A DNA stretch of 64,000 nucleotides from positions 186,001 to 250,000 of the forward strand of contig NZ_JARXWN010000004.1 of assembly GCF_029892965.1 (NCBI RefSeq). Reading direction: 5' to 3'. Source of the DNA: Dysgonomonas sp. PF1-14 (GTDB taxonomy: Bacteria > Bacteroidota > Bacteroidia > Bacteroidales > Dysgonomonadaceae). The translations under genes were made by a program, and so were the position numbers. Positions 1 to 64,000 of this stretch are shown in pieces. The notes under the pieces were generated by a model that was given only the letters and a program-made list of their open reading frames with translations, was not told the origin of the DNA and did no database searches. The number at the start of each line of letters is the position of its first letter. Within the stretch, counting starts at the first letter, position 1.

Positions 1-434
1 CTCAAGAATTTAGCTTCACCGATCAGTCTGTTCTTGTATGTTGCATCCTGAAGACCATAACTCTCAGCAAATTCAATAGCTTTAGTTGCACGACCAATGG
101 TTTTATACCAACGTGTCCACATAGCATCAACCGATCCGGCACCACTGGTAAATGTAAGTTCATCAAACAATTGCTTATCACCGCCCGGGTCACTAGGAGA
201 GCTTCCCTTATCGGCATTGTCGGAGATCATTTCTGTAATGGCGAGGAATGAGAAAGCATAATCCCAATCGGTAAACATTCCATACACTCCGTTTACAAAC
301 ATTTCGGGTGTATATACATCTTCCTTATCGTCTTCTTCTACCCTTTCCTGTGAATCCACATCGAGGAAATCACTACAGGCAGATGCAAAAAAGATAAGAG
401 CTATGGATAGTATTCCTATATATATTTTTTTCAT
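1..434 (-). CDS. SusD-like outer-membrane glycan-binding lipoprotein (partial, C-terminus off window)
   Basis: Only the first ~144 residues are inside the window; the gene runs off the left edge. The ATG lies at 434 and is followed by a lipoprotein signal peptide with the lipobox ASAC at about residues 17-20, then the SusD-typical N-terminus SDFLDVDSQE and the VNGVYGMFTDW helix region. SusD-family proteins sit on the cell surface and hand glycans to a partner SusC channel. The partner is the gene just upstream, 21 bases away, so the two are co-transcribed. The substrate cannot be read from this fragment. The family assignment is firm. Confidence 0.9.
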   Translation of the reverse strand, partial: MKKIYIGILSIALIFFASACSDFLDVDSQERVEEDDKEDVYTPEMFVNGVYGMFTDWDYAFSFLAITEMISDNADKGSSPSDPGGDKQLFDELTFTSGAGSVDAMWTRWYKTIGRATKAIEFAESYGLQDATYKNRLIGEAKFL

Positions 435-455
435 AACAGAATATTTTAGCTTTTA

Positions 456-3400
456 TTAAAATTGTAAGTTAAGACCAAAAATGAAATTACGAGTTGTAGG
501 ATATGCTGACAGTTCTATACCGGCAGTACCGCTAGGTTGTCCGATCGGCACAGTTCGATCGTTAGAGTATCCGGATATTTCAGGAGAAAAGCCTGAATAA
601 CCTGTAAACATAAACGGATTTTGAGCAGTAAAGTAGAATCTCAATCTTGATCCACTGAATACCAAATCGTTAAATGTATATCCTAATGTAATATTGTTGA
701 TACGGAAGAATGCACCGCTTTCGAGGAAATAACTGGAAGAATAACTGTCGCGGTTAGCTCCCGGATGTTCGTTAGTAGAACCTGCACCTGTCCAACGATT
801 TTTATATGTATCATAGGTAATGTTTTCACCACCGTCGATACGTCCGTGCTTCAAGCCGTTATAAATCTTATTTCCGGCAACTCCGTATCCGTCAATACTG
901 AAATCAACGTTTTTATATTCCAGTCCTAAATGAATACCATAGCTGGAAGTAGGCAAATATGATCCCATATACACTTTATCGCGATCATCGATCATACCAT
1001 CACCGTTCTGATCTTTATATTTCAGATGTCCTGGTTTTGGAACTCCTAATTTTGCAGTCGCATTGTCAATTTCTTCCTGAGTTTGCCATACACCATCGGC
1101 TTCTAGCAACCACCATGCAAACAGCGGTTGGTCTTCTGCCAGACGTTTGGTTATCTGTCCGTCACTCAGGCTACCTCCAGTTTGTCCGGCATAGGTAGGT
1201 GTTACGTTTTTCACTCGGTTCTTGTTATAAGAATAGTTTGCGCTTATATCGTATTTAAGTCCATTAGCCAGCTTATCGTTCCAAGCTAATACCACTTCAA
1301 TACCACTATTTTCGACTTCAGCTCCGTGAGCAAAAAAATTCTTTTCGTACCAAACATTTCCTACCGGTTTTACATCCAAGATAGTATTAGTATTCAATTT
1401 ATTGTAATAATCGACACCTCCGGTCAAGCGATCGTTCAGCATGGAGAAATCAAAACCGATACCCCATTCTCTTGTTTTTTCCCAAGTCAATGGAACAACA
1501 GGTGAGCCATAAGCAGCACCGTATACCAAGTTCTGGCTAGGGCCGAATACATAGTTATAGTTATCGCTGGCAGTAGATGAATATATCTGATTTACGTTCA
1601 ATGGTACGTCCTGGTTACCTAGTTTACCCCAAGTTCCTCTTAGTTTCAGATAATCGAGGAAGTTCACATCCTGCATGAAGCTCTCATTAGAGATTGTCCA
1701 ACCAAAACCTACAGACGGGAATGTTCCCCAGTAGTCTTCATTTGACTTGAACGTACTGGAACCGTCACGACGAATTGTTCCTGTGAAGTAGTACTTATTA
1801 TCGAAATTGTATTGTACGCGGGCAAAATAAGAGGCCAGTGCTCTAGGAGTATAATAATACTGATCTAATTCTTTCGCATAAGCATCTGAGGCCATACCAA
1901 TGTTCCAATATTGAGGTTTTGACGGCACATCGTATCCTTTCATTATAGAAGTATTACCGATACCCGACTTCTCTCTGGACATACCTACTACAGCTTCTAC
2001 ATTGTGTTTATCGAAGCGTTTGTTGAAAGTAGCAAATCCTTCCCATATCCAACGATATGTTTCTATATCTTCATATCTCAATGAGTTATTAGCCCAGTTA
2101 AGACTTGCCGGATTCTTAGCTTTCTCGGCATCGAAGTCTGCTCCTGTTTTCAACGGGTTGACAGCAAGCCATGCTTCTTTCAGGTTCTCGAATTTACGAT
2201 CTTTATAATAGAACTTGTTAGCACCGAAACGAGAGTTCACTTTCAGGAAGTCAGTGATTTTAAATTCTCCTTCCAAACCACCCTGAAGAGTCAGCGTTTT
2301 TGTCTTCTGTGAATAATTATTGACATTAAACATCGGGTTACCAATAGAATTGAGTTTACCCATAGCATCAGTCGAGCTTCCGTCGATACCTGCAATACCA
2401 GTAGTTGTGTTTACACTTGATGTACCCCAACGTCCATTCGAGAACTTAACAGGGACCAGTGGAGACTGGCGATATGCTTCATTAAAAGCGCCGTATGGTT
2501 TAGGACGGTCGGTAGAAAACGAGATACTCAGATTCTGGCTAAATTTCAGGCGATCATCAAAGAATTTATATACATTGTTGTTACGGATTGTAGAACGTTG
2601 ATAGTTCTGCTGATCGAGTATACCATTTTCATCGTAGTAGTTATAGCTCAAATAGTAATCTACAGTTTGTCCACCACCCGACAATGACACTGTGTTGTTG
2701 GTGAATACGCCTGTTTTCAGAAGTTCGTCATACCAGTCTGTGTCATAAGCCTGAGAACCTGCATCCTTCAGATGATATTTACCCAATACGTCCTGATTTT
2801 GATTGAAATACTCTACATACTGCGAGGCATTAGCCATTTTCACTGTATTGAGAGAGGTCTTGATCCCTACATAAGATTCAACACCAATCTTAGCTGATCC
2901 GGACTGTCCTTTTTTAGTAGTAACGATAATAACCCCATTAGCAGCTCTCACCCCATATATAGAAGCTGAAGAGGCATCTTTAAGTACGTCCATAGAAACA
3001 ATGTCTGAAGGGCTGATATTCCTGATATCGTCTGCCGGAAAACCGTCGACAATATAAAGCGGATTACGTCCTCCCAAAGCTGTTCCCAATCCACGAATGA
3101 TAACAGTAGGTGTTGAACCCGGAGCATCATTATTAACAATGTTAACACCGGAAATCTTACCTTGTACAGATTGTACGGCATTCACAGCCGGTTGCTTCAT
3201 TATGTCTTCGGAACGAACGCTTCCGATAGAACCTGTCAGGTCGGCCTTTTTGGATGTACCGTAACCGATTACGACTGTTTCTGTCAGCATAGTAGCATCG
3301 TCCTGCAATACTATATTCACAGTATTTTGCGCACCAACAGTCACCAGTTGGGTTTTCATACCTACATAAGAGAACTCAAGTACGTCTCCGGATTTTGCAG

Positions 3401-3638
3401 ATAATGAATACTGTCCGTCAATGTCGGTTACCGTACCGGTAGTTGTTCCCTGTATCCGCACACTTACACCTATCAGCGGTTCTTTAGCCACATCGGTGAC
3501 TAAACCCGATACGGTTTTAGTCTGAGCATAAATACTTACGGTACTTGCAAGGAAGAAGCAAGCAAGGAGTACAAAACTCTTCATGAAGAAAGATTCCACT
3601 CCCCTTGTAATAAATGTTCTTTTAGGTTTAATTTTCAT
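456..3638 (-). CDS. SusC-family TonB-dependent outer-membrane receptor
   Basis: The 1060-residue product is a normal SusC length. After the signal peptide (cleavage near AQ at 38-39) comes a CarboxypepD-regulatory-like domain at about 42-125 (VSGLVTD, FSYVGMKTQ). A TonB-box region (TVVIGYGTSKKADLTGS) and plug (QGKISGVNI, VIIRGLGT) follow, then a 22-strand-type barrel ending in F as outer-membrane barrels do. It would import an oligosaccharide using TonB energy with the SusD-like partner downstream. An alternative Met at residue 19 (MKSFVLLACF) starts a more ordinary signal peptide, so the first 18 residues may not be translated. A SusR-like regulator lies directly upstream on the same strand and probably controls this pair. 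Confidence 0.93.
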   Translation of the reverse strand: MKIKPKRTFITRGVESFFMKSFVLLACFFLASTVSIYAQTKTVSGLVTDVAKEPLIGVSVRIQGTTTGTVTDIDGQYSLSAKSGDVLEFSYVGMKTQLVTVGAQNTVNIVLQDDATMLTETVVIGYGTSKKADLTGSIGSVRSEDIMKQPAVNAVQSVQGKISGVNIVNNDAPGSTPTVIIRGLGTALGGRNPLYIVDGFPADDIRNISPSDIVSMDVLKDASSASIYGVRAANGVIIVTTKKGQSGSAKIGVESYVGIKTSLNTVKMANASQYVEYFNQNQDVLGKYHLKDAGSQAYDTDWYDELLKTGVFTNNTVSLSGGGQTVDYYLSYNYYDENGILDQQNYQRSTIRNNNVYKFFDDRLKFSQNLSISFSTDRPKPYGAFNEAYRQSPLVPVKFSNGRWGTSSVNTTTGIAGIDGSSTDAMGKLNSIGNPMFNVNNYSQKTKTLTLQGGLEGEFKITDFLKVNSRFGANKFYYKDRKFENLKEAWLAVNPLKTGADFDAEKAKNPASLNWANNSLRYEDIETYRWIWEGFATFNKRFDKHNVEAVVGMSREKSGIGNTSIMKGYDVPSKPQYWNIGMASDAYAKELDQYYYTPRALASYFARVQYNFDNKYYFTGTIRRDGSSTFKSNEDYWGTFPSVGFGWTISNESFMQDVNFLDYLKLRGTWGKLGNQDVPLNVNQIYSSTASDNYNYVFGPSQNLVYGAAYGSPVVPLTWEKTREWGIGFDFSMLNDRLTGGVDYYNKLNTNTILDVKPVGNVWYEKNFFAHGAEVENSGIEVVLAWNDKLANGLKYDISANYSYNKNRVKNVTPTYAGQTGGSLSDGQITKRLAEDQPLFAWWLLEADGVWQTQEEIDNATAKLGVPKPGHLKYKDQNGDGMIDDRDKVYMGSYLPTSSYGIHLGLEYKNVDFSIDGYGVAGNKIYNGLKHGRIDGGENITYDTYKNRWTGAGSTNEHPGANRDSYSSSYFLESGAFFRINNITLGYTFNDLVFSGSRLRFYFTAQNPFMFTGYSGFSPEISGYSNDRTVPIGQPSGTAGIELSAYPTTRNFIFGLNLQF

Positions 3639-3796
3639 AGTTTTACTTTTTATTTAAACACATGTTCCTCTAATAAATCTACTATGAACAACAGAAAAGA
3701 GATGATTAATGTTTGTCGTGTATTTTACTTTAACTTTGTTAAATCAGTTAAAGCCGGCATCATGGTTTTCTGGTCGTTTTGATATCAGATTCGACT

Positions 3797-3804
3797 CAAA
3801 ATTA
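3797..3804 (-). promoter_or_regulatory. candidate -7 promoter element for the first SusC/SusD pair
   Basis: Read on the minus strand the site is TAATTTTG, an exact match to the Bacteroidetes -7 consensus TAnnTTTG. It lies about 160 bases before the SusC start, in the 299-base gap between the regulator and SusC. No convincing -33 TTTG is seen 19-21 bases upstream, which fits an activator-dependent promoter but also chance. Nothing else is evident in this gap. Confidence 0.35.
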
Positions 3805-3937
3805 TGACATGATGTAGCTTTTGTCTTTAAAAGTTAATACACCACAGATACACCGGTTGATTTTTTAACAGTACCCAGACCTCACTATTACCTCTCAAAA
3901 AAAAACAACAATCTGTTTCACAACAGAATAAAAGGTG

Positions 3938-6763
3938 CTAGTCTACATTAAGAAAAAACTCGTTAAGATTCTGTGAGGGTTGCAAATTTAACTTTTTACG
4001 CAGCCTGTAACGGCTATTTTCAACTGCTCGTACCGACAGATTCATCAACGAAGCGATCTCTTTTGTCTCCAGATTGAGTTTCAGGCAGGCACATAATCTG
4101 AGGTCGCTATTGGTCAGTTGAGGGTAGAGCATTTTCATTTTTTTGAAGAAGCCGGTATGCTTTTCTTCAAATTTTATGAGGAACATTTTCCAGTCATCTT
4201 CCGAATCAAGGTTATTATTCAGCAGGGCATTTATTTTCTGATAAAGCGGCAACAGGGCATTCAACTTATTCTTTGAATAAAATTCGTCGACAATATCTTT
4301 TATTTTCAGTATCAGTTCGTTCTTCTGAATGATGAAAGAGGTCTGTGTCAATAGTTCGGCGCTCTTCTGCTCTACTTCCTGCTGAAGTTCTCCAGCAAGA
4401 ATCCGCAATCGCCGCGTTTCGCGCTGACGTATTTTTTGCAAATGAAGGTTTCGGTAACGTCTGAGTATCAGCATCCATATAGCATACAGTACTGCCACAA
4501 TAACAACAATGTATAACAGATATGCCCAAATGGTGAGATACCAAGGGGAAAGAATTTCAAAATCGTAGGTTACCTCATCCGAATAGTTACCCAAACTGTC
4601 TACTGTACGAACCTTGAACGTATATTTCCCTTTCGGCAGACGGGCATAGGAGACATTATTCACCTTACGGGGCGCAGACCAGTCTTGATCTACGTTTTCG
4701 AGCATATATTGAAATGACAGGTTCATAGCAAAGGCATTATTAGACGAGAAGCCAAAAGTGACCGTATTATGGTCATACACAATTTTTGAACCTTTTACCA
4801 TGTCTTTATATTCTATATCTCCGTCTGTATCTACTGCCCGTAACGATTCTATATAGGGCAACGGCAATCTACGTTCGGTAAGTCCGGTACGCCCTTCGGG
4901 TTTGCGATAGAGCATAAAACCGTTGTCGAGACAGATGAGGCTCACAGAATCGTTCAGCACTGATACTTTTTCGTAGCTGTTTACCAGAGACATATTCATT
5001 CCCAGATCGTAACTTTCTACGATGGAAGCTTCGTAGCCATCGTATGAGAATTTATAGATGGCAGAGGTTGTCAATGCCCAAAACAGATTGTCTGTTATAG
5101 GGATAACCTGTTTCAGTTCTTTTACATCATTGAAGCAATCATCAAGTAACTGATTGGGTACTATTTTGTTGGCAATATCATCGTAAGTATAAAAACGGTT
5201 ATCGCCGAGCAGGACAACACGCCCTCCGACTTTAAATAGTTTTAGCTTATAGGGAAGGTCATCATTGTTGTTGCCTCCATAATAGGAGAAACTGCGGATA
5301 CTATTCAGATCGTCATCCAGTTTACAGCGATACACACCTCTGTTGAAGTGTTCGAGCCATATATTGCCCAGATGATCGAATTCGGCATTGATTATGGGTT
5401 CGGATATTTGTCCGGGACGAAAAACCGCTTTCGTATTTTTATCTATTATTTTGATAGACTGATATGTAGATAACAACAACAAGTCGTGGTTTTTCATAGA
5501 TGCTTCGGAGATATTATAAACTCCTGTACCGACTGAAAAAGCATCGGAGACAGAAAGATCTTTGTGTATCTCTTTCAAGCCTTTGTTGTGACAACAATAC
5601 AACTTACCATCTATTATCCTGAATGCCCAGACCTGTCCTTGTGTTCCGTTTATCAGCCTCATTCCCGATAAGGCATCGGATCGGTTCAGATCGTCTTTTG
5701 TCAGGTAAAATACGCCCTGATTAGTACCGACAAACAGTTTGTCGTTCCATACTATGCCGCCATACACAGCTCCGGTCTTTCCTCCTGGATCGGTATAGCA
5801 ACTCATATTTTCCATATATTGTATGTAGGAAATACCTTTATCGAGCGCAGCCCAGATATTATTCAGATTATCTTCGTAGAGCGAAAGGATGGTATTGTTT
5901 TGCAGATAATTCTCCGATGACATATGATCAATTATCTTTCCGTTCGTATCTATTTCGTATATACCATCCAGAATAGTTCCCAAGAAATAAGTGCCTCTGG
6001 ACGAAAACAATCCGCAATTCAGTTCTTTTGAGTTCATCAACCGTGAAAGCTCGGGATTCCACTCCTTGAACGTTGCCCCATCGTATATATAAATGCCTTT
6101 AGTTGTAGTACCTATCAGATATTGATTGTCCTTATAGGGCAAAATAACCCTGACATCTGTGTTATTGAAAATATCGCTTCCTTCTATCTTCTCTAATGTT
6201 GTACCTTTCAGCCTGAAAAGCGGCCCCAGCATTTGCTGTATAAGAAATTCATCCCTTACTTTTGTAAGAAAAAGAAATCCCTTATCGGAGGGGATACGTG
6301 TAACAGTTTTGTAATCGTACATGTATATAGCGGAAAATGACTGAAAATAAACACAGTTGTCAGCTATCCATATTTTCCAGAAGTCATCGTTGCGGAAAAG
6401 TGCTTTATCGAGGCTGTCGCTCAGTGATGTATATACGAGTTTACCGGAGAGATCCCTGTCCCATCGCCCGAATTCTTCGTAACTGCCTGTAAATATGGTG
6501 TTGTGAGAAAGGACTGCGACCGAACGCGCAACAAGTGAGTTGGGAATGCGGTTGAGATTCCATTCTACACCATCAAACTCGAGTAAACCTATATCGTTCC
6601 CGAAATACAAAAATCCTCTTTCGTCCTGCCCTATCGACCAGTTCTTGTTATCGGCACGATACTTTTCCCTGTAAATATTGATTATTTGCGGTTTGCTGGA
6701 AAATACGGGAAGGGCACTGAAAACAAGTATAAAGAAGATTGTGTATTTGTAGAAATGACTCAT
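3938..6763 (-). CDS. SusR-like membrane sensor-regulator (propeller, Y_Y_Y, TM, LuxR-type HTH)
   Basis: The product is 941 residues. A signal peptide (1-22) leads into a long periplasmic propeller-repeat region, then a triple-tyrosine-type domain that ends at the membrane. One transmembrane helix lies at about 741-766 (WAYLLYIVVIVAVLYAIWML), followed by a basic coiled coil at about 780-830. A C-terminal LuxR-type helix-turn-helix lies at about 883-926 (LTNSDLRL, KEIASLMNLSVRAVENSRYRLRKKL). No histidine kinase is present, so it resembles SusR-type one-component regulators that sense an oligosaccharide in the periplasm and bind DNA in the cytoplasm. It lies upstream of a SusC/SusD pair, its likely target. 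The inducing sugar is not deducible here. Confidence 0.85.
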   Translation of the reverse strand: MSHFYKYTIFFILVFSALPVFSSKPQIINIYREKYRADNKNWSIGQDERGFLYFGNDIGLLEFDGVEWNLNRIPNSLVARSVAVLSHNTIFTGSYEEFGRWDRDLSGKLVYTSLSDSLDKALFRNDDFWKIWIADNCVYFQSFSAIYMYDYKTVTRIPSDKGFLFLTKVRDEFLIQQMLGPLFRLKGTTLEKIEGSDIFNNTDVRVILPYKDNQYLIGTTTKGIYIYDGATFKEWNPELSRLMNSKELNCGLFSSRGTYFLGTILDGIYEIDTNGKIIDHMSSENYLQNNTILSLYEDNLNNIWAALDKGISYIQYMENMSCYTDPGGKTGAVYGGIVWNDKLFVGTNQGVFYLTKDDLNRSDALSGMRLINGTQGQVWAFRIIDGKLYCCHNKGLKEIHKDLSVSDAFSVGTGVYNISEASMKNHDLLLLSTYQSIKIIDKNTKAVFRPGQISEPIINAEFDHLGNIWLEHFNRGVYRCKLDDDLNSIRSFSYYGGNNNDDLPYKLKLFKVGGRVVLLGDNRFYTYDDIANKIVPNQLLDDCFNDVKELKQVIPITDNLFWALTTSAIYKFSYDGYEASIVESYDLGMNMSLVNSYEKVSVLNDSVSLICLDNGFMLYRKPEGRTGLTERRLPLPYIESLRAVDTDGDIEYKDMVKGSKIVYDHNTVTFGFSSNNAFAMNLSFQYMLENVDQDWSAPRKVNNVSYARLPKGKYTFKVRTVDSLGNYSDEVTYDFEILSPWYLTIWAYLLYIVVIVAVLYAIWMLILRRYRNLHLQKIRQRETRRLRILAGELQQEVEQKSAELLTQTSFIIQKNELILKIKDIVDEFYSKNKLNALLPLYQKINALLNNNLDSEDDWKMFLIKFEEKHTGFFKKMKMLYPQLTNSDLRLCACLKLNLETKEIASLMNLSVRAVENSRYRLRKKLNLQPSQNLNEFFLNVD

Positions 6764-6799
6764 AGGGCTATCTTTGTTATTCCGGGATTATTTGATTTC

Positions 6800-6807
6800 C
6801 AAAATTA
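6800..6807 (-). promoter_or_regulatory. candidate -7 promoter element for the SusR-like regulator
   Basis: The minus-strand sequence TAATTTTG matches TAnnTTTG and lies 36 bases before the regulator's ATG. No clear -33 element is seen. The same octamer is found upstream of the first SusC and of the EF-G2 gene. Confidence 0.4.
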
Positions 6808-6870
6808 ATATATTTTTATTAAAGTAAGCCCATAAGCTTAAAATGGTCTATTGCTAAACGTTTCGGAAGT

Positions 6871-6999
6871 GGAATCGGTTCATTCCGTTCTATCGGATTT
6901 GCAATCCGATGGTCTTTCACTGCGGATTTTAAATCCGCTATTAAGAACTTCGGGATTACAAATTCCGAAGGACGAAGTCTGCGCGAGCGGGGAACCGAT
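6871..6999. repeat. REP-like element with three consecutive hairpins and outer inverted arms
   Basis: Three palindromes follow one another: ATCGGATT-tgc-AATCCGAT (6892-6910), GCGGATTT-t-AAATCCGC (6922-6938) and CTTCGGGATT-aca-AATTCCGAAG (6948-6970, one mismatch). They sit between outer arms ATCGGTTC (6874-6881) and GAACCGAT (6992-6999). The trailing GAAGTCTGCGCGAGC (6974-6988) recurs with one change at 8650-8664. Architecture and position between genes fit the REP-like palindromic repeats common in Bacteroidetes. It lies just past the stop codon of the next gene. Confidence 0.75.
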
Positions 7000-7006
7000 C
7001 ATTATT

Positions 7007-8353
7007 TTAATAAGCCGACACCGCCGAAATTACCTCAACAGCGAACCAAAAATTTTTGACAGGAATTACCTCAATACTTCCATTTGATAATTCATAAAAA
7101 TTAATGCCATCAAATAAGATATTTTCTGTTATAGCTTTCAGATTCCTGTCATCGGCTAGTGGGACATATGTAAATCCAATATCAGTGAAGTCTTCTTTGT
7201 TTAAATTAAATAAATCATAATGAGTTAATACTTTTCCATCACTCAGCCATCCGTCCGTTCTCCCATATAAGCCTTTTAGCCATTTAAGGTTAGGCATATC
7301 GAAGTCGTTTTTGATCTGGTGAATGCCATAATAGTTTTTGTTTCGATAAGTATAGAAATTATTAGCAGATAATTTATATTCTGCTATATCGAGCCGTTCG
7401 TAATTGTCTCCTTGCTTGATAAAAACACTATCTATTTTCCGGATTTCTTTTTGTAAATAACAATCTACAAGGACTAAACTGTCGGGCGTAGCAAACAACA
7501 CATTGTAGTATATTAAATTATTCCTGTTATGTTCTTTAAAGAACGGGAAATACACACAGTTGTTTTCTTTTACCATATAATTACCATCGGTCAGCTGAAT
7601 CCATTTATCCATACCCGGCAGTTTGCGATGATGAGCATAATCTGAGGAAAAAACAGTTCTTCCATCAGTAAAGAAAGTTGTCTCTCCATCCCGCCTCATA
7701 TCAATTTCGGTAAACTGGTCTATCCGTCCAATTTTTTTACCACCTTGAAAAGCCTCACCATTGTATTCACAATAAAACTTACGCATAACAGGACGGCAGT
7801 TTTTAGCAAAGGCTAACTTTGATATTTCTTTGGTGTTGAAAACATCAAGGTAATATAGCCCTGTTTCATCATAAAGATAGCCATAACCGTAGTAAGGATT
7901 CCCTTCAACATAAGTAAGCCTGTCGAAATTAATGCCTTTTGGAATTTTAATTTCTGCAAGCGTGGTAGGGGATATTCCCTTTAAATGATAATATTTTCCA
8001 TTTCTTTTGTACAAGCCTTTGTTGTAGCTATAGCCCTCTATCTCGTAATAAGCTCCGGGTGTTTGAGTTGTCTCAGGAACATAATGCTCTTTGAATACAA
8101 GCTGATTATTGGTTATATACAAACAAGTGGTTTGGGGTTTAATCAAAGTATCTATTGTCAGACCGACCTTATAACCCATGTGTGTTCCGTTTATATGCTC
8201 TTTGTTAATCCATCCAACCGTTTTCTTGGTCGTGTCGATGATATAATGCCCCAGATAAATGGCATTCTCGTTGTAAAAAAAATCCCTTCTCTGCGCCATG
8301 CTGAACGGACAAGATACAACGAGTAAAAGGAGAATAATTATTTTAGTTTTCAT
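7007..8353 (-). CDS. secreted DKNYY-like protein of unknown function
   Basis: The 448-residue product starts with a clear signal peptide (MKTKIIILLLLVVSCPFSMAQ). It has repeated short units rich in Lys/Asn-Tyr-Tyr (KRNGKYYHLKG, YRNKNYYGIHQI, DETGLYYLDV) and Asp-Gly turns (TDGRTVF, TDGWLSDGKVL). That repeat pattern resembles DKNYY-type proteins, whose role is unknown. It is probably periplasmic or outer-membrane associated. The stop codon lies directly beside the REP-like element. A small membrane protein is encoded 36 bases upstream on the same strand. I cannot assign an activity; the family call is tentative. Confidence 0.7.
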   Translation of the reverse strand: MKTKIIILLLLVVSCPFSMAQRRDFFYNENAIYLGHYIIDTTKKTVGWINKEHINGTHMGYKVGLTIDTLIKPQTTCLYITNNQLVFKEHYVPETTQTPGAYYEIEGYSYNKGLYKRNGKYYHLKGISPTTLAEIKIPKGINFDRLTYVEGNPYYGYGYLYDETGLYYLDVFNTKEISKLAFAKNCRPVMRKFYCEYNGEAFQGGKKIGRIDQFTEIDMRRDGETTFFTDGRTVFSSDYAHHRKLPGMDKWIQLTDGNYMVKENNCVYFPFFKEHNRNNLIYYNVLFATPDSLVLVDCYLQKEIRKIDSVFIKQGDNYERLDIAEYKLSANNFYTYRNKNYYGIHQIKNDFDMPNLKWLKGLYGRTDGWLSDGKVLTHYDLFNLNKEDFTDIGFTYVPLADDRNLKAITENILFDGINFYELSNGSIEVIPVKNFWFAVEVISAVSAY

Positions 8354-8389
8354 AGTGTGTTTTTTATGTGATTGTGTGGCTGCAGAGAT

Positions 8390-8602
8390 TTAGAATGGTA
8401 AAACAAAATCATAAGGATCACTTTCCAGCCAGTAGTATAAAAGAAGAACAACGATGGCTACGATAAATGCAATAACTAATTTCTTTTTCTTAAAGTATGC
8501 AGATACAGCCAAGCCTATCACAGCAAGGACAGGAAGTGAATTTATAAAGATAAAGGCTATCACATTTATCCAGAATATTATGTCAAAGTTTGATTCTGCC
8601 AT
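8390..8602 (-). CDS. small two-helix membrane protein
   Basis: The 70-residue product begins MAESNFDIIFWINVIAF and has two hydrophobic helices at about 8-34 and 42-60, separated by a KKKK loop, with an acidic tail (ESDPYDF). I do not recognise a family. Its 5' portion is partly duplicated about 760 bases away at 9289-9378, which supports it as the intact parent copy. It may form a small transcription unit with the secreted gene downstream. Confidence 0.6.
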   Translation of the reverse strand: MAESNFDIIFWINVIAFIFINSLPVLAVIGLAVSAYFKKKKLVIAFIVAIVVLLLYYWLESDPYDFVLPF

Positions 8603-8649
8603 TCGTCAAATGTAGTAATTTTAATAAATTAATCATAACGCACAGACTT

Positions 8650-8664
8650 GAAGCCTGCGCGAGC
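8650..8664. repeat. short copy of the REP-associated motif GAAGYCTGCGCGAGC
   Basis: This 15-mer differs by one base from 6974-6988, at the edge of the REP-like element. It lies alone in the gap between the small membrane protein and its upstream neighbour, with no nearby three-hairpin array. Confidence 0.45.
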
Positions 8665-8722
8665 TGATTATTCGTTTAGCTTTAAAAATATATATCTTCT
8701 TTCCCTCTCTGAAAAATAATAG

Positions 8723-9250
8723 TCAGAATTTAGGGCGTTTTATAATGAATAGTATTGCCATACCAACTATGCCAACAGGAATAAGTATTGGCTGGCCTAT
8801 TAGTATTGCCAAAATAACACTCAAAACTCCCCCAATTAAACAGCCTAAGAGTGTCCAACTTATAAGTTTTATATTACGATTTCTTACTTTAACTATGTGT
8901 TTTTGATTTATAGAATTATAATCAATATTATCGAATAAAAAATTCCTATAATTTTCTACAAAAATATCCCAAGTATTATTTTCCTCTATGCTTATTATTT
9001 GGCCTGTTGCATCTATGATAAAATCAGCATTAATGCTATCCCCACTCACCCGTATTTTAATTTTTGATTTCCATTTAAGAGGGTTGAAAGTCCACCTATT
9101 CCGAAATAGAGACCCGCAGGTGAATATTAATCTGTTCTTTTCATTTGCAACTAATTTAAAACCGGAATTAATGAAATATTCTACGGTCTTTTCCATTATA
9201 TCAGTTTTTGTTGAAATCTCAAAAGTTATAGTTTTCTTTATGAAAGACAT
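8723..9250 (-). CDS. membrane-anchored hypothetical protein
   Basis: The product is 175 residues. The first ~125 form a soluble alpha/beta-looking domain (ITFEISTKTDIMEKTVEYFINSG, then LIFTCGSLFRNRWTFNPLKW). Two hydrophobic helices follow at about 131-152 and 153-170, ending in a basic tail (KRPKF). No signal peptide is present, so the N-terminal domain is probably cytoplasmic. I do not recognise the family. It lies between the intact and broken copies of the small membrane protein gene, as if trapped by the duplication. A CCCCG/CGGGG hairpin (9274-9287) lies just upstream of its start. Confidence 0.6.
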   Translation of the reverse strand: MSFIKKTITFEISTKTDIMEKTVEYFINSGFKLVANEKNRLIFTCGSLFRNRWTFNPLKWKSKIKIRVSGDSINADFIIDATGQIISIEENNTWDIFVENYRNFLFDNIDYNSINQKHIVKVRNRNIKLISWTLLGCLIGGVLSVILAILIGQPILIPVGIVGMAILFIIKRPKF

Positions 9251-9288
9251 ATCTATTTTTTATTTAAGTATCCCCCCGTAAGCGGGGC

Positions 9289-9378
9289 GAGGACTGGCAG
9301 TGAATTTATAACGTAAAGGCTATCACATTTATCCAGAATATTATGTCGAAGTTTGATTCTGCCATTCGTCAAATGTAT
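9289..9378 (-). pseudogene. broken duplicate of the small membrane protein gene at 8390-8602
   Basis: About 90 bases match the 5' end and upstream flank of the 8390-8602 gene with few changes. The ATG is at 9365 and the frame reads MAESNFDIIFWINVIAFTL before a stop created by a small deletion. Homology then ends near 9289. It is a non-functional remnant of a local duplication. The rest of the gap to 9465 shows nothing recognisable. Confidence 0.7.
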
Positions 9379-9465
9379 CAATTTAAATCGATCCAAAAAG
9401 ATAAAACCCGTATAAAGTATCACTTCAAACAGGTTCTAACAAATATAGTAAAATAAATCAGATTC

Positions 9466-10653
9466 TTATCTTTCCCACTGAACCATCTCCGTTACAGCAA
9501 GTTGATAGTCGCGTTCGGTTTCCAGATATTTGTCTACAGTCTCGTAATATACCGACAGTTCGAGCAGATAGTTGATAAGCGACAACTGCCCTTTATCCAG
9601 AGCCTTTTTCAGTAGCTCTCTGCTGCTGGTCGTTTCCAGTATCTTTTCGTATTCGGTAAGCATACCCGATAGTTTCAGCGCTTTGTCGTGTTGCTTTTGT
9701 AATACATTGCGGAATTGCATTTGCATATCCAGATGCTGCATCTGTAAGGCCACCGTCTGGGCTTTCTGATGCTTTACGGTATTGCGTCCTTCCCACAGCG
9801 GAATGGAAACCCCGATGCTAAAGCCCTGCAAAGTCTCTCCCGGTACGCGCTCACTCGTATATCCGGCTGTGATCTTAGGCAGATTAAGCGCGCGCGTCAG
9901 TTGTTCCTGTTTGCGGCTCAGCGTGACTTCCTGCTCTGCCATACGTATGGCAGGATTGTTTTCTTTCACCTTGTCAAACCATTCGGGGAAGTTCCTCTCC
10001 ATCACATAACCTACATAGCCGTCTGTAGTTTTTACATCTATCGGGATCCCTCCGTTCAATCTCTGCAACTCCTGATTGAGGGCATCTATTTCCACCTGAT
10101 TGAGCTGTAAGGCTTTTTCATCATTCAGATAGTTTAGCCTGGTCTTATTTCGCTCCAGTATGTCTATATCACCTTTATCGAACCGCTTTTGATAGGCTTC
10201 CGACAGTTCTTTGGCATAGCCGAGCCTTTGTGTCAGCACATCATTCATCTTCTTCTGATAAACAAGTTCTGTGTATAAAAGCCTTGCTTCCTGAAGTATT
10301 TCCCTGCGTTGCTGATCGTACACGATATCGGCCTGTCTGTTTTTTCCGTCTGCCAACTGCGATTTGAAGCGGTAAGCAGTAGGAAAATCGAACGACTGTG
10401 TTATATCGAGATTGGTGCGGTGGCTTGTAGCTTCTTTCGGCGAACCCCATAGATAAGCAAATTCTACTTCGGGATTGGCAAGAGTAATTCCTGTCCTGTT
10501 CCCTATTTTGGTCGCATTGTTCTGCTCCCTGTATGCTTTCAGTGTGGTGTTATTATCCTCTATGCTCTGCAAAAAGTCTGAATAACTATTCTGAGCGTTT
10601 GCGGTAAAGACGCACAGACCAAAAAGCGCGATTATATATATTATTTGTTTCAT
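9466..10653 (-). CDS. TolC-type outer-membrane channel of heavy-metal efflux system
   Basis: The 395-residue product has a signal peptide (MKQIIYIIALFGLCVFTANAQ) and the paired long helices of outer-membrane efflux proteins. Recognisable stretches are NPEVEFAYLWG near the N-terminus, NPAIRMAEQEVTLSRKQEQLTRA in the second half, and FSIGVSIPLWEGR before the last helices. It has CzcC/CusC-type length and no lipobox. It is the last gene of an operon with an RND pump and a His-rich adaptor, so it should form the outer-membrane exit for metal ions. An 89-base gap with a GC-rich hairpin separates it from the pump gene. Confidence 0.88.
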   Translation of the reverse strand: MKQIIYIIALFGLCVFTANAQNSYSDFLQSIEDNNTTLKAYREQNNATKIGNRTGITLANPEVEFAYLWGSPKEATSHRTNLDITQSFDFPTAYRFKSQLADGKNRQADIVYDQQRREILQEARLLYTELVYQKKMNDVLTQRLGYAKELSEAYQKRFDKGDIDILERNKTRLNYLNDEKALQLNQVEIDALNQELQRLNGGIPIDVKTTDGYVGYVMERNFPEWFDKVKENNPAIRMAEQEVTLSRKQEQLTRALNLPKITAGYTSERVPGETLQGFSIGVSIPLWEGRNTVKHQKAQTVALQMQHLDMQMQFRNVLQKQHDKALKLSGMLTEYEKILETTSSRELLKKALDKGQLSLINYLLELSVYYETVDKYLETERDYQLAVTEMVQWER

Positions 10654-10705
10654 ATATTTTTGAATTTCAAAATTTCAAAATTCTATCCCCATTATGGCTT
10701 TGCGG

Positions 10706-10729
10706 CTCCTTCTCCTTTTGGAGAAGGAG
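10706..10729. repeat. intergenic hairpin between pump and channel genes
   Basis: CTCCTTCTCC-tttt-GGAGAAGGAG is a perfect 10-bp stem with a 4-base loop. It resembles dispersed Bacteroidetes palindromes and has no clear T-run for termination, though it could still lower expression of the downstream channel gene. Confidence 0.6.
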
Positions 10730-10742
10730 GGGGATGAGGTGG

Positions 10743-13700
10743 TTATACTATTTCTTGTTTTACTTCTTTACGGTTTTTCAGCATCCTGTATATAATAGGT
10801 ACAATGTACATATTCAACAGGGTGGATGTAAGCAATCCGCCAAGAATAACTTTAGCCATAGGGCTTTGTATCTCATTACCCGGAAGGTCGCCCTGTACTG
10901 CCAACGGAATCAGTGCGAGTCCGGAACAAAGAGCCGTCATAAGGATGGGATTGAGACGGTCGAGCGAACCCTGCAATATGCTCTTGTTTACCGAGAATCC
11001 TTTACTTCCCAATTCGTTATAGTGCGCCATCAGCAGGATACCGTTTCGGGTAGCGATACCAAATAGAGATATGAACCCAATAATGGCAGGAATGCTTATT
11101 TCACCCGTTGTCAGCAATATAGCGTACACGCCGCCAATAAGCGCCAGAGGCAGATTGAGCAGGATAACCGCCGATTGCATAACATTGCGGAACTGATTGA
11201 ACAACAACAGAAATATCACCATAATCGCAAATATAGATGCCAGTAACAGCGTACGCGATGCAGCCTGTTCGCTCTCGAACTGTCCACCGTATTCGATATG
11301 GTAATCTTCGGGCAATGTAATGTTTTCATCTACAGTACTTCTGATGTCGTTCACTACACTGCGCAAGTCCCTGCCACTGACATTGGCCGAAACCACAATC
11401 TTTCGCTGTGCGTTCTCCCTGTTCACCGTATTAGGACCGGTAGCCGACGTTATATCCGCCACATAAGCAAAAGGCACTTTCGTTCCGTTGGCGTCTATCA
11501 TCAGATTTCTGATCTTATCCGCCTGATCTTTATAATCGTCTGCCGCCTTCAATGTCAGGTCGAAACTCTTTCCGCTTTCATATACCTGCGATACGATCTC
11601 ACCCGAAAGCATGACATTTACAAACTCCGAAAATTCGGGTAATGTAATGCCATACTTCGCCAGCAGTTCACGCTTCGGCGTAATTTTCAACTGCGGACGC
11701 TCTACCTGTTGCTCCACATTCAGGTCGGCAATACCTTCTATACCTCCGATAGACGATTTGATGTTATTACCAAGTGTGTATAACTTATTGAGGTCTGTAC
11801 CAAACAGCTTAATTGCTATATTGGCCTTAGTACCCGAAAGCATGTGATCGATACGGTGTGTTATCGGCTGACCTATCTCTACACTGATACCGGGTATGGC
11901 ATTCAGTTTTTCGCGAAGTTCTGATAACATTTCCTCCTGCGATCTGTCTTTCAGCATGAAAGGCGCTTCTATTTCGGACGTGTTTACACCAAAAGAATGC
12001 TCATCGAGTTCGGCACGTCCGGTTTTACGTCCTGTAATCTGTATTTCAGGAATGCTCAGAATAGCAGCTTCGGCCATCCTGCCAATATTATCCGATTCTT
12101 CGAGTGAAATGCCGGGCAATGTATTCACTGTAATAGTAAACGAACCTTCGTTAAATGGAGGCAGGAAATTTCGCCCGAATGTAAAGAAGATAATGATGGC
12201 GGACAATAGTAGTACGCCTGTTACACCCAGTACGGTCTTCTGTTTTTCGAGAGCCCAATGCAGGCTTTTTTCATATATGGCTTTTAGTTTTACTACAAAA
12301 ACTGGCTCTTTTTCTTCCTTGTTATCCTTATTTCTCCCTAACAAATAGCTACACAGGACAGGAGTTACTGTAAGCGCTACCACAGTAGAGGCAAACAACG
12401 CCACTATGAATGCGATACCAAGCGGCACCAGCATACGCCCTTCCATTCCGCTGAGAAAGAATAACGGGATAAAGCTGGTCACAATGATCAATGTAGAATT
12501 GAGTATCGGCATACGCACCTCTTTCGATGCTTCGAAAACCACAGTGAGTATGCTCTGCTGTTCTTCTTTTGGCTTTTGCCTGTTTTCGCGCAGATGCCTG
12601 AACACATTCTCTACGTCGATAATAGCATCATCTACAAGAGAGCCGATAGCAATAGCCATCCCGCCCAGACTCATTGTATTGACGGTCAAGCCCATCATCT
12701 TCAATGCGAGAAGGGAAGTCAGGAGGGATAAGGGTAATGCCAGCAGTGAGATAAAAGTGGTACGCCAGTTCATAAGGAAAATGAACAGGATGATAACTAC
12801 AAAAACAGCCCCCTCGTACAACGACTTCTCCACATTACCTATCGAGTTGTTGATAAACCGTTCCTGACGGAAAATGTCGTTAGAGATTTTCACATCGGCA
12901 GGCAGATTCTTTTGCAGTTCGGCAACAGAAGCATCCAGCTTTTCGGTGAGTTCTATCGTATTTGTATTGGGTTGCTTCGTGATGGTCAGCAATACAGCAG
13001 GCTTTGTTTTTTCAGATGCAAGCCCGAGTTTTGGCGTTTTTGCCCCGATCTTTACATCAGCAATATCTCTGATCAATATCGGATTTTCACCTTGTTTGCG
13101 AACAACCGCCGTACCTATTTCGTCTACGTTGGTGCTTTGCATCACGCCTCTGACAATATATTCGTTGCCATATTCATAGAGTATGCCTCCCGATGAGTTC
13201 TGATTCATATTGCGTGTTACCTGCAATACTTCGTCAAGGCTAACACCGTAATGCTTCATTCGTCCGGGATCGAGCAATATCTGATACTCTTTGATATCTC
13301 CACCCATCACAGTAACCTGAGCTACACCTCCGGTAGAGAGCAGGCGTGGGCGTATTGTCCAGTCGGCAATAGTACGCAGATCGAGCAACGATGTCGAATC
13401 TGCCGTCAATCCGAGTATCAATACTTCACCCAAAATAGAGGATTGCGGCCCCAGAGTAGGCTGCCCGATATTGGCAGGCAAGGCTTCACCCAGTGTCGCC
13501 AGTTTTTCGGTAACTATCTGGCGGGCTTTATAGATATCTGTTCCCCAGTCGAACTCTACCCATACCACCGAAAATCCTGTGGTAGAGGAAGATCGTACAC
13601 GACGCACATCGGTAGCACCATTAACAGCCGTTTCGATAGGAAATGACACCAGCCGTTCCACTTCTTCGGGTGCCATTCCGTTGGCTTCAGTCATTATCAC

Positions 13701-13841
13701 TACTGTGGGTGCATTCAGGTCGGGAAATACGTCTATCTCCATATTTCTGGCGGTATAGAATCCACCGACCAGCAGAAGCACAGCACCGATAAGTACAACC
13801 AGACGGTTGTTCAATGAGAATTGTATTATTTTATTCAGCAT
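10743..13841 (-). CDS. CzcA/CusA-family heavy-metal efflux RND transporter
   Basis: At 1032 residues this is a full-length RND pump of the inner membrane, driven by protons. It starts with the HME-type N-terminus (MLNKIIQFSLNNRLVVLIGAVLLLVGG, then DVFPDLNAPTVVIMTEANG). The fourth transmembrane segment carries GGMAIAIGSLVDDAIIDVENV, with the acidic residues used for proton relay. Later signatures include GRNFLPPFNEGSFTI and the C-terminal half repeat ISLFGIATRNGILLMAHYNEL. The VDDAIIDVEN variant differs from classical CzcA (VDGA) and CusA (VDAA), so the metal cannot be named safely. Adaptor and channel genes flank it in one operon. Confidence 0.92.
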   Translation of the reverse strand: MLNKIIQFSLNNRLVVLIGAVLLLVGGFYTARNMEIDVFPDLNAPTVVIMTEANGMAPEEVERLVSFPIETAVNGATDVRRVRSSSTTGFSVVWVEFDWGTDIYKARQIVTEKLATLGEALPANIGQPTLGPQSSILGEVLILGLTADSTSLLDLRTIADWTIRPRLLSTGGVAQVTVMGGDIKEYQILLDPGRMKHYGVSLDEVLQVTRNMNQNSSGGILYEYGNEYIVRGVMQSTNVDEIGTAVVRKQGENPILIRDIADVKIGAKTPKLGLASEKTKPAVLLTITKQPNTNTIELTEKLDASVAELQKNLPADVKISNDIFRQERFINNSIGNVEKSLYEGAVFVVIILFIFLMNWRTTFISLLALPLSLLTSLLALKMMGLTVNTMSLGGMAIAIGSLVDDAIIDVENVFRHLRENRQKPKEEQQSILTVVFEASKEVRMPILNSTLIIVTSFIPLFFLSGMEGRMLVPLGIAFIVALFASTVVALTVTPVLCSYLLGRNKDNKEEKEPVFVVKLKAIYEKSLHWALEKQKTVLGVTGVLLLSAIIIFFTFGRNFLPPFNEGSFTITVNTLPGISLEESDNIGRMAEAAILSIPEIQITGRKTGRAELDEHSFGVNTSEIEAPFMLKDRSQEEMLSELREKLNAIPGISVEIGQPITHRIDHMLSGTKANIAIKLFGTDLNKLYTLGNNIKSSIGGIEGIADLNVEQQVERPQLKITPKRELLAKYGITLPEFSEFVNVMLSGEIVSQVYESGKSFDLTLKAADDYKDQADKIRNLMIDANGTKVPFAYVADITSATGPNTVNRENAQRKIVVSANVSGRDLRSVVNDIRSTVDENITLPEDYHIEYGGQFESEQAASRTLLLASIFAIMVIFLLLFNQFRNVMQSAVILLNLPLALIGGVYAILLTTGEISIPAIIGFISLFGIATRNGILLMAHYNELGSKGFSVNKSILQGSLDRLNPILMTALCSGLALIPLAVQGDLPGNEIQSPMAKVILGGLLTSTLLNMYIVPIIYRMLKNRKEVKQEIV

Positions 13842-13927
13842 TTTAGTTTACTAGTTGGTAGTTTACTAGTTTACAAGTAAATATTATAAAACTTGTAAAT
13901 CATGAAACTTTAAATTTTGAAATCCGG

Positions 13928-15151
13928 TTAGTGTTCGTGTCCGTGAGGAATAGCTGATGATGCCGATGCCAGTTTCACATGATAGGCTCCTTTGCTTACG
14001 ACCTTATCTCCGGTCTTCACTCCGGATAATATTTCAGTATTTATGCCATCATTTGCACCTACTGTCACCTCCTGTTTCTTGTAAGCATCTTCATGCACTT
14101 GCAGGTAAACAAAGAATATGCCTTGCTCTTCGGTAAGGGAAGTAACCGGAACAGTAATAACATTGTTGCGCGGCTGCCCCAAAAGGAATATTTCCACATA
14201 TGAACCCGATATGACTTGTCCGACATTGTCGAACTCAAAATTTACAGGGATATAATATTCCTGACTATTAGCTGACTTTCCAAATGAGACTAACCGTCCA
14301 TTGAGTTCAGAAAGGCTATATACCGTTTTATCGTATGGAGTGCGGAAGTTGGCAAGTGTGATGTTTCCCATATCTTTATAGTAACGCTCCGATATATCGG
14401 CACGCAGTTGCAGTTTACGGTTCTGTGTTACAGTCATCAACGGCTGCCCTATCTCTACATACTGTCCTTCACTTACCAGTTTCGATTTTATAAATCCTGT
14501 TATCGGAGCAGAGATCCCGACACCTTTGGCTGTCGAACCCCGACTAGCTGCCTGATATACATTCCTGGCATTTTCGTAATTGAGCTTTATCTCATTATAC
14601 TCTTTTTCTGAGATCAGCTTGTCTCCTATCAATGATTCAGCACGCTGAAACTCCTGACGGCTTATATCATAGGCTGATTTTGCCCTTATGGCAGGATCTC
14701 CATCCACCAGATTTCGGGAAGAGATACTGAGCAGAGACTCACCTCCCCGCACTGCCAAGCCTTCATTCAGCGATGATTTGTTAAATGATACAATACCACT
14801 TGCTGTAGCCGAAACAGTAACTTCATCTCCCTGCGCCGACAATATCTGCCCACTGGTCTTTATCACCTGATGAAAAGTTACGGGCTTTACTGTAGTTATT
14901 TCTAACCCTACCGATTTAGCCTGTTCGGGTGTGAATGCAATTTCATCGCCATGTGATTCTTCTGTGATATTATCATGATCATGGTCACATTCTTCCCCTT
15001 CGGCATGGTTGTGCGCATCTTCAGCATGGTCGTGTCCGGCATGTGTATCGTGGTCGTGGTTATGTCCGGTGTGATCGTCTGTTTTATGGTTGGAGCTGCA
15101 TCCCCATGATATCGCCAACAGACAGGCGAAATATATAATATATTTTTTCAT
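13928..15151 (-). CDS. His-rich RND periplasmic adaptor lipoprotein (metal efflux)
   Basis: The product is 407 residues with a lipoprotein signal (ISWGC, Cys at 18). A striking His/Asp/Glu-rich segment at about 21-69 (DHTGHNHDHDTHAGHDHAED, CDHDHD) is a likely metal-binding tether. The rest is a normal membrane-fusion protein: barrel-sandwich/lipoyl region, helical hairpin (FQRAESLIGDKLISEKEYNE), and a beta-barrel with GQPLMTVTQNRKLQLRADIS. It would bridge the inner-membrane pump and the outer-membrane channel. The His-rich segment supports zinc, cobalt, nickel or copper handling in place of drug export. Confidence 0.9.
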   Translation of the reverse strand: MKKYIIYFACLLAISWGCSSNHKTDDHTGHNHDHDTHAGHDHAEDAHNHAEGEECDHDHDNITEESHGDEIAFTPEQAKSVGLEITTVKPVTFHQVIKTSGQILSAQGDEVTVSATASGIVSFNKSSLNEGLAVRGGESLLSISSRNLVDGDPAIRAKSAYDISRQEFQRAESLIGDKLISEKEYNEIKLNYENARNVYQAASRGSTAKGVGISAPITGFIKSKLVSEGQYVEIGQPLMTVTQNRKLQLRADISERYYKDMGNITLANFRTPYDKTVYSLSELNGRLVSFGKSANSQEYYIPVNFEFDNVGQVISGSYVEIFLLGQPRNNVITVPVTSLTEEQGIFFVYLQVHEDAYKKQEVTVGANDGINTEILSGVKTGDKVVSKGAYHVKLASASSAIPHGHEH

Positions 15152-15246
15152 TATTCTTATTTTTTAGATTCAGAATGTCGTATCTGTAAGAGCAGAATGT
15201 ACTCCGGCAGAAGATAGACATAAACAGATTGCAATATAATCTTGTA

Positions 15247-15711
15247 TTATGCTAAAAAATAAGATGCAGGGGGTGCACGCAGGCTACTGACAGTGCCTAC
15301 GTAAGGGGGTACGTAATTATTGAGATATGGTTTCTGTTCGAGCCATTGTCCGAAGCGGGGTGCATCGAAATAAAACTCGTTAAGAGAATATACGGTATAT
15401 AATAATGATAAGCAGTTTTCGCATGGCAGCATTTCCTCATGGAACTCATTGCCGCCCCGCACAACTATTTCTTTCAGGCCACAACCGTCGTCATTAGTAT
15501 GATGATGGTGGTGACATTTTCCGGTATGGTTACCACAACACTCATCATTGTTATTCGCACTATGGTCTGAACATTTTGGCAGGTTTACGAGTTCTTCCAT
15601 AGAAAAACAAACAATACCATCGTGATGAGAATGAGGCAAGACATTATGTGCCAGTAACAAAATGTTTGCTGACAGTAATAGTATCAGAGTTAATAATTGC
15701 TTAATTCCCAT
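15247..15711 (-). CDS. small His/Cys-rich exported protein heading the metal-efflux operon
   Basis: I chose the Met at 15711 (MGIKQLLTLILLL) in place of an upstream in-frame start at 15801, because the longer N-terminus would lie across the promoter. The 154-residue product has a signal or anchor helix, a His/Cys cluster (DECCGNHTGKCHHHHHTNDDGC) and a second Cys pair (CENC). It resembles small uncharacterised His-rich proteins found next to CusA/CzcA operons in Bacteroidetes. A periplasmic metal-binding or sensing role is inferred, not shown. A long 95-base gap precedes the adaptor gene. Confidence 0.7.
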   Translation of the reverse strand: MGIKQLLTLILLLSANILLLAHNVLPHSHHDGIVCFSMEELVNLPKCSDHSANNNDECCGNHTGKCHHHHHTNDDGCGLKEIVVRGGNEFHEEMLPCENCLSLLYTVYSLNEFYFDAPRFGQWLEQKPYLNNYVPPYVGTVSSLRAPPASYFLA

Positions 15712-15715
15712 CTTG

Positions 15716-15723
15716 CAAAGATA
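15716..15723 (-). promoter_or_regulatory. -7 promoter element of the metal-efflux operon
   Basis: The minus strand reads TATCTTTG, a perfect TAnnTTTG match, ending only 4 bases before the chosen ATG at 15711. Transcription would then start at or inside the start codon region, so the mRNA may be leaderless. No good -33 TTTG is seen at the usual spacing. Confidence 0.45.
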
Positions 15724-15897
15724 TATATTTTCCAATAAAATAAGCCGATACAAACGAAATATCATCATGCCTGACAAAATAAAACAGGAACAAACTATCA
15801 AAATAACACGAAATATATTTTTATATCAAAATAATTATATACATTAGCAACATATTTTAAGATATATATTTATTACTTACTTTCAAATTGTCACATC

Positions 15898-17286
15898 ATG
15901 AACAGAACAGAAAATGATCTTATCGGCAGTTTGCCCGTTCCCGAAAATGCATATTTCGGCATTCACACACAACGTGCAATGAATAATTTTCAGATTTCGG
16001 GAATAAAATTATCCGATTACCCCGAGTTTATAAAAGCTCTGGCCTATGTAAAATGGGCGGCAGCCGAAACCAATTGTCAATTGGGGGCTTTGGATAAAAA
16101 CATAAGTGATGCTATCGTAGAAGCATGTAAAAAAGTAATTGCAGGCGACTACAACGACCAGTTCCCAAGCGATATGCTGCAAGGAGGTGCGGGTACATCT
16201 ACCAACATGAACATAAATGAGGTGGTGGCCAATATCGCATTAGAATTGATGGGGCACAAAAAAGGTGAATATCCTCATTGTTCTCCATACGATCATGTAA
16301 ATCTGTCGCAATCGACTAACGATGCATATCCTACAGGTGTGAAACTGGGGATTATCTTCTACAACAAGAAAGTAAAAAGCACCTTGTCGGAGCTTGTAGA
16401 TGCACTGAAAAAGAAAGGCAAAGAATTTGAGCATGTAATAACAATGGGACGCACTCATTTGCAGGATGCTATACCGATGACATTGGGACAGGAATTCGAT
16501 GCTTATGCAGCCACATTGGAAAAAGAAATAGATGCGCTGAAACAAAGCGCTATGCAATGCCTCGAAATAAATATGGGTGCTACGGCTGTAGGTACAGGCC
16601 TGAATGCCATTCCGGGCTATGCAGAACTATGTGCGAGCAACCTTACCCGACTGACAAAATATAACTTTACGGCGGCAAAGAACCTTGTAGAAGCTACTTC
16701 TAATACAGGCGGATTCATTGCATACTCTTCTGCCCTGAAAAAACTGGCGATAAAGTTATCGAAAATGTGTAACGACCTGCGTATATTGACTTCTGGCCCG
16801 CGCTGTGGTATGTACGAAATAAATCTGCCTCCTATGCAGGCAGGATCGTCCATTATGCCGGGTAAAGTGAATCCGGTAATAGCAGAAGTAACATCGCAGA
16901 CTTGCTTTAAGGTAATAGGTAACGATTTTGCAGTAACGATGGCTGCCGAAGCAGGACAACTACAACTAAACGTAATGGAGCCTGTGATGGCATACAGCAT
17001 TATGGAATCGCAAAACCTGCTGATAAATGTAATGAAGTGCTTGCGCGAAAATTGCATTGTAGGCATAACTGCCAATGAGGAACACTGCAATGACCTTGTG
17101 AAAAACAGTATCGGTATTGTTACTGCACTAAATCCGTATATCGGTTACGAAAACAGTACCACCATCGCACAGGAAGCATTGAAAACAGGACAAAGCGTAT
17201 ATGATCTTGTACTGAAGAAGAATGTGTTGTCGAAAGAAGAACTGGACAGAATACTGGATCCAAAAAATATGACCGGAATGAAATAA
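15898..17286 (+). CDS. aspA: aspartate ammonia-lyase (aspartase)
   Basis: The 462-residue product is full length for the fumarase/aspartase superfamily. It has the N-terminal substrate motif GIHTQRAMNNF, the middle motif GRTHLQDAIPMTLGQEF, and the superfamily signature GSSIMPGKVNPV near residue 318, which contains the mobile catalytic loop serine. The enzyme converts L-aspartate to fumarate and ammonia in the cytoplasm, feeding fumarate respiration in anaerobes such as Bacteroidetes. GIHTQRA and overall likeness favour aspartase over fumarase C. It is a single plus-strand gene between minus-strand units, with a strong terminator after it. Confidence 0.93.
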   Translation: MNRTENDLIGSLPVPENAYFGIHTQRAMNNFQISGIKLSDYPEFIKALAYVKWAAAETNCQLGALDKNISDAIVEACKKVIAGDYNDQFPSDMLQGGAGTSTNMNINEVVANIALELMGHKKGEYPHCSPYDHVNLSQSTNDAYPTGVKLGIIFYNKKVKSTLSELVDALKKKGKEFEHVITMGRTHLQDAIPMTLGQEFDAYAATLEKEIDALKQSAMQCLEINMGATAVGTGLNAIPGYAELCASNLTRLTKYNFTAAKNLVEATSNTGGFIAYSSALKKLAIKLSKMCNDLRILTSGPRCGMYEINLPPMQAGSSIMPGKVNPVIAEVTSQTCFKVIGNDFAVTMAAEAGQLQLNVMEPVMAYSIMESQNLLINVMKCLRENCIVGITANEEHCNDLVKNSIGIVTALNPYIGYENSTTIAQEALKTGQSVYDLVLKKNVLSKEELDRILDPKNMTGMK

Positions 17287-17314
17287 ACCTTTTTTAAAGA
17301 ATCCATTTATATAA

Positions 17315-17356
17315 AAGAAAAGGAACGGAATAATCCAAATATCCGTTCCTTTTCTT
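17315..17356 (+). terminator. intrinsic terminator of aspA
   Basis: A perfect 15-bp stem (arms 17315-17329 and 17342-17356) with a 12-base loop lies 28 bases after the aspA stop. It is A-rich on the left and T-rich on the right. Confidence 0.8.
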
Positions 17357-17365
17357 ATAATAAAA

Positions 17366-17391
17366 AAAGTCCCGAATCATATCGGGACTTT
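17366..17391 (-). terminator. intrinsic terminator of the EF-G2 gene
   Basis: AAAGTCCCGA-atcata-TCGGGACTTT is a perfect 10-bp stem. On the minus strand it follows the EF-G2 stop by about 20 bases and is followed by a T-run, so it most likely serves that gene; it may also back up the aspA terminator. Confidence 0.75.
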
Positions 17392-17411
17392 CATATTTCA
17401 GGCGAATAAAA

Positions 17412-19571
17412 TTAATCTTCGTCTTTCTGGCTTGCTTCATAATCTTTCAGCAACTTATCCTGTACATCGGACGGAACAAGCTCGTAGCTTGAAAACTTCA
17501 TAGTGAATGAAGCGCGTCCTCCGGTCAGTGAACTAAGCGATATAGAATAGTTAGACATTTCTTTCAACGGAACCTTAGCGTTCAGTATCTCGATACCACG
17601 ATCGCTTTCCATACCCATAATCATGGCACGGCGGCCTTGCAGGTCACCCATCACATCACCCATTCTGTCGGATGGGACTGATACCACCACGTCATATATA
17701 GGTTCAAGAATTTTCGGCCCTGCATTCTTAAAGGCTTCACTAAACGCGTTACGTCCGGCAAGCATAAATGAGATTTCATTCGAGTCTACCGGGTGCATTT
17801 TTCCGTCGTACACTATCACACGTACGTCGCGGGCATAAGACCCGGTCAATGGACCTTGTTCTAACCGAGACATAATACCTTTAAGTATAGCAGGCAGAAA
17901 ACGTGTGTCGATCGCTCCACCGACTATACTGTTTACAAACACCAGTTTGCCGCCCCAGTCGAGATCGTAAGTCTGCACATCACGTGATTGGACTTTAAAT
18001 TCCTGTCCGTTAAACTTATATGTTTCAGGCATTGGCATGCCATCGGTGTATGGTTCTACAATCAGATGTACTTCGCCGAATTGTCCGGCTCCACCCGATT
18101 GTTTCTTATGGCGGTAATCTGCACGGGCAGCCTTAGTAATTGTTTCACGATATGGTATTTTCGGTTCAGAATAAACAATAGCAATTTTATCGTTGTTCTC
18201 CATCCGCCATTTCAGTGTCTTCAGGTGAAATTCTCCTTGTCCCGACACGATAAGTTGTTTCAGTTCCTTAGAGTTTTCTATCAGCCATGTAGGGTCTTCC
18301 TCGTGCATACGCTGCAACGCCTCGTTCATTTTCTCGGTGTCTTTTTCGTTTTCTGCTTTTATGGCACGACGATATTTCGGATCAGGATATTTGATAAAGT
18401 CGAACTTATTGTCTGCTCCTTTAGCATTCAGTGTATTTCCTGTACGCACATCTTTCAGTTTTACGGCAGCACCGATGTCTCCGGCAACCAGTTCTTCTAT
18501 TTTAGAACGTTCTTTTCCGGCAGGGCAGAACATCTGTCCCATACGTTCTTTCGAGCCTCTGTTTGCATTCAACAGGTCATCGCCTTCATGCACTTTCCCA
18601 CTCATTACCTTGAAGTAAGAAACTTCGCCCACATGCGGCTCTACCATTGTCTTGAAGAAAAACAAGCTGGTAGGTGCATCGCTGTCGGGCTTCACTTCTT
18701 TGCCATCTGTATTTACAGGAGCAGGCAGGTCGCGAACATAAGGTACAACATTCCCAAGAAATTCCATTGTACGGCGCACACACATATCTTTTTCGGCCGA
18801 CACGCAGAATATAGGGTACAAGTCTCTGTTGACCAATCCCCAACGGATACCCATACGCATTTCTTCTTCGGTAAGTGTTCCCTGATCGAAGAATTTTTCC
18901 ATGAGGGATTCTTCATTTTCGGCTGCCGCTTCTACCAGCTTTTGCTGTAGTTCTGTTGCTTTATCCAACTCATCGGCAGGTATATCGAGCACCTCCGGAA
19001 CGCCTCCCTCCGGCTTCCATCGGAACATCTTAAATTTCAAAACATCGATTACTGCATTAAATCCTTCTCCTACACTTACAGGATATTGAATTAAAACAGC
19101 TTTGTCGCCATAGTCGGCTTTGAGTTGAGAAACCACATTGTCGAAATCAGCTTTCGGATGATCGAGCTGATTTACAATAAAAATAACTGGTTTCTTAAGT
19201 CTTTGGGTATATCTTAATTGATTGATGGTACCTACTTCTACTCCATACTGGGCATTCAGTACCATGAGTGCTGTGTCTGTCACATTCAGCGAGGTCACAA
19301 CGTTTCCGCTAAAGTCGTCTGATCCCGGACAGTCAATAAAATTGAGTTTGCGATTCATCCATTCCACAGAGAAAATGCTGGAAAAGACCGAATATCCGTA
19401 TTCTTTTTCCACAGGGAAATAGTCCGAGACTGTATTTCCGTCTTTCACACTTCCTCTGCGTTTTATGACGCCAGCTTCATAGAGCATGGCCTCGGCGAGA
19501 GTGGTTTTGCCCGCCCCCGAACTACCAAGAATAGCTATATTCTTGATTTCTTGTGTTTGGTAAGTTTTCAT
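17412..19571 (-). CDS. fusA2: elongation factor G paralogue with degenerate GTPase motifs (EF-G2)
   Basis: The 719-residue product has the EF-G domain order: G domain 1-~280, domain II, and domains III-V with the domain IV motif SGGAGQFGEVHL. Its GTPase motifs are altered. The P-loop is GSSGAGKTT (16-24). The switch I RGITI block is replaced by YGYSVFSS. The G3 motif reads DCPGSDDF (80-87), with Ser84 where the catalytic His of DTPGHVDF belongs, and G4 is NQLD in place of NKMD. It closely resembles the Bacteroides EF-G2, reported to support translocation without GTP hydrolysis and to aid gut colonisation under nutrient limitation. I assign that role by similarity. It forms its own transcription unit. 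Confidence 0.88.
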   Translation of the reverse strand: MKTYQTQEIKNIAILGSSGAGKTTLAEAMLYEAGVIKRRGSVKDGNTVSDYFPVEKEYGYSVFSSIFSVEWMNRKLNFIDCPGSDDFSGNVVTSLNVTDTALMVLNAQYGVEVGTINQLRYTQRLKKPVIFIVNQLDHPKADFDNVVSQLKADYGDKAVLIQYPVSVGEGFNAVIDVLKFKMFRWKPEGGVPEVLDIPADELDKATELQQKLVEAAAENEESLMEKFFDQGTLTEEEMRMGIRWGLVNRDLYPIFCVSAEKDMCVRRTMEFLGNVVPYVRDLPAPVNTDGKEVKPDSDAPTSLFFFKTMVEPHVGEVSYFKVMSGKVHEGDDLLNANRGSKERMGQMFCPAGKERSKIEELVAGDIGAAVKLKDVRTGNTLNAKGADNKFDFIKYPDPKYRRAIKAENEKDTEKMNEALQRMHEEDPTWLIENSKELKQLIVSGQGEFHLKTLKWRMENNDKIAIVYSEPKIPYRETITKAARADYRHKKQSGGAGQFGEVHLIVEPYTDGMPMPETYKFNGQEFKVQSRDVQTYDLDWGGKLVFVNSIVGGAIDTRFLPAILKGIMSRLEQGPLTGSYARDVRVIVYDGKMHPVDSNEISFMLAGRNAFSEAFKNAGPKILEPIYDVVVSVPSDRMGDVMGDLQGRRAMIMGMESDRGIEILNAKVPLKEMSNYSISLSSLTGGRASFTMKFSSYELVPSDVQDKLLKDYEASQKDED

Positions 19572-19637
19572 GGCCTAAATGTTTTACATGGTTAATACTT
19601 TTTTACCAAAATAGCCTCCCTCCGGAGGCGACATTTC

Positions 19638-19645
19638 CAAAATTA
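19638..19645 (-). promoter_or_regulatory. candidate -7 promoter element of EF-G2
   Basis: The minus strand reads TAATTTTG (TAnnTTTG). A start near 19632 would give a ~60-base leader whose first bases form a GC-rich hairpin, GCCTCC-ctcc-GGAGGC (19614-19629, read on the plus strand). No -33 box is obvious, which fits activator control as known for the Bacteroides orthologue. Confidence 0.4.
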
Positions 19646-19751
19646 ATGAATTGCTTTGAGATTCTTACTATAGAACGATATGTTATTTACATTAAAAATA
19701 TAAGATATAAGTATTTTTAATTCTATACCGAAAATCTTTGGAACTAACAAA

Positions 19752-20564
19752 TTATTCTATCAGGACATATTTTACTGACATTATATCTGTATATTCCGGA
19801 TCATCATCATGTAGTTTTTCTGCCCATTTCACAGGAAAGCCTGTTTTGTCATCAAATGAATATCGGGTGAGCAAAGGGACTTCGGTGTAACCAAAGTGTG
19901 TTTCTACTATATTATTTTGAAGATAAAATAAAAATCCAAAGACATCTTTTTCCAATCTTCTATGGAAATGCAAAACCAGCCATTGAGGTATATCTATATT
20001 TTCAGCAATCGCTCTTTTATCATTATCATACACATAGGAATTTTCTGATTGCTCGTCAGATCGCATATTCCTGATTGATTTTATATTATTGTTATCATAA
20101 TAATTGAAAATCACGTATCCTTCTTCAGATGTATAGGTAGCCTTTACAGCTTTCCCTGACGAGTCGAGAAAATATGTTGCATCGAGCACCGAGCAATCTT
20201 CACCTTCAAATTCTGTCATTGTGACGATAATGGAATCTTGTGAATATGATATATCATATGTTTTAGAGTCAGTATAATTATCTGTGAAAGTGATAGGTCT
20301 GCCCAACTCATCGTAGGATATACTAACTATTGTTCTTCTTTCGTTAGTATATATATCAGTAATCGTCATATCTTTTATTTTCCTGCCTGTAATATAAGAA
20401 ATAGTTAAAGCAACATCGCTGAATTCATCTATGGGACTCAATTCAACAGGGACCAGTTTAGCATTTGTTTTATCCATTGTATTACTATTTTGAGTTCGAC
20501 AAAGCATAGGGAAAGACATAACAAAAATCAAAAAATAAATTCTGAAACGGTTTATATTATTCAT
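19752..20564 (-). CDS. exported hypothetical protein with YD-like strands
   Basis: The 270-residue product begins with a signal peptide (IYFLIFVMSFPMLCRTQ). The body has repeated Tyr-Asp turns (ISYDELGRPITF, YNYYDNNN-type and YVYDNDKR), reminiscent of Bacteroidetes DUF4595/YD-repeat lipoproteins. The Cys in PMLC could be a lipobox, but the following Arg makes this doubtful. It ends in VKYVLIE. No neighbour suggests a role, and I cannot assign a function. Confidence 0.6.
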   Translation of the reverse strand: MNNINRFRIYFLIFVMSFPMLCRTQNSNTMDKTNAKLVPVELSPIDEFSDVALTISYITGRKIKDMTITDIYTNERRTIVSISYDELGRPITFTDNYTDSKTYDISYSQDSIIVTMTEFEGEDCSVLDATYFLDSSGKAVKATYTSEEGYVIFNYYDNNNIKSIRNMRSDEQSENSYVYDNDKRAIAENIDIPQWLVLHFHRRLEKDVFGFLFYLQNNIVETHFGYTEVPLLTRYSFDDKTGFPVKWAEKLHDDDPEYTDIMSVKYVLIE

Positions 20565-20982
20565 ACATCATTATATATTAATCGTTTACTACATGTCGCT
20601 TGTAATATGCAAAAACGAATATAGCGCTTTTTATTTGAAACGGTCTACAAATCACAGATAGGTATATTCTATGAAACTCAGTAAATATTGTTTTCCCATC
20701 CACTGTGGAAATATTTATCTATAGAATTTAGAGATGAAGTAATTTTTGAAAAGGTATAATATAGCTAGGTAATTATTGATATCATTAAACCCAACTGGAC
20801 TCTTTACTGGATAATATTTTTATTGGCTTTGTATTTTATTACTCTTCTATGGTGTTGTACTGAATGGATTACACTTGTTATTCTCTAGTAAAAAAATAGA
20901 GGCGAACACAGTATTCGCCCCTTATAGGAAGGATGAAGTTACATACTTCAAAACGGTGCAAGAATCTTTCCTCTTACTAGTA
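20565..20982. other. 418-base intergenic region with one short hairpin
   Basis: AT-rich and without a convincing ORF or RNA. The only structure I see is GGCGAA-cacagta-TTCGCC (20901-20919), set in sequence that resembles the GGGGCGAAT/ATTCGCCCC palindromes at 28345-28405. It may also serve as a weak terminator for the gene ending at 20983. Confidence 0.5.
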
Positions 20983-22749
20983 TCAGTTTTTAGCTAGTCC
21001 CTTTGCGGTTTCCATCAGTCGGACAAATTCGCGGCGATAGCCCTGCTTGTCGCTTCCGTATCCGCTTTGTGCTAAGGCGATAGCTTTGTCGTAAGTTCCG
21101 TCTCCCTTGAAACTGGAATTTTTCATCACCTGCCCGAACATGGCTACAGCAGCAGCAAAACGGAAGTCGTCCGAAACATTATTCTGATTATCGTCTATCA
21201 ACGGCAATTCTATCTTCTTGCTGGTGTCGCTGTTTGGTTCTTTGTACCTCATTTTTACAGTTAGCAGGTCGGGATGAGCTATTGCAGTAAATATACCCTT
21301 ACCTGATGGCTTGTTCTCATTCTGATATTTCAGAGGATCAACATTTCCAACGAGGTTGCTCTTTACGCCTACAGGTATGACCTCATAGAATGCAGTAACG
21401 GTATGGCCTGCACCCATTTCTCCGGCATCTTTGGTATCATCGTTGAAGTCTTCTTTATTGAGCAGGCGACTTTCGTAACCAACCAGTCTGTAGGCTTGTA
21501 CTCTGGCAGGATTGAATTCAATCTGTAGTTTAACGTCTTTTGCTACAGTGTACATCGTAGAGCCAAATTCGTTAACCAGTACTTTGTTAGCTTCCTGAAG
21601 ATTGTCTATATAGGCATGGTTGCCGTTTCCAGCCTGGGCAAGAGTCTGCATTTTGCTGTCTTTATAGTTTCCCATGCCATAGCCGAGTATAGAGAGGAAT
21701 ACGCCGCTTTTGCGCTCATTTTCGATTAACGTTTGCAGTCCGTCATTACTCGATACGCCTACGTTGAAGTCTCCGTCGGTACAAAGTATAATGCGGTTGT
21801 TTCCGTTTTTGATAAAGTTCTGACGCGCTATCTTATAGGCAAGCTGTATGCCTGCTCCACCTGCTGTGGAACCGCCTGCCGACAGGCTTTCGAGGGCCTC
21901 TTTTATCTTTTGGCTGTTAGCTCCCGATGTAGATGGCAGCACTTCTCCGGCAGCACCGGCATATACGACGATTGCTACACGGTCTTTCTCGCGGAGATTG
22001 TTGACTAACAGTTTTAGTGATGATTTTACCAGATCGAGTCGGGTAGGGCCTTCCATCGAACCGGATACATCTATCAGGAATACAAAGTTTGATGCAGGGA
22101 GATTGTCAGATGGTATATCGCGGGCTTTCAGTCCGACTTTTACGAGGCGGTTTTGGTCATTCCAAGGGCAAGCACCGACTTCTGCCATTAGTCTGACAGG
22201 GCTGTTGCCTGCCGGTTCCGGATAGTCGTAGTTGAAGTAGTTGATAAGTTCCTCTATGCGGATGGCGTCTTTGTTGGGTATCGCACCCCGATTGATAAAA
22301 CGACGCATGTTACTGTACGAGGCGGCGTCTACATCCACCGAGAAGGTCGAGAGCGGCTCTTCTTTAGCCATGCGGAATTTGTTTTCGGCAAACTGGCTGT
22401 ATTCTTCATTGTCGGGTCTTTCGTAGCGTGGCGATTGTACGATGCTGTAAGCCATATCCCTTTGAGGCTCGGCAAGAATGACTTTGTGTTCACGCAACTC
22501 GGCAATATCAATCGCTTCTTTGTCTTCCGTCCCTTCTACTGTGGCTATACTGATATGGATATTCTCATTGTCATTAGGAGATGGTGGAGGAGGGGCAATT
22601 TCGGATTCTGAGATTTGGTTGTCTTGAGTTACTGGCCTGTTTTCAGAGATTGTGTTCTGTCCCGGATCTGTTTTCTTGGTACTACCTGTATTGCATGATG
22701 CGAGTACGATTGCTGATAGGATCAGTATCACAGTTTTGTAGGTTTTCAT
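20983..22749 (-). CDS. von Willebrand factor type A domain lipoprotein (YfbK-like)
   Basis: The 588-residue product is a lipoprotein (ASC, Cys at 19) followed by a low-complexity acidic linker. A vWF-associated N-terminal domain follows (FSVDVDAASYSNMRRFI, EELINYFNYDYPEP). The VWA domain starts near residue 220 with the MIDAS motif DVSGSMEG (DxSxS) and contains ILCTDGDFNVGVSS. A C-terminal DUF3520-like domain follows (VTAFYEVIPVG, MRYKEPNSD). Such proteins bind partners through a metal ion at the envelope; the partner is unknown. It has its own transcription unit. Confidence 0.85.
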   Translation of the reverse strand: MKTYKTVILILSAIVLASCNTGSTKKTDPGQNTISENRPVTQDNQISESEIAPPPPSPNDNENIHISIATVEGTEDKEAIDIAELREHKVILAEPQRDMAYSIVQSPRYERPDNEEYSQFAENKFRMAKEEPLSTFSVDVDAASYSNMRRFINRGAIPNKDAIRIEELINYFNYDYPEPAGNSPVRLMAEVGACPWNDQNRLVKVGLKARDIPSDNLPASNFVFLIDVSGSMEGPTRLDLVKSSLKLLVNNLREKDRVAIVVYAGAAGEVLPSTSGANSQKIKEALESLSAGGSTAGGAGIQLAYKIARQNFIKNGNNRIILCTDGDFNVGVSSNDGLQTLIENERKSGVFLSILGYGMGNYKDSKMQTLAQAGNGNHAYIDNLQEANKVLVNEFGSTMYTVAKDVKLQIEFNPARVQAYRLVGYESRLLNKEDFNDDTKDAGEMGAGHTVTAFYEVIPVGVKSNLVGNVDPLKYQNENKPSGKGIFTAIAHPDLLTVKMRYKEPNSDTSKKIELPLIDDNQNNVSDDFRFAAAVAMFGQVMKNSSFKGDGTYDKAIALAQSGYGSDKQGYRREFVRLMETAKGLAKN

Positions 22750-22848
22750 GAGCTATCTGTATTAAGTGAATAATTTATAGTGTTTATCAGATAGATACCT
22801 CAAGGCTCGGGATTCCATAACTAGGATATGTGAAAGTTTCTAAAAAAA

Positions 22849-22886
22849 GGAAGAGTGTCTTAACTCATTGGTCAAGGCACTCTTCC
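22849..22886 (-). terminator. intrinsic terminator after the AsmA-like gene
   Basis: Arms 22849-22861 and 22874-22886 pair over 13 bp with one G-U. On the minus strand a run of seven T (22842-22848) follows. It lies 20 bases after the stop at 22906. Confidence 0.85.
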
Positions 22887-22905
22887 GAATATGTTGACGC
22901 CAAGT

Positions 22906-25575
22906 TTACTCGGCGCTGCCTGTAGCTTCCAGTTTCTTGATCTGTTCTTCGGCTTTGTCTCTCAGGTTTTGACCCTGCTTTTTAGCTTCGTCAACCAGTT
23001 TTTTACCGGCAGCTTGAGCAGCAGCTTTAGCAATAGGGTTGCTGCCAGCTTTCTCTACCAGAGCCTGAGACTGTTTTTCAGCTTCTGCAACGAGTTTGTT
23101 CGCAGCATTATCGGCTTCGGTGCGTAGCTTCTCTATTTGCTTGGTCTTTTCGGCAGATATGGTTTCTTTTACATCACTGCCTTTTTCTCCACCCAGCAAT
23201 TCGTTTATGGCAGAAGATGCTGCTCCTGATACAAGGGCTTTAGTGTCTACGCCAATCTTAGGGCTGCTGAATGTTCCGCCTATAGTGATAGGTACATTGT
23301 TGATAATGTTGTTTGATAGCGATTTAGGCAGGGTTACCGTACCTTTGTAGTTAATGCTTTGATCGAGTCCGGTAGAGCCTTCTAGTTTCATTACACCTCC
23401 ATCACCTAAATTCAGACTGAAAGGCTTGGTATTTATCTTTCCGTCGTTAATCGAGAATGGCAGGTTGATATCTTTAGGAGAGATTGATTTCAGAGCATCT
23501 ACTTTCAATGCTGAAGACAACGCTGTAAGTGCCGCAACATTCTCAGCTTTCACATTGCTTGTTTGCAGGCTTCCGTTAGCAACAAGTCCGGCAAGTGTTT
23601 GCATGATTGTTTGTCCGAGCGATGTATTGAAATTCAGGTTCATAGAATATGTACCAATCAGATTCTCGAAGATAGGAGCAAACTTCTGGATAGACTCTAC
23701 CGACTTGAATGTTTCGGCGAACGATACATTCGATAGTGCCAGGTTGAAGTCTACTTTTGGTTTTGCAGGATCGGAAGTATTATATGATCCGGTTACTTTA
23801 GCCAAGCCGCCCAATGCATTTGCACTCACATTGTTAAGGGTTAGTATGCCGTTCCTTACGGTCATTGCTCCTGCCATGTTTGTAATATTGATCTTGCTAT
23901 AAACTACCTGGTTAAGGGCGGCATTAAGCGCAAAGTCTATATTTTTAGGGATGATAATATCTTCGGTAGATGATGATGTCTCTTCGGCTGTTGATCCGGT
24001 CGCTGTTTCTTCACTGATGAAGTCGTTTGCATTCAGGTAATTGGATTTGATATTCAGCTGTCCTTTCAGTGTCTGGTCTTTCAGTGCATAAGCTATGAAG
24101 TTTTCGAGACGTCCATTAGCCGATATGTCGTTCTTGCCGATCTTCACATCCAGAGCAGGAAGATTTACATAGCGTGGGGTAAATTCCAGCGAAGCATTGT
24201 TGATCAGCACCTCAGGCATCTCTTCGGCTTTGTACACCATATTGCTCAGATTGAGTGTTCCCGAAGCCGAAACTTTATCATACTGTTCTTTTTCGATGGC
24301 AGACATACGGGTGGCAATATTCATGTTAGCGGCAAGTCTACCGTTGAGTTCTGTACCTTTCTCTAATGGGTAGACCTCTTTTATCATGCCAAGATCGATA
24401 GTCCCGTTAGCTGAGGCTTTTACATTCATATCACTCATTGGAGTGCTTATATTCACATTTCCGTTGAATGGGTTGCCGCCCAAATTGAATGCAAACTTGC
24501 TGATATCTATCATCATATTGTCCAGATCACCGCCCTTGCTGTTGATGGCTAAATCGACATTTATGTCGTTGACTGATTTAGGTAATGAAGGGTATTGAAA
24601 CATGGCGTCTTTTACTGCTATCTTAACATCGAAAGCCGGATAAGTCTCGTCCTGCATCAGTCCCTTGATATACGCATCCAGTGATGCTGTACCCGAAGTC
24701 TTCACATCTTTGAAGTCGGCTGTGTACATAGCAGGTACAAGTGATAGTACATCCTTGAATTGTGTATTCGGTGCATTCAGTTTCAGGTCGAAGTCCATGC
24801 CTTCGTAGTCTTTACCTACCATAGCGAATGAACCGTCGACAGAGGCTTTCAGGTCGTTTATCTGTAGATTGCTTTCTTTGAAGGTGAACTTCATATTGTC
24901 GAAGTTGGCATTCAGTTCTGCATCCGCTTTAGCTTTCACCTTATTCAGGTAAGGGACACCTCCCATGATGAATGAGAATTCATCTATTGTAGAATTGGTC
25001 TTTAATGTAGTTTCACTGGCAGAAAAGTCTCCGGATATTTCACCATTCCACTTGTTGAGGATAACTTTCATCTTAGTGGAATCGTCCTGATAGACTACAT
25101 TACAGTTGTTTATAGATATCTTTTTCAGATTGAGATTGAAGGCGCTAGCACTTTCTTCTTCGGTAGTCGTTGCCGTAGAATCGACCTTCATTATATCCCA
25201 GTTTACACGTCCGTCAGCCAGAATATGGGCAAAAACCGAAGCTCTGTCTAACTCTATTTTAGATATCTTGTAATTATCGCTGAGCAGGCTGGATAGGTCT
25301 ATAGTTACACTTCCCGATTTGGCTTGCAGTAATGTGTCTTTCTCAAAATCACCCACCCCTACAATGGTAGCATCATTCAGTGATAATGTTGCACTGGGGA
25401 AATTTGAGAACAGATTCAGCCCAAAGTCTTTAATTTCTACTGTTGCATTTAACTGCTCATTGGCTGCGTTTACTACAGCGGCCTTGATCTTGTCTTTAAA
25501 TAAAAATGGGATGGCAATCATGGCTACTACGATAATAACCAGTATGACTCCGAGAATGGTTAGTACTTTTTTCAT
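22906..25575 (-). CDS. AsmA-family inner-membrane-anchored envelope protein
   Basis: The 889-residue product has one N-terminal transmembrane helix (VLTILGVILVIIVVAMIAIPFLF). A long beta-rich periplasmic body follows with AsmA-typical openings (IEIKDFGLNLFSNFPSATLSL, KISKIELDRASVFAHILADG). Near 700-770 comes the AsmA C-terminal region (INDGKINTKPFSLNLGDGG). The last ~90 residues are a Lys/Glu/Ala-rich helix, probably a coiled coil. AsmA-like proteins are thought to move phospholipids between membranes or assist outer-membrane assembly. It is a single-gene unit with a strong terminator. Confidence 0.85.
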   Translation of the reverse strand: MKKVLTILGVILVIIVVAMIAIPFLFKDKIKAAVVNAANEQLNATVEIKDFGLNLFSNFPSATLSLNDATIVGVGDFEKDTLLQAKSGSVTIDLSSLLSDNYKISKIELDRASVFAHILADGRVNWDIMKVDSTATTTEEESASAFNLNLKKISINNCNVVYQDDSTKMKVILNKWNGEISGDFSASETTLKTNSTIDEFSFIMGGVPYLNKVKAKADAELNANFDNMKFTFKESNLQINDLKASVDGSFAMVGKDYEGMDFDLKLNAPNTQFKDVLSLVPAMYTADFKDVKTSGTASLDAYIKGLMQDETYPAFDVKIAVKDAMFQYPSLPKSVNDINVDLAINSKGGDLDNMMIDISKFAFNLGGNPFNGNVNISTPMSDMNVKASANGTIDLGMIKEVYPLEKGTELNGRLAANMNIATRMSAIEKEQYDKVSASGTLNLSNMVYKAEEMPEVLINNASLEFTPRYVNLPALDVKIGKNDISANGRLENFIAYALKDQTLKGQLNIKSNYLNANDFISEETATGSTAEETSSSTEDIIIPKNIDFALNAALNQVVYSKINITNMAGAMTVRNGILTLNNVSANALGGLAKVTGSYNTSDPAKPKVDFNLALSNVSFAETFKSVESIQKFAPIFENLIGTYSMNLNFNTSLGQTIMQTLAGLVANGSLQTSNVKAENVAALTALSSALKVDALKSISPKDINLPFSINDGKINTKPFSLNLGDGGVMKLEGSTGLDQSINYKGTVTLPKSLSNNIINNVPITIGGTFSSPKIGVDTKALVSGAASSAINELLGGEKGSDVKETISAEKTKQIEKLRTEADNAANKLVAEAEKQSQALVEKAGSNPIAKAAAQAAGKKLVDEAKKQGQNLRDKAEEQIKKLEATGSAE

Positions 25576-25721
25576 AACGTGTGTATTTAGTTTCTGTTTG
25601 TATCCGTCTATCTATCTATATATTAACGGAAAGTTTGTGTATTTGTTATATGTTTTGCTCCGGAAATCTATGGATTTAGCAAATTTATGCAAAAATTACC
25701 TTATTCGGGCTTTTTATCCTC

Positions 25722-26615
25722 TTATTTTGAAAATCTGGCATATACGCTCAACGGCAAGCTCTTCCCCGATTCTTCGGGAATTACCAGTTCTCCGAACTGA
25801 ATGTTCTTTACATCTGGGAAATAGTCTTTGATCAGATTTTCAGCAATGATAGCCGAGAATCCCATCGAATACAGGTTCAGTATAAGGAATGCATCTTTTT
25901 CTTCGAGCAAATTGCTGCATAGTGACATCAGTTCGGCTATATTATCTTCCAGTATCCACCTTTCTCCATCAGGGCCGCGACCGTAAGCCGGCGGATCGAG
26001 TATGATGCCGTTGTATTTCTTCTCTCGCTTGACTTCCCTGCGGCAAAACTTCAACGCGTCTTCTACTATCCATCGGATATTGTCAAGCCCCGAAGCTTCC
26101 ATATTTTCGCGCGACCATGTTATTACCTGCCGTACCGAATCTACATGTGTTACGTCTGCCCCTGCACTTTTAGCTGCTATGGATGCCCCTCCGGTATAGG
26201 CAAACAAGTTCAGTACTTTGGGTTCAGCTACTTTCAGTGCTTTTATAGAATCGTAGATATAATTCCAGTTTTCAGACTGCTCGGGGAAGATACCTACATG
26301 CTTAAACGAGGTAAGTCCCAGCCTGAATGTCAGGTTCATATCTTTATAGTTATAGCCTATAAACCATTGGTCGGACATTCCTTTCTTTTGTGTCCAAACA
26401 CCTTTGTCGTTACCATCCTGCGAGGCTTTCCCTTTTTCACGCATGAAAGAAGCATCCGCCATGTTCTCCCATTCCTTCTCTGTCAGGGATTTACGCCAAA
26501 CAGCCTGTGGCTCGGGACGCCTGATCGTATATTTTCCGAAGCGTTCGAGCTTCTCGTATTCGCCGGAATCTATCAGTTCGTAATCAGTCCAATGCTGGGG
26601 GTTCAGTAATTGCAT
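25722..26615 (-). CDS. class I SAM-dependent methyltransferase (RlmI/RlmK-like, no PUA domain)
   Basis: The 297-residue product has motif I VLNLFAYTGGASIAAKSAGA near residue 135, followed by the Asp of THVDSV, and motif IV LDPPAYGRG near 206. This fits the 23S rRNA methyltransferase group of RlmI and RlmK. The N-terminal PUA RNA-binding domain of RlmI is absent; instead there is a ~90-residue N-terminal domain (EYEKLERFGKYTIRRPEPQAVW). It probably methylates a nucleobase of rRNA; the exact position is unknown. It sits just upstream of the AsmA gene but is probably separately transcribed. Confidence 0.82.
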   Translation of the reverse strand: MQLLNPQHWTDYELIDSGEYEKLERFGKYTIRRPEPQAVWRKSLTEKEWENMADASFMREKGKASQDGNDKGVWTQKKGMSDQWFIGYNYKDMNLTFRLGLTSFKHVGIFPEQSENWNYIYDSIKALKVAEPKVLNLFAYTGGASIAAKSAGADVTHVDSVRQVITWSRENMEASGLDNIRWIVEDALKFCRREVKREKKYNGIILDPPAYGRGPDGERWILEDNIAELMSLCSNLLEEKDAFLILNLYSMGFSAIIAENLIKDYFPDVKNIQFGELVIPEESGKSLPLSVYARFSK

Positions 26616-26634
26616 ATGTTGTTTTTAATATACA

Positions 26635-26664
26635 AAAGCATCCGAATTATTATACGGATGCTTT
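26635..26664 (-). terminator. intrinsic terminator after the DUF853 ATPase gene
   Basis: AAAGCATCCG (26635-26644) and CGGATGCTTT (26655-26664) form a perfect 10-bp stem with a 10-base loop just after the stop at 26672, with a short T-rich tail on the minus strand. Confidence 0.7.
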
Positions 26665-26671
26665 CTTCTTA

Positions 26672-28186
26672 TTATTTCTTCTTCAAAAAAGCGTTTACCA
26701 ACTGTTTGGCAATAGGGGCAATAACGGTAGACGTCATTTTGCTCCAAAAGCGTTTGTTCTCAGCCGATTTTTTCTGATCTAGTTTCTCTTGTTCACGTTG
26801 TGCACGCTCTTGTTCTTTTCGGGCTTTTTCGGCTTCCTTTTGTGCCAGAGCTTCGGCTTTGGCCTGTGCTGCCTGTTCTTTTTCGCTGAGAGTTCCCTGC
26901 ATGCGTTCGGTTAGTTTTTCGTATGCTGATTCTCTGTCTTGTACTTGCGAATAATGACGATACAAGATTGAACTTTCTGTCATCTTTTTACGTGCATCCT
27001 GATCGAGAGGCCCTATTTGGCCTTCGGGAGGCAGTATATAGGCACGCTCTACCTGATTAGGCCTTCCTTTTTCGTCGAGGAATGATACCAGAGCTTCTCC
27101 CGTTCCCAGTTCCGATATTACGGTTTCGGTATCGAATGCCGGATTAGCTCGGAATGTTTGTGCTGCCACTTTTACTGCTTTCTGGTCTTTAGGAGTGTAA
27201 GCGCGCAAGGCATGTTGCACGCGGTTCCCCAACTGTCCTAGTACAGAATCAGGAATGTCGGCAGGTGTCTGAGATATGAAGTAGATACCAATTCCTTTGG
27301 AGCGGATGAGGCGAACAACCTGCTCTATTTTTTCTAATAAAGCTTTCTGTGCATCGTTGAACAATAGGTGTGCTTCATCTAAGAAGAATACCATCTTCGG
27401 CTTGTCGGGGTCTCCGACTTCCGGCATCACATCGAATAGTTTAGTCATCAGCCACATAAGGAATGTAGTGTAAACTCTTGGTGAGTTCATCAGCTTATCC
27501 GATGCCAGAATATTTATAACACCTTTGTCTCCGACAGTTTGTATCAGATCGTCTATATTCAGATTCGGCTCTCCGAAAAACTGATCGGCTCCGTCGTGTT
27601 CCAATGTGATCAGTCCGCGTTGTATAGCTCCGATACTGGCTGTGGAGATGTTTCCGTAACCGGTAGTGAATTTAGCGGCATTATTACCCACATATTCGAG
27701 CAACTTCTGCAAGTCTTTCAGGTCTATGATCTCCAGCGATTCGTCTTTTGCAATCTTAAAGATAATGGTAAGTACAGCCGATTGAGTATCGTTCAGCGAT
27801 AATAACCTGCTTAACAGTAACGGTCCCATGTCGGCTACTGTAGCCCTGATAGGTGTACCTTGTTCACCGAATACATCCCAGAATTGAACAGGGAATGCCT
27901 GAAATTTGAAGCCCTTGTCAGCCAGATGATATGATTCTACACGTTGTGTAACACTTTCTTTATTTCCTCCTATGGCAGCTACTCCGGATAAGTCGCCCTT
28001 TACGTCGGCGGCAAATACAGGTACACCCATCGAACTGAATGTTTCGGCCATTGTTTGCAATGTTACGGTTTTACCTGTTCCTGTGGCTCCGGTAATCAGT
28101 CCATGGCGATTAGCCATTTTGGGGAAAATGCAAACTTCCGCGTCTTGTGATATGGCAACAAATGCCCTTTTTTCGTTGTCAAACAT
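26672..28186 (-). CDS. HerA/YjgR-like DUF853 ATPase
   Basis: The 504-residue product has Walker A GATGTGKT near residue 35, Walker B MVFFLDEAHLLF near 270, and an arginine-finger-type region GNRVQHALRAYTP. These are typical of the DUF853/YjgR branch of HerA-FtsK ATPases. The last ~100 residues are a charged Ala/Glu/Lys/Gln coiled coil (KEQAAQAKAEALAQKEAEKA) ending in a basic tail. The cellular role of this branch is unknown. No nuclease (NurA) gene is adjacent, which argues against a HerA-NurA DNA-end processing pair here. Confidence 0.85.
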   Translation of the reverse strand: MFDNEKRAFVAISQDAEVCIFPKMANRHGLITGATGTGKTVTLQTMAETFSSMGVPVFAADVKGDLSGVAAIGGNKESVTQRVESYHLADKGFKFQAFPVQFWDVFGEQGTPIRATVADMGPLLLSRLLSLNDTQSAVLTIIFKIAKDESLEIIDLKDLQKLLEYVGNNAAKFTTGYGNISTASIGAIQRGLITLEHDGADQFFGEPNLNIDDLIQTVGDKGVINILASDKLMNSPRVYTTFLMWLMTKLFDVMPEVGDPDKPKMVFFLDEAHLLFNDAQKALLEKIEQVVRLIRSKGIGIYFISQTPADIPDSVLGQLGNRVQHALRAYTPKDQKAVKVAAQTFRANPAFDTETVISELGTGEALVSFLDEKGRPNQVERAYILPPEGQIGPLDQDARKKMTESSILYRHYSQVQDRESAYEKLTERMQGTLSEKEQAAQAKAEALAQKEAEKARKEQERAQREQEKLDQKKSAENKRFWSKMTSTVIAPIAKQLVNAFLKKK

Positions 28187-28244
28187 TGGATTCTATTTTA
28201 AGTTTCTGAATATTATTGTTTTAGTATTTGTGTTCTCTGTTTTT

Positions 28245-28500
28245 TTTTAACTAAAAAGTAACGAAACAACGTTCGACAGAGCGAAGCGGAGTCAATGTAA
28301 CGGATTTGTATTGTTTTTGCTTTTCATTACTTTTTTGTTCTCCAGTAGGGGCGAATTGCATTCGCCCGCTTATCCGATTTTCGGGCGAATGCAATTCGCC
28401 CCTACATACAACACTCCCATTTTAACTAAAAAGTAACGAATGTAACGAATTTGCACAGTTTTCGGTGTTCATTACTTTTGTTGTTTATCAGAAAAGTCCG
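28245..28500. repeat. composite intergenic repeat: direct repeats flanking a cruciform palindrome
   Basis: A perfect 21-bp direct repeat at 28245-28265 and 28420-28440 opens two related units, each ending near a TTCATTACTTTT-type segment. Between them lies a perfect inverted repeat with 24-bp arms (28345-28368 and 28382-28405) and a 13-base centre. Each arm is itself a hairpin (GGGCGAAT-tgc-ATTCGCCC), so the DNA could form a cruciform with side stems. The rest of the 28187-28610 gap shows nothing else. Confidence 0.8.
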
Positions 28501-28610
28501 ATCGCTATCGGTTACTTGTATATAGATAAAGCTTTTTAGTAAACTTCATTACAGAGACAAAAATAAACATTTTATAGCGAATGGAATACAATTAGGAGAG
28601 GATAAAGATT

Positions 28611-28618
28611 TATCTTTG
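28611..28618 (+). promoter_or_regulatory. -7 promoter element of the GT-C-like gene
   Basis: TATCTTTG matches TAnnTTTG exactly. A TTG start codon could be called at 28616, but it lies inside this motif, so the ATG at 28631 is preferred. The leader would be only a few bases long. Confidence 0.5.
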
Positions 28619-28630
28619 AAAAAATATAGA

Positions 28631-29974
28631 ATGAAATTACTCGGAAAAATATGGCAATGGCTGAATACTTACCCTGTGGGAACGATTGTTTTCACAGCTA
28701 TCTTGTTTCGTATAGCTATATTATTTCTATATGGACAGATAACCCCTTACCCCGATAGCGAAGATTATATTGCTTTGGGAAATAAGCTACTCCATCTGGA
28801 TTTATCCGGATACGAAGGAGAGCGTTCGCCCGGATATCCTTTTTTACTGGCTCTTTTCAGCCTTCCTTTTTTTTCCAGTCATGGAGTTATTCTTCTGCTT
28901 ATTCCCTTTGTGCAAATGCTGGCGGGAATATTCACATTAATATTATTATATAAAATCTGCTTGATCGTAAATATACGTAAAGAGGTGGCTTTGGCTGTTT
29001 CTCTCTTTTTCTCTTGCTATCTGCCGACTGTCTTTTTTGAATTTGCCATTCTTACCGAATCGCTGACATTGTTGGTTGTGATGCTTGTGTTCTATTATTT
29101 CTTCCGCTATCTGTATCAGGAGAAAACGATAGGTAAGCTTATACTGGTTACTCTATTGTGTACATATCTGGTGCTTATAAAGCCATTCTATATATTTCTT
29201 CCGTTTATATTATTTGCATTCCTTTTGTTACAAAAGAAACCATCTGTGTCTGTTGTAAGCAAATATTTGATAATGTGGTTAATACCTTTGCTTGCTTTTC
29301 TCGGATGGTCGTATGTGAATAAGGTAAATACAGGGCATTTCGTTTCCACTACTTTTTATGGATTCAATCTGGCTCAGAATTGTGTGTCCTTTGCCGAAAA
29401 AACTACACCAAAGTATCGGGAAATAGGGGAGACCTACGCCCGGTACAGGGACAACAGAGTCTCTGATAATGAGGAAGCGATGGTTATATGGGATGCTTAT
29501 TTTGAACTGCTAGAAAAGACAGGGCTTTCATATCCCGATTTGTCAGCGCTATTGTATGATTACAGCATTGCTACTATAAAGAAAAATCCGGTCAGTTATC
29601 TGAAACAAGTCTTTGTTTCGTGGCGCGATTTCTGGAAAACGTCACTGTATTGGGAACGGTATGGATTCGGAGTTTCTGAGGCGGCTGGTGCAGTATTATA
29701 TATCAGTTACGCGGAACGGATATTATTGCAGTTCGCTAAAATACTTTTCGTACTATTGATCCCATATAATATAGTGGTCGCGGTGAGACAAAGACAGGTC
29801 AGTCCTGTATTGGTAATATCTGTGGTTGTACTTACTGCTTCCGTTTTGCAGGCATTTGCTACTTATGGTACCAATTCGCGTTTCAGTTATCCGTTCGAAA
29901 TGCTAATGGTTGTTTCGGTGGTGCTGAATATGGTAGAGTATATACAAAGCCGAAAAAAGAAAAAAACCGTATAA
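28631..29974 (+). CDS. polytopic GT-C-like glycosyltransferase (GT39/ArnT-like)
   Basis: The start was placed at the ATG at 28631. The ~447-residue product has about ten hydrophobic helices. The first loop after helix 1 holds YPDSEDYIALGNKL and ERSPGYPFLLALF, matching the acidic-loop and RSPGYP pattern of GT-C family glycosyltransferases that use a polyprenyl-phosphate sugar donor. A large periplasmic loop follows the middle helices, and the C-terminal NSRFSYPFEMLMVV is also typical. It likely transfers a sugar to a lipid or envelope acceptor; donor and acceptor are unknown. It is a lone plus-strand gene converging on tyrA. Confidence 0.72.
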   Translation: MKLLGKIWQWLNTYPVGTIVFTAILFRIAILFLYGQITPYPDSEDYIALGNKLLHLDLSGYEGERSPGYPFLLALFSLPFFSSHGVILLLIPFVQMLAGIFTLILLYKICLIVNIRKEVALAVSLFFSCYLPTVFFEFAILTESLTLLVVMLVFYYFFRYLYQEKTIGKLILVTLLCTYLVLIKPFYIFLPFILFAFLLLQKKPSVSVVSKYLIMWLIPLLAFLGWSYVNKVNTGHFVSTTFYGFNLAQNCVSFAEKTTPKYREIGETYARYRDNRVSDNEEAMVIWDAYFELLEKTGLSYPDLSALLYDYSIATIKKNPVSYLKQVFVSWRDFWKTSLYWERYGFGVSEAAGAVLYISYAERILLQFAKILFVLLIPYNIVVAVRQRQVSPVLVISVVVLTASVLQAFATYGTNSRFSYPFEMLMVVSVVLNMVEYIQSRKKKKTV

Positions 29975-29996
29975 CGAATTATTCGTATACGGCTTT
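29967..29996. terminator. bidirectional terminator between GT-C-like gene and tyrA
   Basis: CCGTAT (29967-29972) pairs with ATACGG (29987-29992) and ACGAAT with ATTCGT inside it, with one bulged base and a one-base loop. The left arm overlaps the stop codon of the plus-strand gene; A-runs and T-runs flank both sides. Confidence 0.65.
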
Positions 29997-30021
29997 CTGA
30001 TATTGAGTATAATTTTACTGT

Positions 30022-30801
30022 TTATTGGTCTGCGATATTCGCCCTTACTTTGGTCAGGAAGTTACGCATGGCGACAGTGTCTTTTTTCTCTATAATTCCC
30101 AACAGATTTTTAAGTTCCTCGCGGATGCCTTCTACCTGAGCAGGCGTATAAGGATTGAATAATATTTCGGTAAGCAGGAAGTCGTCTTCCGACAACAGCC
30201 CGCGTGCAATATTCATATGTCTTTTAAATGTCGTGCCGGGAGCCTCCTGATGTTTCATCACCGAAGCAAATACAAGGGTAGAAGCAAACGGTATTGACAG
30301 GGAGTAGGCGATAGTCTCGTCATGCTCTTCGAAGGTGTATTCAAAAACGCCCAGCTTAAGGCTGCTGTACAAATCTTTAAAGAAAATTTTTCCCCAATGG
30401 TTCGATTCGGAAATAACGATAGCGCTCTGCGTGCTGAGGTCGCTCAGGCTGGCAAAGGTAGGGCCGAACATCGGATGTGTAGATGCAAAAGGCCTCCCTA
30501 CCTTTTGGTAATACTCTTTGAGCCCTGTCTTTACAGATGCGATGTCGGATAATATACATTCCTTGCCCAAGTATGGCAATACGGCATCAAATGCTTCGAT
30601 GGTATATTTGAGTGTAGCGGCATTGATCACTATTTCGGGGTCGAAATCTTTTATTTCTTCCGGATTGCTCATCCTTACTACATTGTACACAAATCTCAAT
30701 CGCTTCGGGTCTATATCGAATACGGCAACTTCGTGGTCAAAGCTGAGTATATCTGCAAAAAAGGAACCCATTTTTCCGGCTCCAAGTATTAATATTTTCA
30801 T
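30022..30801 (-). CDS. tyrA: prephenate dehydrogenase
   Basis: The 259-residue product starts with an NAD(P)-binding Rossmann motif (ILGAGKMGSFFADIL) and carries the TyrA motifs SDIASVKTGL and STHPMFGPTF, where the His of THPMFGP contributes to prephenate binding. It oxidatively decarboxylates prephenate to 4-hydroxyphenylpyruvate in tyrosine synthesis. No chorismate mutase or ACT domain is fused. It stands alone here, away from other aromatic amino-acid genes, and has a well-formed promoter with an unusual tandem repeat upstream. Confidence 0.87.
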   Translation of the reverse strand: MKILILGAGKMGSFFADILSFDHEVAVFDIDPKRLRFVYNVVRMSNPEEIKDFDPEIVINAATLKYTIEAFDAVLPYLGKECILSDIASVKTGLKEYYQKVGRPFASTHPMFGPTFASLSDLSTQSAIVISESNHWGKIFFKDLYSSLKLGVFEYTFEEHDETIAYSLSIPFASTLVFASVMKHQEAPGTTFKRHMNIARGLLSEDDFLLTEILFNPYTPAQVEGIREELKNLLGIIEKKDTVAMRNFLTKVRANIADQ

Positions 30802-30820
30802 CCTTAAAAAAATTATGGTG

Positions 30821-30828
30821 CAAAGATA
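30821..30828 (-). promoter_or_regulatory. -7 promoter element of tyrA
   Basis: The minus strand reads TATCTTTG followed by CACC, a very good Bacteroidetes -7 box, 19 bases before the tyrA ATG. The expected -33 region (about 30848-30852) falls within a heptamer tandem repeat. Confidence 0.6.
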
Positions 30829-30834
30829 GATATT

Positions 30835-30859
30835 AGTTATAAGTTATAAGTTATAAGTT
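30835..30859. repeat. tandem heptamer AGTTATA, about 3.6 copies
   Basis: Three full copies (30835-30855) plus AGTT. It occupies the spacer and -33 position of the tyrA promoter, so a change in copy number would shift promoter spacing by 7 bases. Confidence 0.8.
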
Positions 30860-30920
30860 CTGGATTTTTTAACTCATAGCGCAGCTACTGACATATAAGT
30901 ATTATATTTTTATAAACAAA

Positions 30921-30948
30921 AAAGCCGCTCCCCTGAAGGAGCAGCTTT
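30921..30948 (-). terminator. intrinsic terminator of susB
   Basis: AAAGC-C-GCTCC and GGAGC-A-GCTTT pair with one internal mismatch around a 6-base loop, with a T-run following on the minus strand. It lies 34 bases after the susB stop. Confidence 0.8.
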
Positions 30949-30982
30949 CAACCTTTTGATAACCAAATTGATTTTTACCTTG

Positions 30983-33259
<2,277 letters not shown>

Positions 33260-33288
33260 TTATAATAAGTAAACCCGACGAAAAAGTT

Positions 33289-33302
33289 TGCAAACGTTTG
33301 CA
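33289..33302. promoter_or_regulatory. LacI/MalR-type operator upstream of susB
   Basis: TGCAAACGTTTGCA is a perfect 14-bp palindrome with a central CG. It equals the operator core recognised by LacI-family maltose regulators such as MalR and by CcpA-type proteins (GCAAACGTTTGC). It lies about 65 bases upstream of the susB -7 element, a position suited to activation or looping. A close variant is found upstream of susC at 46522-46535. No LacI-family gene is in the window. Confidence 0.65.
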
Positions 33303-33345
33303 GTGGTATGTACATATATATAGTAAAGACAGGCAGAACAAATCG

Positions 33346-33393
33346 AGAAGTGCACCCCTAAAGTCTTTATCTGACTTTCCGGAGTGCACTTCT
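33346..33393 (-). terminator. terminator-like hairpin after the TlpA/DUF4369 gene
   Basis: AGAAGTGCAC (33346-33355) pairs with GTGCACTTCT (33384-33393), and AAAGTC with GACTTT inside. It lies 24 bases after the stop at 33417. The T-run on the minus strand is weak. Confidence 0.55.
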
Positions 33394-33416
33394 TGAATGA
33401 GATAATCTCTTTTTAT

Positions 33417-34544
33417 TTATTTCTTTAATACACTATTCAGTGTTTCCATCAGATCGTAACTGTATATGTCTATCGCATAGATTAATCCGTCAGGGTTGAT
33501 CAGATAATTTTCAGGTACTGCACTGATCTTATATTGTTCAACAATAGGGCTACTCCATGCCTTTAGGTCAGACAGTGTAATATAGGGAAGTTCAAGATCA
33601 GACTCCGCTTTTTCCCATTCAGGCTTTGATTCTTCGATAGTGAAACCGATGATCTCAAATCCTTTTTCTTTGTACTCTGCATATATCTGTTTCAACTCCT
33701 GAGCCTCACGACGACAAATATCGCAGGTCGGCGACCAGAATACGAGTAATACCCATTTACCTTTGTACATTGATAAGGACTTAGACTCTCCGCGAAGTGT
33801 AGTAGCAGTAAATTCGGGCGCAACACGACCTCGCGTGAGACGCTTTTTATTTTGAATTTCACGTTTAAGCCGTTTTCCCGGAACCGAATTTTTCAGATTT
33901 TCGTCCAAGCGGTTATAAAGTACTTCCACCTGTTCGTTTTCGGGGTGGGTAGCATTTTCGGAACGCAGCATATCTACAGCCAGTATATTGTCGGGGTGCG
34001 CTCCTACAAAATCCATCGAAAGGCGATTATACTCCTTGCTAAGTTCTTCGAGACGGCGATCGAGCAAGCTGCGATGCTCCGGCGAATATGGTTTGTAGAT
34101 GTCATCCCGATCTGTCCTCACCTCAATCATTTTCTTTTGCACCGGACGGATAATGTCAAAGTACTCTGTTAATAAATCCTGAGTAGCAGAGCCTTTTATT
34201 TCTGCATTGAACAGTTGTCTGCCTGTTATCGTTATCTTACCATGATCGATATAGAACTGCCGCTGGTCTGCCGCTGTAGCATAAAGTATATTGCCATTGA
34301 AGGTGTAAACTATTTTTGCATAGACAGGGTATTCGATAGTGCCGCTGAATGTAAATCTGCCATTGTCGAGTAGTATAGAGTCGTTGACAGGACGGCCGCT
34401 AACAGGGTCTTTGTAGAAAAGAAAAACTGTACCCGGAGCCTTTTCGTCGGCAAACTTACCCTCGATGACAAATTCTTTATTCGTTTGGGCAAAAGCTCCG
34501 ACTGTTGCGATCAAGAATAGGGTGAATATCAATCTAAACTTCAT
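33417..34544 (-). CDS. TlpA-like thiol-disulfide protein with DUF4369 domain
   Basis: The 375-residue product has a signal peptide (MKFRLIFTLFLIATVGAFAQ), an N-terminal DUF4369-like beta domain at about 22-120, a helical linker, and a C-terminal thioredoxin fold at about 235-375. The redox motif is CDIC within VFWSPTCDICRREA, and the cis-Pro loop is SAVPENYLI. It is a periplasmic thiol-disulfide oxidoreductase of the TlpA/ResA group, likely reducing or protecting envelope proteins. It lies between susB and the surface proteins with its own terminator, so a direct link to starch use is not shown. Confidence 0.85.
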   Translation of the reverse strand: MKFRLIFTLFLIATVGAFAQTNKEFVIEGKFADEKAPGTVFLFYKDPVSGRPVNDSILLDNGRFTFSGTIEYPVYAKIVYTFNGNILYATAADQRQFYIDHGKITITGRQLFNAEIKGSATQDLLTEYFDIIRPVQKKMIEVRTDRDDIYKPYSPEHRSLLDRRLEELSKEYNRLSMDFVGAHPDNILAVDMLRSENATHPENEQVEVLYNRLDENLKNSVPGKRLKREIQNKKRLTRGRVAPEFTATTLRGESKSLSMYKGKWVLLVFWSPTCDICRREAQELKQIYAEYKEKGFEIIGFTIEESKPEWEKAESDLELPYITLSDLKAWSSPIVEQYKISAVPENYLINPDGLIYAIDIYSYDLMETLNSVLKK

Positions 34545-34586
34545 TTTTTAATCTGAATTGGTAGTTAAAAAGAATGACTTAGAATC

Positions 34587-34624
34587 AATCAACCTTAGCT
34601 GGTCTATTCCAACTAAGGTTGATT
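34587..34624 (-). terminator. terminator-like hairpin after the fibrinogen-like surface protein gene
   Basis: AATCAACCTTAG (34587-34598) and CTAAGGTTGATT (34613-34624) form a perfect 12-bp stem with a 14-base loop, 35 bases after the stop at 34660. Confidence 0.65.
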
Positions 34625-34659
34625 CTATCTGATTATTTAAGGATTAAAATCCCATTATA

Positions 34660-36573
34660 CTATTTCACAAACCACTGAAGGTAACGTCCTTCTCCGCCAT
34701 TGAGTGAAGAGTGAGGGTATAGATTAGTATGCCCTGCACACCTTTTCACACTAAAGTCGAAGTCATCAGCAGTGGCACTATTACATTTACCAAAGTGGTG
34801 GTTAGGCTGATCTTCACCAAACCAACCGAACATATTATTATTATGGAATAACGACATTTGGTTGTTGTCTCCACCCTTATCAGGAACTACGTCGAACAAT
34901 CTGTCAGGCAGAGCCAAAAATCCCCAGTCCCAATGGGTAGGATACGATGCATTGCTATAAAGGGCTATATGGTGATTTCCGGTCACTTCATCCCAGCCGC
35001 CAAAAGCTCCACCACCAGCAGCTTTTTGCTCCCAAGCCTTACCGTAAAGTTTACCTACCGATGGAACCAAAAGAGGTCCGAAGATAGACTCAATAGGGTT
35101 TTCAACCGCATTTCTTGGCGAGATAACGCCATAGTTATTCAATCCCCATGGATCATTCATGTCTGTTGGATTTTCGCAGATACGCACTTTCAGTTGCGGA
35201 TTTGTGGTAGAATTCGGAAAATGCTGGAACTCTTTACGTGACAAACGATAGTCTGCATAATTAATTATTCCATCTTCAGTAGTAACACGGTTACGTTCTG
35301 TGTTAACTGCAAACCTATAATTCGCATCCAACGACATGTTATTTATAGGTGCATATGTATTGCGGGATGTTCTCTCACTGAACGACCACACAAGTGTATA
35401 GCCACCATTCACGATGTCGCAGAATGTTTTTACAGGAGTAGCAGTGCCTGTCCCATCTAGGCAATCTAACAAAAAGTATTCACCATTGGTTACGTCAGGA
35501 CGTTCTTCGTATATGTCGAGGCATTTACAAGCCGGGTCGCCATATGTACCCAGTGTAGAGAAAAACTCTACAACAAAAGAACACTCGTTTTTAACGGCTC
35601 CATCTGTTACAAATTCGTAAGTGTACTTGCCCGATTTTTTCGGTACTCCTTGTGCTTTGGCTACAAGGGTAGTTTCGCCAAGAGCATCGAATGTTTGGTT
35701 TACCACAAATTTAATTCCATTGATCAGGTCGGTTTCCCAAGTGGTGGTTCCGTCCATTATCACATTCACTGGTATTTCTACATAGTTGCGCGAACCGCTC
35801 ATTTCTCTGCGGGTCTGATAATCTCCTACTACCTTGATGTCTTCGCAGCTTTCGATGCGATATGTCATCGTTGCTACCTGTACGTCTATTTCGATAGTAC
35901 AAGTATTTGGTATAGGGCTTCCGTTGTTGGTAAAGGTAACACCGTCTACCTGAACTGCTCCGGGTGTTCCCATCGCTTCCAGCCTTAGTTCTACTTTCCC
36001 TTTATCGGCAAATGTGCCCGATGCCTGGAAATAGTAACCGTTTCCGGTAGTAGCCATAATGTTGTAGTCGCCTTTCTTGGTAACGTTGACAGGTAGTACA
36101 ATGTAATTTGACGAAGTTACCGGTACCAAGCGGTAGTATTTACCGTATACACGTACTTTGTTACAGTCTATCTCAACTTCGGCCTTGCTTTGCGTTTCCG
36201 ATACAGGAACCCATTTTTCACCGTCCCAGTAGTTGAGTCCTATAACCAGTTCTTCTTCTGCTACCTCTTGTGTATTATATACCAGCAGGCCTTTGTGTGC
36301 TTTTTTCTTTGTCTCGTCTAATAACACAGCATCTGCTGCCGAATACATCGGTTGCAACTGATTTTTCTTTACCAATGCTACGCGTGGCAGTCCCACGCCT
36401 TGTGTCGCATTCACATCTCCATTCGAGGTGTTGTCAGGAATAGTTTTCACCTGTAAAATAGCTCCTTCTATGGGACTTTCTCCCATTCCGACAGTAACTC
36501 CCCCCTGTGCATACATCAGGGAAAAACTTGTCATCAACAGCCCGAGTAATAAAACTGATAGTTTTGTCTTCAT
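34660..36573 (-). CDS. modular secreted surface protein with C-terminal fibrinogen-like domain
   Basis: The 637-residue product has a signal peptide (MKTKLSVLLLGLLMTSFSLMYAQ). An N-terminal module seen in Bacteroidetes surface proteins follows (GVGLPRVALV, AHKGLLVYNTQEV, WDGEKWVPV). Two Ig-like repeats come next, each opening with Cys and G-x-Y (DCNKVRVYGKYYRL; SCEDIKVVGDYQTR). The last ~280 residues look like a fibrinogen-related domain: CLDIYEERPDVTNGEYFLLD, TFCDIVNGGYTLVWSFS and later WGFLALPDRL. Such domains usually bind carbohydrate or protein ligands. Signal peptide and first modules are shared with the gene at 37619-39460, but the C-terminus differs. An adhesin or surface-layer role is inferred. 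Confidence 0.75.
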   Translation of the reverse strand: MKTKLSVLLLGLLMTSFSLMYAQGGVTVGMGESPIEGAILQVKTIPDNTSNGDVNATQGVGLPRVALVKKNQLQPMYSAADAVLLDETKKKAHKGLLVYNTQEVAEEELVIGLNYWDGEKWVPVSETQSKAEVEIDCNKVRVYGKYYRLVPVTSSNYIVLPVNVTKKGDYNIMATTGNGYYFQASGTFADKGKVELRLEAMGTPGAVQVDGVTFTNNGSPIPNTCTIEIDVQVATMTYRIESCEDIKVVGDYQTRREMSGSRNYVEIPVNVIMDGTTTWETDLINGIKFVVNQTFDALGETTLVAKAQGVPKKSGKYTYEFVTDGAVKNECSFVVEFFSTLGTYGDPACKCLDIYEERPDVTNGEYFLLDCLDGTGTATPVKTFCDIVNGGYTLVWSFSERTSRNTYAPINNMSLDANYRFAVNTERNRVTTEDGIINYADYRLSRKEFQHFPNSTTNPQLKVRICENPTDMNDPWGLNNYGVISPRNAVENPIESIFGPLLVPSVGKLYGKAWEQKAAGGGAFGGWDEVTGNHHIALYSNASYPTHWDWGFLALPDRLFDVVPDKGGDNNQMSLFHNNNMFGWFGEDQPNHHFGKCNSATADDFDFSVKRCAGHTNLYPHSSLNGGEGRYLQWFVK

Positions 36574-36641
36574 CTTTTTTTACTAGTTTAGTTAAGTATT
36601 AAAATTCATATAATTGTAAATTAAATCGCGTTAAAATAAAT

Positions 36642-37148
36642 TCAATGCACTGAAGTATCCGACTCCGGTTTTCGCAAATGGAAGGTTGGATAATGAAAGG
36701 AAGACAAATATTGAAGACAATAACTGTACTTACGTAATAAGTAGAGTAATACCCTCTCATCTCTCTTCAGGCATTGAATTTGTATTTTGGAAACAACATG
36801 CAGACTCTTGCGACTTATCCGGTGATATGCCGTAGAGATCCATTCATCTAATTTCTTTTTCAAAAAAATTAAATAGTTTTTGTGTGTTTGAAAATTATTG
36901 ACTAAGCTTATGCATGTACGTACATAACGATGCGCGCAGATGGAATAATATGTGTCTTTTAGCTGTATATGTTTGGAGTATGTATATGTAGTCTTAGCAC
37001 TTTTCGATCTGAAAAGTGTTAAGTTGGGAAAAAGGAATGATTGTTCTGATTTATTTAGCTCTCTCTTTAATAAAATAGAGCTAACTTCCAAATTATCAAA
37101 TGGAAAAACGGTTGCAAATCTTGCAATTTTTTGTGAAGAGATAAACAT
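36642..37148 (-). CDS. candidate leader ORF A (conserved N-terminal peptide)
   Basis: An ORF opens about 23 bases after the predicted transcription start and reads MFISSQKIARFATVFPFDNL before EVSSILLKRE. The first ~31 codons match leader ORF B at 40005 and, more weakly, ORF C at 46361. Differences from B include silent ones (ACC/ACT, TTA/TTG, TTA/CTA). Similarity collapses in the middle, returns at about codons 98-135 (ISTAYHRI, IQIQCLK), and the reading frame shifts against copy B near the end. The full 168-residue product is therefore doubtful. The conserved start could be a short regulatory peptide. Confidence 0.3.
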   Translation of the reverse strand: MFISSQKIARFATVFPFDNLEVSSILLKRELNKSEQSFLFPNLTLFRSKSAKTTYTYSKHIQLKDTYYSICAHRYVRTCISLVNNFQTHKNYLIFLKKKLDEWISTAYHRISRKSLHVVSKIQIQCLKRDERVLLYLLRKYSYCLQYLSSFHYPTFHLRKPESDTSVH

Positions 37149-37176
37149 TTATTGTCTTTTTACTTATTATCGGGTG

Positions 37177-37208
37177 TAAAAATACGTGCAATTTTTTTAT
37201 TTCGCAAA
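37177..37208 (-). promoter_or_regulatory. promoter A of the surface-protein leader (-7 and -33)
   Basis: On the minus strand, -33 TTTG (37205-37208) and -7 TATTTTTA (37177-37184) are separated by 20 bases. The same pair with the same spacing is conserved in copy B at 40036-40067. Transcription from about 37171 would give a leader of about 600 bases before the ATG at 36573. Confidence 0.55.
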
Positions 37209-37521
37209 TTTTTACTGAAAACTTGTCGAAAAATGAAACTTTAATACCGGCGATTAGTATTTGCAATTAACAGTATTTGTTAATGATAATAAGCCTTTCT
37301 GTTTATATATATGCTAATGTATGTGTTCTAAAATATAATATATGTTAGTGTAAAATTAACGCATAATTGGTAGGTGACTGATAACAATAGTTAATATCAT
37401 GAAATACATAATATACTATTTGGGGACATAGGTTTCATTAATGAAATTGCCTGCCATATCTAAAGCTGTGTGACACTGAACTTTATGTGCGGGTTTTGAT
37501 GCAGATGTACTTTTTCGGAAA

Positions 37522-37546
37522 AGCCTCCTGCTTACGGCAGGAGGCT
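37522..37546 (-). terminator. intrinsic terminator of the second surface-protein gene
   Basis: AGCCTCCTGC (37522-37531) and GCAGGAGGCT (37537-37546) form a perfect 10-bp GC-rich stem with a 5-base loop and TTTT following on the minus strand, 73 bases after the stop at 37619. Confidence 0.85.
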
Positions 37547-37618
37547 ATAATTCTGAAAAGCTTTATACGCCAAAACTTTATCGGTTTTCCTTTATTATTG
37601 TATGATTAACCTTATCTA

Positions 37619-39460
37619 TTAATGAGGATTGATACCACTAACGGCTGCTTTCTTAAGAGCCCATGATACTGCATTTAGTTCAAGAGCCGCATTATACACA
37701 AATTGGGTTTCGGTACTACTAGGACCATATAGTTTAGAGTTAGGAAGTCCTGTGTTGGTGTAATACGAAGGATATGCATTATTTGTAGTATTTGAAGATG
37801 AAGACCCCGTACTATCTCCTATAAAAAAGAAGCTTTTAGAGTCGTTATACCACACAATGGAATAGGTAGGATCCACTTCTCTTTTCGAATTTTCTACTCC
37901 TCTTGCTGTACAAACTTGTACAGAATTGGGAGGTAATTGAGTCATAATCACTGACCCTGTAGATCCATTGTCTTCTCCCCAGTATTTGGAACAAAGATTT
38001 CCAAATGGACCATTAATCACCGGGTCTTCCGGAAAATTTGAGATAAGATAAATGTCATCATTTCCACTTGCTTGAGCTTGAGCAGTCTGTATCCCAAATA
38101 TACCATTCAGTAAGATGTTCACATCGCTTGATGTACCATCTGCTGATCCATAAATTACAGTTCCTCCTTTATTGATATAGTTTGCTAATGCTGTAGTTAA
38201 AGCGTTGTTTGGAGCAGTTGAATAAGCAAAATAAAGTATTACATCGGGGAATTTTCCATTATACCCGTTGTTAATCTGATCAGTAGCGGTAGAAACACTT
38301 CCTGTAGACCATAATTGGCTTAGACCTAGTGTTTTAACAATTCCATTAGGGCCAAAGCTATCTCCGTTGTCTAAGGCTTTTTTTCTTTCGGCGGTAGCCC
38401 ATGAATAGGTTCTACTATTACCCACAATAGCATAAGTCATGAACGGAAGAGTAACAGGAATTGTAGCATTACAAGTGGCATTTCCATCTTTGGTATTGGA
38501 AATAATAGTTACTGGAAAATCATTATTAACAGTAGGGCTTCCGCTACCTACCAGAGTTATGGAGTGGGATCCTGTACTGGTAAAATCGCCTGTGGCAGAG
38601 AAACGTACCCCATTTGTTTTTTCAACAAGAATAGAATATGAACCGGTTTCAGATACATTCACGTTTAAAGTTATAGTATTGGCACTTGTCAGATTCTGTC
38701 CTTTTACATATTGTCCGTTGACCACCACACTCGAACAATTCAGGGAGTAACTGCTCACCGCAGAAGAAACTTGTACTTCCGGCTCACAGCCCTGAGATAG
38801 TTCTATACCGCTGAAGGTAAGTTTATCGGTTTGCACATCTACTGGAGTGCCTTGACATGGGATATTGACGGTCATAGATCCTACATTCAACGCAACTCCC
38901 GACAGGTAAAAGTTATACCCGTTGTTTGATGTTGCCGTAATAGCAAAAGCCCCGGCCTTTGTTACATTAAGGTTGATGCTTAAATAATTTGCAGAAGTGG
39001 TCGTCATTCCCTCTACATATACTCCATTGACCGTAATGTCGGAGCAATCTACAGGGGCGAACTTTGCATTTCCCATTTTCTCTTGAAAGCAGTTCCACTG
39101 TCCACCGTCCCACTGGTTAAATCCAAGACATAATTCGTCATCATCATTCTCTTTCAGATTGTAAACGATGAGTCCTGTATGTGCAGGCTTTGTCACTGTT
39201 TTGTAGTCAGTGTTCGTTGTATCTCCCTGATAGAATGGAAGTAGCTGGTACTTATTTTCCAACTCTACACGCGGAAGTAGAAGCCCTCCATTTTTAGCTG
39301 TAACACCGCCCGTACTGGGCGCTGTCTGGTCTTTGATCTGTAGGGTAGCATGTTTTTCCGGCGCTTCGGAGTGACCGATAGTTACCTGAGCTTTCATCCC
39401 GCCCAAACTACTTATTATTAGAAAAGCATTTAATAATAAGACTGATAGTTTTGTCTTCAT
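37619..39460 (-). CDS. modular secreted surface protein, paralogue with a different C-terminal domain
   Basis: The 613-residue product shares its start (MKTKLSVLLLNAFLI), the N-terminal module (LLLPRVELENKYQLLPF, AHTGLIVYNLKE, WDGGQWNCF) and Ig-like Cys repeats with the gene at 34660-36573. The repeats are DCSDITVNGVYVEGMTTTSA and NCSSVVVNGQYVKGQNLTSA. The last ~260 residues are unrelated to the fibrinogen-like domain: TYAIVGNSRTYSW and DVILYFAYSTAPNNALTTAL followed by YINKGGTVIYGS. These suggest an alpha/beta flavodoxin- or glutamine-amidotransferase-like fold, with no catalytic residues I can identify. It is probably a surface protein with a swapped effector domain. Confidence 0.7.
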   Translation of the reverse strand: MKTKLSVLLLNAFLIISSLGGMKAQVTIGHSEAPEKHATLQIKDQTAPSTGGVTAKNGGLLLPRVELENKYQLLPFYQGDTTNTDYKTVTKPAHTGLIVYNLKENDDDELCLGFNQWDGGQWNCFQEKMGNAKFAPVDCSDITVNGVYVEGMTTTSANYLSINLNVTKAGAFAITATSNNGYNFYLSGVALNVGSMTVNIPCQGTPVDVQTDKLTFSGIELSQGCEPEVQVSSAVSSYSLNCSSVVVNGQYVKGQNLTSANTITLNVNVSETGSYSILVEKTNGVRFSATGDFTSTGSHSITLVGSGSPTVNNDFPVTIISNTKDGNATCNATIPVTLPFMTYAIVGNSRTYSWATAERKKALDNGDSFGPNGIVKTLGLSQLWSTGSVSTATDQINNGYNGKFPDVILYFAYSTAPNNALTTALANYINKGGTVIYGSADGTSSDVNILLNGIFGIQTAQAQASGNDDIYLISNFPEDPVINGPFGNLCSKYWGEDNGSTGSVIMTQLPPNSVQVCTARGVENSKREVDPTYSIVWYNDSKSFFFIGDSTGSSSSNTTNNAYPSYYTNTGLPNSKLYGPSSTETQFVYNAALELNAVSWALKKAAVSGINPH

Positions 39461-39477
39461 CTTTTTTACTAGTTTAG

Positions 39478-40005
39478 TTAAGTATTAAAATTCATATAAT
39501 TGTTAATTAGATCACGTTCAGAAAAAACAATGCACTGAAGTACCCGGCTTCGATTTTCGCAAATGGAAGGTGGGGTAATAAAGGGAAGACAATATTGAAG
39601 ACAATAAACAATACTTTGGTAATAAGTAGAGTAATACCCTTCATTTTTCTTCAGGCATTGAATTTGTATGTTTGAAACACGATGTAGTCTCTTACGGCAT
39701 ATCCGGTGATATGCCGTAGAAATCACTTCATTCAATTTCTTTGTCAAAAAAATTAAATAGCTTTTGTCTCTTTTTAAATTATTGGTTAAGCTTATGCGTG
39801 TATGCACGCAGTCTTGCATGCACACAAGAGTGCGCATGGAATAGTATGTAAATAAGATTAAATTAAGAAAATTGCTTTTGGAATGTAAGTGGTGAGGATT
39901 ATTTAGTCTCTCTCTCTCTCTCTCTAGCAAAATAGAGCTAACTTCCAAATTTTCAGATGGAAAAACAGTTGCAAATCTTACTGCATCTTGTGTAGAAATA
40001 CTCAT
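39478..40005 (-). CDS. candidate leader ORF B (conserved N-terminal peptide)
   Basis: An ORF opens about 25 bases after the predicted transcription start and reads MSISTQDAVRFATVFPSENL before EVSSILLERE. The conserved core matches leader ORFs A and C. Right after it a dinucleotide repeat encodes alternating Arg-Glu, so slippage would change the frame. Later similarity to ORF A is patchy and the frames differ near the 3' end. Only the first ~35 codons are credible as a conserved peptide; the full 175-residue length may be accidental. Confidence 0.3.
   Translation of the reverse strand: MSISTQDAVRFATVFPSENLEVSSILLERERERLNNPHHLHSKSNFLNLILFTYYSMRTLVCMQDCVHTRISLTNNLKRDKSYLIFLTKKLNEVISTAYHRICRKRLHRVSNIQIQCLKKNEGYYSTYYQSIVYCLQYCLPFITPPSICENRSRVLQCIVFSERDLINNYMNFNT
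39907..39924. repeat. simple sequence repeat (TC)9
   Basis: Nine TC units lie within leader ORF B, against about four CT units at the matching place in copy A. Dinucleotide tracts of this length are prone to slipped-strand mutation. Confidence 0.9.
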
Positions 40006-40035
40006 TATTTTGTCTTGTTTTACTTATATCGGTTG

Positions 40036-40067
40036 TAAAAGTACATGCAATTTTTCTATTTCGCAAA
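40036..40067 (-). promoter_or_regulatory. promoter B of the surface-protein leader (-7 and -33)
   Basis: On the minus strand, -33 TTTG (40064-40067), a 20-base spacer and -7 TACTTTTA (40036-40043). Sequence and spacing are conserved with promoter A, which supports both. Confidence 0.55.
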
Positions 40068-40224
40068 TTTTTGCTGAAAACTTGTCGAAAAATGAAACTT
40101 TAATATCGGCTATTAATATTTGCAATTAACGGCAGTTGTTAATGTAAAGAAGCCTTTCTGTTGACATATATATGCTAATATATGTATTCATATGTTTATT
40201 GAAACAAAAAGGCTGTATATAAAA

Positions 40225-40255
40225 AAGAGTGGAAGGATTTTGTCCTTCCACTCTT
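40225..40255 (-). terminator. intrinsic terminator of the susCDE operon
   Basis: A perfect 13-bp stem (40225-40237 with 40243-40255), a 5-base loop and a T-run on the minus strand follow the susE stop by 31 bases. It separates the sus operon from the surface-protein genes. Confidence 0.9.
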
Positions 40256-40285
40256 AAAGTTTAGTGCCTTACTTATAATTATCTG

Positions 40286-41392
40286 TTAAGGTAGATCCCC
40301 AACAGGAATGATAATATAGTTTCCTGATAAGCTGTTCAGTGCAACAAAGTACGTTCCGGCTTCTTCAATGATGAAGTCTTCTCCACCGGTTTTTCCGAAT
40401 GGGAACTCTTGCTCAGTTTTTGTCGAAGCACCCCAGTTGCTATCCCATCCGGCATTTGCCCTGAATTTCAGTGCACCTGCTTTCAGGTTTATAGATTTGG
40501 TAACCCATACATGGTCGGCCACTTTTTCCATAAATGTATCGTTGTCCCAGTCGATAGCAGCAGTACCTACCATACCTATTTTTTCATATACAGGCGCCGG
40601 CTTAGTGTATGCTTCCATTTTTATTTCCAGAGTTTTCAGGTCTACCGACAATGTATATAGTCCTGCTCCGGCGGAAGCATAATTGTCTCCGTTATTTTTA
40701 GGAGATAATTTGCCTCCCTTGTATGCATATGCATCATCCCAGTTACCAGCTTTGGTTGGGAATTTCATTCCTCCGGCTTTAAACACTCCGGTATAAGTAT
40801 ATTTAAGATCGGCATCTGAGCTTTGATCGGCGAAGAATAGTTGCAGGTCACTTCCTACATTTTCTTTGCCTTCGTTTTTCCATCCAACCAGACCGTCACC
40901 GACAATATAGAGTGCCGATTTGATAGACGGACGACAAGTGAATGTTACCTGCTTTGTTTCCGAGTAGAGGATCGGACCAGCTTCTGCTGTACCTAAACTG
41001 GCTTTCAGACGGAAATAGAGTGTTATTTCCTGTGAAGATTCAACAAATCTCAGCGCAGCCTTATTCAACATATCGTAGGTAATCTTTATATATGTATCAG
41101 CAGTAGTTGTAACACTTTGAGCTGTTTCGAAAGATGGCGATACGTCCACTTGCATATTATATGAAGGAGGTGCCTGTATATTGTATTCGGCCTTTGTCCA
41201 TTTCCAGTAACCGATAGAGTCGGATAGGACAGTCTCTTGCTCTACAACAAAGTTTTGTAGTACATTTTGCTCCAGTACCGGTTTCACAAAGCTACTGTCT
41301 CCATCCAGTTTGATGTGGTCGTTTTCATCAGTACATGCCACAAAGGCAAGTAAGGAGAAGACAATGATTGAAAATATATTAAGTTTTTTCAT
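40286..41392 (-). CDS. susE: SusE/SusF-type starch-binding outer-membrane lipoprotein
   Basis: The 368-residue product is a lipoprotein (LAFVAC, Cys at 20). It has an N-terminal SusE-like domain at about 25-145 (YWKWTKAEYNIQAPPSYNMQ, SQEITLYFRLKASLG). Two starch-binding-like beta domains follow, each opening with a SusE/SusF phrase (ALYIVGDGLVGWKNEG; KIGMVGTAAIDWDNDTFMEK) and rich in Trp. SusE and SusF proteins hold starch on the cell surface. It is the third gene of the operon, 34 bases after susD. Its length matches SusE better than the longer SusF. It supports starch as the substrate of this locus. Confidence 0.82.
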   Translation of the reverse strand: MKKLNIFSIIVFSLLAFVACTDENDHIKLDGDSSFVKPVLEQNVLQNFVVEQETVLSDSIGYWKWTKAEYNIQAPPSYNMQVDVSPSFETAQSVTTTADTYIKITYDMLNKAALRFVESSQEITLYFRLKASLGTAEAGPILYSETKQVTFTCRPSIKSALYIVGDGLVGWKNEGKENVGSDLQLFFADQSSDADLKYTYTGVFKAGGMKFPTKAGNWDDAYAYKGGKLSPKNNGDNYASAGAGLYTLSVDLKTLEIKMEAYTKPAPVYEKIGMVGTAAIDWDNDTFMEKVADHVWVTKSINLKAGALKFRANAGWDSNWGASTKTEQEFPFGKTGGEDFIIEEAGTYFVALNSLSGNYIIIPVGDLP

Positions 41393-41426
41393 GTTCTAGT
41401 ATATTATGTTTCTATATTGATACAGA

Positions 41427-43049
41427 TTAATAACCCGGATATTGAGTAAGATTTGGATTTGATCCCATATCGTCGGCAGGTATCGGGAATACATTATATT
41501 TCTTGTCCACCGATTTACCATCGAAAGTACCACCTTTCCATTGCCATATATAAGACTCAGTAGTCAGTTTATCGAAGCGGACAAGGTCGGTACGGCGTTG
41601 TGCTTCAAAGAAGAATTCACGTCCTTTTTCGTCCAGGATGAAATCCAGTGTCAGGTCAGAGTTGGTGATAGTTGCATTGTCATCATTCCCATAGGCACGT
41701 TTACGCAAATCGTTGATCAGTTTGAGAGCTGTAGAAGCATCTCCTCCTGCACCTCCACGCAGAACTGCTTCTGCATAGTTCAGATATATTTCGGCCAGAC
41801 GGAATATAGGGAAGTCTGTGTAAGCAATATTGCTTGCCGGAAGCGAACCGTTCTTGTTTACATTAGAGAATTTAACAACGGGAATACCATCCTTGTATTT
41901 TGCTGGATCAATAATGTCTAAGTTTTCGGCCAAATCTGGTTTCAACATTGTGTAACGGCTGTCGTCTGACAATGAGTTCTCTTTCTGGAATATTCTTTGA
42001 AGTGACACGCGGGCACGGTTGCCTTGCCATGCTCCCTGTGCATTTATGTCTCCTTGCAGAGCTGATGGAACTGTACTACACAGCAGGAATGTCATACCAC
42101 CCCATGTTTGAGTATCAGCGCCTTCGTAGCGTACAGGGAAAATCATTTCCAGTGAATTGCCATTGTCGGCCTTGAACATATCGGCATAATTCGGCTCCAG
42201 TTGGTAACCTACAGCCATTACTTTATTGCTGTTGGTTATACTTTCGGTATATTTCTTTTCACCTGTGTATGTCTCAGCATTCAGATACAAGCGTGAAAGC
42301 AGTGACCATGCAGCAGCTTTGGTAGCGCGTCCGTAGTTTTTAGAGTTGTATCCTACAAACGGATCGAGCATATCGTTCTGGCACTCGTTCAGTTCTGTTT
42401 CTATATATGCAAACAGGTCTTTTGCTGCAATTTGCTCCGGAGCTACTTTTCCTATTTCGTTGTCTTCTGTAACAAACGGAACATTACGGAACATATCGAG
42501 CAGATAGAAGTATGACAAAGCTCTCATAAAACGAGCATCGGCTCTGTATATTTTTATCTCAGCCTGATCGGCGCTCGAAACACCACGTTCGTTCAGCTTA
42601 TCGCCAGTTGTTTCACGCAGATATTCGTTAGACTGGTTTATCTGATAATATAGGCGATAGTACATCCCTTTAATAAAGACATTACTGGCATCCCATGTAT
42701 GATAGTTGAATCTGTCGATACCAACGTCATTCCAACAGCAATGTGCTTCATCGGTAGGCAATTGTTGCAGGTTCCATAGTGCGCGCAGGAATGATGCCTG
42801 GCTACCACCGTCAACTCCGGCTACGTCCTGATCTCCGTCACCACCTTCGTTACCCGAAATGGCTAATCCGGCATAAATCTTAGCTAAAGTAGATTTATAA
42901 GTACTCAGTTCTTTCCCATAAGCGGTCTCTGCAACCGGTTCGGATGGATCGAGAGGGAGTGTATCGAGATCTCCAAGACAAGAGGTAAGGAATGTTGTCA
43001 ATCCGAACAACATTGCTATTGTCATGAATTTATATTTTATTGTTTTCAT
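41427..43049 (-). CDS. susD: SusD-family starch/glycan-binding lipoprotein
   Basis: The 540-residue product is a lipoprotein (FLTSC, Cys at 24) with SusD features: N-terminal LGDLDTLPLDP, the tetratricopeptide-like helix ADARFMRALSYFYLLDMFRNVPFV, and the C-terminal RagB/SusD region FRLAEIYLNYAEAVLRGGAGGD followed by EFFFEAQRRTDLVRF. It caps the SusC channel and binds oligosaccharide at the surface. It lies 22 bases after susC and 34 before susE. With susE, the GH97 gene and the maltose-type operators, a starch or maltooligosaccharide substrate is likely. Confidence 0.9.
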   Translation of the reverse strand: MKTIKYKFMTIAMLFGLTTFLTSCLGDLDTLPLDPSEPVAETAYGKELSTYKSTLAKIYAGLAISGNEGGDGDQDVAGVDGGSQASFLRALWNLQQLPTDEAHCCWNDVGIDRFNYHTWDASNVFIKGMYYRLYYQINQSNEYLRETTGDKLNERGVSSADQAEIKIYRADARFMRALSYFYLLDMFRNVPFVTEDNEIGKVAPEQIAAKDLFAYIETELNECQNDMLDPFVGYNSKNYGRATKAAAWSLLSRLYLNAETYTGEKKYTESITNSNKVMAVGYQLEPNYADMFKADNGNSLEMIFPVRYEGADTQTWGGMTFLLCSTVPSALQGDINAQGAWQGNRARVSLQRIFQKENSLSDDSRYTMLKPDLAENLDIIDPAKYKDGIPVVKFSNVNKNGSLPASNIAYTDFPIFRLAEIYLNYAEAVLRGGAGGDASTALKLINDLRKRAYGNDDNATITNSDLTLDFILDEKGREFFFEAQRRTDLVRFDKLTTESYIWQWKGGTFDGKSVDKKYNVFPIPADDMGSNPNLTQYPGY

Positions 43050-43071
43050 ATTTCTGTTATTTTTTCAGGAA

Positions 43072-46000
43072 TTAAAAGTTCAGGTTTACACCCAGCATAA
43101 ATATACGTGGACGCGGATAGATATTATTGTCTATACCTTCATTGTTAAATTCAGGGTCTAAGCCGTCGTATTTAGTAATTACGAACGGATTCTGTACAGT
43201 TCCGTATATACGCGCCGAACTAAGCACTTTCGATACATTGCGGAATGTATATCCCAACGAAATGTTGTCCATTCTCAGGAATGACGCATTCTGTACATAA
43301 TAGCTCGATAAATACTGAGGGTTGCTGAAATTAGTGTATCCTGCTGTAGTTACACGGTTTTTCAGGAAGCCTGTAGGGTCTAGCATTGATGAGCCTCCAT
43401 AGGCTTCGCGGTTAGACTGAACATTGTTGTAAGCATAGTTGCCAAAGCTGGCACGTAGAGAGAAGTTGAAGTCCCAGTTTTTGTACGTAAGCTGAGATGA
43501 AAGTCCCATAAACACGTCAGGGGCAGATTTCTTATATGCAATAAGGTCTTTTTCATCTATTACTCCGTCTTTGTTCTGGTCTATATATGCACCTTCTATA
43601 GGGCTACCGTCGGCATTGTATATTTGCTCATATACATAGAATGAGTTAAACGGATTGTTCAGGGAGTGTATCAGTACGTTGTTTCCTGTACCACCGCTAA
43701 TGCCTCCGTGCTTAATACCAATATAGTTAGGATTGTCGAAATCCAACATTTTAGTAATCTCATTCTTGTTGTACGATACATTGTATCCGAGTGTCCAAGT
43801 CAGGTCTTTAGTATCTATTACATGACCGGTGATATTAAACTCAATACCCTTATTTTCCAATGTACCCGAGTTCATGATCAGCTGATTGCTGAAGTTAGTT
43901 CCTGCAGGGATAAATATGTTATTAATAAGGTCTTTAGTTTTACGATAATATACATCTACGGCACCGGTAATGCGGTTTCCTAAAAATCCGTAGTCGAGTC
44001 CCACATTATACGTCGTAGTTTCTTCCCATTTCAGGTCTATATCATAAGGCTCAGGACGCAATAGTTGTATCTTTTCGTCACCCCAGTAATAATTGGCTCC
44101 GGCTTTGCTATATCTATATTTTGGCATATAAGGATAGTCGTTATCACTAATGTTTTGTTGCCCTGTAATACCATATCCCAGACGAAGTTTCAGGTCAGAC
44201 ATTACATTCTGATTTTTCATGAAACCTTCTTCCGATATTCTCCATGCCAATGCTGCAGCTGGGAATAGCCCCCAGCGATTGTCTTTACTGAAGCGGGATG
44301 AACCGTCGTTACGAAGAGTAACTGTCAATAAATATTTATTGGCGAATGTATAGTTGAAACGTCCGAAGAATGAAATCAGATAGTTTTCAGACTCGTAGCT
44401 TTTCCCTTCAGAGTAATGTGTTGCACCTTTCTCTTTTTGCATAGCAAGAGAATATGGATATTCGGTAGAGTCATATTTGTAAAAATTCTGCCATGAATAA
44501 CCCGCCATTACATCAAAACGATGTTTTTCATTTAACTCTTTTACATAATTCAGATAGAAATCCATCAGATAGTTTTCTTTCTTCTGCTCATAGTTCTCAT
44601 TTTCTCCGAATCCTGTTTTGAATTTGCCTGTAACCCAAGAACGCACAGAATTATCCAGTGTTGTATTCCATTCGCGGCTGTTCGAGATATCGTAACCTAG
44701 ATTTAAGTTAGCACGCAAATCAGGGAAGAAATGCAGTTTGTAATCGAACTGTATGTTACCAATACTTCTCTTTACTCTGGCCTTGTCGTATTTAGACAAT
44801 AATGCGTCTACAGGATTCATTAAGCCTACATCAATAGGTGTTTTGCCATCAGCTTTCAGAGACAGGTAATATCCATTTCCGGGATCGCCTTCCTTGTAAT
44901 TAGGGTTATAAACCGGCTGTGTAGGGTCAAATTCCGATGCAGCACCAATAGCGCCAGTATCGGCAAATCTGGTCAGGTTGTAAATTCCTTTCACGTTCAA
45001 TTGTACGCTCAACATGTTGTTGAAGAATTTAGGACTCAGGTTAATAGCTCCAGTCCAACGTTCCATGTTAGATGTCTTCAATATACCGTTTTCGTTAGTG
45101 TAACCAAGTGATACACGGTAAGGAAGTATTCCGGCAGCGCCAGATATACCCACATTGTGGTCGGTACTGTATGCCGTTCTGAAAATTTCATCCTGCCAGT
45201 TTGTTTTTGCAGTACCCATTGCTTTGTACTGGTCACTTTCGGTTCCGAATTTTTCAGTTATAAATCCACGGAAACCATCGGCATCCATAACGTCTACCTC
45301 TCCGGCCTTAGTACTTACCGAGAATGTTCCATTATAGTTTACACTCACCTTTTTACCCAGACTACCCTTCTTCGTAGTGATCAGGATAACCCCGTTAGAT
45401 GCACGCGAACCGTAGATAGCGGTTGCAGAAGCGTCTTTCAATACTGTAAAGTTTTCGATATCGTTAGGGTTGACCGAAGATAAGGCATTTCCCATTCCTT
45501 TTATACCACCACTGTTGTCGACAGGAACACCGTCGATAACGATCAGCGGGTCGTTACTTGCCGACATGGAAGAACCTCCACGTATGCGGATTGTAGCACC
45601 GGCACCCGGAGCACCACCGTCAGTTACAACACTTACGCCGGGAGCTTTACCTACCAGCAGGTCGGAAGCCGAAGTAGCCATCCCTTTTGCCAGTGAGTTT
45701 GCATTAACTGTAGTTACAGCTCCGGTAAGGTCTTCTTTTTTCACACTACCATATCCGATGATAACTACGTCCTGAAGCATTTCTACGTCTTCAGCCATAG
45801 TTACATTGATTGTTGTACGTCCGCCAACCGGAATTTCCTGAGCTGTAAAGCCCACATACGAAAATACCAATGTACCGTCCGCCGGCGCATTTATAGTATA
45901 GTTTCCATCTAAGTCAGTTACAGTACCGGTAGTAGTACCTTTTACTACAACGCTACCGCTGATGATGGGTTCGTTGAGGTTATCCCTCACATTTCCTTTC

Positions 46001-46107
46001 ACCGTAATAGTACCGCTTTGCGCATACATGTTAGGTGATAAGGTAAGCATTCCCAGCATAAAGAGCAAGAATACTTTCACACATCTGTTCTTAATCTTTC
46101 TTTCCAT
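43072..46107 (-). CDS. susC: SusC-family TonB-dependent receptor of the starch-type operon
   Basis: The 1011-residue product has a signal region (VFLLFMLGMLTLSPNMYAQ), a CarboxypepD-like domain at about 33-115 (VKGNVRDNLNEPIISG, FSYVGFTAQEIPVGG), TonB-box region VVIIGYGSVKKEDLTGAV and plug (LLVGKAPGVSVVTDGGAPGAGATIRIRGG). The barrel ends in LGVNLNF. It would import maltooligosaccharides across the outer membrane with SusD. It is the first gene of susCDE. Upstream lie a short conserved leader ORF and a LacI/MalR-like operator variant, and the region is shared with a divergent efflux operon. Confidence 0.92.
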   Translation of the reverse strand: MERKIKNRCVKVFLLFMLGMLTLSPNMYAQSGTITVKGNVRDNLNEPIISGSVVVKGTTTGTVTDLDGNYTINAPADGTLVFSYVGFTAQEIPVGGRTTINVTMAEDVEMLQDVVIIGYGSVKKEDLTGAVTTVNANSLAKGMATSASDLLVGKAPGVSVVTDGGAPGAGATIRIRGGSSMSASNDPLIVIDGVPVDNSGGIKGMGNALSSVNPNDIENFTVLKDASATAIYGSRASNGVILITTKKGSLGKKVSVNYNGTFSVSTKAGEVDVMDADGFRGFITEKFGTESDQYKAMGTAKTNWQDEIFRTAYSTDHNVGISGAAGILPYRVSLGYTNENGILKTSNMERWTGAINLSPKFFNNMLSVQLNVKGIYNLTRFADTGAIGAASEFDPTQPVYNPNYKEGDPGNGYYLSLKADGKTPIDVGLMNPVDALLSKYDKARVKRSIGNIQFDYKLHFFPDLRANLNLGYDISNSREWNTTLDNSVRSWVTGKFKTGFGENENYEQKKENYLMDFYLNYVKELNEKHRFDVMAGYSWQNFYKYDSTEYPYSLAMQKEKGATHYSEGKSYESENYLISFFGRFNYTFANKYLLTVTLRNDGSSRFSKDNRWGLFPAAALAWRISEEGFMKNQNVMSDLKLRLGYGITGQQNISDNDYPYMPKYRYSKAGANYYWGDEKIQLLRPEPYDIDLKWEETTTYNVGLDYGFLGNRITGAVDVYYRKTKDLINNIFIPAGTNFSNQLIMNSGTLENKGIEFNITGHVIDTKDLTWTLGYNVSYNKNEITKMLDFDNPNYIGIKHGGISGGTGNNVLIHSLNNPFNSFYVYEQIYNADGSPIEGAYIDQNKDGVIDEKDLIAYKKSAPDVFMGLSSQLTYKNWDFNFSLRASFGNYAYNNVQSNREAYGGSSMLDPTGFLKNRVTTAGYTNFSNPQYLSSYYVQNASFLRMDNISLGYTFRNVSKVLSSARIYGTVQNPFVITKYDGLDPEFNNEGIDNNIYPRPRIFMLGVNLNF

Positions 46108-46229
46108 TTGAATAATATTAAGATTAACGTTAATATTGATTTGATTACTTTTATTATGGTCGATTTAATATCTCAGGGTCATGGTTTAGATACAAGCAGG
46201 AAGACGCTAGCTCTCAACTAGGTTATTTT

Positions 46230-46361
46230 CTAATTGGGGTAAGCATCCTTTTTATTTTCAATGCCGTTACTATCTCTTTTTCGCAAAATAGTATTAACTG
46301 CCAAGTTTTCAGTTAGAAAACCGACAGCTGAAAATGTTGTATTATGAGATTTAATTTGCAT
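46230..46361 (-). CDS. candidate leader ORF C upstream of susC (43 codons)
   Basis: The ORF starts at the ATG at 46361, ends at TAG and lies 122 bases before susC. It reads MQIKSHNTTFSAVGFLTENL followed by AVNTILRKRD. The core aligns with leader ORFs A and B in the pattern F(A/S)xVxFxx(E/D)NLxVxxILxxR. At the DNA level this stretch also folds: CTGTCGGTTTTC-taact-GAAAACTTGGCAG is a 12-bp stem with one bulge. The peptide, the RNA fold or both could be what is conserved. No clear promoter was found upstream. Confidence 0.35.
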   Translation of the reverse strand: MQIKSHNTTFSAVGFLTENLAVNTILRKRDSNGIENKKDAYPN

Positions 46362-46521
46362 TAATTTTAATTTTGTTTTTCAACTTTTAAATTAATATGA
46401 TGAAGTACGCAATGGGGATTTTTTTTGTATTCTTTCATGGTACTTACATTCTGTAGTACAAATATCATAACAACTATTAGCTTTCGGGATATAAAAAATT
46501 ACAAAAATTAGGTTTTTGTTA

Positions 46522-46535
46522 TGCAAACGATTGGA
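46522..46535. promoter_or_regulatory. LacI/MalR-like operator variant upstream of susC
   Basis: TGCAAACGATTGGA matches the susB palindrome TGCAAACGTTTGCA at 11 of 14 positions, with the left half and central CG intact. It lies in the 719-base divergent region between susC and the efflux operon, about 160 bases upstream of the leader ORF. The rest of the region (46108-46826) is AT-rich with no other gene seen. Confidence 0.4.
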
Positions 46536-46826
46536 GGATATGTACTTTTTGAGGATGCTTATGTGTCTATATTTTAGGGCTTTTATTATATCTTTTTGTT
46601 AATTTATGATATGCGGAGAGTGAAATACCAATTACTATTTTATAAATTTGTGACGTCTAACAACATTATTGTGAAATAAAAAACAAATCGATACAGAGAA
46701 TTGTTAATTATATGACTTAACCAGTTGCTCACAGTAGCAGAATGCCCCTGTGTTGTATATTTATTAACAAGGTAATGATGAAATAGTTTAATATAGGAAT
46801 CAGCAATCTATCTATAAATAAATTAT

Positions 46827-47999
46827 ATGAATAATAGAAAATCTGTTTTTTTTCTGGCAATCTTGTGCCTGGCATTGCTCGGTGCGTGTAAAAAGACGAC
46901 AGAGAATCCCCCTATCGTTGAGGTGGAACCCGTTACGGTCGACAATATCGAGATCTATGGAGAATATGTCGGGCTTATCAAGGCTTCCCGCAATGTAGAG
47001 ATACATGCCAGAGTAGAGGGCTTTTTGGAAAGGATGACCTTTATAGAAGGTAAAGAAGTGAAAGCCGGAGAGGCATTATTCTACATAAACAACAAACCTT
47101 ACAAAGCGAAAGTAGAAAAAGCCAAAGCCCAGCTTAAACGTGATGAGGCTAAAGAACTGAAAGCCGAAAGTGACCTGAAACGTATAGAACCTCTCTATAA
47201 CCAGAATGCAGCCAGTAGGCTCGATTTGGATAATGCTGTTGCGGCCCTCAATATGTCGAAGGCAGATGTATTGATGAGTAAAGCCGACTTGGAACAGGCC
47301 GAGCTCGAACTCAGCTATACAGTGGTGCGCTCACCATTGTCGGGTTATATAAGCGAACGCTATGTAGATATAGGAACGCTGGTAGGCAATTCGAAGTCGT
47401 TATTGGCTACTGTTGTTAAACGTGATACAGTACAGGTCGATTTTAAACTGACATCACTCGATTATTTGCGGAGTCAACGCCGTAATGTACATCTGGGTGA
47501 ACTGGATACCACACGCTCGTGGCAGCCTACAGTAATCGTTACTCTTGCCGATAACTCGGTGTACAGCCAGCGCGGAATTGTAGACTTTGCATCCCCGCAG
47601 GTAGATCCGAAGACGGGAACTTTCGGTGTGCGTGCCGAGTTGCCGAACCCGAATCAGGTGCTTTTGCCCGGACAGTTTACCCGTGTAAAACTGTTACTCG
47701 ATGTGCTGGAGAACGCTCTGGTAGTTCCGCGTAAAGCAGTTTCTATAGAAAAAGGTGGGGCATTCATATTCGTTGTGCTGCCTGATGATATTGTTGAAAA
47801 GCGATTTGTAGAAACAGGTCCCGAACAGAATAATAAGATAGTGGTGACAAGAGGACTGGCCGAAGGAGAGCGCATTGTGGTGGAAGGATTCCAGAAACTC
47901 ACGCATGGGCAAAAAGTTTTGCCTCGCACACAGGAAGAAGAGCAGCGGATAGAGGCGGAAAAGAAAGCCCAAGAATTAAATAAGGAGGATAACGAATGA
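46827..47999 (+). CDS. RND efflux periplasmic adaptor lipoprotein (AcrA/MexA type)
   Basis: The 390-residue product is a lipoprotein (LLGAC, Cys at 21) with the adaptor order: N-terminal beta strands, lipoyl half (VEIHARVEGFLERMTFIEGKEVKAGE), a helical hairpin with YNQNAASRLDLDNAVAAL, second lipoyl half (SYTVVRSPLSGYISERYVDIGTLV), beta-barrel and membrane-proximal domain (VPRKAVSIEKGGAFIFVV). It links the inner-membrane pump to the outer-membrane channel. Its last codon overlaps the pump start by ATGA, showing translational coupling. There is no His-rich region, in contrast to the metal-efflux adaptor. Confidence 0.92.
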   Translation: MNNRKSVFFLAILCLALLGACKKTTENPPIVEVEPVTVDNIEIYGEYVGLIKASRNVEIHARVEGFLERMTFIEGKEVKAGEALFYINNKPYKAKVEKAKAQLKRDEAKELKAESDLKRIEPLYNQNAASRLDLDNAVAALNMSKADVLMSKADLEQAELELSYTVVRSPLSGYISERYVDIGTLVGNSKSLLATVVKRDTVQVDFKLTSLDYLRSQRRNVHLGELDTTRSWQPTVIVTLADNSVYSQRGIVDFASPQVDPKTGTFGVRAELPNPNQVLLPGQFTRVKLLLDVLENALVVPRKAVSIEKGGAFIFVVLPDDIVEKRFVETGPEQNNKIVVTRGLAEGERIVVEGFQKLTHGQKVLPRTQEEEQRIEAEKKAQELNKEDNE

Positions 48000-50900
48000 G
48001 TCCCGGATTTTTCATAGAACGCCCCGTCTTATCCACCGTACTATCTTTGTTGATAGTGATTATCGGTATCATAGGACTGGTGCTTTTACCCATAGAGCAA
48101 TATCCGCAGATAACACCGCCTGTGGTGAAGATAAGCGCATCTTATCCCGGAGCTAATGCTACTACGGTGTCGCAGGCTGTAGCTACGCCTATCGAACAAG
48201 AGCTGAACGGTACACCCGGTATGATATATATGGAGTCGAGCAGTTCCAATTCGGGGGGACTATCTGTAACAGTAACTTTCGATGTAAGTACAAATGCCGA
48301 TCTTGCTGCCGTTGAAATACAAAACAGGGTAAAACTGGCCGAATCGCGGCTTCCGGCAGAGGTGCTGCAAAGTGGTATATCGGTAGAGAAACAAGCTCCC
48401 GGACAGTTGATGACCATTGCCTTGACTTCCGATGATCCCAAATATGACGAAATATACCTTAGCAACTATGCTACAATAAATATACTGGACGTCATCAGGC
48501 GTATTCCCGGAGTAGGGCGTGTATCCAATGTGGGTAGTCGCTACTATGGCATGCAGATATGGGTGTACCCCGACAGGCTTGCCAGCTTTGGACTGACGAT
48601 AAAAGATTTGCAAAATGCACTTAAAGATCAGAACCGTGAATCGGCAGCAGGCGAACTGGGAAAACAACCGATTGTAAATGTCGATGTATCTATGCCCATT
48701 ACGGCACAGGGGCGTCTGTCTACAGTAAGTGAGTTTGAAGACATTGTTGTAAAAGCCGATAATGACGGATCGTTTATCCGTATGCGTGACGTAGCCAGAG
48801 TATCGCTCGAAGCCTCGTCTTACAATACAGAAAGCGGACTGAACGGTAAATATGCTACTATGCTTAGTATATACATGCTTCCGGGTGCTAATGCGATGGA
48901 AGTAGCTGATGAGGTAAAGACCGCTATGGTACAGATCAAAAATGACTTTCCGGAAGGACTCGATTATCTGATTCCTTTCGATATGACCGAATATATCGGT
49001 GAGTCTATCCATGAGGTGTACAAGACATTATTCGAAGCTCTCTTTTTGGTTATCGCCGTTGTATTCCTTTCATTACAGAACTGGAGGGCATCTATTATCC
49101 CTATTGTTGCCGTACCTATATCGCTGATCGGTACATTCGGGTTTATGCTGGCTATGGGCTTTTCGCTGAATATGCTTACGCTACTCGGATTGGTACTGTC
49201 TATCGGTATTGTTGTCGATGATGCCATTGTTGTCGTCGAGAATGTCGAGCGTATCATGGAGGAGAAAAAGATCGGTGCGCGTGAGGCTACACATCTGGCT
49301 ATGAAACAGCTTGCCGGAGCATTGGTTGCTACTTCTTTGGTGTTGGCAGCCGTATTTGTTCCTGTGAGTTTCCTCGATGGTATTACAGGTTCGCTATATC
49401 GTCAGTTTTCGGTAACTATAGTTGTGTCTGTTCTTATATCGGCAGTAGTGGCTCTGACGCTGAGTCCGGCGATGTGTGCCATTATTCTGCGTCCGTCCAA
49501 TCATCACGAGAAAAAGAATATTGTTTTCCGTAAAATAAATTTATGGCTTAGTCAGGGCAATACCAAATATGCAAACATTCTGATGAAGGTTATAAACAAC
49601 CCCCGCAGAATACTTGCCGGATTTGGTATGGTGCTTGTGTTTATATTCGTGCTGAATAAGGTTGTACCTACAAGCTTTATTCCGCAGGAAGATCAGGGAT
49701 ATTTTACTGTCGAACTCGAAATGCCCGAAGGTACTACGCTCGAACGTATGCGTACAGTGACAGACAGGGCGATAAGCTATCTCGATCATCATCCTGCTGT
49801 AGAATATGTGCAGAATGTTACAGGCTCAAGTCCGCGTGTAGGAACTAATCAGGGGCGTACAACACTTACTGTGATACTGAAATCGTGGAAAGAGAGAAGT
49901 GTCGGAGTAGATGAAGTAATGCGTGATGCCCAGAAAGAATTTTATGACTACCCTGAAATAAGGGCATTTGTAAGCCGTCCGCCTGCTATACCCGGACTAG
50001 GTTCGGCAGGAGGTGTGGAAATGAAGTTGCAGGCACGTTCCGATGCTAAATGGGAAGACCTTGTAGCAGCTACAGATACATTTATGTATTATGCTGAGAA
50101 ATCGAAAGTGTTGTCGAATGTATCTTCATCCCTGCAACCCGAAATCCCGCAATTGTACTTCGATGTAGATCGCGATCAGGCGATGCTGCTCGGTGTGCCG
50201 ATGTCGGATATATTTTCTACAATGAAGGCCTATCTGGGTTCGGTATATGTCAATGACTTCAATATGTTTAACCGTATATATAAAGTCTATATACAGGCCG
50301 ATCAGTCGTATCGTGCTAAAGCCGAAGATATAAATCTGTTTTTCGTGAAAACGGCAAATGGTGACATGGTGCCGCTTACCGCACTGGGCAGGACAAGCTA
50401 CACTACGGGGCCGGGTAATATCACCCGTTTCAATATGTACACATCTGCATCCATGCAGGTAACGCCCGCATCGGGTTATAGCTCGGGACAGGCGATGAGC
50501 GAGATAGAAAAAATAAGAAAAGAACATTTGCCCGAAAATATAGGTGTGGCATGGAGCGGACTCTCCTTTCAGGAGCAGAAAGCAAGCGGGCAGACAGGAG
50601 TTGTTCTAGGATTGGTATTCCTTTTTGTCTTTCTTTTCCTTGCCGCTTTGTACGAAAGTTGGACTGTGCCTATATCGGTGTTGTTATCGCTGCCGATTGC
50701 CGCACTGGGAGCATTTCTGGGTATCTGGATTCTGGGGCTGGACAACGATGTCTATTTCCAGATCGGTCTGGTGACGCTTATCGGTCTGGCAGCAAAGAAT
50801 GCCATTCTGATAGTCGAATTTGCAAAGATACAGGTCGATTCCGGTATGCAGCCGATATTTGCAGCCATGCAGGCAGCTAAGCTGCGTTTCCGTCCTATAC

Positions 50901-51145
50901 TGATGACCTCTCTGGCTTTCGTGTTGGGTATGTTGCCGATGGTTATTGCTTCGGGACCCGGTTCGGCCAGCAGGCATTCCATCGGTACGGGAGTATTCTT
51001 CGGTATGATTATTGCTATTACTTTTGGTATAATACTTGTACCATTCTTCTTTGTAATGGTGTACAAGGCAAAAGAAAAGTTTAAGATACCGGAACTGAAG
51101 TTCCCTGAGTTTCTGAAATTGAAGAAACTGATAAAAAAAGCTTGA
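47996..51145 (+). CDS. HAE1-type multidrug RND efflux pump (AcrB-like)
   Basis: The 1049-residue product has the AcrB-family start SPGFFIERPVLSTVLSLLIVI and the sequence PIEQYPQITPPVVKISASYPGA. The proton-relay motif in the fourth helix is GIVVDDAIVVVENVERIM with two adjacent Asp. Later signatures include FIPQEDQGYFTVELEMPEGT and GLAAKNAILIVEFAK. It exports hydrophobic compounds such as drugs, bile salts or dyes from the inner membrane and periplasm. It overlaps the adaptor gene by 4 bases and is followed after 1 base by the channel gene, so all three are one operon. No regulator gene is adjacent. Confidence 0.94.
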   Translation: MSPGFFIERPVLSTVLSLLIVIIGIIGLVLLPIEQYPQITPPVVKISASYPGANATTVSQAVATPIEQELNGTPGMIYMESSSSNSGGLSVTVTFDVSTNADLAAVEIQNRVKLAESRLPAEVLQSGISVEKQAPGQLMTIALTSDDPKYDEIYLSNYATINILDVIRRIPGVGRVSNVGSRYYGMQIWVYPDRLASFGLTIKDLQNALKDQNRESAAGELGKQPIVNVDVSMPITAQGRLSTVSEFEDIVVKADNDGSFIRMRDVARVSLEASSYNTESGLNGKYATMLSIYMLPGANAMEVADEVKTAMVQIKNDFPEGLDYLIPFDMTEYIGESIHEVYKTLFEALFLVIAVVFLSLQNWRASIIPIVAVPISLIGTFGFMLAMGFSLNMLTLLGLVLSIGIVVDDAIVVVENVERIMEEKKIGAREATHLAMKQLAGALVATSLVLAAVFVPVSFLDGITGSLYRQFSVTIVVSVLISAVVALTLSPAMCAIILRPSNHHEKKNIVFRKINLWLSQGNTKYANILMKVINNPRRILAGFGMVLVFIFVLNKVVPTSFIPQEDQGYFTVELEMPEGTTLERMRTVTDRAISYLDHHPAVEYVQNVTGSSPRVGTNQGRTTLTVILKSWKERSVGVDEVMRDAQKEFYDYPEIRAFVSRPPAIPGLGSAGGVEMKLQARSDAKWEDLVAATDTFMYYAEKSKVLSNVSSSLQPEIPQLYFDVDRDQAMLLGVPMSDIFSTMKAYLGSVYVNDFNMFNRIYKVYIQADQSYRAKAEDINLFFVKTANGDMVPLTALGRTSYTTGPGNITRFNMYTSASMQVTPASGYSSGQAMSEIEKIRKEHLPENIGVAWSGLSFQEQKASGQTGVVLGLVFLFVFLFLAALYESWTVPISVLLSLPIAALGAFLGIWILGLDNDVYFQIGLVTLIGLAAKNAILIVEFAKIQVDSGMQPIFAAMQAAKLRFRPILMTSLAFVLGMLPMVIASGPGSASRHSIGTGVFFGMIIAITFGIILVPFFFVMVYKAKEKFKIPELKFPEFLKLKKLIKKA

Positions 51146-51146
51146 A

Positions 51147-52520
51147 ATGAATAAGATAAAATATATACTGGCATTATCACTTATCCTTCTTTCTTCGTGT
51201 AAGATAGGGCAGAAGTACGAACAGCCTCAGATGGATATGCCTCAGACTTTCGAAACGCGGGGCATGATAGAGGGTAATGCTTCCGACATAGGATGGAGTA
51301 CACTCTATTCGGATACTGTGCTACAAGGCTTGATAACGAAAGCATTGGAGCACAACAAAGATATGCTTGTGGCCACCGCCCGTATAAAAGAGATGGCCGC
51401 GAACAAACGCATTAGTTTTGCAAATATGTTTCCCGAGCTAGGGGGAGAAATTGCCGGACAACGCGAATATACCAATTATGGTGGTGATGCTAAGTCGTAT
51501 GACCCGGAGGTTAGGGCAAATCTGAATGTGTCGTGGGAACTGGATATATGGGGTAAACTACGTTGGGCAAATGATGCCGGAGTAGCAGCTTATATGCAGA
51601 CAGTGGAGGCTCAGCGTGCGCTTCATCTGACCATTGTAGCACAGGTGGCACAATCGTATTTTGAATTGAAGTCTCTCGACCGTCAGCTTGAAATAGTAAA
51701 ACAGACACTAGATGCCCGCCGCGAAGGAGTCCGCTTTGCAAAGTTGCGCTACGAAGGCGGATTGACATCCGAGATACCCTATCGTCAGAGTCTTGTGGAG
51801 CTGGCACGTACCGAAACGCTTATTCCGGCTCTGGAAAATGAAATAAAGCTGAAAGAGAATGACTTATTTGTCTTGGTTGGTGAATTTCCATCAGGTGCTA
51901 TCGCCAGAGGTGAAGATATAGATCATCAGCAAGTACCTCAAAGCCTGCCTGTCGATCTGCCATCGTCGTTACTGAAACGCCGCCCCGATATGATGCAGGC
52001 AGAGCAAAAACTGATAGAGGCAAATGCAGAAGTCGGAATCGCTTATACCGAGATGTTTCCGTCATTGCGCCTCACAGGGCGTCTGGGAGGTGAGAACTCG
52101 GAACTGACCGACTTCCTGAAAAGCCCTACATGGTTTATCTCAGGGGTACTGACAGGCCCTATATTCAATATGGGAAAGAATAAGGCAAAGCATAATGCAG
52201 CTAAAGCTGCGTACGAGCAGGAAGTGTACGGTTACGAAAAATCTGTATTGGAAGCATTCAAGGAAGTGAACAACTCGATCAATACATTCAATAAAATGAA
52301 AGAAGTGTACCGCTCACAGCAGGCATTGTACAATTCGGCCAAGTCGTACCACGAACTGGCCACCCTGCAATATGTGAACGGGGTAATCAGTTATATAGAT
52401 GTATTGGATGCTCAGCGTCAGTTGTTCGATGCCGAGATAGCCCTCAATAAAGCTACGCTGAACGAACTTGTGTCTGTTGTTGCTTTATATAAAGCACTGG
52501 GGGGTGGATTGGTGAAATAA
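51147..52520 (+). CDS. TolC-family outer-membrane efflux lipoprotein (OprM/NodT type)
   Basis: The 457-residue product is a lipoprotein (LSSC, Cys at 18) with the NodT/OprM-type opening IGQKYEQPQMDMPQTF, the motif NVSWELDIWGKLRWAN, the repeat start SSLLKRRPDMMQAEQKLIEANAEVGI, and YIDVLDAQRQLFDAEIALNKA near the end. It forms the trimeric exit duct for the adjacent HAE1 pump. The Cys lipid anchor distinguishes it from the metal-efflux channel at 9466-10653, which has a plain signal peptide. Confidence 0.92.
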   Translation: MNKIKYILALSLILLSSCKIGQKYEQPQMDMPQTFETRGMIEGNASDIGWSTLYSDTVLQGLITKALEHNKDMLVATARIKEMAANKRISFANMFPELGGEIAGQREYTNYGGDAKSYDPEVRANLNVSWELDIWGKLRWANDAGVAAYMQTVEAQRALHLTIVAQVAQSYFELKSLDRQLEIVKQTLDARREGVRFAKLRYEGGLTSEIPYRQSLVELARTETLIPALENEIKLKENDLFVLVGEFPSGAIARGEDIDHQQVPQSLPVDLPSSLLKRRPDMMQAEQKLIEANAEVGIAYTEMFPSLRLTGRLGGENSELTDFLKSPTWFISGVLTGPIFNMGKNKAKHNAAKAAYEQEVYGYEKSVLEAFKEVNNSINTFNKMKEVYRSQQALYNSAKSYHELATLQYVNGVISYIDVLDAQRQLFDAEIALNKATLNELVSVVALYKALGGGLVK

Positions 52521-52573
52521 GGTTCGTTTCAATAGATAGAGAATAATTTCCAGTTTATCATTGGTATAATTAG

Positions 52574-52648
52574 CCCTTTGTGTCTTTTGTGGTACTAGAA
52601 GAGCTTAACCACGATGAACACAAAGTTTTACACGAAGGTCACAAAGTG
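52574..52648. repeat. copy of the CACAAAG/CTTTGTG dispersed repeat
   Basis: CCCTTTGTGTCTTTTGTGGT at the left and ACCACGATGAACACAAAG and GGTCACAAAG at the right form imperfect inverted copies. The same vocabulary recurs at 56697-56785 inside the inverted-repeat element. Confidence 0.55.
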
Positions 52649-52679
52649 TGTTTGTAACAGGTTGATATTTAATGAGCTT

Positions 52680-53225
52680 TTATTTTGCATAAAGTCTATT
52701 ATACTTATCTAAATCTTCCACAACCAGAGGAACATTCGGATTGTGTTCATCAAAGAAATTTCCTATTTTGGAGAATATGCTGTCATCGGTCGTATTGCCT
52801 GCATTTGTCCATTCTCCCGAAGGTTCGATATGACCGTCCTCTACTCCATTTTTGTAAAATGTTGTTCCTTCCGACAGGTTATCATATACAGCAACATGAA
52901 TATCTCCTCCATCGGGCACCATCATCCATTTAATCCTGCCATTCAGGATGGCTTGTTCCCGAATACTGCGGTTTTCATCACCTTTCGTTACTGTCCACGT
53001 CTCGTAGCGCAGAAAGAACTGTCCGGTGTACCAGGTAGTCTGTTCCTCATCCGGTCGCACAAGGCGTACCATGTCGGTAAGGTATACGATATGCTTATCG
53101 GTTTCTTCGAGAATACAGAGTGATTTTGCTTTTATACTGTCCATGTCTGGTTGGGTTTTATCTCCCTGAGCAAAACAAGCGGTTGTTATTGTAAGGAGAG
53201 TCAGAATAATTATTGCTTTTTTCAT
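52680..53225 (-). CDS. exported hypothetical protein, tandem copy 2
   Basis: The 181-residue product has a signal peptide (MKKAIIILTLLTITTACFAQ) and is a clear paralogue of the gene 19 bases upstream (53245-53775). Both share DSIKAKxLCxLEETDKHIVY, a FLRYETWT block and a VPDGG/TPDGG turn. The paralogues diverge in the C-terminal half. No known domain is recognised. It is probably periplasmic or surface exposed, and probably co-transcribed with its twin. Confidence 0.65.
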   Translation of the reverse strand: MKKAIIILTLLTITTACFAQGDKTQPDMDSIKAKSLCILEETDKHIVYLTDMVRLVRPDEEQTTWYTGQFFLRYETWTVTKGDENRSIREQAILNGRIKWMMVPDGGDIHVAVYDNLSEGTTFYKNGVEDGHIEPSGEWTNAGNTTDDSIFSKIGNFFDEHNPNVPLVVEDLDKYNRLYAK

Positions 53226-53244
53226 TGTGCATTTCGTCTTTGTT

Positions 53245-53775
53245 CTATCTCCCTAAATCTTCCACAATCACAGGAATATCCTTTATATTCTGGTGGAAAT
53301 AATCATCTACTTTAGTTGGTATTCCATCATCGCCCGAAAGGCCGAAATCTTCCCATTCTCCTGAAGGTAGAACATGTTGCACCGGTTGTACGTTTTTATG
53401 ATATGCGTAGAATTCAACTCTATTTTGGTAAACATTAGCATCATAACTTCCACCATCAGGTGTTGCAATGCGCTCGGGCTTACAATATAATACACTGCGA
53501 TTTTGTATACTGTATTCTTTATCGTCTTTCGAGATAGTCCACGTCTCGTAGCGTAGAAATAGTTCATTGCCTCCGGCGTACCACGACAGTTCGTCTCCGG
53601 ATTTCCGGACTAGGCGTGTCATATTGGTAAGATATACGATATGCTTATCGGTTTCTTCGAGAACACAGAGTGCTTTTGCTTTTATACTGTCCATGTTGGG
53701 TTGGGTTTTATCTCCCTGAGCAGAACAGGCGGTCGTTATTGCAAGGAGTGTAAGGATGATTATTGCTTTTTTCAT
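53245..53775 (-). CDS. exported hypothetical protein, tandem copy 1
   Basis: The 176-residue product has a signal peptide (MKKAIIILTLLAITTACSAQ), almost identical to that of the gene downstream. The first ~60 residues of the two proteins are nearly the same (GDKTQPNMDSIKAKALCVLE) and the rest has drifted, pointing to a fairly recent tandem duplication with relaxed or diversifying selection on the C-terminal part. Function unknown. The first gene of the pair has a near-consensus promoter. Confidence 0.65.
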   Translation of the reverse strand: MKKAIIILTLLAITTACSAQGDKTQPNMDSIKAKALCVLEETDKHIVYLTNMTRLVRKSGDELSWYAGGNELFLRYETWTISKDDKEYSIQNRSVLYCKPERIATPDGGSYDANVYQNRVEFYAYHKNVQPVQHVLPSGEWEDFGLSGDDGIPTKVDDYFHQNIKDIPVIVEDLGR

Positions 53776-53802
53776 TGTGTGTTTCTTTTGTGTTAGGTGT
53801 AG

Positions 53803-53810
53803 TAAAGATA
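53803..53810 (-). promoter_or_regulatory. -7-like promoter element of the tandem hypothetical pair
   Basis: The minus strand reads TATCTTTA, one base from TAnnTTTG, 27 bases before the ATG at 53775. No similar element is seen in the 19-base gap before the second copy. Confidence 0.4.
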
Positions 53811-53888
53811 TGATATTCTGTTAAAAAACTGCATTATTTGTAATTAAGGTTATCACTATACAAAACATAAACCAAACTTATTAAAATT

Positions 53889-54539
53889 ATGGCAAAATAT
53901 AGCGAAGAACTGACCGAAAAAATTGCTGATCTGATAGCAATAGAACTTTACTCGGTATCGGAAGTATGTATGGTATTAAACATCAGCCGGAAAACGTTTT
54001 ATAGCTGGATGAAGACACAGCCTTATTTTCGGGAGGAAATAGAAAAGGCTCAGGAACAGCGTGACGATGTCGCATTTTCGTTGGCGATGTCTTCGTTGAA
54101 GAAGAAATTAAATAATTATACCCTGACTGAAGAAAAAGATACCTACATCCCCGATGAGGATAATCCCGAAAGACTGATCTTCAAATCGAAGGTTATTCGT
54201 AAAAAAGAACACCTGCCCGATCTGCGCACAATAAGAATGGTACTTGATAGAGCTGACAAGAAGAAAGCGGCACGTGAAAAAGCAGAGATAGAGGCAATGC
54301 AACAGGTCGGAAAAACGGAATCTGTAACCGAAGAAGTACAGGCGGTAGAAGAGCCGTTAATGGAAAGATCAGAAAATGAGGAAGTATCTAATAATACTAC
54401 AGAAAAGGCAAATAATGATAAACCGAAAAAGGTAACATCGCAGCAGATAAAGAATAGAGTGAGGGTAATAGGGAACAGCCTCTCCAATCTCCCCAAGGGG
54501 AGGCTCCAAGGAAGGTGTTACAGTAAGGTAACAGCCTGA
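53889..54539 (+). CDS. helix-turn-helix protein, terminase-small-subunit/transposase-like N-terminus
   Basis: The 216-residue product opens with a helix-turn-helix: VSEVCMVLNISRKTFYSWMK at about 23-42, followed by FREEIEKAQEQRDDVAFSLA. That pattern is seen in phBC6A51-type and small-terminase HTH proteins. A charged helix (DRADKKKAAREKAEIEAM) and a low-complexity linker follow. The last ~20 residues (NSLSNLPKGRLQGRCYSKVT) are encoded by a CTCCCC/GGGGAG palindromic repeat, so the natural C-terminus may have been replaced by repeat insertion. No phage or transposase genes are nearby. A DNA-binding role is likely; the target is unknown. Confidence 0.6.
   Translation: MAKYSEELTEKIADLIAIELYSVSEVCMVLNISRKTFYSWMKTQPYFREEIEKAQEQRDDVAFSLAMSSLKKKLNNYTLTEEKDTYIPDEDNPERLIFKSKVIRKKEHLPDLRTIRMVLDRADKKKAAREKAEIEAMQQVGKTESVTEEVQAVEEPLMERSENEEVSNNTTEKANNDKPKKVTSQQIKNRVRVIGNSLSNLPKGRLQGRCYSKVTA
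54489..54502. repeat. palindromic repeat inside the 3' end of the HTH gene
   Basis: CTCCCC-aa-GGGGAG with flanking CAGCCTCTCCAAT and GGAGGCTCC. It is GC-rich against AT-rich surroundings and lies in frame within the last 20 codons of the HTH gene. Confidence 0.65.
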
Positions 54540-55111
54540 AAAAATAGTGTAGATGTGTTACCTTTGTTACCTTTTTATAGATGATAATAATTGATGCCAA
54601 TCAGTATTTGAGATTGTATTGAATAATCGTTCGTTTATTAGTTACTAGTTACTTCGCCCTTTGGGCAATTACAAGTTACAAGTAACCCCCTTTATTTATT
54701 GTCTCCAGATCGTGCGTCAGCCCGCGCCGTTAGCTTTATGGACGGGGTACCCGTAGGGAGAGAAAGGCGTAAAAACAAAAACGTGTTTGAGCTTAGTTGT
54801 CGGTTCGTATTATGCAAAAGCCATGAGCGAGTTTTTTTGTTTAGCCTTTGAGCCCTCTAACGGGTCGTGCTATGAAGCGGGGCGCTAAAGACTTTTTGAT
54901 TCCTTTTGGGGCTTAGGCCAAAAGGAATGCAAGCAATCTGTGATTGCGCGCAGTAGAAAATAAACAAACATATAATTTCAACTCCTGATTCGCATAATTG
55001 GTATAATAGTTCTGTTCGCAGTTTATAGGTGCGTAAAATCTTACGCCCGCAATTGTCAACGGGCGAAAGATATTTCGCTCCTACCTATGCAGATGTCGCA
55101 ATATTTCTTAG
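54540..55111. other. 572-base intergenic region packed with palindromes
   Basis: No gene is seen. It holds ATTCCTTTTGG-ggcttagg-CCAAAAGGAAT (54899-54928), a perfect 11-bp hairpin, and a multi-hairpin element at 55025-55088. It also has TTACTAGTTACTT- and TTACAAGTTACAAG-type short repeats near 54640-54685. The middle part (54710-54900) is more GC-rich than its surroundings and resembles degraded dispersed repeats more than a gene. Confidence 0.6.
55025..55088. repeat. cruciform-type palindromic repeat, second family member
   Basis: Outer arms ATAGG/CCTAT enclose side hairpins GCGTAA-aatc-TTACGC (55031-55046) and GCGAAA-gata-TTTCGC (55063-55078), with a central stem GCCCG/CGGGC (55045-55049, 55060-55064). 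The architecture matches the palindrome at 28345-28405, with different side-stem sequences. Confidence 0.7.
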
Positions 55112-56443
55112 TTAAAGCAATGTACTGGCTATCTCCGACAATTTGCTGCGTTCGCCTTTTACAAGGTTTACATGAGCAAACAGGTCTTGTCCGGTCATCT
55201 TATCTATCATGTATGCCAGCCCGTTCGACTGCGCATCGAGATAGGGTGAATCTATCTGTTGCAGGTCACCTGCAAAGATCATCTTCGTGCCTTCGCCCGC
55301 GCGGGTAATGATTGTCTTTATCTCGTGGGGTGTAAGATTCTGAGCTTCGTCTATGATACAGATCATTTCCGACAGGCTTCGTCCGCGTATGTATGCCAAA
55401 GCCTCTATTTCGAGTCTTTTTTCGGTCTGCATCTGTTCTATATTGCGCGATTCGGCACCACCATAAGGGATATGGCTTTTTATAACGGCCAGATTGTCAA
55501 ACAGCGGCTGCATATATGGTGCTATCTTCTGCTTTTCGTCACCGGGCAGGAATCCGAGTTCCTTATTGCCGAGTGCAACAATAGGACGTGCCAAAAGTAC
55601 TTGATTGTAATCTTCGCTTTGTTTGAGAGCCGAAGCCAGAGCGAGCAGGGTTTTACCTGTTCCTGCTTTTCCGGTGAGGGCTGCCAGTTTTATATCGGGA
55701 TCCATCAGTACCTCGAAGGCAAAAGTCTGTTCAGCATTACGGGGTTGTATGCCATAGCACGTTTGCTTTTCGATACGGCATATCTTGTTTGTGAACGGAT
55801 TATAACGCGCCAGAACACTTTTCCTGCCGTTCTTCATGATGAAGCATTCGTTGGGGTTGACAGGCGTAACAAGATCGAATTCATCGAAAGGAATGCCGTC
55901 GGGACTTGCATACAGCGCATCTATAACGGCAGAGTCCATGTTGGAGAAGGTTGTATGTTGCTTCTCGAAGAGAAAGACATCGGCTACCTTGTCGTTGATA
56001 TAGTCTTCTGCAGATAGACCGATAGCGCGCGCCTTCATCCGCAGGTTGATGTCTTTGGTGACGAGTATTGTCTTGGTTTTCGGATCTCGTTCCGATATTT
56101 CCATTACAGCCGACAGTATGCGGTGATCGGGTATCCGTTCGGGGAACATGGCATACACACGTTCCTGATCTTTTATACCGGTAGCCACAAACAGGTTGCC
56201 CATACCGCTGCCTAGCGGCGTGCCGTTGGTAAACAGGTTGTCGTCGGTTATTACATCTAGTTGCCGCAGAAATTCACGAGCGTTATAATTGATCTGGTCA
56301 TTGCCTTTCTTGAATTTGTCTAGTTCTTCGAGTACAACGATGGGTAGATATACGTCGTTTTCCTCAAAGTTGTCCAAGCATCTGAAATCGTGTAGTATAA
56401 CGTTTGTATCGAGTACGAAGTTCTTTTTTTTCTTTCTGGCCAT
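55112..56443 (-). CDS. PhoH-family ATPase with N-terminal PIN domain (YlaK/PhoH2-like)
   Basis: The 443-residue product begins with a PIN nuclease domain at about 8-150 (FVLDTNVILHD with the first acidic residue, LEELDKFKKG, then ILVTKDINLRMKA with the later Asp). After a linker a PhoH ATPase domain starts near 235 with Walker A GKAGTGKT and has Walker B MICIIDEAQNLTPHE. PIN-PhoH fusions are reported as RNA helicase/ribonucleases. It is a single gene whose substrate in this organism is unknown. Confidence 0.9.
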   Translation of the reverse strand: MARKKKKNFVLDTNVILHDFRCLDNFEENDVYLPIVVLEELDKFKKGNDQINYNAREFLRQLDVITDDNLFTNGTPLGSGMGNLFVATGIKDQERVYAMFPERIPDHRILSAVMEISERDPKTKTILVTKDINLRMKARAIGLSAEDYINDKVADVFLFEKQHTTFSNMDSAVIDALYASPDGIPFDEFDLVTPVNPNECFIMKNGRKSVLARYNPFTNKICRIEKQTCYGIQPRNAEQTFAFEVLMDPDIKLAALTGKAGTGKTLLALASALKQSEDYNQVLLARPIVALGNKELGFLPGDEKQKIAPYMQPLFDNLAVIKSHIPYGGAESRNIEQMQTEKRLEIEALAYIRGRSLSEMICIIDEAQNLTPHEIKTIITRAGEGTKMIFAGDLQQIDSPYLDAQSNGLAYMIDKMTGQDLFAHVNLVKGERSKLSEIASTLL

Positions 56444-56629
56444 ATGTCATTATTATTTTATGTAATAACGAATATATAGGAATTTGGTTGAATAAGGGCG
56501 ATAATAATTATGAATAATTACTAAAATGAAGAGTTGAGTTAATGAGCCTTGTATAAGGCTTATAGTTGCCTCCACTTTTAAGTATAGGAGATAAGGGGTA
56601 ATAGATGCAAGGCTTTAGCCAAAAATAGA

Positions 56630-56850
56630 TTAGACTAACGTGAGTTCGAAATAATAGTGTCTAAATATCAGCTAGTTATATGTTTTCTTTGTGAGCCTTG
56701 TGTAAAACCTTGTGCTCTTTGTGGTTAAATCTTATTTCTTTTACCACAAAGGACACAAAGAAAAACCACAAAGGGCACGAAGTTTACATCATATATTTTG
56801 GAAAACAATTGATTACATACTATTTTTATATCGAACTCACGTTAGACTAA
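56630..56850. repeat. 221-bp element with 20-bp terminal inverted repeats (MITE-like)
   Basis: The left end TTAGACTAACGTGAGTTCGA (56630-56649) and the right end (56831-56850) are inverted copies matching at 19 of 20 bases. Inside is a second palindrome, CTTTGTGGTTAAA/TTTACCACAAAG (56717-56751), made of the CACAAAG dispersed repeat. A further inverted pair ATAGTTGCC (56562-56570) and GGCAACTAT (56892-56900) lies outside, and CCACGCCTT-aa-AAGGCGTGG (56874-56893) is next to it. No transposase ORF is present. No clear target-site duplication is seen. Confidence 0.65.
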
Positions 56851-56911
56851 AGTCCTTTGAGGGAAATTTTATCCCACGCCTTAAAAGGCGTGGCAACTAT
56901 GTGTAAGCAAA

Positions 56912-56935
56912 AAACTCCCGCAGAGGCAGGAGTTT
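56912..56935 (-). terminator. intrinsic terminator of the Fe-S/TonB/ECF operon
   Basis: AAACTCC (56912-56918) pairs with GGAGTTT (56929-56935), with a T-run on the minus strand, 29 bases after the stop at 56965. It closes the five-gene operon. Confidence 0.75.
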
Positions 56936-56964
56936 CTATAATTTGACATGATAGGGGAGAGTAT

Positions 56965-58500
56965 TTAGAAGCCGAAATCGTCGATCTCCACTTCTTTTTT
57001 CTCTTCCACTTCGAATGCTTCTCTTGTCTGGTGTACTGCGTTGCCTTCGACAAATATCGCGCGATGAGGGCGTACAGGGCAGATAAACTCGCATCCTCCG
57101 CATCCCACACAAATATCGGGATTGATGTGGGGAATGGTAAGTCCTTCTCCGGCTTCGTACGGAACCATAGTTACTGCCTGTGTAGGGCAGTGTTCGGCAC
57201 AGGCGCCACAGTTGTTATTGTCGGTCACTACCACACAGATATCGTGCACGAACTGAACACGTCCTATCTGGGTCATGTGTTTTTGATCTTTCGATAGTGG
57301 AAGCAATGCTCCGTTAGGGCATACATCTGCACATACAGTACAGTTGTAGTTACAGAATCCCTTGTCGTAGGTCATTACAGGTTGCATAATGCCGCCCAGT
57401 CCGTATTCCATAAAGGCTGGCTTGATCACTCGTGACGGGCATCTGCTGATACACAGGTGGCACGATGTACAATGACTCAGAAGGTGTTCGGCACTTTGTG
57501 CACCCGGCGGACAAATCGGGGTTTGACGTGTAGGCACTTTATTGCCGGACAAGATGTTGTTCACCTTATCTTGCGCCATCACTGCCGGAACGGTTACTGC
57601 TGTGGTCAAAGCTGTAGTGAGAAACTGCCTTTTGCTGTTGTCTGCGGCAGCTTTACTATCAGATGGGGCTTTCTTTCTCGCATAAGGCGCATAGGACAAA
57701 GCACCTTCGTGACAGCTGCCCAAGCAGTTGAAACAGTTGATGCAACGGCTGGAATCTATTGCATGATTTTTGCTGTCGATACAGGAGGCCTTACATTTAG
57801 TGGCACATACACCGCACATATTGCATTTGTCGGTATCTATTCTCACTTTGAACAGGGAGAATTTGCTGAGGAATCCCAGAATGGTTCCTACAGGACAAAT
57901 GGTATTGCAGAAGGTGCGCCCGTATTTCCAAGCAAAGTAGCCGATAGCCAGAAGTGTTATGATGGCTATTATAAAAGAGGATATGCTGATAATCATTACA
58001 TCGGCTTTATAGAACGTATAATTGCCGAAGCTGGTGAATATGGCTTCCAGTACATTGTTGCCGGCCATATAAACAGGTCTGAATACATTGGTGATGATCC
58101 TGCCGAAAGCACTGTAGGGATCGACAAGAGCTAATATAGACGGTATCTTGAGGAAGAATGTGATAACTGCAATTCCCAGAACTGACCAGCGCAGTATGTT
58201 CTTGGCTTGGCTGAATTTATACCGCTTTCTCTTCTTAGCAGTCTTCTTTGCTATCCATGCTACAATGTCCTGGTAGATACCCATAGGGCATACCGATGAA
58301 CAGTAGATGCGTCCGAACAAGAGTGTAAGGACAATAAGTACCGTAAGTATAATAAAACTTCCGCTCAGCAAAGCAGGCACAAACTGTATGCGTGCCAACC
58401 AATGGAACTGATCGGGCATCAGTGCTGCAAAGTCGAGAAAGTAGAAGGCTATCAGTGTAAATAATATGACCGATATACCTACCCGCAGTTTTTTTAGCAT
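56965..58500 (-). CDS. NapH-like membrane Fe-S protein fused to a NapG-like polyferredoxin
   Basis: The 511-residue product begins with transmembrane helices and the two NapH-type motifs, YCSSVCPMG and FCNTICPVG. A ferredoxin pair CNMCGVCATKC and CINCFNCLGSC follows. Near residue 290 comes a Tat-signal-like stretch, SKRQFLTTALTTAVTVPAVM, in the middle of the protein, then more ferredoxin motifs: CTSCHLCISRCP, CNYNCTVCADVCP, CGACAEHCP and CVGCGGCEFICP. It looks like a fusion of a membrane quinol-side protein and a periplasmic polyferredoxin. It probably passes electrons from the membrane to a periplasmic or substrate-level reductase; the acceptor is unknown. It is last in the operon. Confidence 0.85.
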   Translation of the reverse strand: MLKKLRVGISVILFTLIAFYFLDFAALMPDQFHWLARIQFVPALLSGSFIILTVLIVLTLLFGRIYCSSVCPMGIYQDIVAWIAKKTAKKRKRYKFSQAKNILRWSVLGIAVITFFLKIPSILALVDPYSAFGRIITNVFRPVYMAGNNVLEAIFTSFGNYTFYKADVMIISISSFIIAIITLLAIGYFAWKYGRTFCNTICPVGTILGFLSKFSLFKVRIDTDKCNMCGVCATKCKASCIDSKNHAIDSSRCINCFNCLGSCHEGALSYAPYARKKAPSDSKAAADNSKRQFLTTALTTAVTVPAVMAQDKVNNILSGNKVPTRQTPICPPGAQSAEHLLSHCTSCHLCISRCPSRVIKPAFMEYGLGGIMQPVMTYDKGFCNYNCTVCADVCPNGALLPLSKDQKHMTQIGRVQFVHDICVVVTDNNNCGACAEHCPTQAVTMVPYEAGEGLTIPHINPDICVGCGGCEFICPVRPHRAIFVEGNAVHQTREAFEVEEKKEVEIDDFGF

Positions 58501-58509
58501 AGTTGTTTG

Positions 58510-59448
58510 TTAGATCTTTATTCGTTTGATATTCAGTTTATCTATGTCCATAGTACCCAACTTCAATGATTGTCCGTTGGCGAGATGTCCTACATGTTCG
58601 AGAGGCATTTCCCGTATCTGGTTGAAGAACTTGGCAGCGGCAGTATCTACAGCTACTATATCCTGTGATATGAACAAGCCTTTAGGGTTTACTACATCGG
58701 CAGTGGAACGTCCCTGAGGCCCGTTTGTCTTCACTACCCTGTAAGCATCTACTATGTTCAGTACAGGCTTTTTAGTATATGTACAGATATCGGCTATACA
58801 TTGTTGCAGGTCGGTGCGGTGGAATATCCTTCTGTCCCATATTATCCCCATATAGTTTTTCATCGACATGGTAAGGTTTGCACCTCCGTGATGTTTCAGT
58901 ATAGGCAGATTGATCCACACATCGCAGTTGACTATTGCCTCGTGTATCTTAGCACTTTTCAGTTTTACGCCTTTGGGCAGGCTGACCTCTTTATAGTACG
59001 ATTCTTCGTGTGCAGGAACAACTTTCGCTCCGGCTGCTTTTGCCGCTGCTTCTATGCCGCTGTTCTTGTAGCATTTAATCCAGTCGTCGCATGTATGGTC
59101 GAATACGGTCACTTCTTTCGCTCCGGCCGACAGGCATTGGCGTATGACTTCGGTTACCAGTTTAGGGTTTGTATTTCCGGCAAGCTCGGGTGTTTTATCC
59201 CAGCCTATATTAGGTTTCACTACGACCTTTTGTCCGGCTTTAATAAATTTGCCCATGCCACCCATTTCGGTAATGGCACGTCTGAACATCACATCGGGCT
59301 CGCCACCCATTACAGCTACGATATCCACTTTTTTGCCCGTTTGGGTACTATTAACAGTCTGGGCCAGTATATCCATTCCGCCACTGGCTTTTACCGTAGC
59401 TGCTGCTCCGGTAATGGCGATTGCTCTTAAGAATTTACGTCTGTCCAT
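58510..59448 (-). CDS. DUF362 protein with Tat signal
   Basis: The 312-residue product begins with a twin-arginine signal (MDRRKFLRAIAITGAAATVK), so it is likely exported folded with a cofactor. The DUF362 core shows KPNIGWDKTPELAGNTNP, VTVFDHTCDDW, VWINLPILKHHGGANLTMSMKNYMG and VDTAAAKFFNQ. DUF362 proteins are often near Fe-S proteins, but their reaction is unknown. I see no ferredoxin-type Cys cluster in it, so any cofactor would be of another kind or come from the partner. It starts 39 bases after the TonB receptor and ends 9 before the Fe-S fusion. Confidence 0.85.
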   Translation of the reverse strand: MDRRKFLRAIAITGAAATVKASGGMDILAQTVNSTQTGKKVDIVAVMGGEPDVMFRRAITEMGGMGKFIKAGQKVVVKPNIGWDKTPELAGNTNPKLVTEVIRQCLSAGAKEVTVFDHTCDDWIKCYKNSGIEAAAKAAGAKVVPAHEESYYKEVSLPKGVKLKSAKIHEAIVNCDVWINLPILKHHGGANLTMSMKNYMGIIWDRRIFHRTDLQQCIADICTYTKKPVLNIVDAYRVVKTNGPQGRSTADVVNPKGLFISQDIVAVDTAAAKFFNQIREMPLEHVGHLANGQSLKLGTMDIDKLNIKRIKI

Positions 59449-59487
59449 AATAGTAAGTAATAGTTAGTTATTTGGTTTGTTGTTTTT

Positions 59488-61392
59488 TTAGAATCGAAGG
59501 TTTACCCCGCCGAATACGGTTGCACGCGGCATCGGGTAACCGGCATTGATTTCGTACTTTTGTGCGAGGAGGTTTTCTCCTTTCACAAAGATTTCAAGTT
59601 GCTTTACAGGCTTATACGATCCTCTGACGTTCCAGAGGGCAAACGAGTCTTTAATTTCTTCGGTTGTATTTGTTTTCACTGAAGAGTAGAGGTCGTTTAT
59701 ATATTGTATGCCTGTAGACAGGTTCCATTTGTTGCGGGTATAGTTTATACCAGCATACAGTTTATGCTCGGGTGAAGCTACTACCTTATATTTCATGTGT
59801 AGCCAGCTGTAATTTGCCGACAGGCTTATATAAGGGTTAAGCTTATATTGCGTGGCGAACTCCACACCGTAGTTCTTGATCTTACCTGTATTTATATTCA
59901 GTGGTTTACCATCGACAGGCACTGTCTGTATGCTGTTCTTGCCATTGATATAATAGAGGCTGAGGTCGAAAGTCAGCGATTTGTCCAGCATCTTGTGCGA
60001 TGCTGACAATTCGTAATTCATTAGTTCTTCCGGCTTCAAGTCCGGATTCTGTGGCGGAAACATATACATCTCGCGGATGGTAGGGTTTCTGAATCCCTTA
60101 CTTACAATCCCTTTCAGTATAGTGTTGTCGGTAGCAATATAGCTTAGTCCTAGCTGCGGAATCCATTCTGTACCCGTTACGGCATGATGGTCTATCCGTA
60201 TTCCTGCATTCAGCACAAGTTGACTGATCAAGGTTTGTTGGAAGTTCAGATAACCGGCTACTTCGTTCAGGCTTTTCTTTGCTATGTCTTTGTCGGCCTG
60301 TCCGTCCATGAAGATATTCCACGCATGGCCGCCGAAATGCTGAAAGTCGATTCCGGCTGTGGTCTGGTTTCCGGTGAAGAAGCTGTATGACTGATATAGG
60401 GTGATGCCGATCATTTTGTCTGTCGATCTGAAGCGCTCGTTTCTGGGTACGGCTTCCGGATTTACGGCACTGTATCCGTCATTTATCTTATGCTTGCCGA
60501 AGTTGTAATAGACCTTCAGTGCACCTGATGTCTTTTCATAATTGTTTTCGAGTGAAAATGAAGTCACACCACGTATTATATCCGCATCGTTATCCAACAG
60601 GGGAGCGCTTGTCGTTCCGGGATTGGATGCTTTGAAATTAGTCAGATCGAGGTCGACGAACGCATTCCAGTTCGGAGAGAAATCGTATCCCACTTTACCG
60701 TATCCGCTATACTGCTCAAAGTCCATATTATCCCGATGATTATCGCTTCTGTTATAGCTGAGCGATACATAGCTGTTAAATTTTCCGGAGCGTACGGCAT
60801 TATTAAGTTCGGTACTCAGCGTATTGTACGATCCGTACATGGCACGTACTCCGGTTCTTATACCATCTTCCTTTTGTTTTTTTGTTATAATATTGATTAC
60901 CCCACCCATAGCATTCGATCCGTATAGTACCGATGCTGGGCCTCTTACCACTTCTACCCGTTCGGCCATCAGTGATTGATACGAGTCGGCAAGGGGATGT
61001 CCCATCAATCCCATATACTGGGGGTGCCCGTCTATCAGCATCAGCATCTGGGCAGTGGGGCTTCCGCCTATTCCGCGTATGGTCATACCTCCGGCTGCTC
61101 CGGTGGATACACCGTAACCCATAATTCCCCGCGATGTAACGAACAGGCTGGGAACTTCTTCGGTAATAATAGGTAGTAACGATTGCTCAAATTTGGCTTC
61201 TATCTGCTTACTGCCTACTACACTTACACTCATCGGTAAATTGTTCAGGTTTACTGCCGGACGGCTTCCGGTGACAATTATCTCACCCAATTCTACTGAA
61301 TCGCGAACCACTGCATCAGGCTTTCTCTCTTCAGCTCTTATCATTTGCAGGGAGAGTGCCAGTAATGCAATCACATAGAATGATCTTTTCAT
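59488..61392 (-). CDS. TonB-dependent receptor (BtuB/Cir-like, no CarboxypepD domain)
   Basis: The 634-residue product has a signal peptide (MKRSFYVIALLALSLQMIRA), TonB box LGEIIVTGSR, plug (PSLFVTSRGIMGYG, MTIRGIGGSPTAQMLMLIDG, ERVEVVRGPASVLYGSNAMGGVINIIT) and a 22-strand-type barrel ending in GGVNLRF. Size and plug resemble cofactor, heme, siderophore or vitamin receptors, not SusC. No SusD partner is present. It is third in an operon with an ECF S-component, so the two probably carry the same small molecule across the outer and inner membranes. The substrate is unknown. Confidence 0.9.
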   Translation of the reverse strand: MKRSFYVIALLALSLQMIRAEERKPDAVVRDSVELGEIIVTGSRPAVNLNNLPMSVSVVGSKQIEAKFEQSLLPIITEEVPSLFVTSRGIMGYGVSTGAAGGMTIRGIGGSPTAQMLMLIDGHPQYMGLMGHPLADSYQSLMAERVEVVRGPASVLYGSNAMGGVINIITKKQKEDGIRTGVRAMYGSYNTLSTELNNAVRSGKFNSYVSLSYNRSDNHRDNMDFEQYSGYGKVGYDFSPNWNAFVDLDLTNFKASNPGTTSAPLLDNDADIIRGVTSFSLENNYEKTSGALKVYYNFGKHKINDGYSAVNPEAVPRNERFRSTDKMIGITLYQSYSFFTGNQTTAGIDFQHFGGHAWNIFMDGQADKDIAKKSLNEVAGYLNFQQTLISQLVLNAGIRIDHHAVTGTEWIPQLGLSYIATDNTILKGIVSKGFRNPTIREMYMFPPQNPDLKPEELMNYELSASHKMLDKSLTFDLSLYYINGKNSIQTVPVDGKPLNINTGKIKNYGVEFATQYKLNPYISLSANYSWLHMKYKVVASPEHKLYAGINYTRNKWNLSTGIQYINDLYSSVKTNTTEEIKDSFALWNVRGSYKPVKQLEIFVKGENLLAQKYEINAGYPMPRATVFGGVNLRF

Positions 61393-61398
61393 ATATTA

Positions 61399-61797
61399 CT
61401 ATAGTAGCCAAGGAAATTTGAAGCAGTCCTCGTCGTATAGAGCGTAGTCTGCTTTTCCATTAACTGCAAAAGTTCTTATAAGTTTTGCTTCTGCCAGTAG
61501 CTGACATGCGTATGAAAGTGAAGCGCCTGTTTTTACTCTGTCTTCTACCAGTAGGATAGACTTTCCCTTGTAGTCGAAATCGATAGGAGCCATTAACTGT
61601 GGGCTATCGTATTTTGGCTTCTGGTTGATGTCGCGCAGGTTTATCTTTAAAAGCTGAATCTCGATATCCAGGCGCTGATTGAGTATCGCTGCGGGGATAA
61701 TACCCCCGTTAGCGATAGCAACAATCATATCGAATTCTTCGTTGAAAGGTATAGTGCGAAAACGTTCGCGTACCTCTTCGAATGTTTTGTCGTACAT
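61399..61797 (-). CDS. phosphoribosyltransferase-like protein
   Basis: The 132-residue product is a short type I phosphoribosyltransferase fold. MIVAIANGGIIPAAIL matches the pyrophosphate-loop region of Gpt-like enzymes, and ILLVEDRVKTGASL is the PRPP-binding motif, although the usual Asp-Asp is Glu-Asp followed by Arg. No obvious base-specificity hood is added, and the protein is shorter than typical purine enzymes. It could salvage a base brought in by the neighbouring transporter. It lies 14 bases after the ECF S-component and 6 before the TonB receptor. Confidence 0.75.
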   Translation of the reverse strand: MYDKTFEEVRERFRTIPFNEEFDMIVAIANGGIIPAAILNQRLDIEIQLLKINLRDINQKPKYDSPQLMAPIDFDYKGKSILLVEDRVKTGASLSYACQLLAEAKLIRTFAVNGKADYALYDEDCFKFPWLL

Positions 61798-61811
61798 CTT
61801 TGTTTGATGAA

Positions 61812-62324
61812 TCAGAGTTTAGCAATCGCTTTTAGTACAGCATATCCGCCAAATACCTGAATCAGCATTCCCGGTATTCCTATGCGGAAATCCTGAACTG
61901 CGAGAAAGAAATCTTTGACGATAGCCCATTCTATCAATGTTCCTACTACCTGATATGCCAGAACTACACCGATGATCGCCAGAATAGAAACTTTCTCAAA
62001 TTTGTGTGCGGCATATGCAGCTGCTCCTGCAAGCAGAGTAGATTTAGCAAGTATGACAGGCAATACATCTAATGATGGCATAGCAAACAACAGATAGTTT
62101 ACCAGCGGAGATAATATTGCAGTCAGTAAACCGACCTTGAAGCCGTATTTGTATGCAGCTATCAGGGTAAAGAAATAGATAGGCAGCAATGTAAGGCCAC
62201 CATTCGGTACCAGATGGCAAATTTGCGGTAATACCAGATTGCCGGCTATAAAGAGCGATGCGAACAGATAGGTTTTAACCTCTTTGTAATTTAATGAATA
62301 AAGTTTTACTGAAGTTGTTTCCAT
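61812..62324 (-). CDS. ECF transporter substrate-binding S-component (substrate unknown)
   Basis: The 170-residue product has about six transmembrane helices and the S-component pattern of a short hydrophilic start, a first helix YLFASLFIAGNLVLPQI, a re-entrant loop with GGLTLLPIYFFTLIAAYKYGFKVGLL, and SPLVNYLLFAMPSL. S-components bind a vitamin or cofactor precursor and work with EcfA/A'/T ATPase modules, none of which are encoded here. It is the first gene of the five-gene operon. The upstream gap shows no recognised riboswitch. Confidence 0.78.
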   Translation of the reverse strand: METTSVKLYSLNYKEVKTYLFASLFIAGNLVLPQICHLVPNGGLTLLPIYFFTLIAAYKYGFKVGLLTAILSPLVNYLLFAMPSLDVLPVILAKSTLLAGAAAYAAHKFEKVSILAIIGVVLAYQVVGTLIEWAIVKDFFLAVQDFRIGIPGMLIQVFGGYAVLKAIAKL

Positions 62325-62629
62325 AAGCTTTTCAAATTAGTATAGTGTATTTTATTGTATATAAGGAATGTCCTTTTATCGTTTTAAGTTGCCTGAATTT
62401 CTATAATTGCTGTTTCTGATGGTATTAACAAATACAATTTTAACTGTTATTTTTGGATTGAACAAATAAAAGCCCTGTTTTTTAAATTCATTAAGATTAT
62501 AGATATAATTTATTTGAACTTAAGGCTCTTAATTGTATTCGATCAGTAATTTATGATAGTGCTTTTCTAAACAATATAATCTTTGTATCTTTGATATAAG
62601 ATTTAATAAATAACAATCCGATAACAGTA
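62325..62629. other. 305-base divergent intergenic region between the ECF operon and kdsA
   Basis: AT-rich. The only structured element I see for the minus-strand operon is a small AAGGA-cat-TCCTT hairpin read on the minus strand near 62360-62375. I found no vitamin-type riboswitch consensus by eye. The kdsA promoter occupies its right end. Confidence 0.5.
62586..62593 (+). promoter_or_regulatory. -7 promoter element of kdsA
   Basis: TATCTTTG matches TAnnTTTG exactly. A TTTC 18 bases upstream is a passable -33. The ATG is 36 bases downstream. Confidence 0.55.
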
Positions 62630-63424
62630 ATGAACATAGCAGATCTCAAAAACGATAACTTCTTCCTGCTTGCAGGACCTTGCGTAATAGAGGGTGAAGA
62701 AATGGCTCTCCGTATAGCCGATAAAGTGATAAATATAACATCGAAACTGAATATACCTTATGTATTTAAGGGATCGTATAAGAAAGCAAACCGCTCGCGG
62801 GTAGACTCTTTTACCGGAATAGGTGATGAGAAAGCGCTGAAAATATTGCGTAAAGTAGGCGAGACTTTCGGTGTGCCTACCGTTACCGATATTCACGAAA
62901 CGCATGAGGCCGCAATGGCTGCCGAATATGTAGATGTATTGCAAATACCCGCATTCCTTTGCCGTCAGACCGATCTGCTTATTGCTGCGGCTAAGACAGG
63001 TAAGATTGTAAACATAAAGAAAGGGCAATTTCTTGCACCTAACGGAATGCAATTTGCCGCACAAAAGGTAGTGGATTCGGGTAATAGTAATGTTATTATA
63101 ACAGACAGGGGCACGTCTTTCGGCTATTCCGATCTGGTAGTGGATTTCAGAGGAATACCAGAAATGAAGGAATTTGGCTTTCCGGTGGTATTGGATGCAA
63201 CTCATTGTCTGCAAAAGCCGAATCAGGCATCGGGAGTAACAGGTGGTCAGCCTAAACTGATAGAGACCATGTGTAAGGCGGGTATCGCTACAGGAGTAGA
63301 CGGATTATTTATCGAAACTCATTTCGATCCCGCAAATGCTAAGTCCGATGGAGCTAATATGCTTCCGCTAGATCAGTTAGAAGGGTTGATGGCCCGATTG
63401 ACAAGATTAAAAGCAGCCTTGTAA
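62630..63424 (+). CDS. kdsA: 3-deoxy-D-manno-octulosonate 8-phosphate synthase
   Basis: The 264-residue product is full length and shows LLAGPCVIEGEE at the start, FKGSYKKANRSRVDSFTG, TDIHETHEA, QIPAFLCRQTDLL, NIKKGQFLAP and TDRGTSFGYSDLVVDFRG. These form the phosphoenolpyruvate and arabinose-5-phosphate site of KdsA. It condenses the two to Kdo-8-phosphate, the precursor of the Kdo of lipopolysaccharide inner core. A Cys in GPC and the later DATHCLQ pattern also fit the family. The next gene starts 2 bases after its stop, so they are co-transcribed. Confidence 0.95.
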   Translation: MNIADLKNDNFFLLAGPCVIEGEEMALRIADKVINITSKLNIPYVFKGSYKKANRSRVDSFTGIGDEKALKILRKVGETFGVPTVTDIHETHEAAMAAEYVDVLQIPAFLCRQTDLLIAAAKTGKIVNIKKGQFLAPNGMQFAAQKVVDSGNSNVIITDRGTSFGYSDLVVDFRGIPEMKEFGFPVVLDATHCLQKPNQASGVTGGQPKLIETMCKAGIATGVDGLFIETHFDPANAKSDGANMLPLDQLEGLMARLTRLKAAL

Positions 63425-63426
63425 AT

Positions 63427-64000
63427 ATGAAGGTAGATATTTGTTTCACCCCCGCATTATATCCTTATTATTCGGACGATGACAGCGATAAGATTGTTGT
63501 CGTAGTCGATATTTTTCGGGCTACAACTACCATGTGTGCCGCTTTGAATAACCGGGCAAGAGCAATTATTCCCGTTGCGTCTATCGAAGAGGCTCAGGCA
63601 TATAAATCAAAAGGCTATCTGGTAGGGGCGGAGCGAAATGTAAGACGTTGCGACTTTGCCGATTTTGGTAATTCTCCATTCGACTACACCGAAGATAAAG
63701 TAGGCGATAAGGAAGTCGTTTTTACGACGACTAACGGCACGCAGGCTATCGAAATGGCTAGTGCTGCGGGAACTCTTATTATCGGTGCATTTTCTAATAT
63801 AGATGCAGTAGCTGATTTTTGTGTAGGTATGCAGAAAGATGTGATTGTGCTTTGTGCCGGATGGAACAACCGCTTTAATATAGAAGATTCGCTTTTTGGT
63901 GGTGCTTTAGCCAGACGACTTATTGGTAGAGGATATGCGTCAGCCTCAGATGCTACACAGGTTGCCCTGTCTATGTGGGAAGAAGCTAAGCCGGATGTCC
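63427..64000 (+). CDS. 2-phosphosulfolactate phosphatase-like protein (ComB family, partial)
   Basis: The gene starts at 63427 and runs off the right edge after ~191 codons. It begins MKVDICFTPALYPYYSDDD and has the ComB-family motifs VVVDIFRATTTMCAAL, LVGAERN, FGNSPFDY, TTTNGTQAI and CAGWNN with NIEDSLFGGAL. ComB hydrolyses 2-phosphosulfolactate in coenzyme M synthesis in archaea; bacterial homologues occur without that pathway, so the true substrate here is uncertain. It overlaps kdsA's operon and may be a general phosphatase. Confidence 0.85.
   Translation, partial: MKVDICFTPALYPYYSDDDSDKIVVVVDIFRATTTMCAALNNRARAIIPVASIEEAQAYKSKGYLVGAERNVRRCDFADFGNSPFDYTEDKVGDKEVVFTTTNGTQAIEMASAAGTLIIGAFSNIDAVADFCVGMQKDVIVLCAGWNNRFNIEDSLFGGALARRLIGRGYASASDATQVALSMWEEAKPDV

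Follow-up and report, generated by a model that had tools for sequence, protein, structure and literature searches.

Leader reading frames with a shared core and a GA microsatellite before SusC-like and surface-protein genes of Dysgonomonas: a candidate family of phase-variable attenuators

We investigated three short open reading frames (ORFs) in a window of 64,000 nt (the whole stretch of DNA that was analysed) from Dysgonomonas sp. PF1-14, which a sequence-only reading had described as leader ORFs before a susC gene and two surface-protein genes, together with their relatives in other genomes. We hold with good confidence that a dispersed family of phase-variable, translation-coupled leader switches is the best explanation of these ORFs. 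On our analysis of the sequences, the leaders are best read as slipped-strand phase variation of a translated attenuator, like that of the pil1 locus of Streptococcus gallolyticus but dispersed, in Bacteroidota, and with a shared core. The GA microsatellite and the switching of frame are central to this explanation, and both had been missed by the sequence-only reading.

Leaders in the window and in related genomes

The three leader ORFs were confirmed at 46361-46230, 40005-39478 and 37148-36642, all on the minus strand and each with its own start codon. The features are listed below in window coordinates.

46230..46361, minus strand: leader ORF before susC, 43 aa, with the core and a vestigial AAAAAGAGA in place of the GA tract
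46285..46310, minus strand: core motif copy 1 (ENLAVNTIL), from the DNA pattern search
46201..46249, minus strand: imperfect hairpin at the 46361 leader, about -15.6 kcal/mol, surrounding the leader stop codon (46230-46232)
43072..46107, minus strand: susC-like TonB-dependent receptor gene (Plug, CarbopepD_reg_2)
39478..40005, minus strand: leader ORF 40005, 175 aa, long (presumed ON) frame
39929..39954, minus strand: core motif copy 2 (ENLEVSSIL), from the DNA pattern search
39907..39925, minus strand: GA dinucleotide tract of the 40005 leader, 19 nt
37619..39460, minus strand: secreted modular surface-protein gene of the QVTIG class, after the 40005 leader
36642..37148, minus strand: leader ORF 37148, 168 aa, long (presumed ON) frame
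37072..37097, minus strand: core motif copy 3 (DNLEVSSIL), from the DNA pattern search
37059..37066, minus strand: short GA tract of the 37148 leader, 8 nt
34660..36573, minus strand: secreted modular surface-protein gene, after the 37148 leader

The core DNA pattern (GAWAAYTTGGMRGTTARYWCTATTTT, up to three mismatches) has exactly three sites in the window, which are the three leaders (shuffles average 0.01). The 4.58 Mb genome has six sites, of which five match perfectly (reversed control: 1). Each of the other three genomic copies lies upstream of a susC-like or secreted surface-protein gene, and two of them have a long GA tract directly 3′ of the core, coding (ER)n. Within the window, a sizeable GA tract is found solely at 40005 (19 nt); the tract is 8 nt long at 37148 and essentially gone at 46361. 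In the consensus F(A/S)xVxFxx(E/D)NLxVxxILxxR previously written for the three peptides, the F(A/S)xVxF part mixes two registers (FSAVGF vs RFATVF). The 40005 and 37148 ORFs owe their length to a frame that has no stop until shortly before the next gene, the stop codon beginning 20 nt and 71 nt, respectively, 5′ of the next ATG. A promoter-like pair (TTTG and a TA-rich element) is visible by eye 5′ of both, and an uncontrolled count over 114 loci places a TAnnTTTG promoter box in a loose cluster 60-80 nt 5′ of the leader ATG. Rfam gave no match up to E = 1 in window positions 34000-47000, Pfam gave nothing above cut-off on the three window leaders (one sub-threshold PH-domain match), and a plasmid DNA search gave no match.

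A protein-profile search among relatives, which the sequence-only reading had proposed, was run with a profile built from 27 leaders, and the family proved common in the home genus, before susC-like and surface-protein genes. Of the 101 family genomes, 21 had matches at E ≤ 1e-3 (17 of the 25 in the home genus and four from two other genera), with up to 19 copies per Dysgonomonas-genus genome, and the core DNA pattern with up to two mismatches matched 16 of the 25 genus genomes (reversed pattern: 0). Leader matches were found in 4 of 295 genomes of an order sample (E ≤ 1e-4) and in 2 of 395 genomes of a class sample, the candidates of many genomes in both samples being only partly scored, so that weak copies can be missed. 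All of these matches are in the home family, one Azobacteroides MAG excepted. This Candidatus Azobacteroides MAG (G129), which belongs to another family, carries 26 leader copies (L074-L099); the 18 that were compared are all letter-identical to loci of Candidatus Azobacteroides sp. MI.4_1, and no leaders were found in two congeners of G129. The core of the G129 leaders is near-uniform (FSSDNLEV).

The analysed set consists of 121 distinct leaders and draws on one genome per species, many of them MAGs; the loci are related, and counts are therefore not independent. Nine hits at E ≤ 1e-3 were dropped for want of a match to the core pattern (L117, L118, L078, L150 and L070, which are leaders with a variant core, and the weak hits L056-L059), and 60 further stretches were fetched as best or next-best hits of the search lists, not randomly. 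A Plug domain (TonB receptor) was found in 48 of 98 downstream proteins, and the other domains include FG-GAP, Ig-like, Fib_succ_major and glycoside hydrolase. Sigma-70 domain matches occur in three downstream genes, including those of L026 and L115, which by our own reading are ECF-like; a switch before such genes could act on a regulon.

Start codon, core and GA tract

An open in-frame ATG lies 13-26 codons 5′ of the core in 116 of 119 testable loci (those of the 121 with enough upstream sequence), where shuffles expect 5.7, and each of the other two frames has such an ATG in one locus. The commonest distances from ATG to core are 17 codons (59 loci) and 16 codons (29 loci). The frame is thus conserved, and the earlier proposal of a leader ORF at the head of outer-membrane and surface operons is borne out. 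The N-terminal stretch itself is hardly conserved (0.47, 0.53 and 0.48 bits of information at codon positions 1, 2 and 3), and in the core the three positions carry 1.25, 1.33 and 1.34 bits (119 loci). The silent third-base changes that had been taken to favour a peptide lose their force here, third positions in the core being as conserved as first and second positions. Some third positions are fixed by the DNA pattern with which the first loci were collected; the L100-L159 subset (58 loci), fetched as protein-profile hits, returned the same codon-position result (1.26, 1.33 and 1.40 bits).

Individual codons give the same picture. Leu2 of the core is TTG in 121 of 121 loci, Val4 is GTT wherever the residue is Val, and codon -1 has T in 117 of 118 loci, with the residue varying freely at codons 3 and 6. 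The core frame and some residues are kept, and third positions are equally conserved. Since third positions are conserved and codons 3 and 6 change the residue, the core points to constraint at the nucleotide level on top of a preserved frame. No conserved RNA fold emerged for the core: a consensus folded from 118 sequences was empty.

The GA tract 3′ of the core is at least 8 nt long in 119 of 121 loci, at least 15 nt in 103 and at least 22 nt in 76. A stop codon follows the core immediately in one locus (L025). Seventeen of the 25 genus genomes contain exact (GA)11, and 16 of them are also among the 17 with leaders at E ≤ 1e-3; the exceptions are G013, with a (GA)11 tract and no leader hit, and G012, with a leader and no (GA)11 tract. 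Among the matches listed (100 of 101 for G001, the listed part for G003), all (GA)11 tracts adjoin leaders (9/9 in G001, 4/4 in G003). In the genome of the window, 21 and 5 overlapping (GA)11 matches were counted, as many as L004 (63-nt tract) and L003 (31-nt tract) would give by themselves. Tract lengths at corresponding loci differ between G019 and G006 (56/20, 58/16, 61/20 and 46/16 nt), G019 being one contig and G006 a MAG, where microsatellites can be misassembled. What the sequences establish is the conserved frame, the repeats, the terminators and the frame-dependent reach, with their statistics; from these we infer transcription, slippage within populations and the ON/OFF states.

Terminators and open frames between leader and gene

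We propose that the leader ORF starts about 17 codons before the conserved core, which normally leads into the GA microsatellite, and that gain or loss of one GA unit, by presumed slippage, would change the reading frame behind the tract. In type B, mostly before SusC-like genes, a predicted intrinsic terminator lies between leader and gene. When the frame is open into the hairpin, the ribosome would block the terminator and the operon would be transcribed (ON); when the frame stops early, the terminator would form (OFF). In type A, before QVTIG-type genes and Azobacteroides surface proteins, terminators are less common and one frame is open over about 100-650 nt, running up to the gene, overlapping it (ATGA) or fused with it. 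The ribosome would get there solely in that frame, and an early stop would leave a long untranslated stretch exposed to polarity or to loss of coupling.

The analysis of open frames covers the 96 loci that are free of N and have a downstream ORF of 150 aa or more. The gene classes (37 SusC-type, 24 QVTIG, 13 G129 and 22 "other") were assigned from sequence patterns in the downstream protein, independently of openness, and L002, the 37148 leader of the window, was classed as "other". The scan called a terminator where a T-tailed hairpin with a folding energy of -12 kcal/mol or below lay between the GA tract and the gene. It called one in 52 of 59 loci before SusC-like or other genes (shuffles: 1.1%) and none in the remaining 7. 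Reach was counted in the 48 SusC/other loci whose terminator has -14 kcal/mol or stronger and whose hairpin lies 20 nt or more behind the tract. In every one of them exactly one or two frames reach the hairpin, where shuffles expect 22.3 loci with no reaching frame and 2.6 with all three. By frame, the hairpin is reached in 38 (core), 26 (+1) and 15 (+2) of these 48 loci, with about 12.6 expected per frame. A further set consists of 57 loci from the three home-family classes that have a hairpin at -14 kcal/mol or stronger. In these the stop falls inside the hairpin, past it or no more than 9 nt short of it in 42 (core frame), 27 (+1) and 16 (+2); no locus has all three frames reaching, and one has none. 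In 22 of the 57 the core frame stops 9-24 nt inside the hairpin, and OFF-frame examples, judged by frame, are L015, L104, L116, L137 and L139. The translation-coupled attenuator that the sequence-only reading had offered as an example is accordingly the best-supported candidate mechanism for the SusC type, on the predicted terminators and the frame-dependent reach.

In type A, 17 of 24 QVTIG loci (expected 0.26) and 12 of 13 G129 loci (expected 1.33) have one frame that stays open across 90% or more of the gap, three short-gap G129 loci (105, 106 and 160 nt) being uninformative individually; with gaps of at least 200 nt the G129 count is 9 of 10 (expected 0.08). Such a frame is found in 3 of 37 SusC-type loci (expected 0.38) and 4 of 22 "other" loci (expected 1.08), and 7 of the 24 QVTIG loci have none. 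The open frame is the core, +1 or +2 frame in 5, 2 and 10 QVTIG loci and in 0, 3 and 9 G129 loci, and in all 13 G129 loci with a downstream ORF a stop closes the core frame no more than 17 nt behind the tract. An ATGA overlap with the next start closes seven open frames (L015, L087, L091, L108, L141, L142 and L147), and several G129 open frames run in frame into the gene. With one locus kept per downstream-protein cluster (54 clusters at 50% identity, from the 96 loci), a terminator was present in 22 of 29 and an open frame in 20 of 25. The core frame mostly reaches the hairpin in type B and stops early in G129, and some bias or selection on state must therefore be assumed.

We considered, and rejected, that the long tails of type A encode a conserved protein: dN/dS was 0.31-0.80 in 11 of 12 pairs and undefined in one, which is weak constraint, and mostly openness, not a protein, therefore seems to be kept. 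The split into the two types is not clean, hairpins and open frames overlapping between classes; a hairpin of -12 or stronger also occurs in 11 of 24 QVTIG and 5 of 13 G129 loci. The G129 leader L096, outside the 13 loci above, has a long core frame.

The window copies can be placed on this scheme. The scan found no terminator of -14 kcal/mol or stronger at 40005 and 37148; both leaders are type A in the open, presumed ON, frame. The hairpin at 46361 has a weak T tail and drew no call from the terminator scan. Leaders L011, L031, L045 and L122, which precede susC of the same type, have GA tracts of 17-74 nt and a called terminator at the same place (-14.3 to -22.6), and a further such locus, L128, has a 59-nt GA tract and no called terminator, the homology of all these susC genes to the one behind 46361 being judged from N-termini. 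The 46361 leader is a type B copy best read as a decayed relative, and since it has no repeat it is probably frame-locked.

Alternative explanations, known systems and significance

The slippage switch leaves the conservation of core nucleotides unexplained. If the core were a nucleotide signal (an RNA polymerase pause, an antiterminator or an RNA-binding-protein site), with the ORF merely keeping it translated, one would expect what was found at third positions, which are fixed where residues vary (T at codon -1 in 117/118) in a pattern repeated in the 58 loci fetched by protein profile. The core, however, has no conserved fold and no Rfam match, a link to a specialised NusG paralog (RfaH/UpxY-like) was not seen, and such a signal alone would not explain frame-dependent reach; we regard it as an unlikely explanation by itself. 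It is compatible with the slippage switch, and both may hold together. NusG matches (E ≤ 1e-5) number one each in the genome of the window (6 leaders) and in G001 (13 leaders at E ≤ 1e-3), and G002 and G020, with two each, have no leader at E ≤ 1e-3; the idea of the core as an ops/RfaH-type element is unsupported by these counts. Arrest peptides have a variable N-terminus and a conserved core. The leaders share both traits, and the end of their core falls about 26-31 residues into the peptide, a distance close to that spanned by the ribosome tunnel, as would suit a core ENLxVxxIL that stalls the ribosome on a ligand or stress signal, the GA repeat being a by-product. Such stalling does not predict frame-dependent terminator reach or open frames in either slip register, and it sits poorly with third positions conserved like first and second and with codons 3 and 6 that change residues freely, which makes it improbable to us.

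A mobile or duplicating repeat that travels with surface-gene duplications, with open frames and hairpins hitchhiking and no regulatory role, would account for copies within the Azobacteroides MAG that are more alike one another and for several loci that share flanks with paralogous genes. Against it stand the in-frame starts (116/119) and terminators (52/59) kept across 54 downstream-protein clusters and the core-frame stops that fall inside the hairpin, past it or no more than 9 nt short of it in 42 of 57 loci, and we consider it very improbable. Returning to the slippage switch, we put forward tentatively, as somewhat short of an even chance, that the leaders form a portable phase-switch cassette (ATG, about 17 free codons, a nucleotide-conserved core of about 35 nt and a GA repeat) before up to 19 nutrient-uptake and surface genes per genome, with two output modules (terminator or coupling ORF) and the core as its active nucleotide part, for example a signal that synchronises polymerase and ribosome or promotes slippage.

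The closest known system is that of pil1 and pil3 in S. gallolyticus (Danne et al. 2014, PMC3894217). These loci have, as here, a short tandem repeat in a leader ORF with a unit that is not a multiple of three and, as in Dysgonomonas type B, a terminator between leader and surface operon. At pil1, ribosome-induced loss of the premature terminator in the long frame was shown experimentally; the longer frame reaching the terminator is ON and the shorter is OFF, the same logic that we propose here (PMC3894217). The repeats there are GCAGA at two pilus loci of a Firmicute; here, in Bacteroidota, they are GA, and one genome can have up to 19 such loci. The sequence-only reading had suggested a new control element; this has to be qualified, the mechanism itself having this published precedent in S. 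gallolyticus. The Dysgonomonas leaders differ further from pil1/pil3 in having a shared core before the repeat, SusC-like targets in about half of the loci and a second type that would couple directly to the gene.

The E. coli pyrBI attenuator, which responds to UTP through polymerase pausing, has its leader stop at the hairpin or past it, and its terminator is disrupted by a ribosome closely trailing RNA polymerase. Terminator disruption, as predicted here, and stop position are alike in the Dysgonomonas leaders, but here the frame would be set by the repeat. In contingency loci such as opa and lic, repeat length changes the reading frame of a surface function, and the repeat lies in the gene itself or in the promoter; the Dysgonomonas repeat, in contrast, lies in a separate leader ORF. 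Switching by simple sequence repeats is also discussed in PMC3894217. Random on/off switching of SusC-family proteins in Bacteroidales is likewise known from Bacteroides fragilis, where phase variation of SusC/SusD genes is driven by an invertase, through site-specific DNA inversion and not a slippage-prone leader (Nakayama-Imaohji 2009, as cited in PMC11868660). Invertase-driven Bacteroides systems are named in that 2025 review on phase variation, whose main text contains neither "leader peptide" nor "attenuation" (PMC11868660). The accessible text of a B. thetaiotaomicron transcriptome study describes long 5′ UTRs with small ORFs reminiscent of attenuating leader peptides and does not show this family (PMC7366714), and the same is true of the accessible text of reports on sRNA control of SusC (PMC11697453) and on leader-peptide attenuation at flavobacterial amino-acid operons (PMC9723704). 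A literature search whose coverage lay outside preprints and most subscription journals returned no paper with both "Dysgonomonas" and "phase variation", and among the matches listed no title or abstract besides that of the S. gallolyticus paper shows this mechanism.

SusC-type transporters are surface-exposed and decide which glycans a gut Bacteroidota cell takes up. A slippage switch at many loci, if true, would give SusC transporters another source of random diversity next to DNA inversion, and a mechanism known from two Streptococcus pilus loci would have arisen again and multiplied across a genome. If the cassette reading is true as well, gut bacteria would obtain a combinatorial random SusC repertoire via replication slippage, not invertases. 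The model predicts the ON/OFF state directly from sequence and is therefore testable.

Some loci showed further arrangements. L129 (G019 C1:3022282-3024371) has two cores on the same strand about 1.3 kb apart, the second flanked on both sides by a GA tract. L117 and L118 (G003 C1) lie about 3 kb apart and have an identical core (variant ENLEVSCAL) and N-terminus, which suggests a recent local duplication. An inverted repeat, ACGGCATATC-ACCG-GATATGCCGT, lies at window positions 39694-39717 in the translated tail of the 40005 leader, without a T tail, and related versions of it occur in the 37148 leader and in L004.
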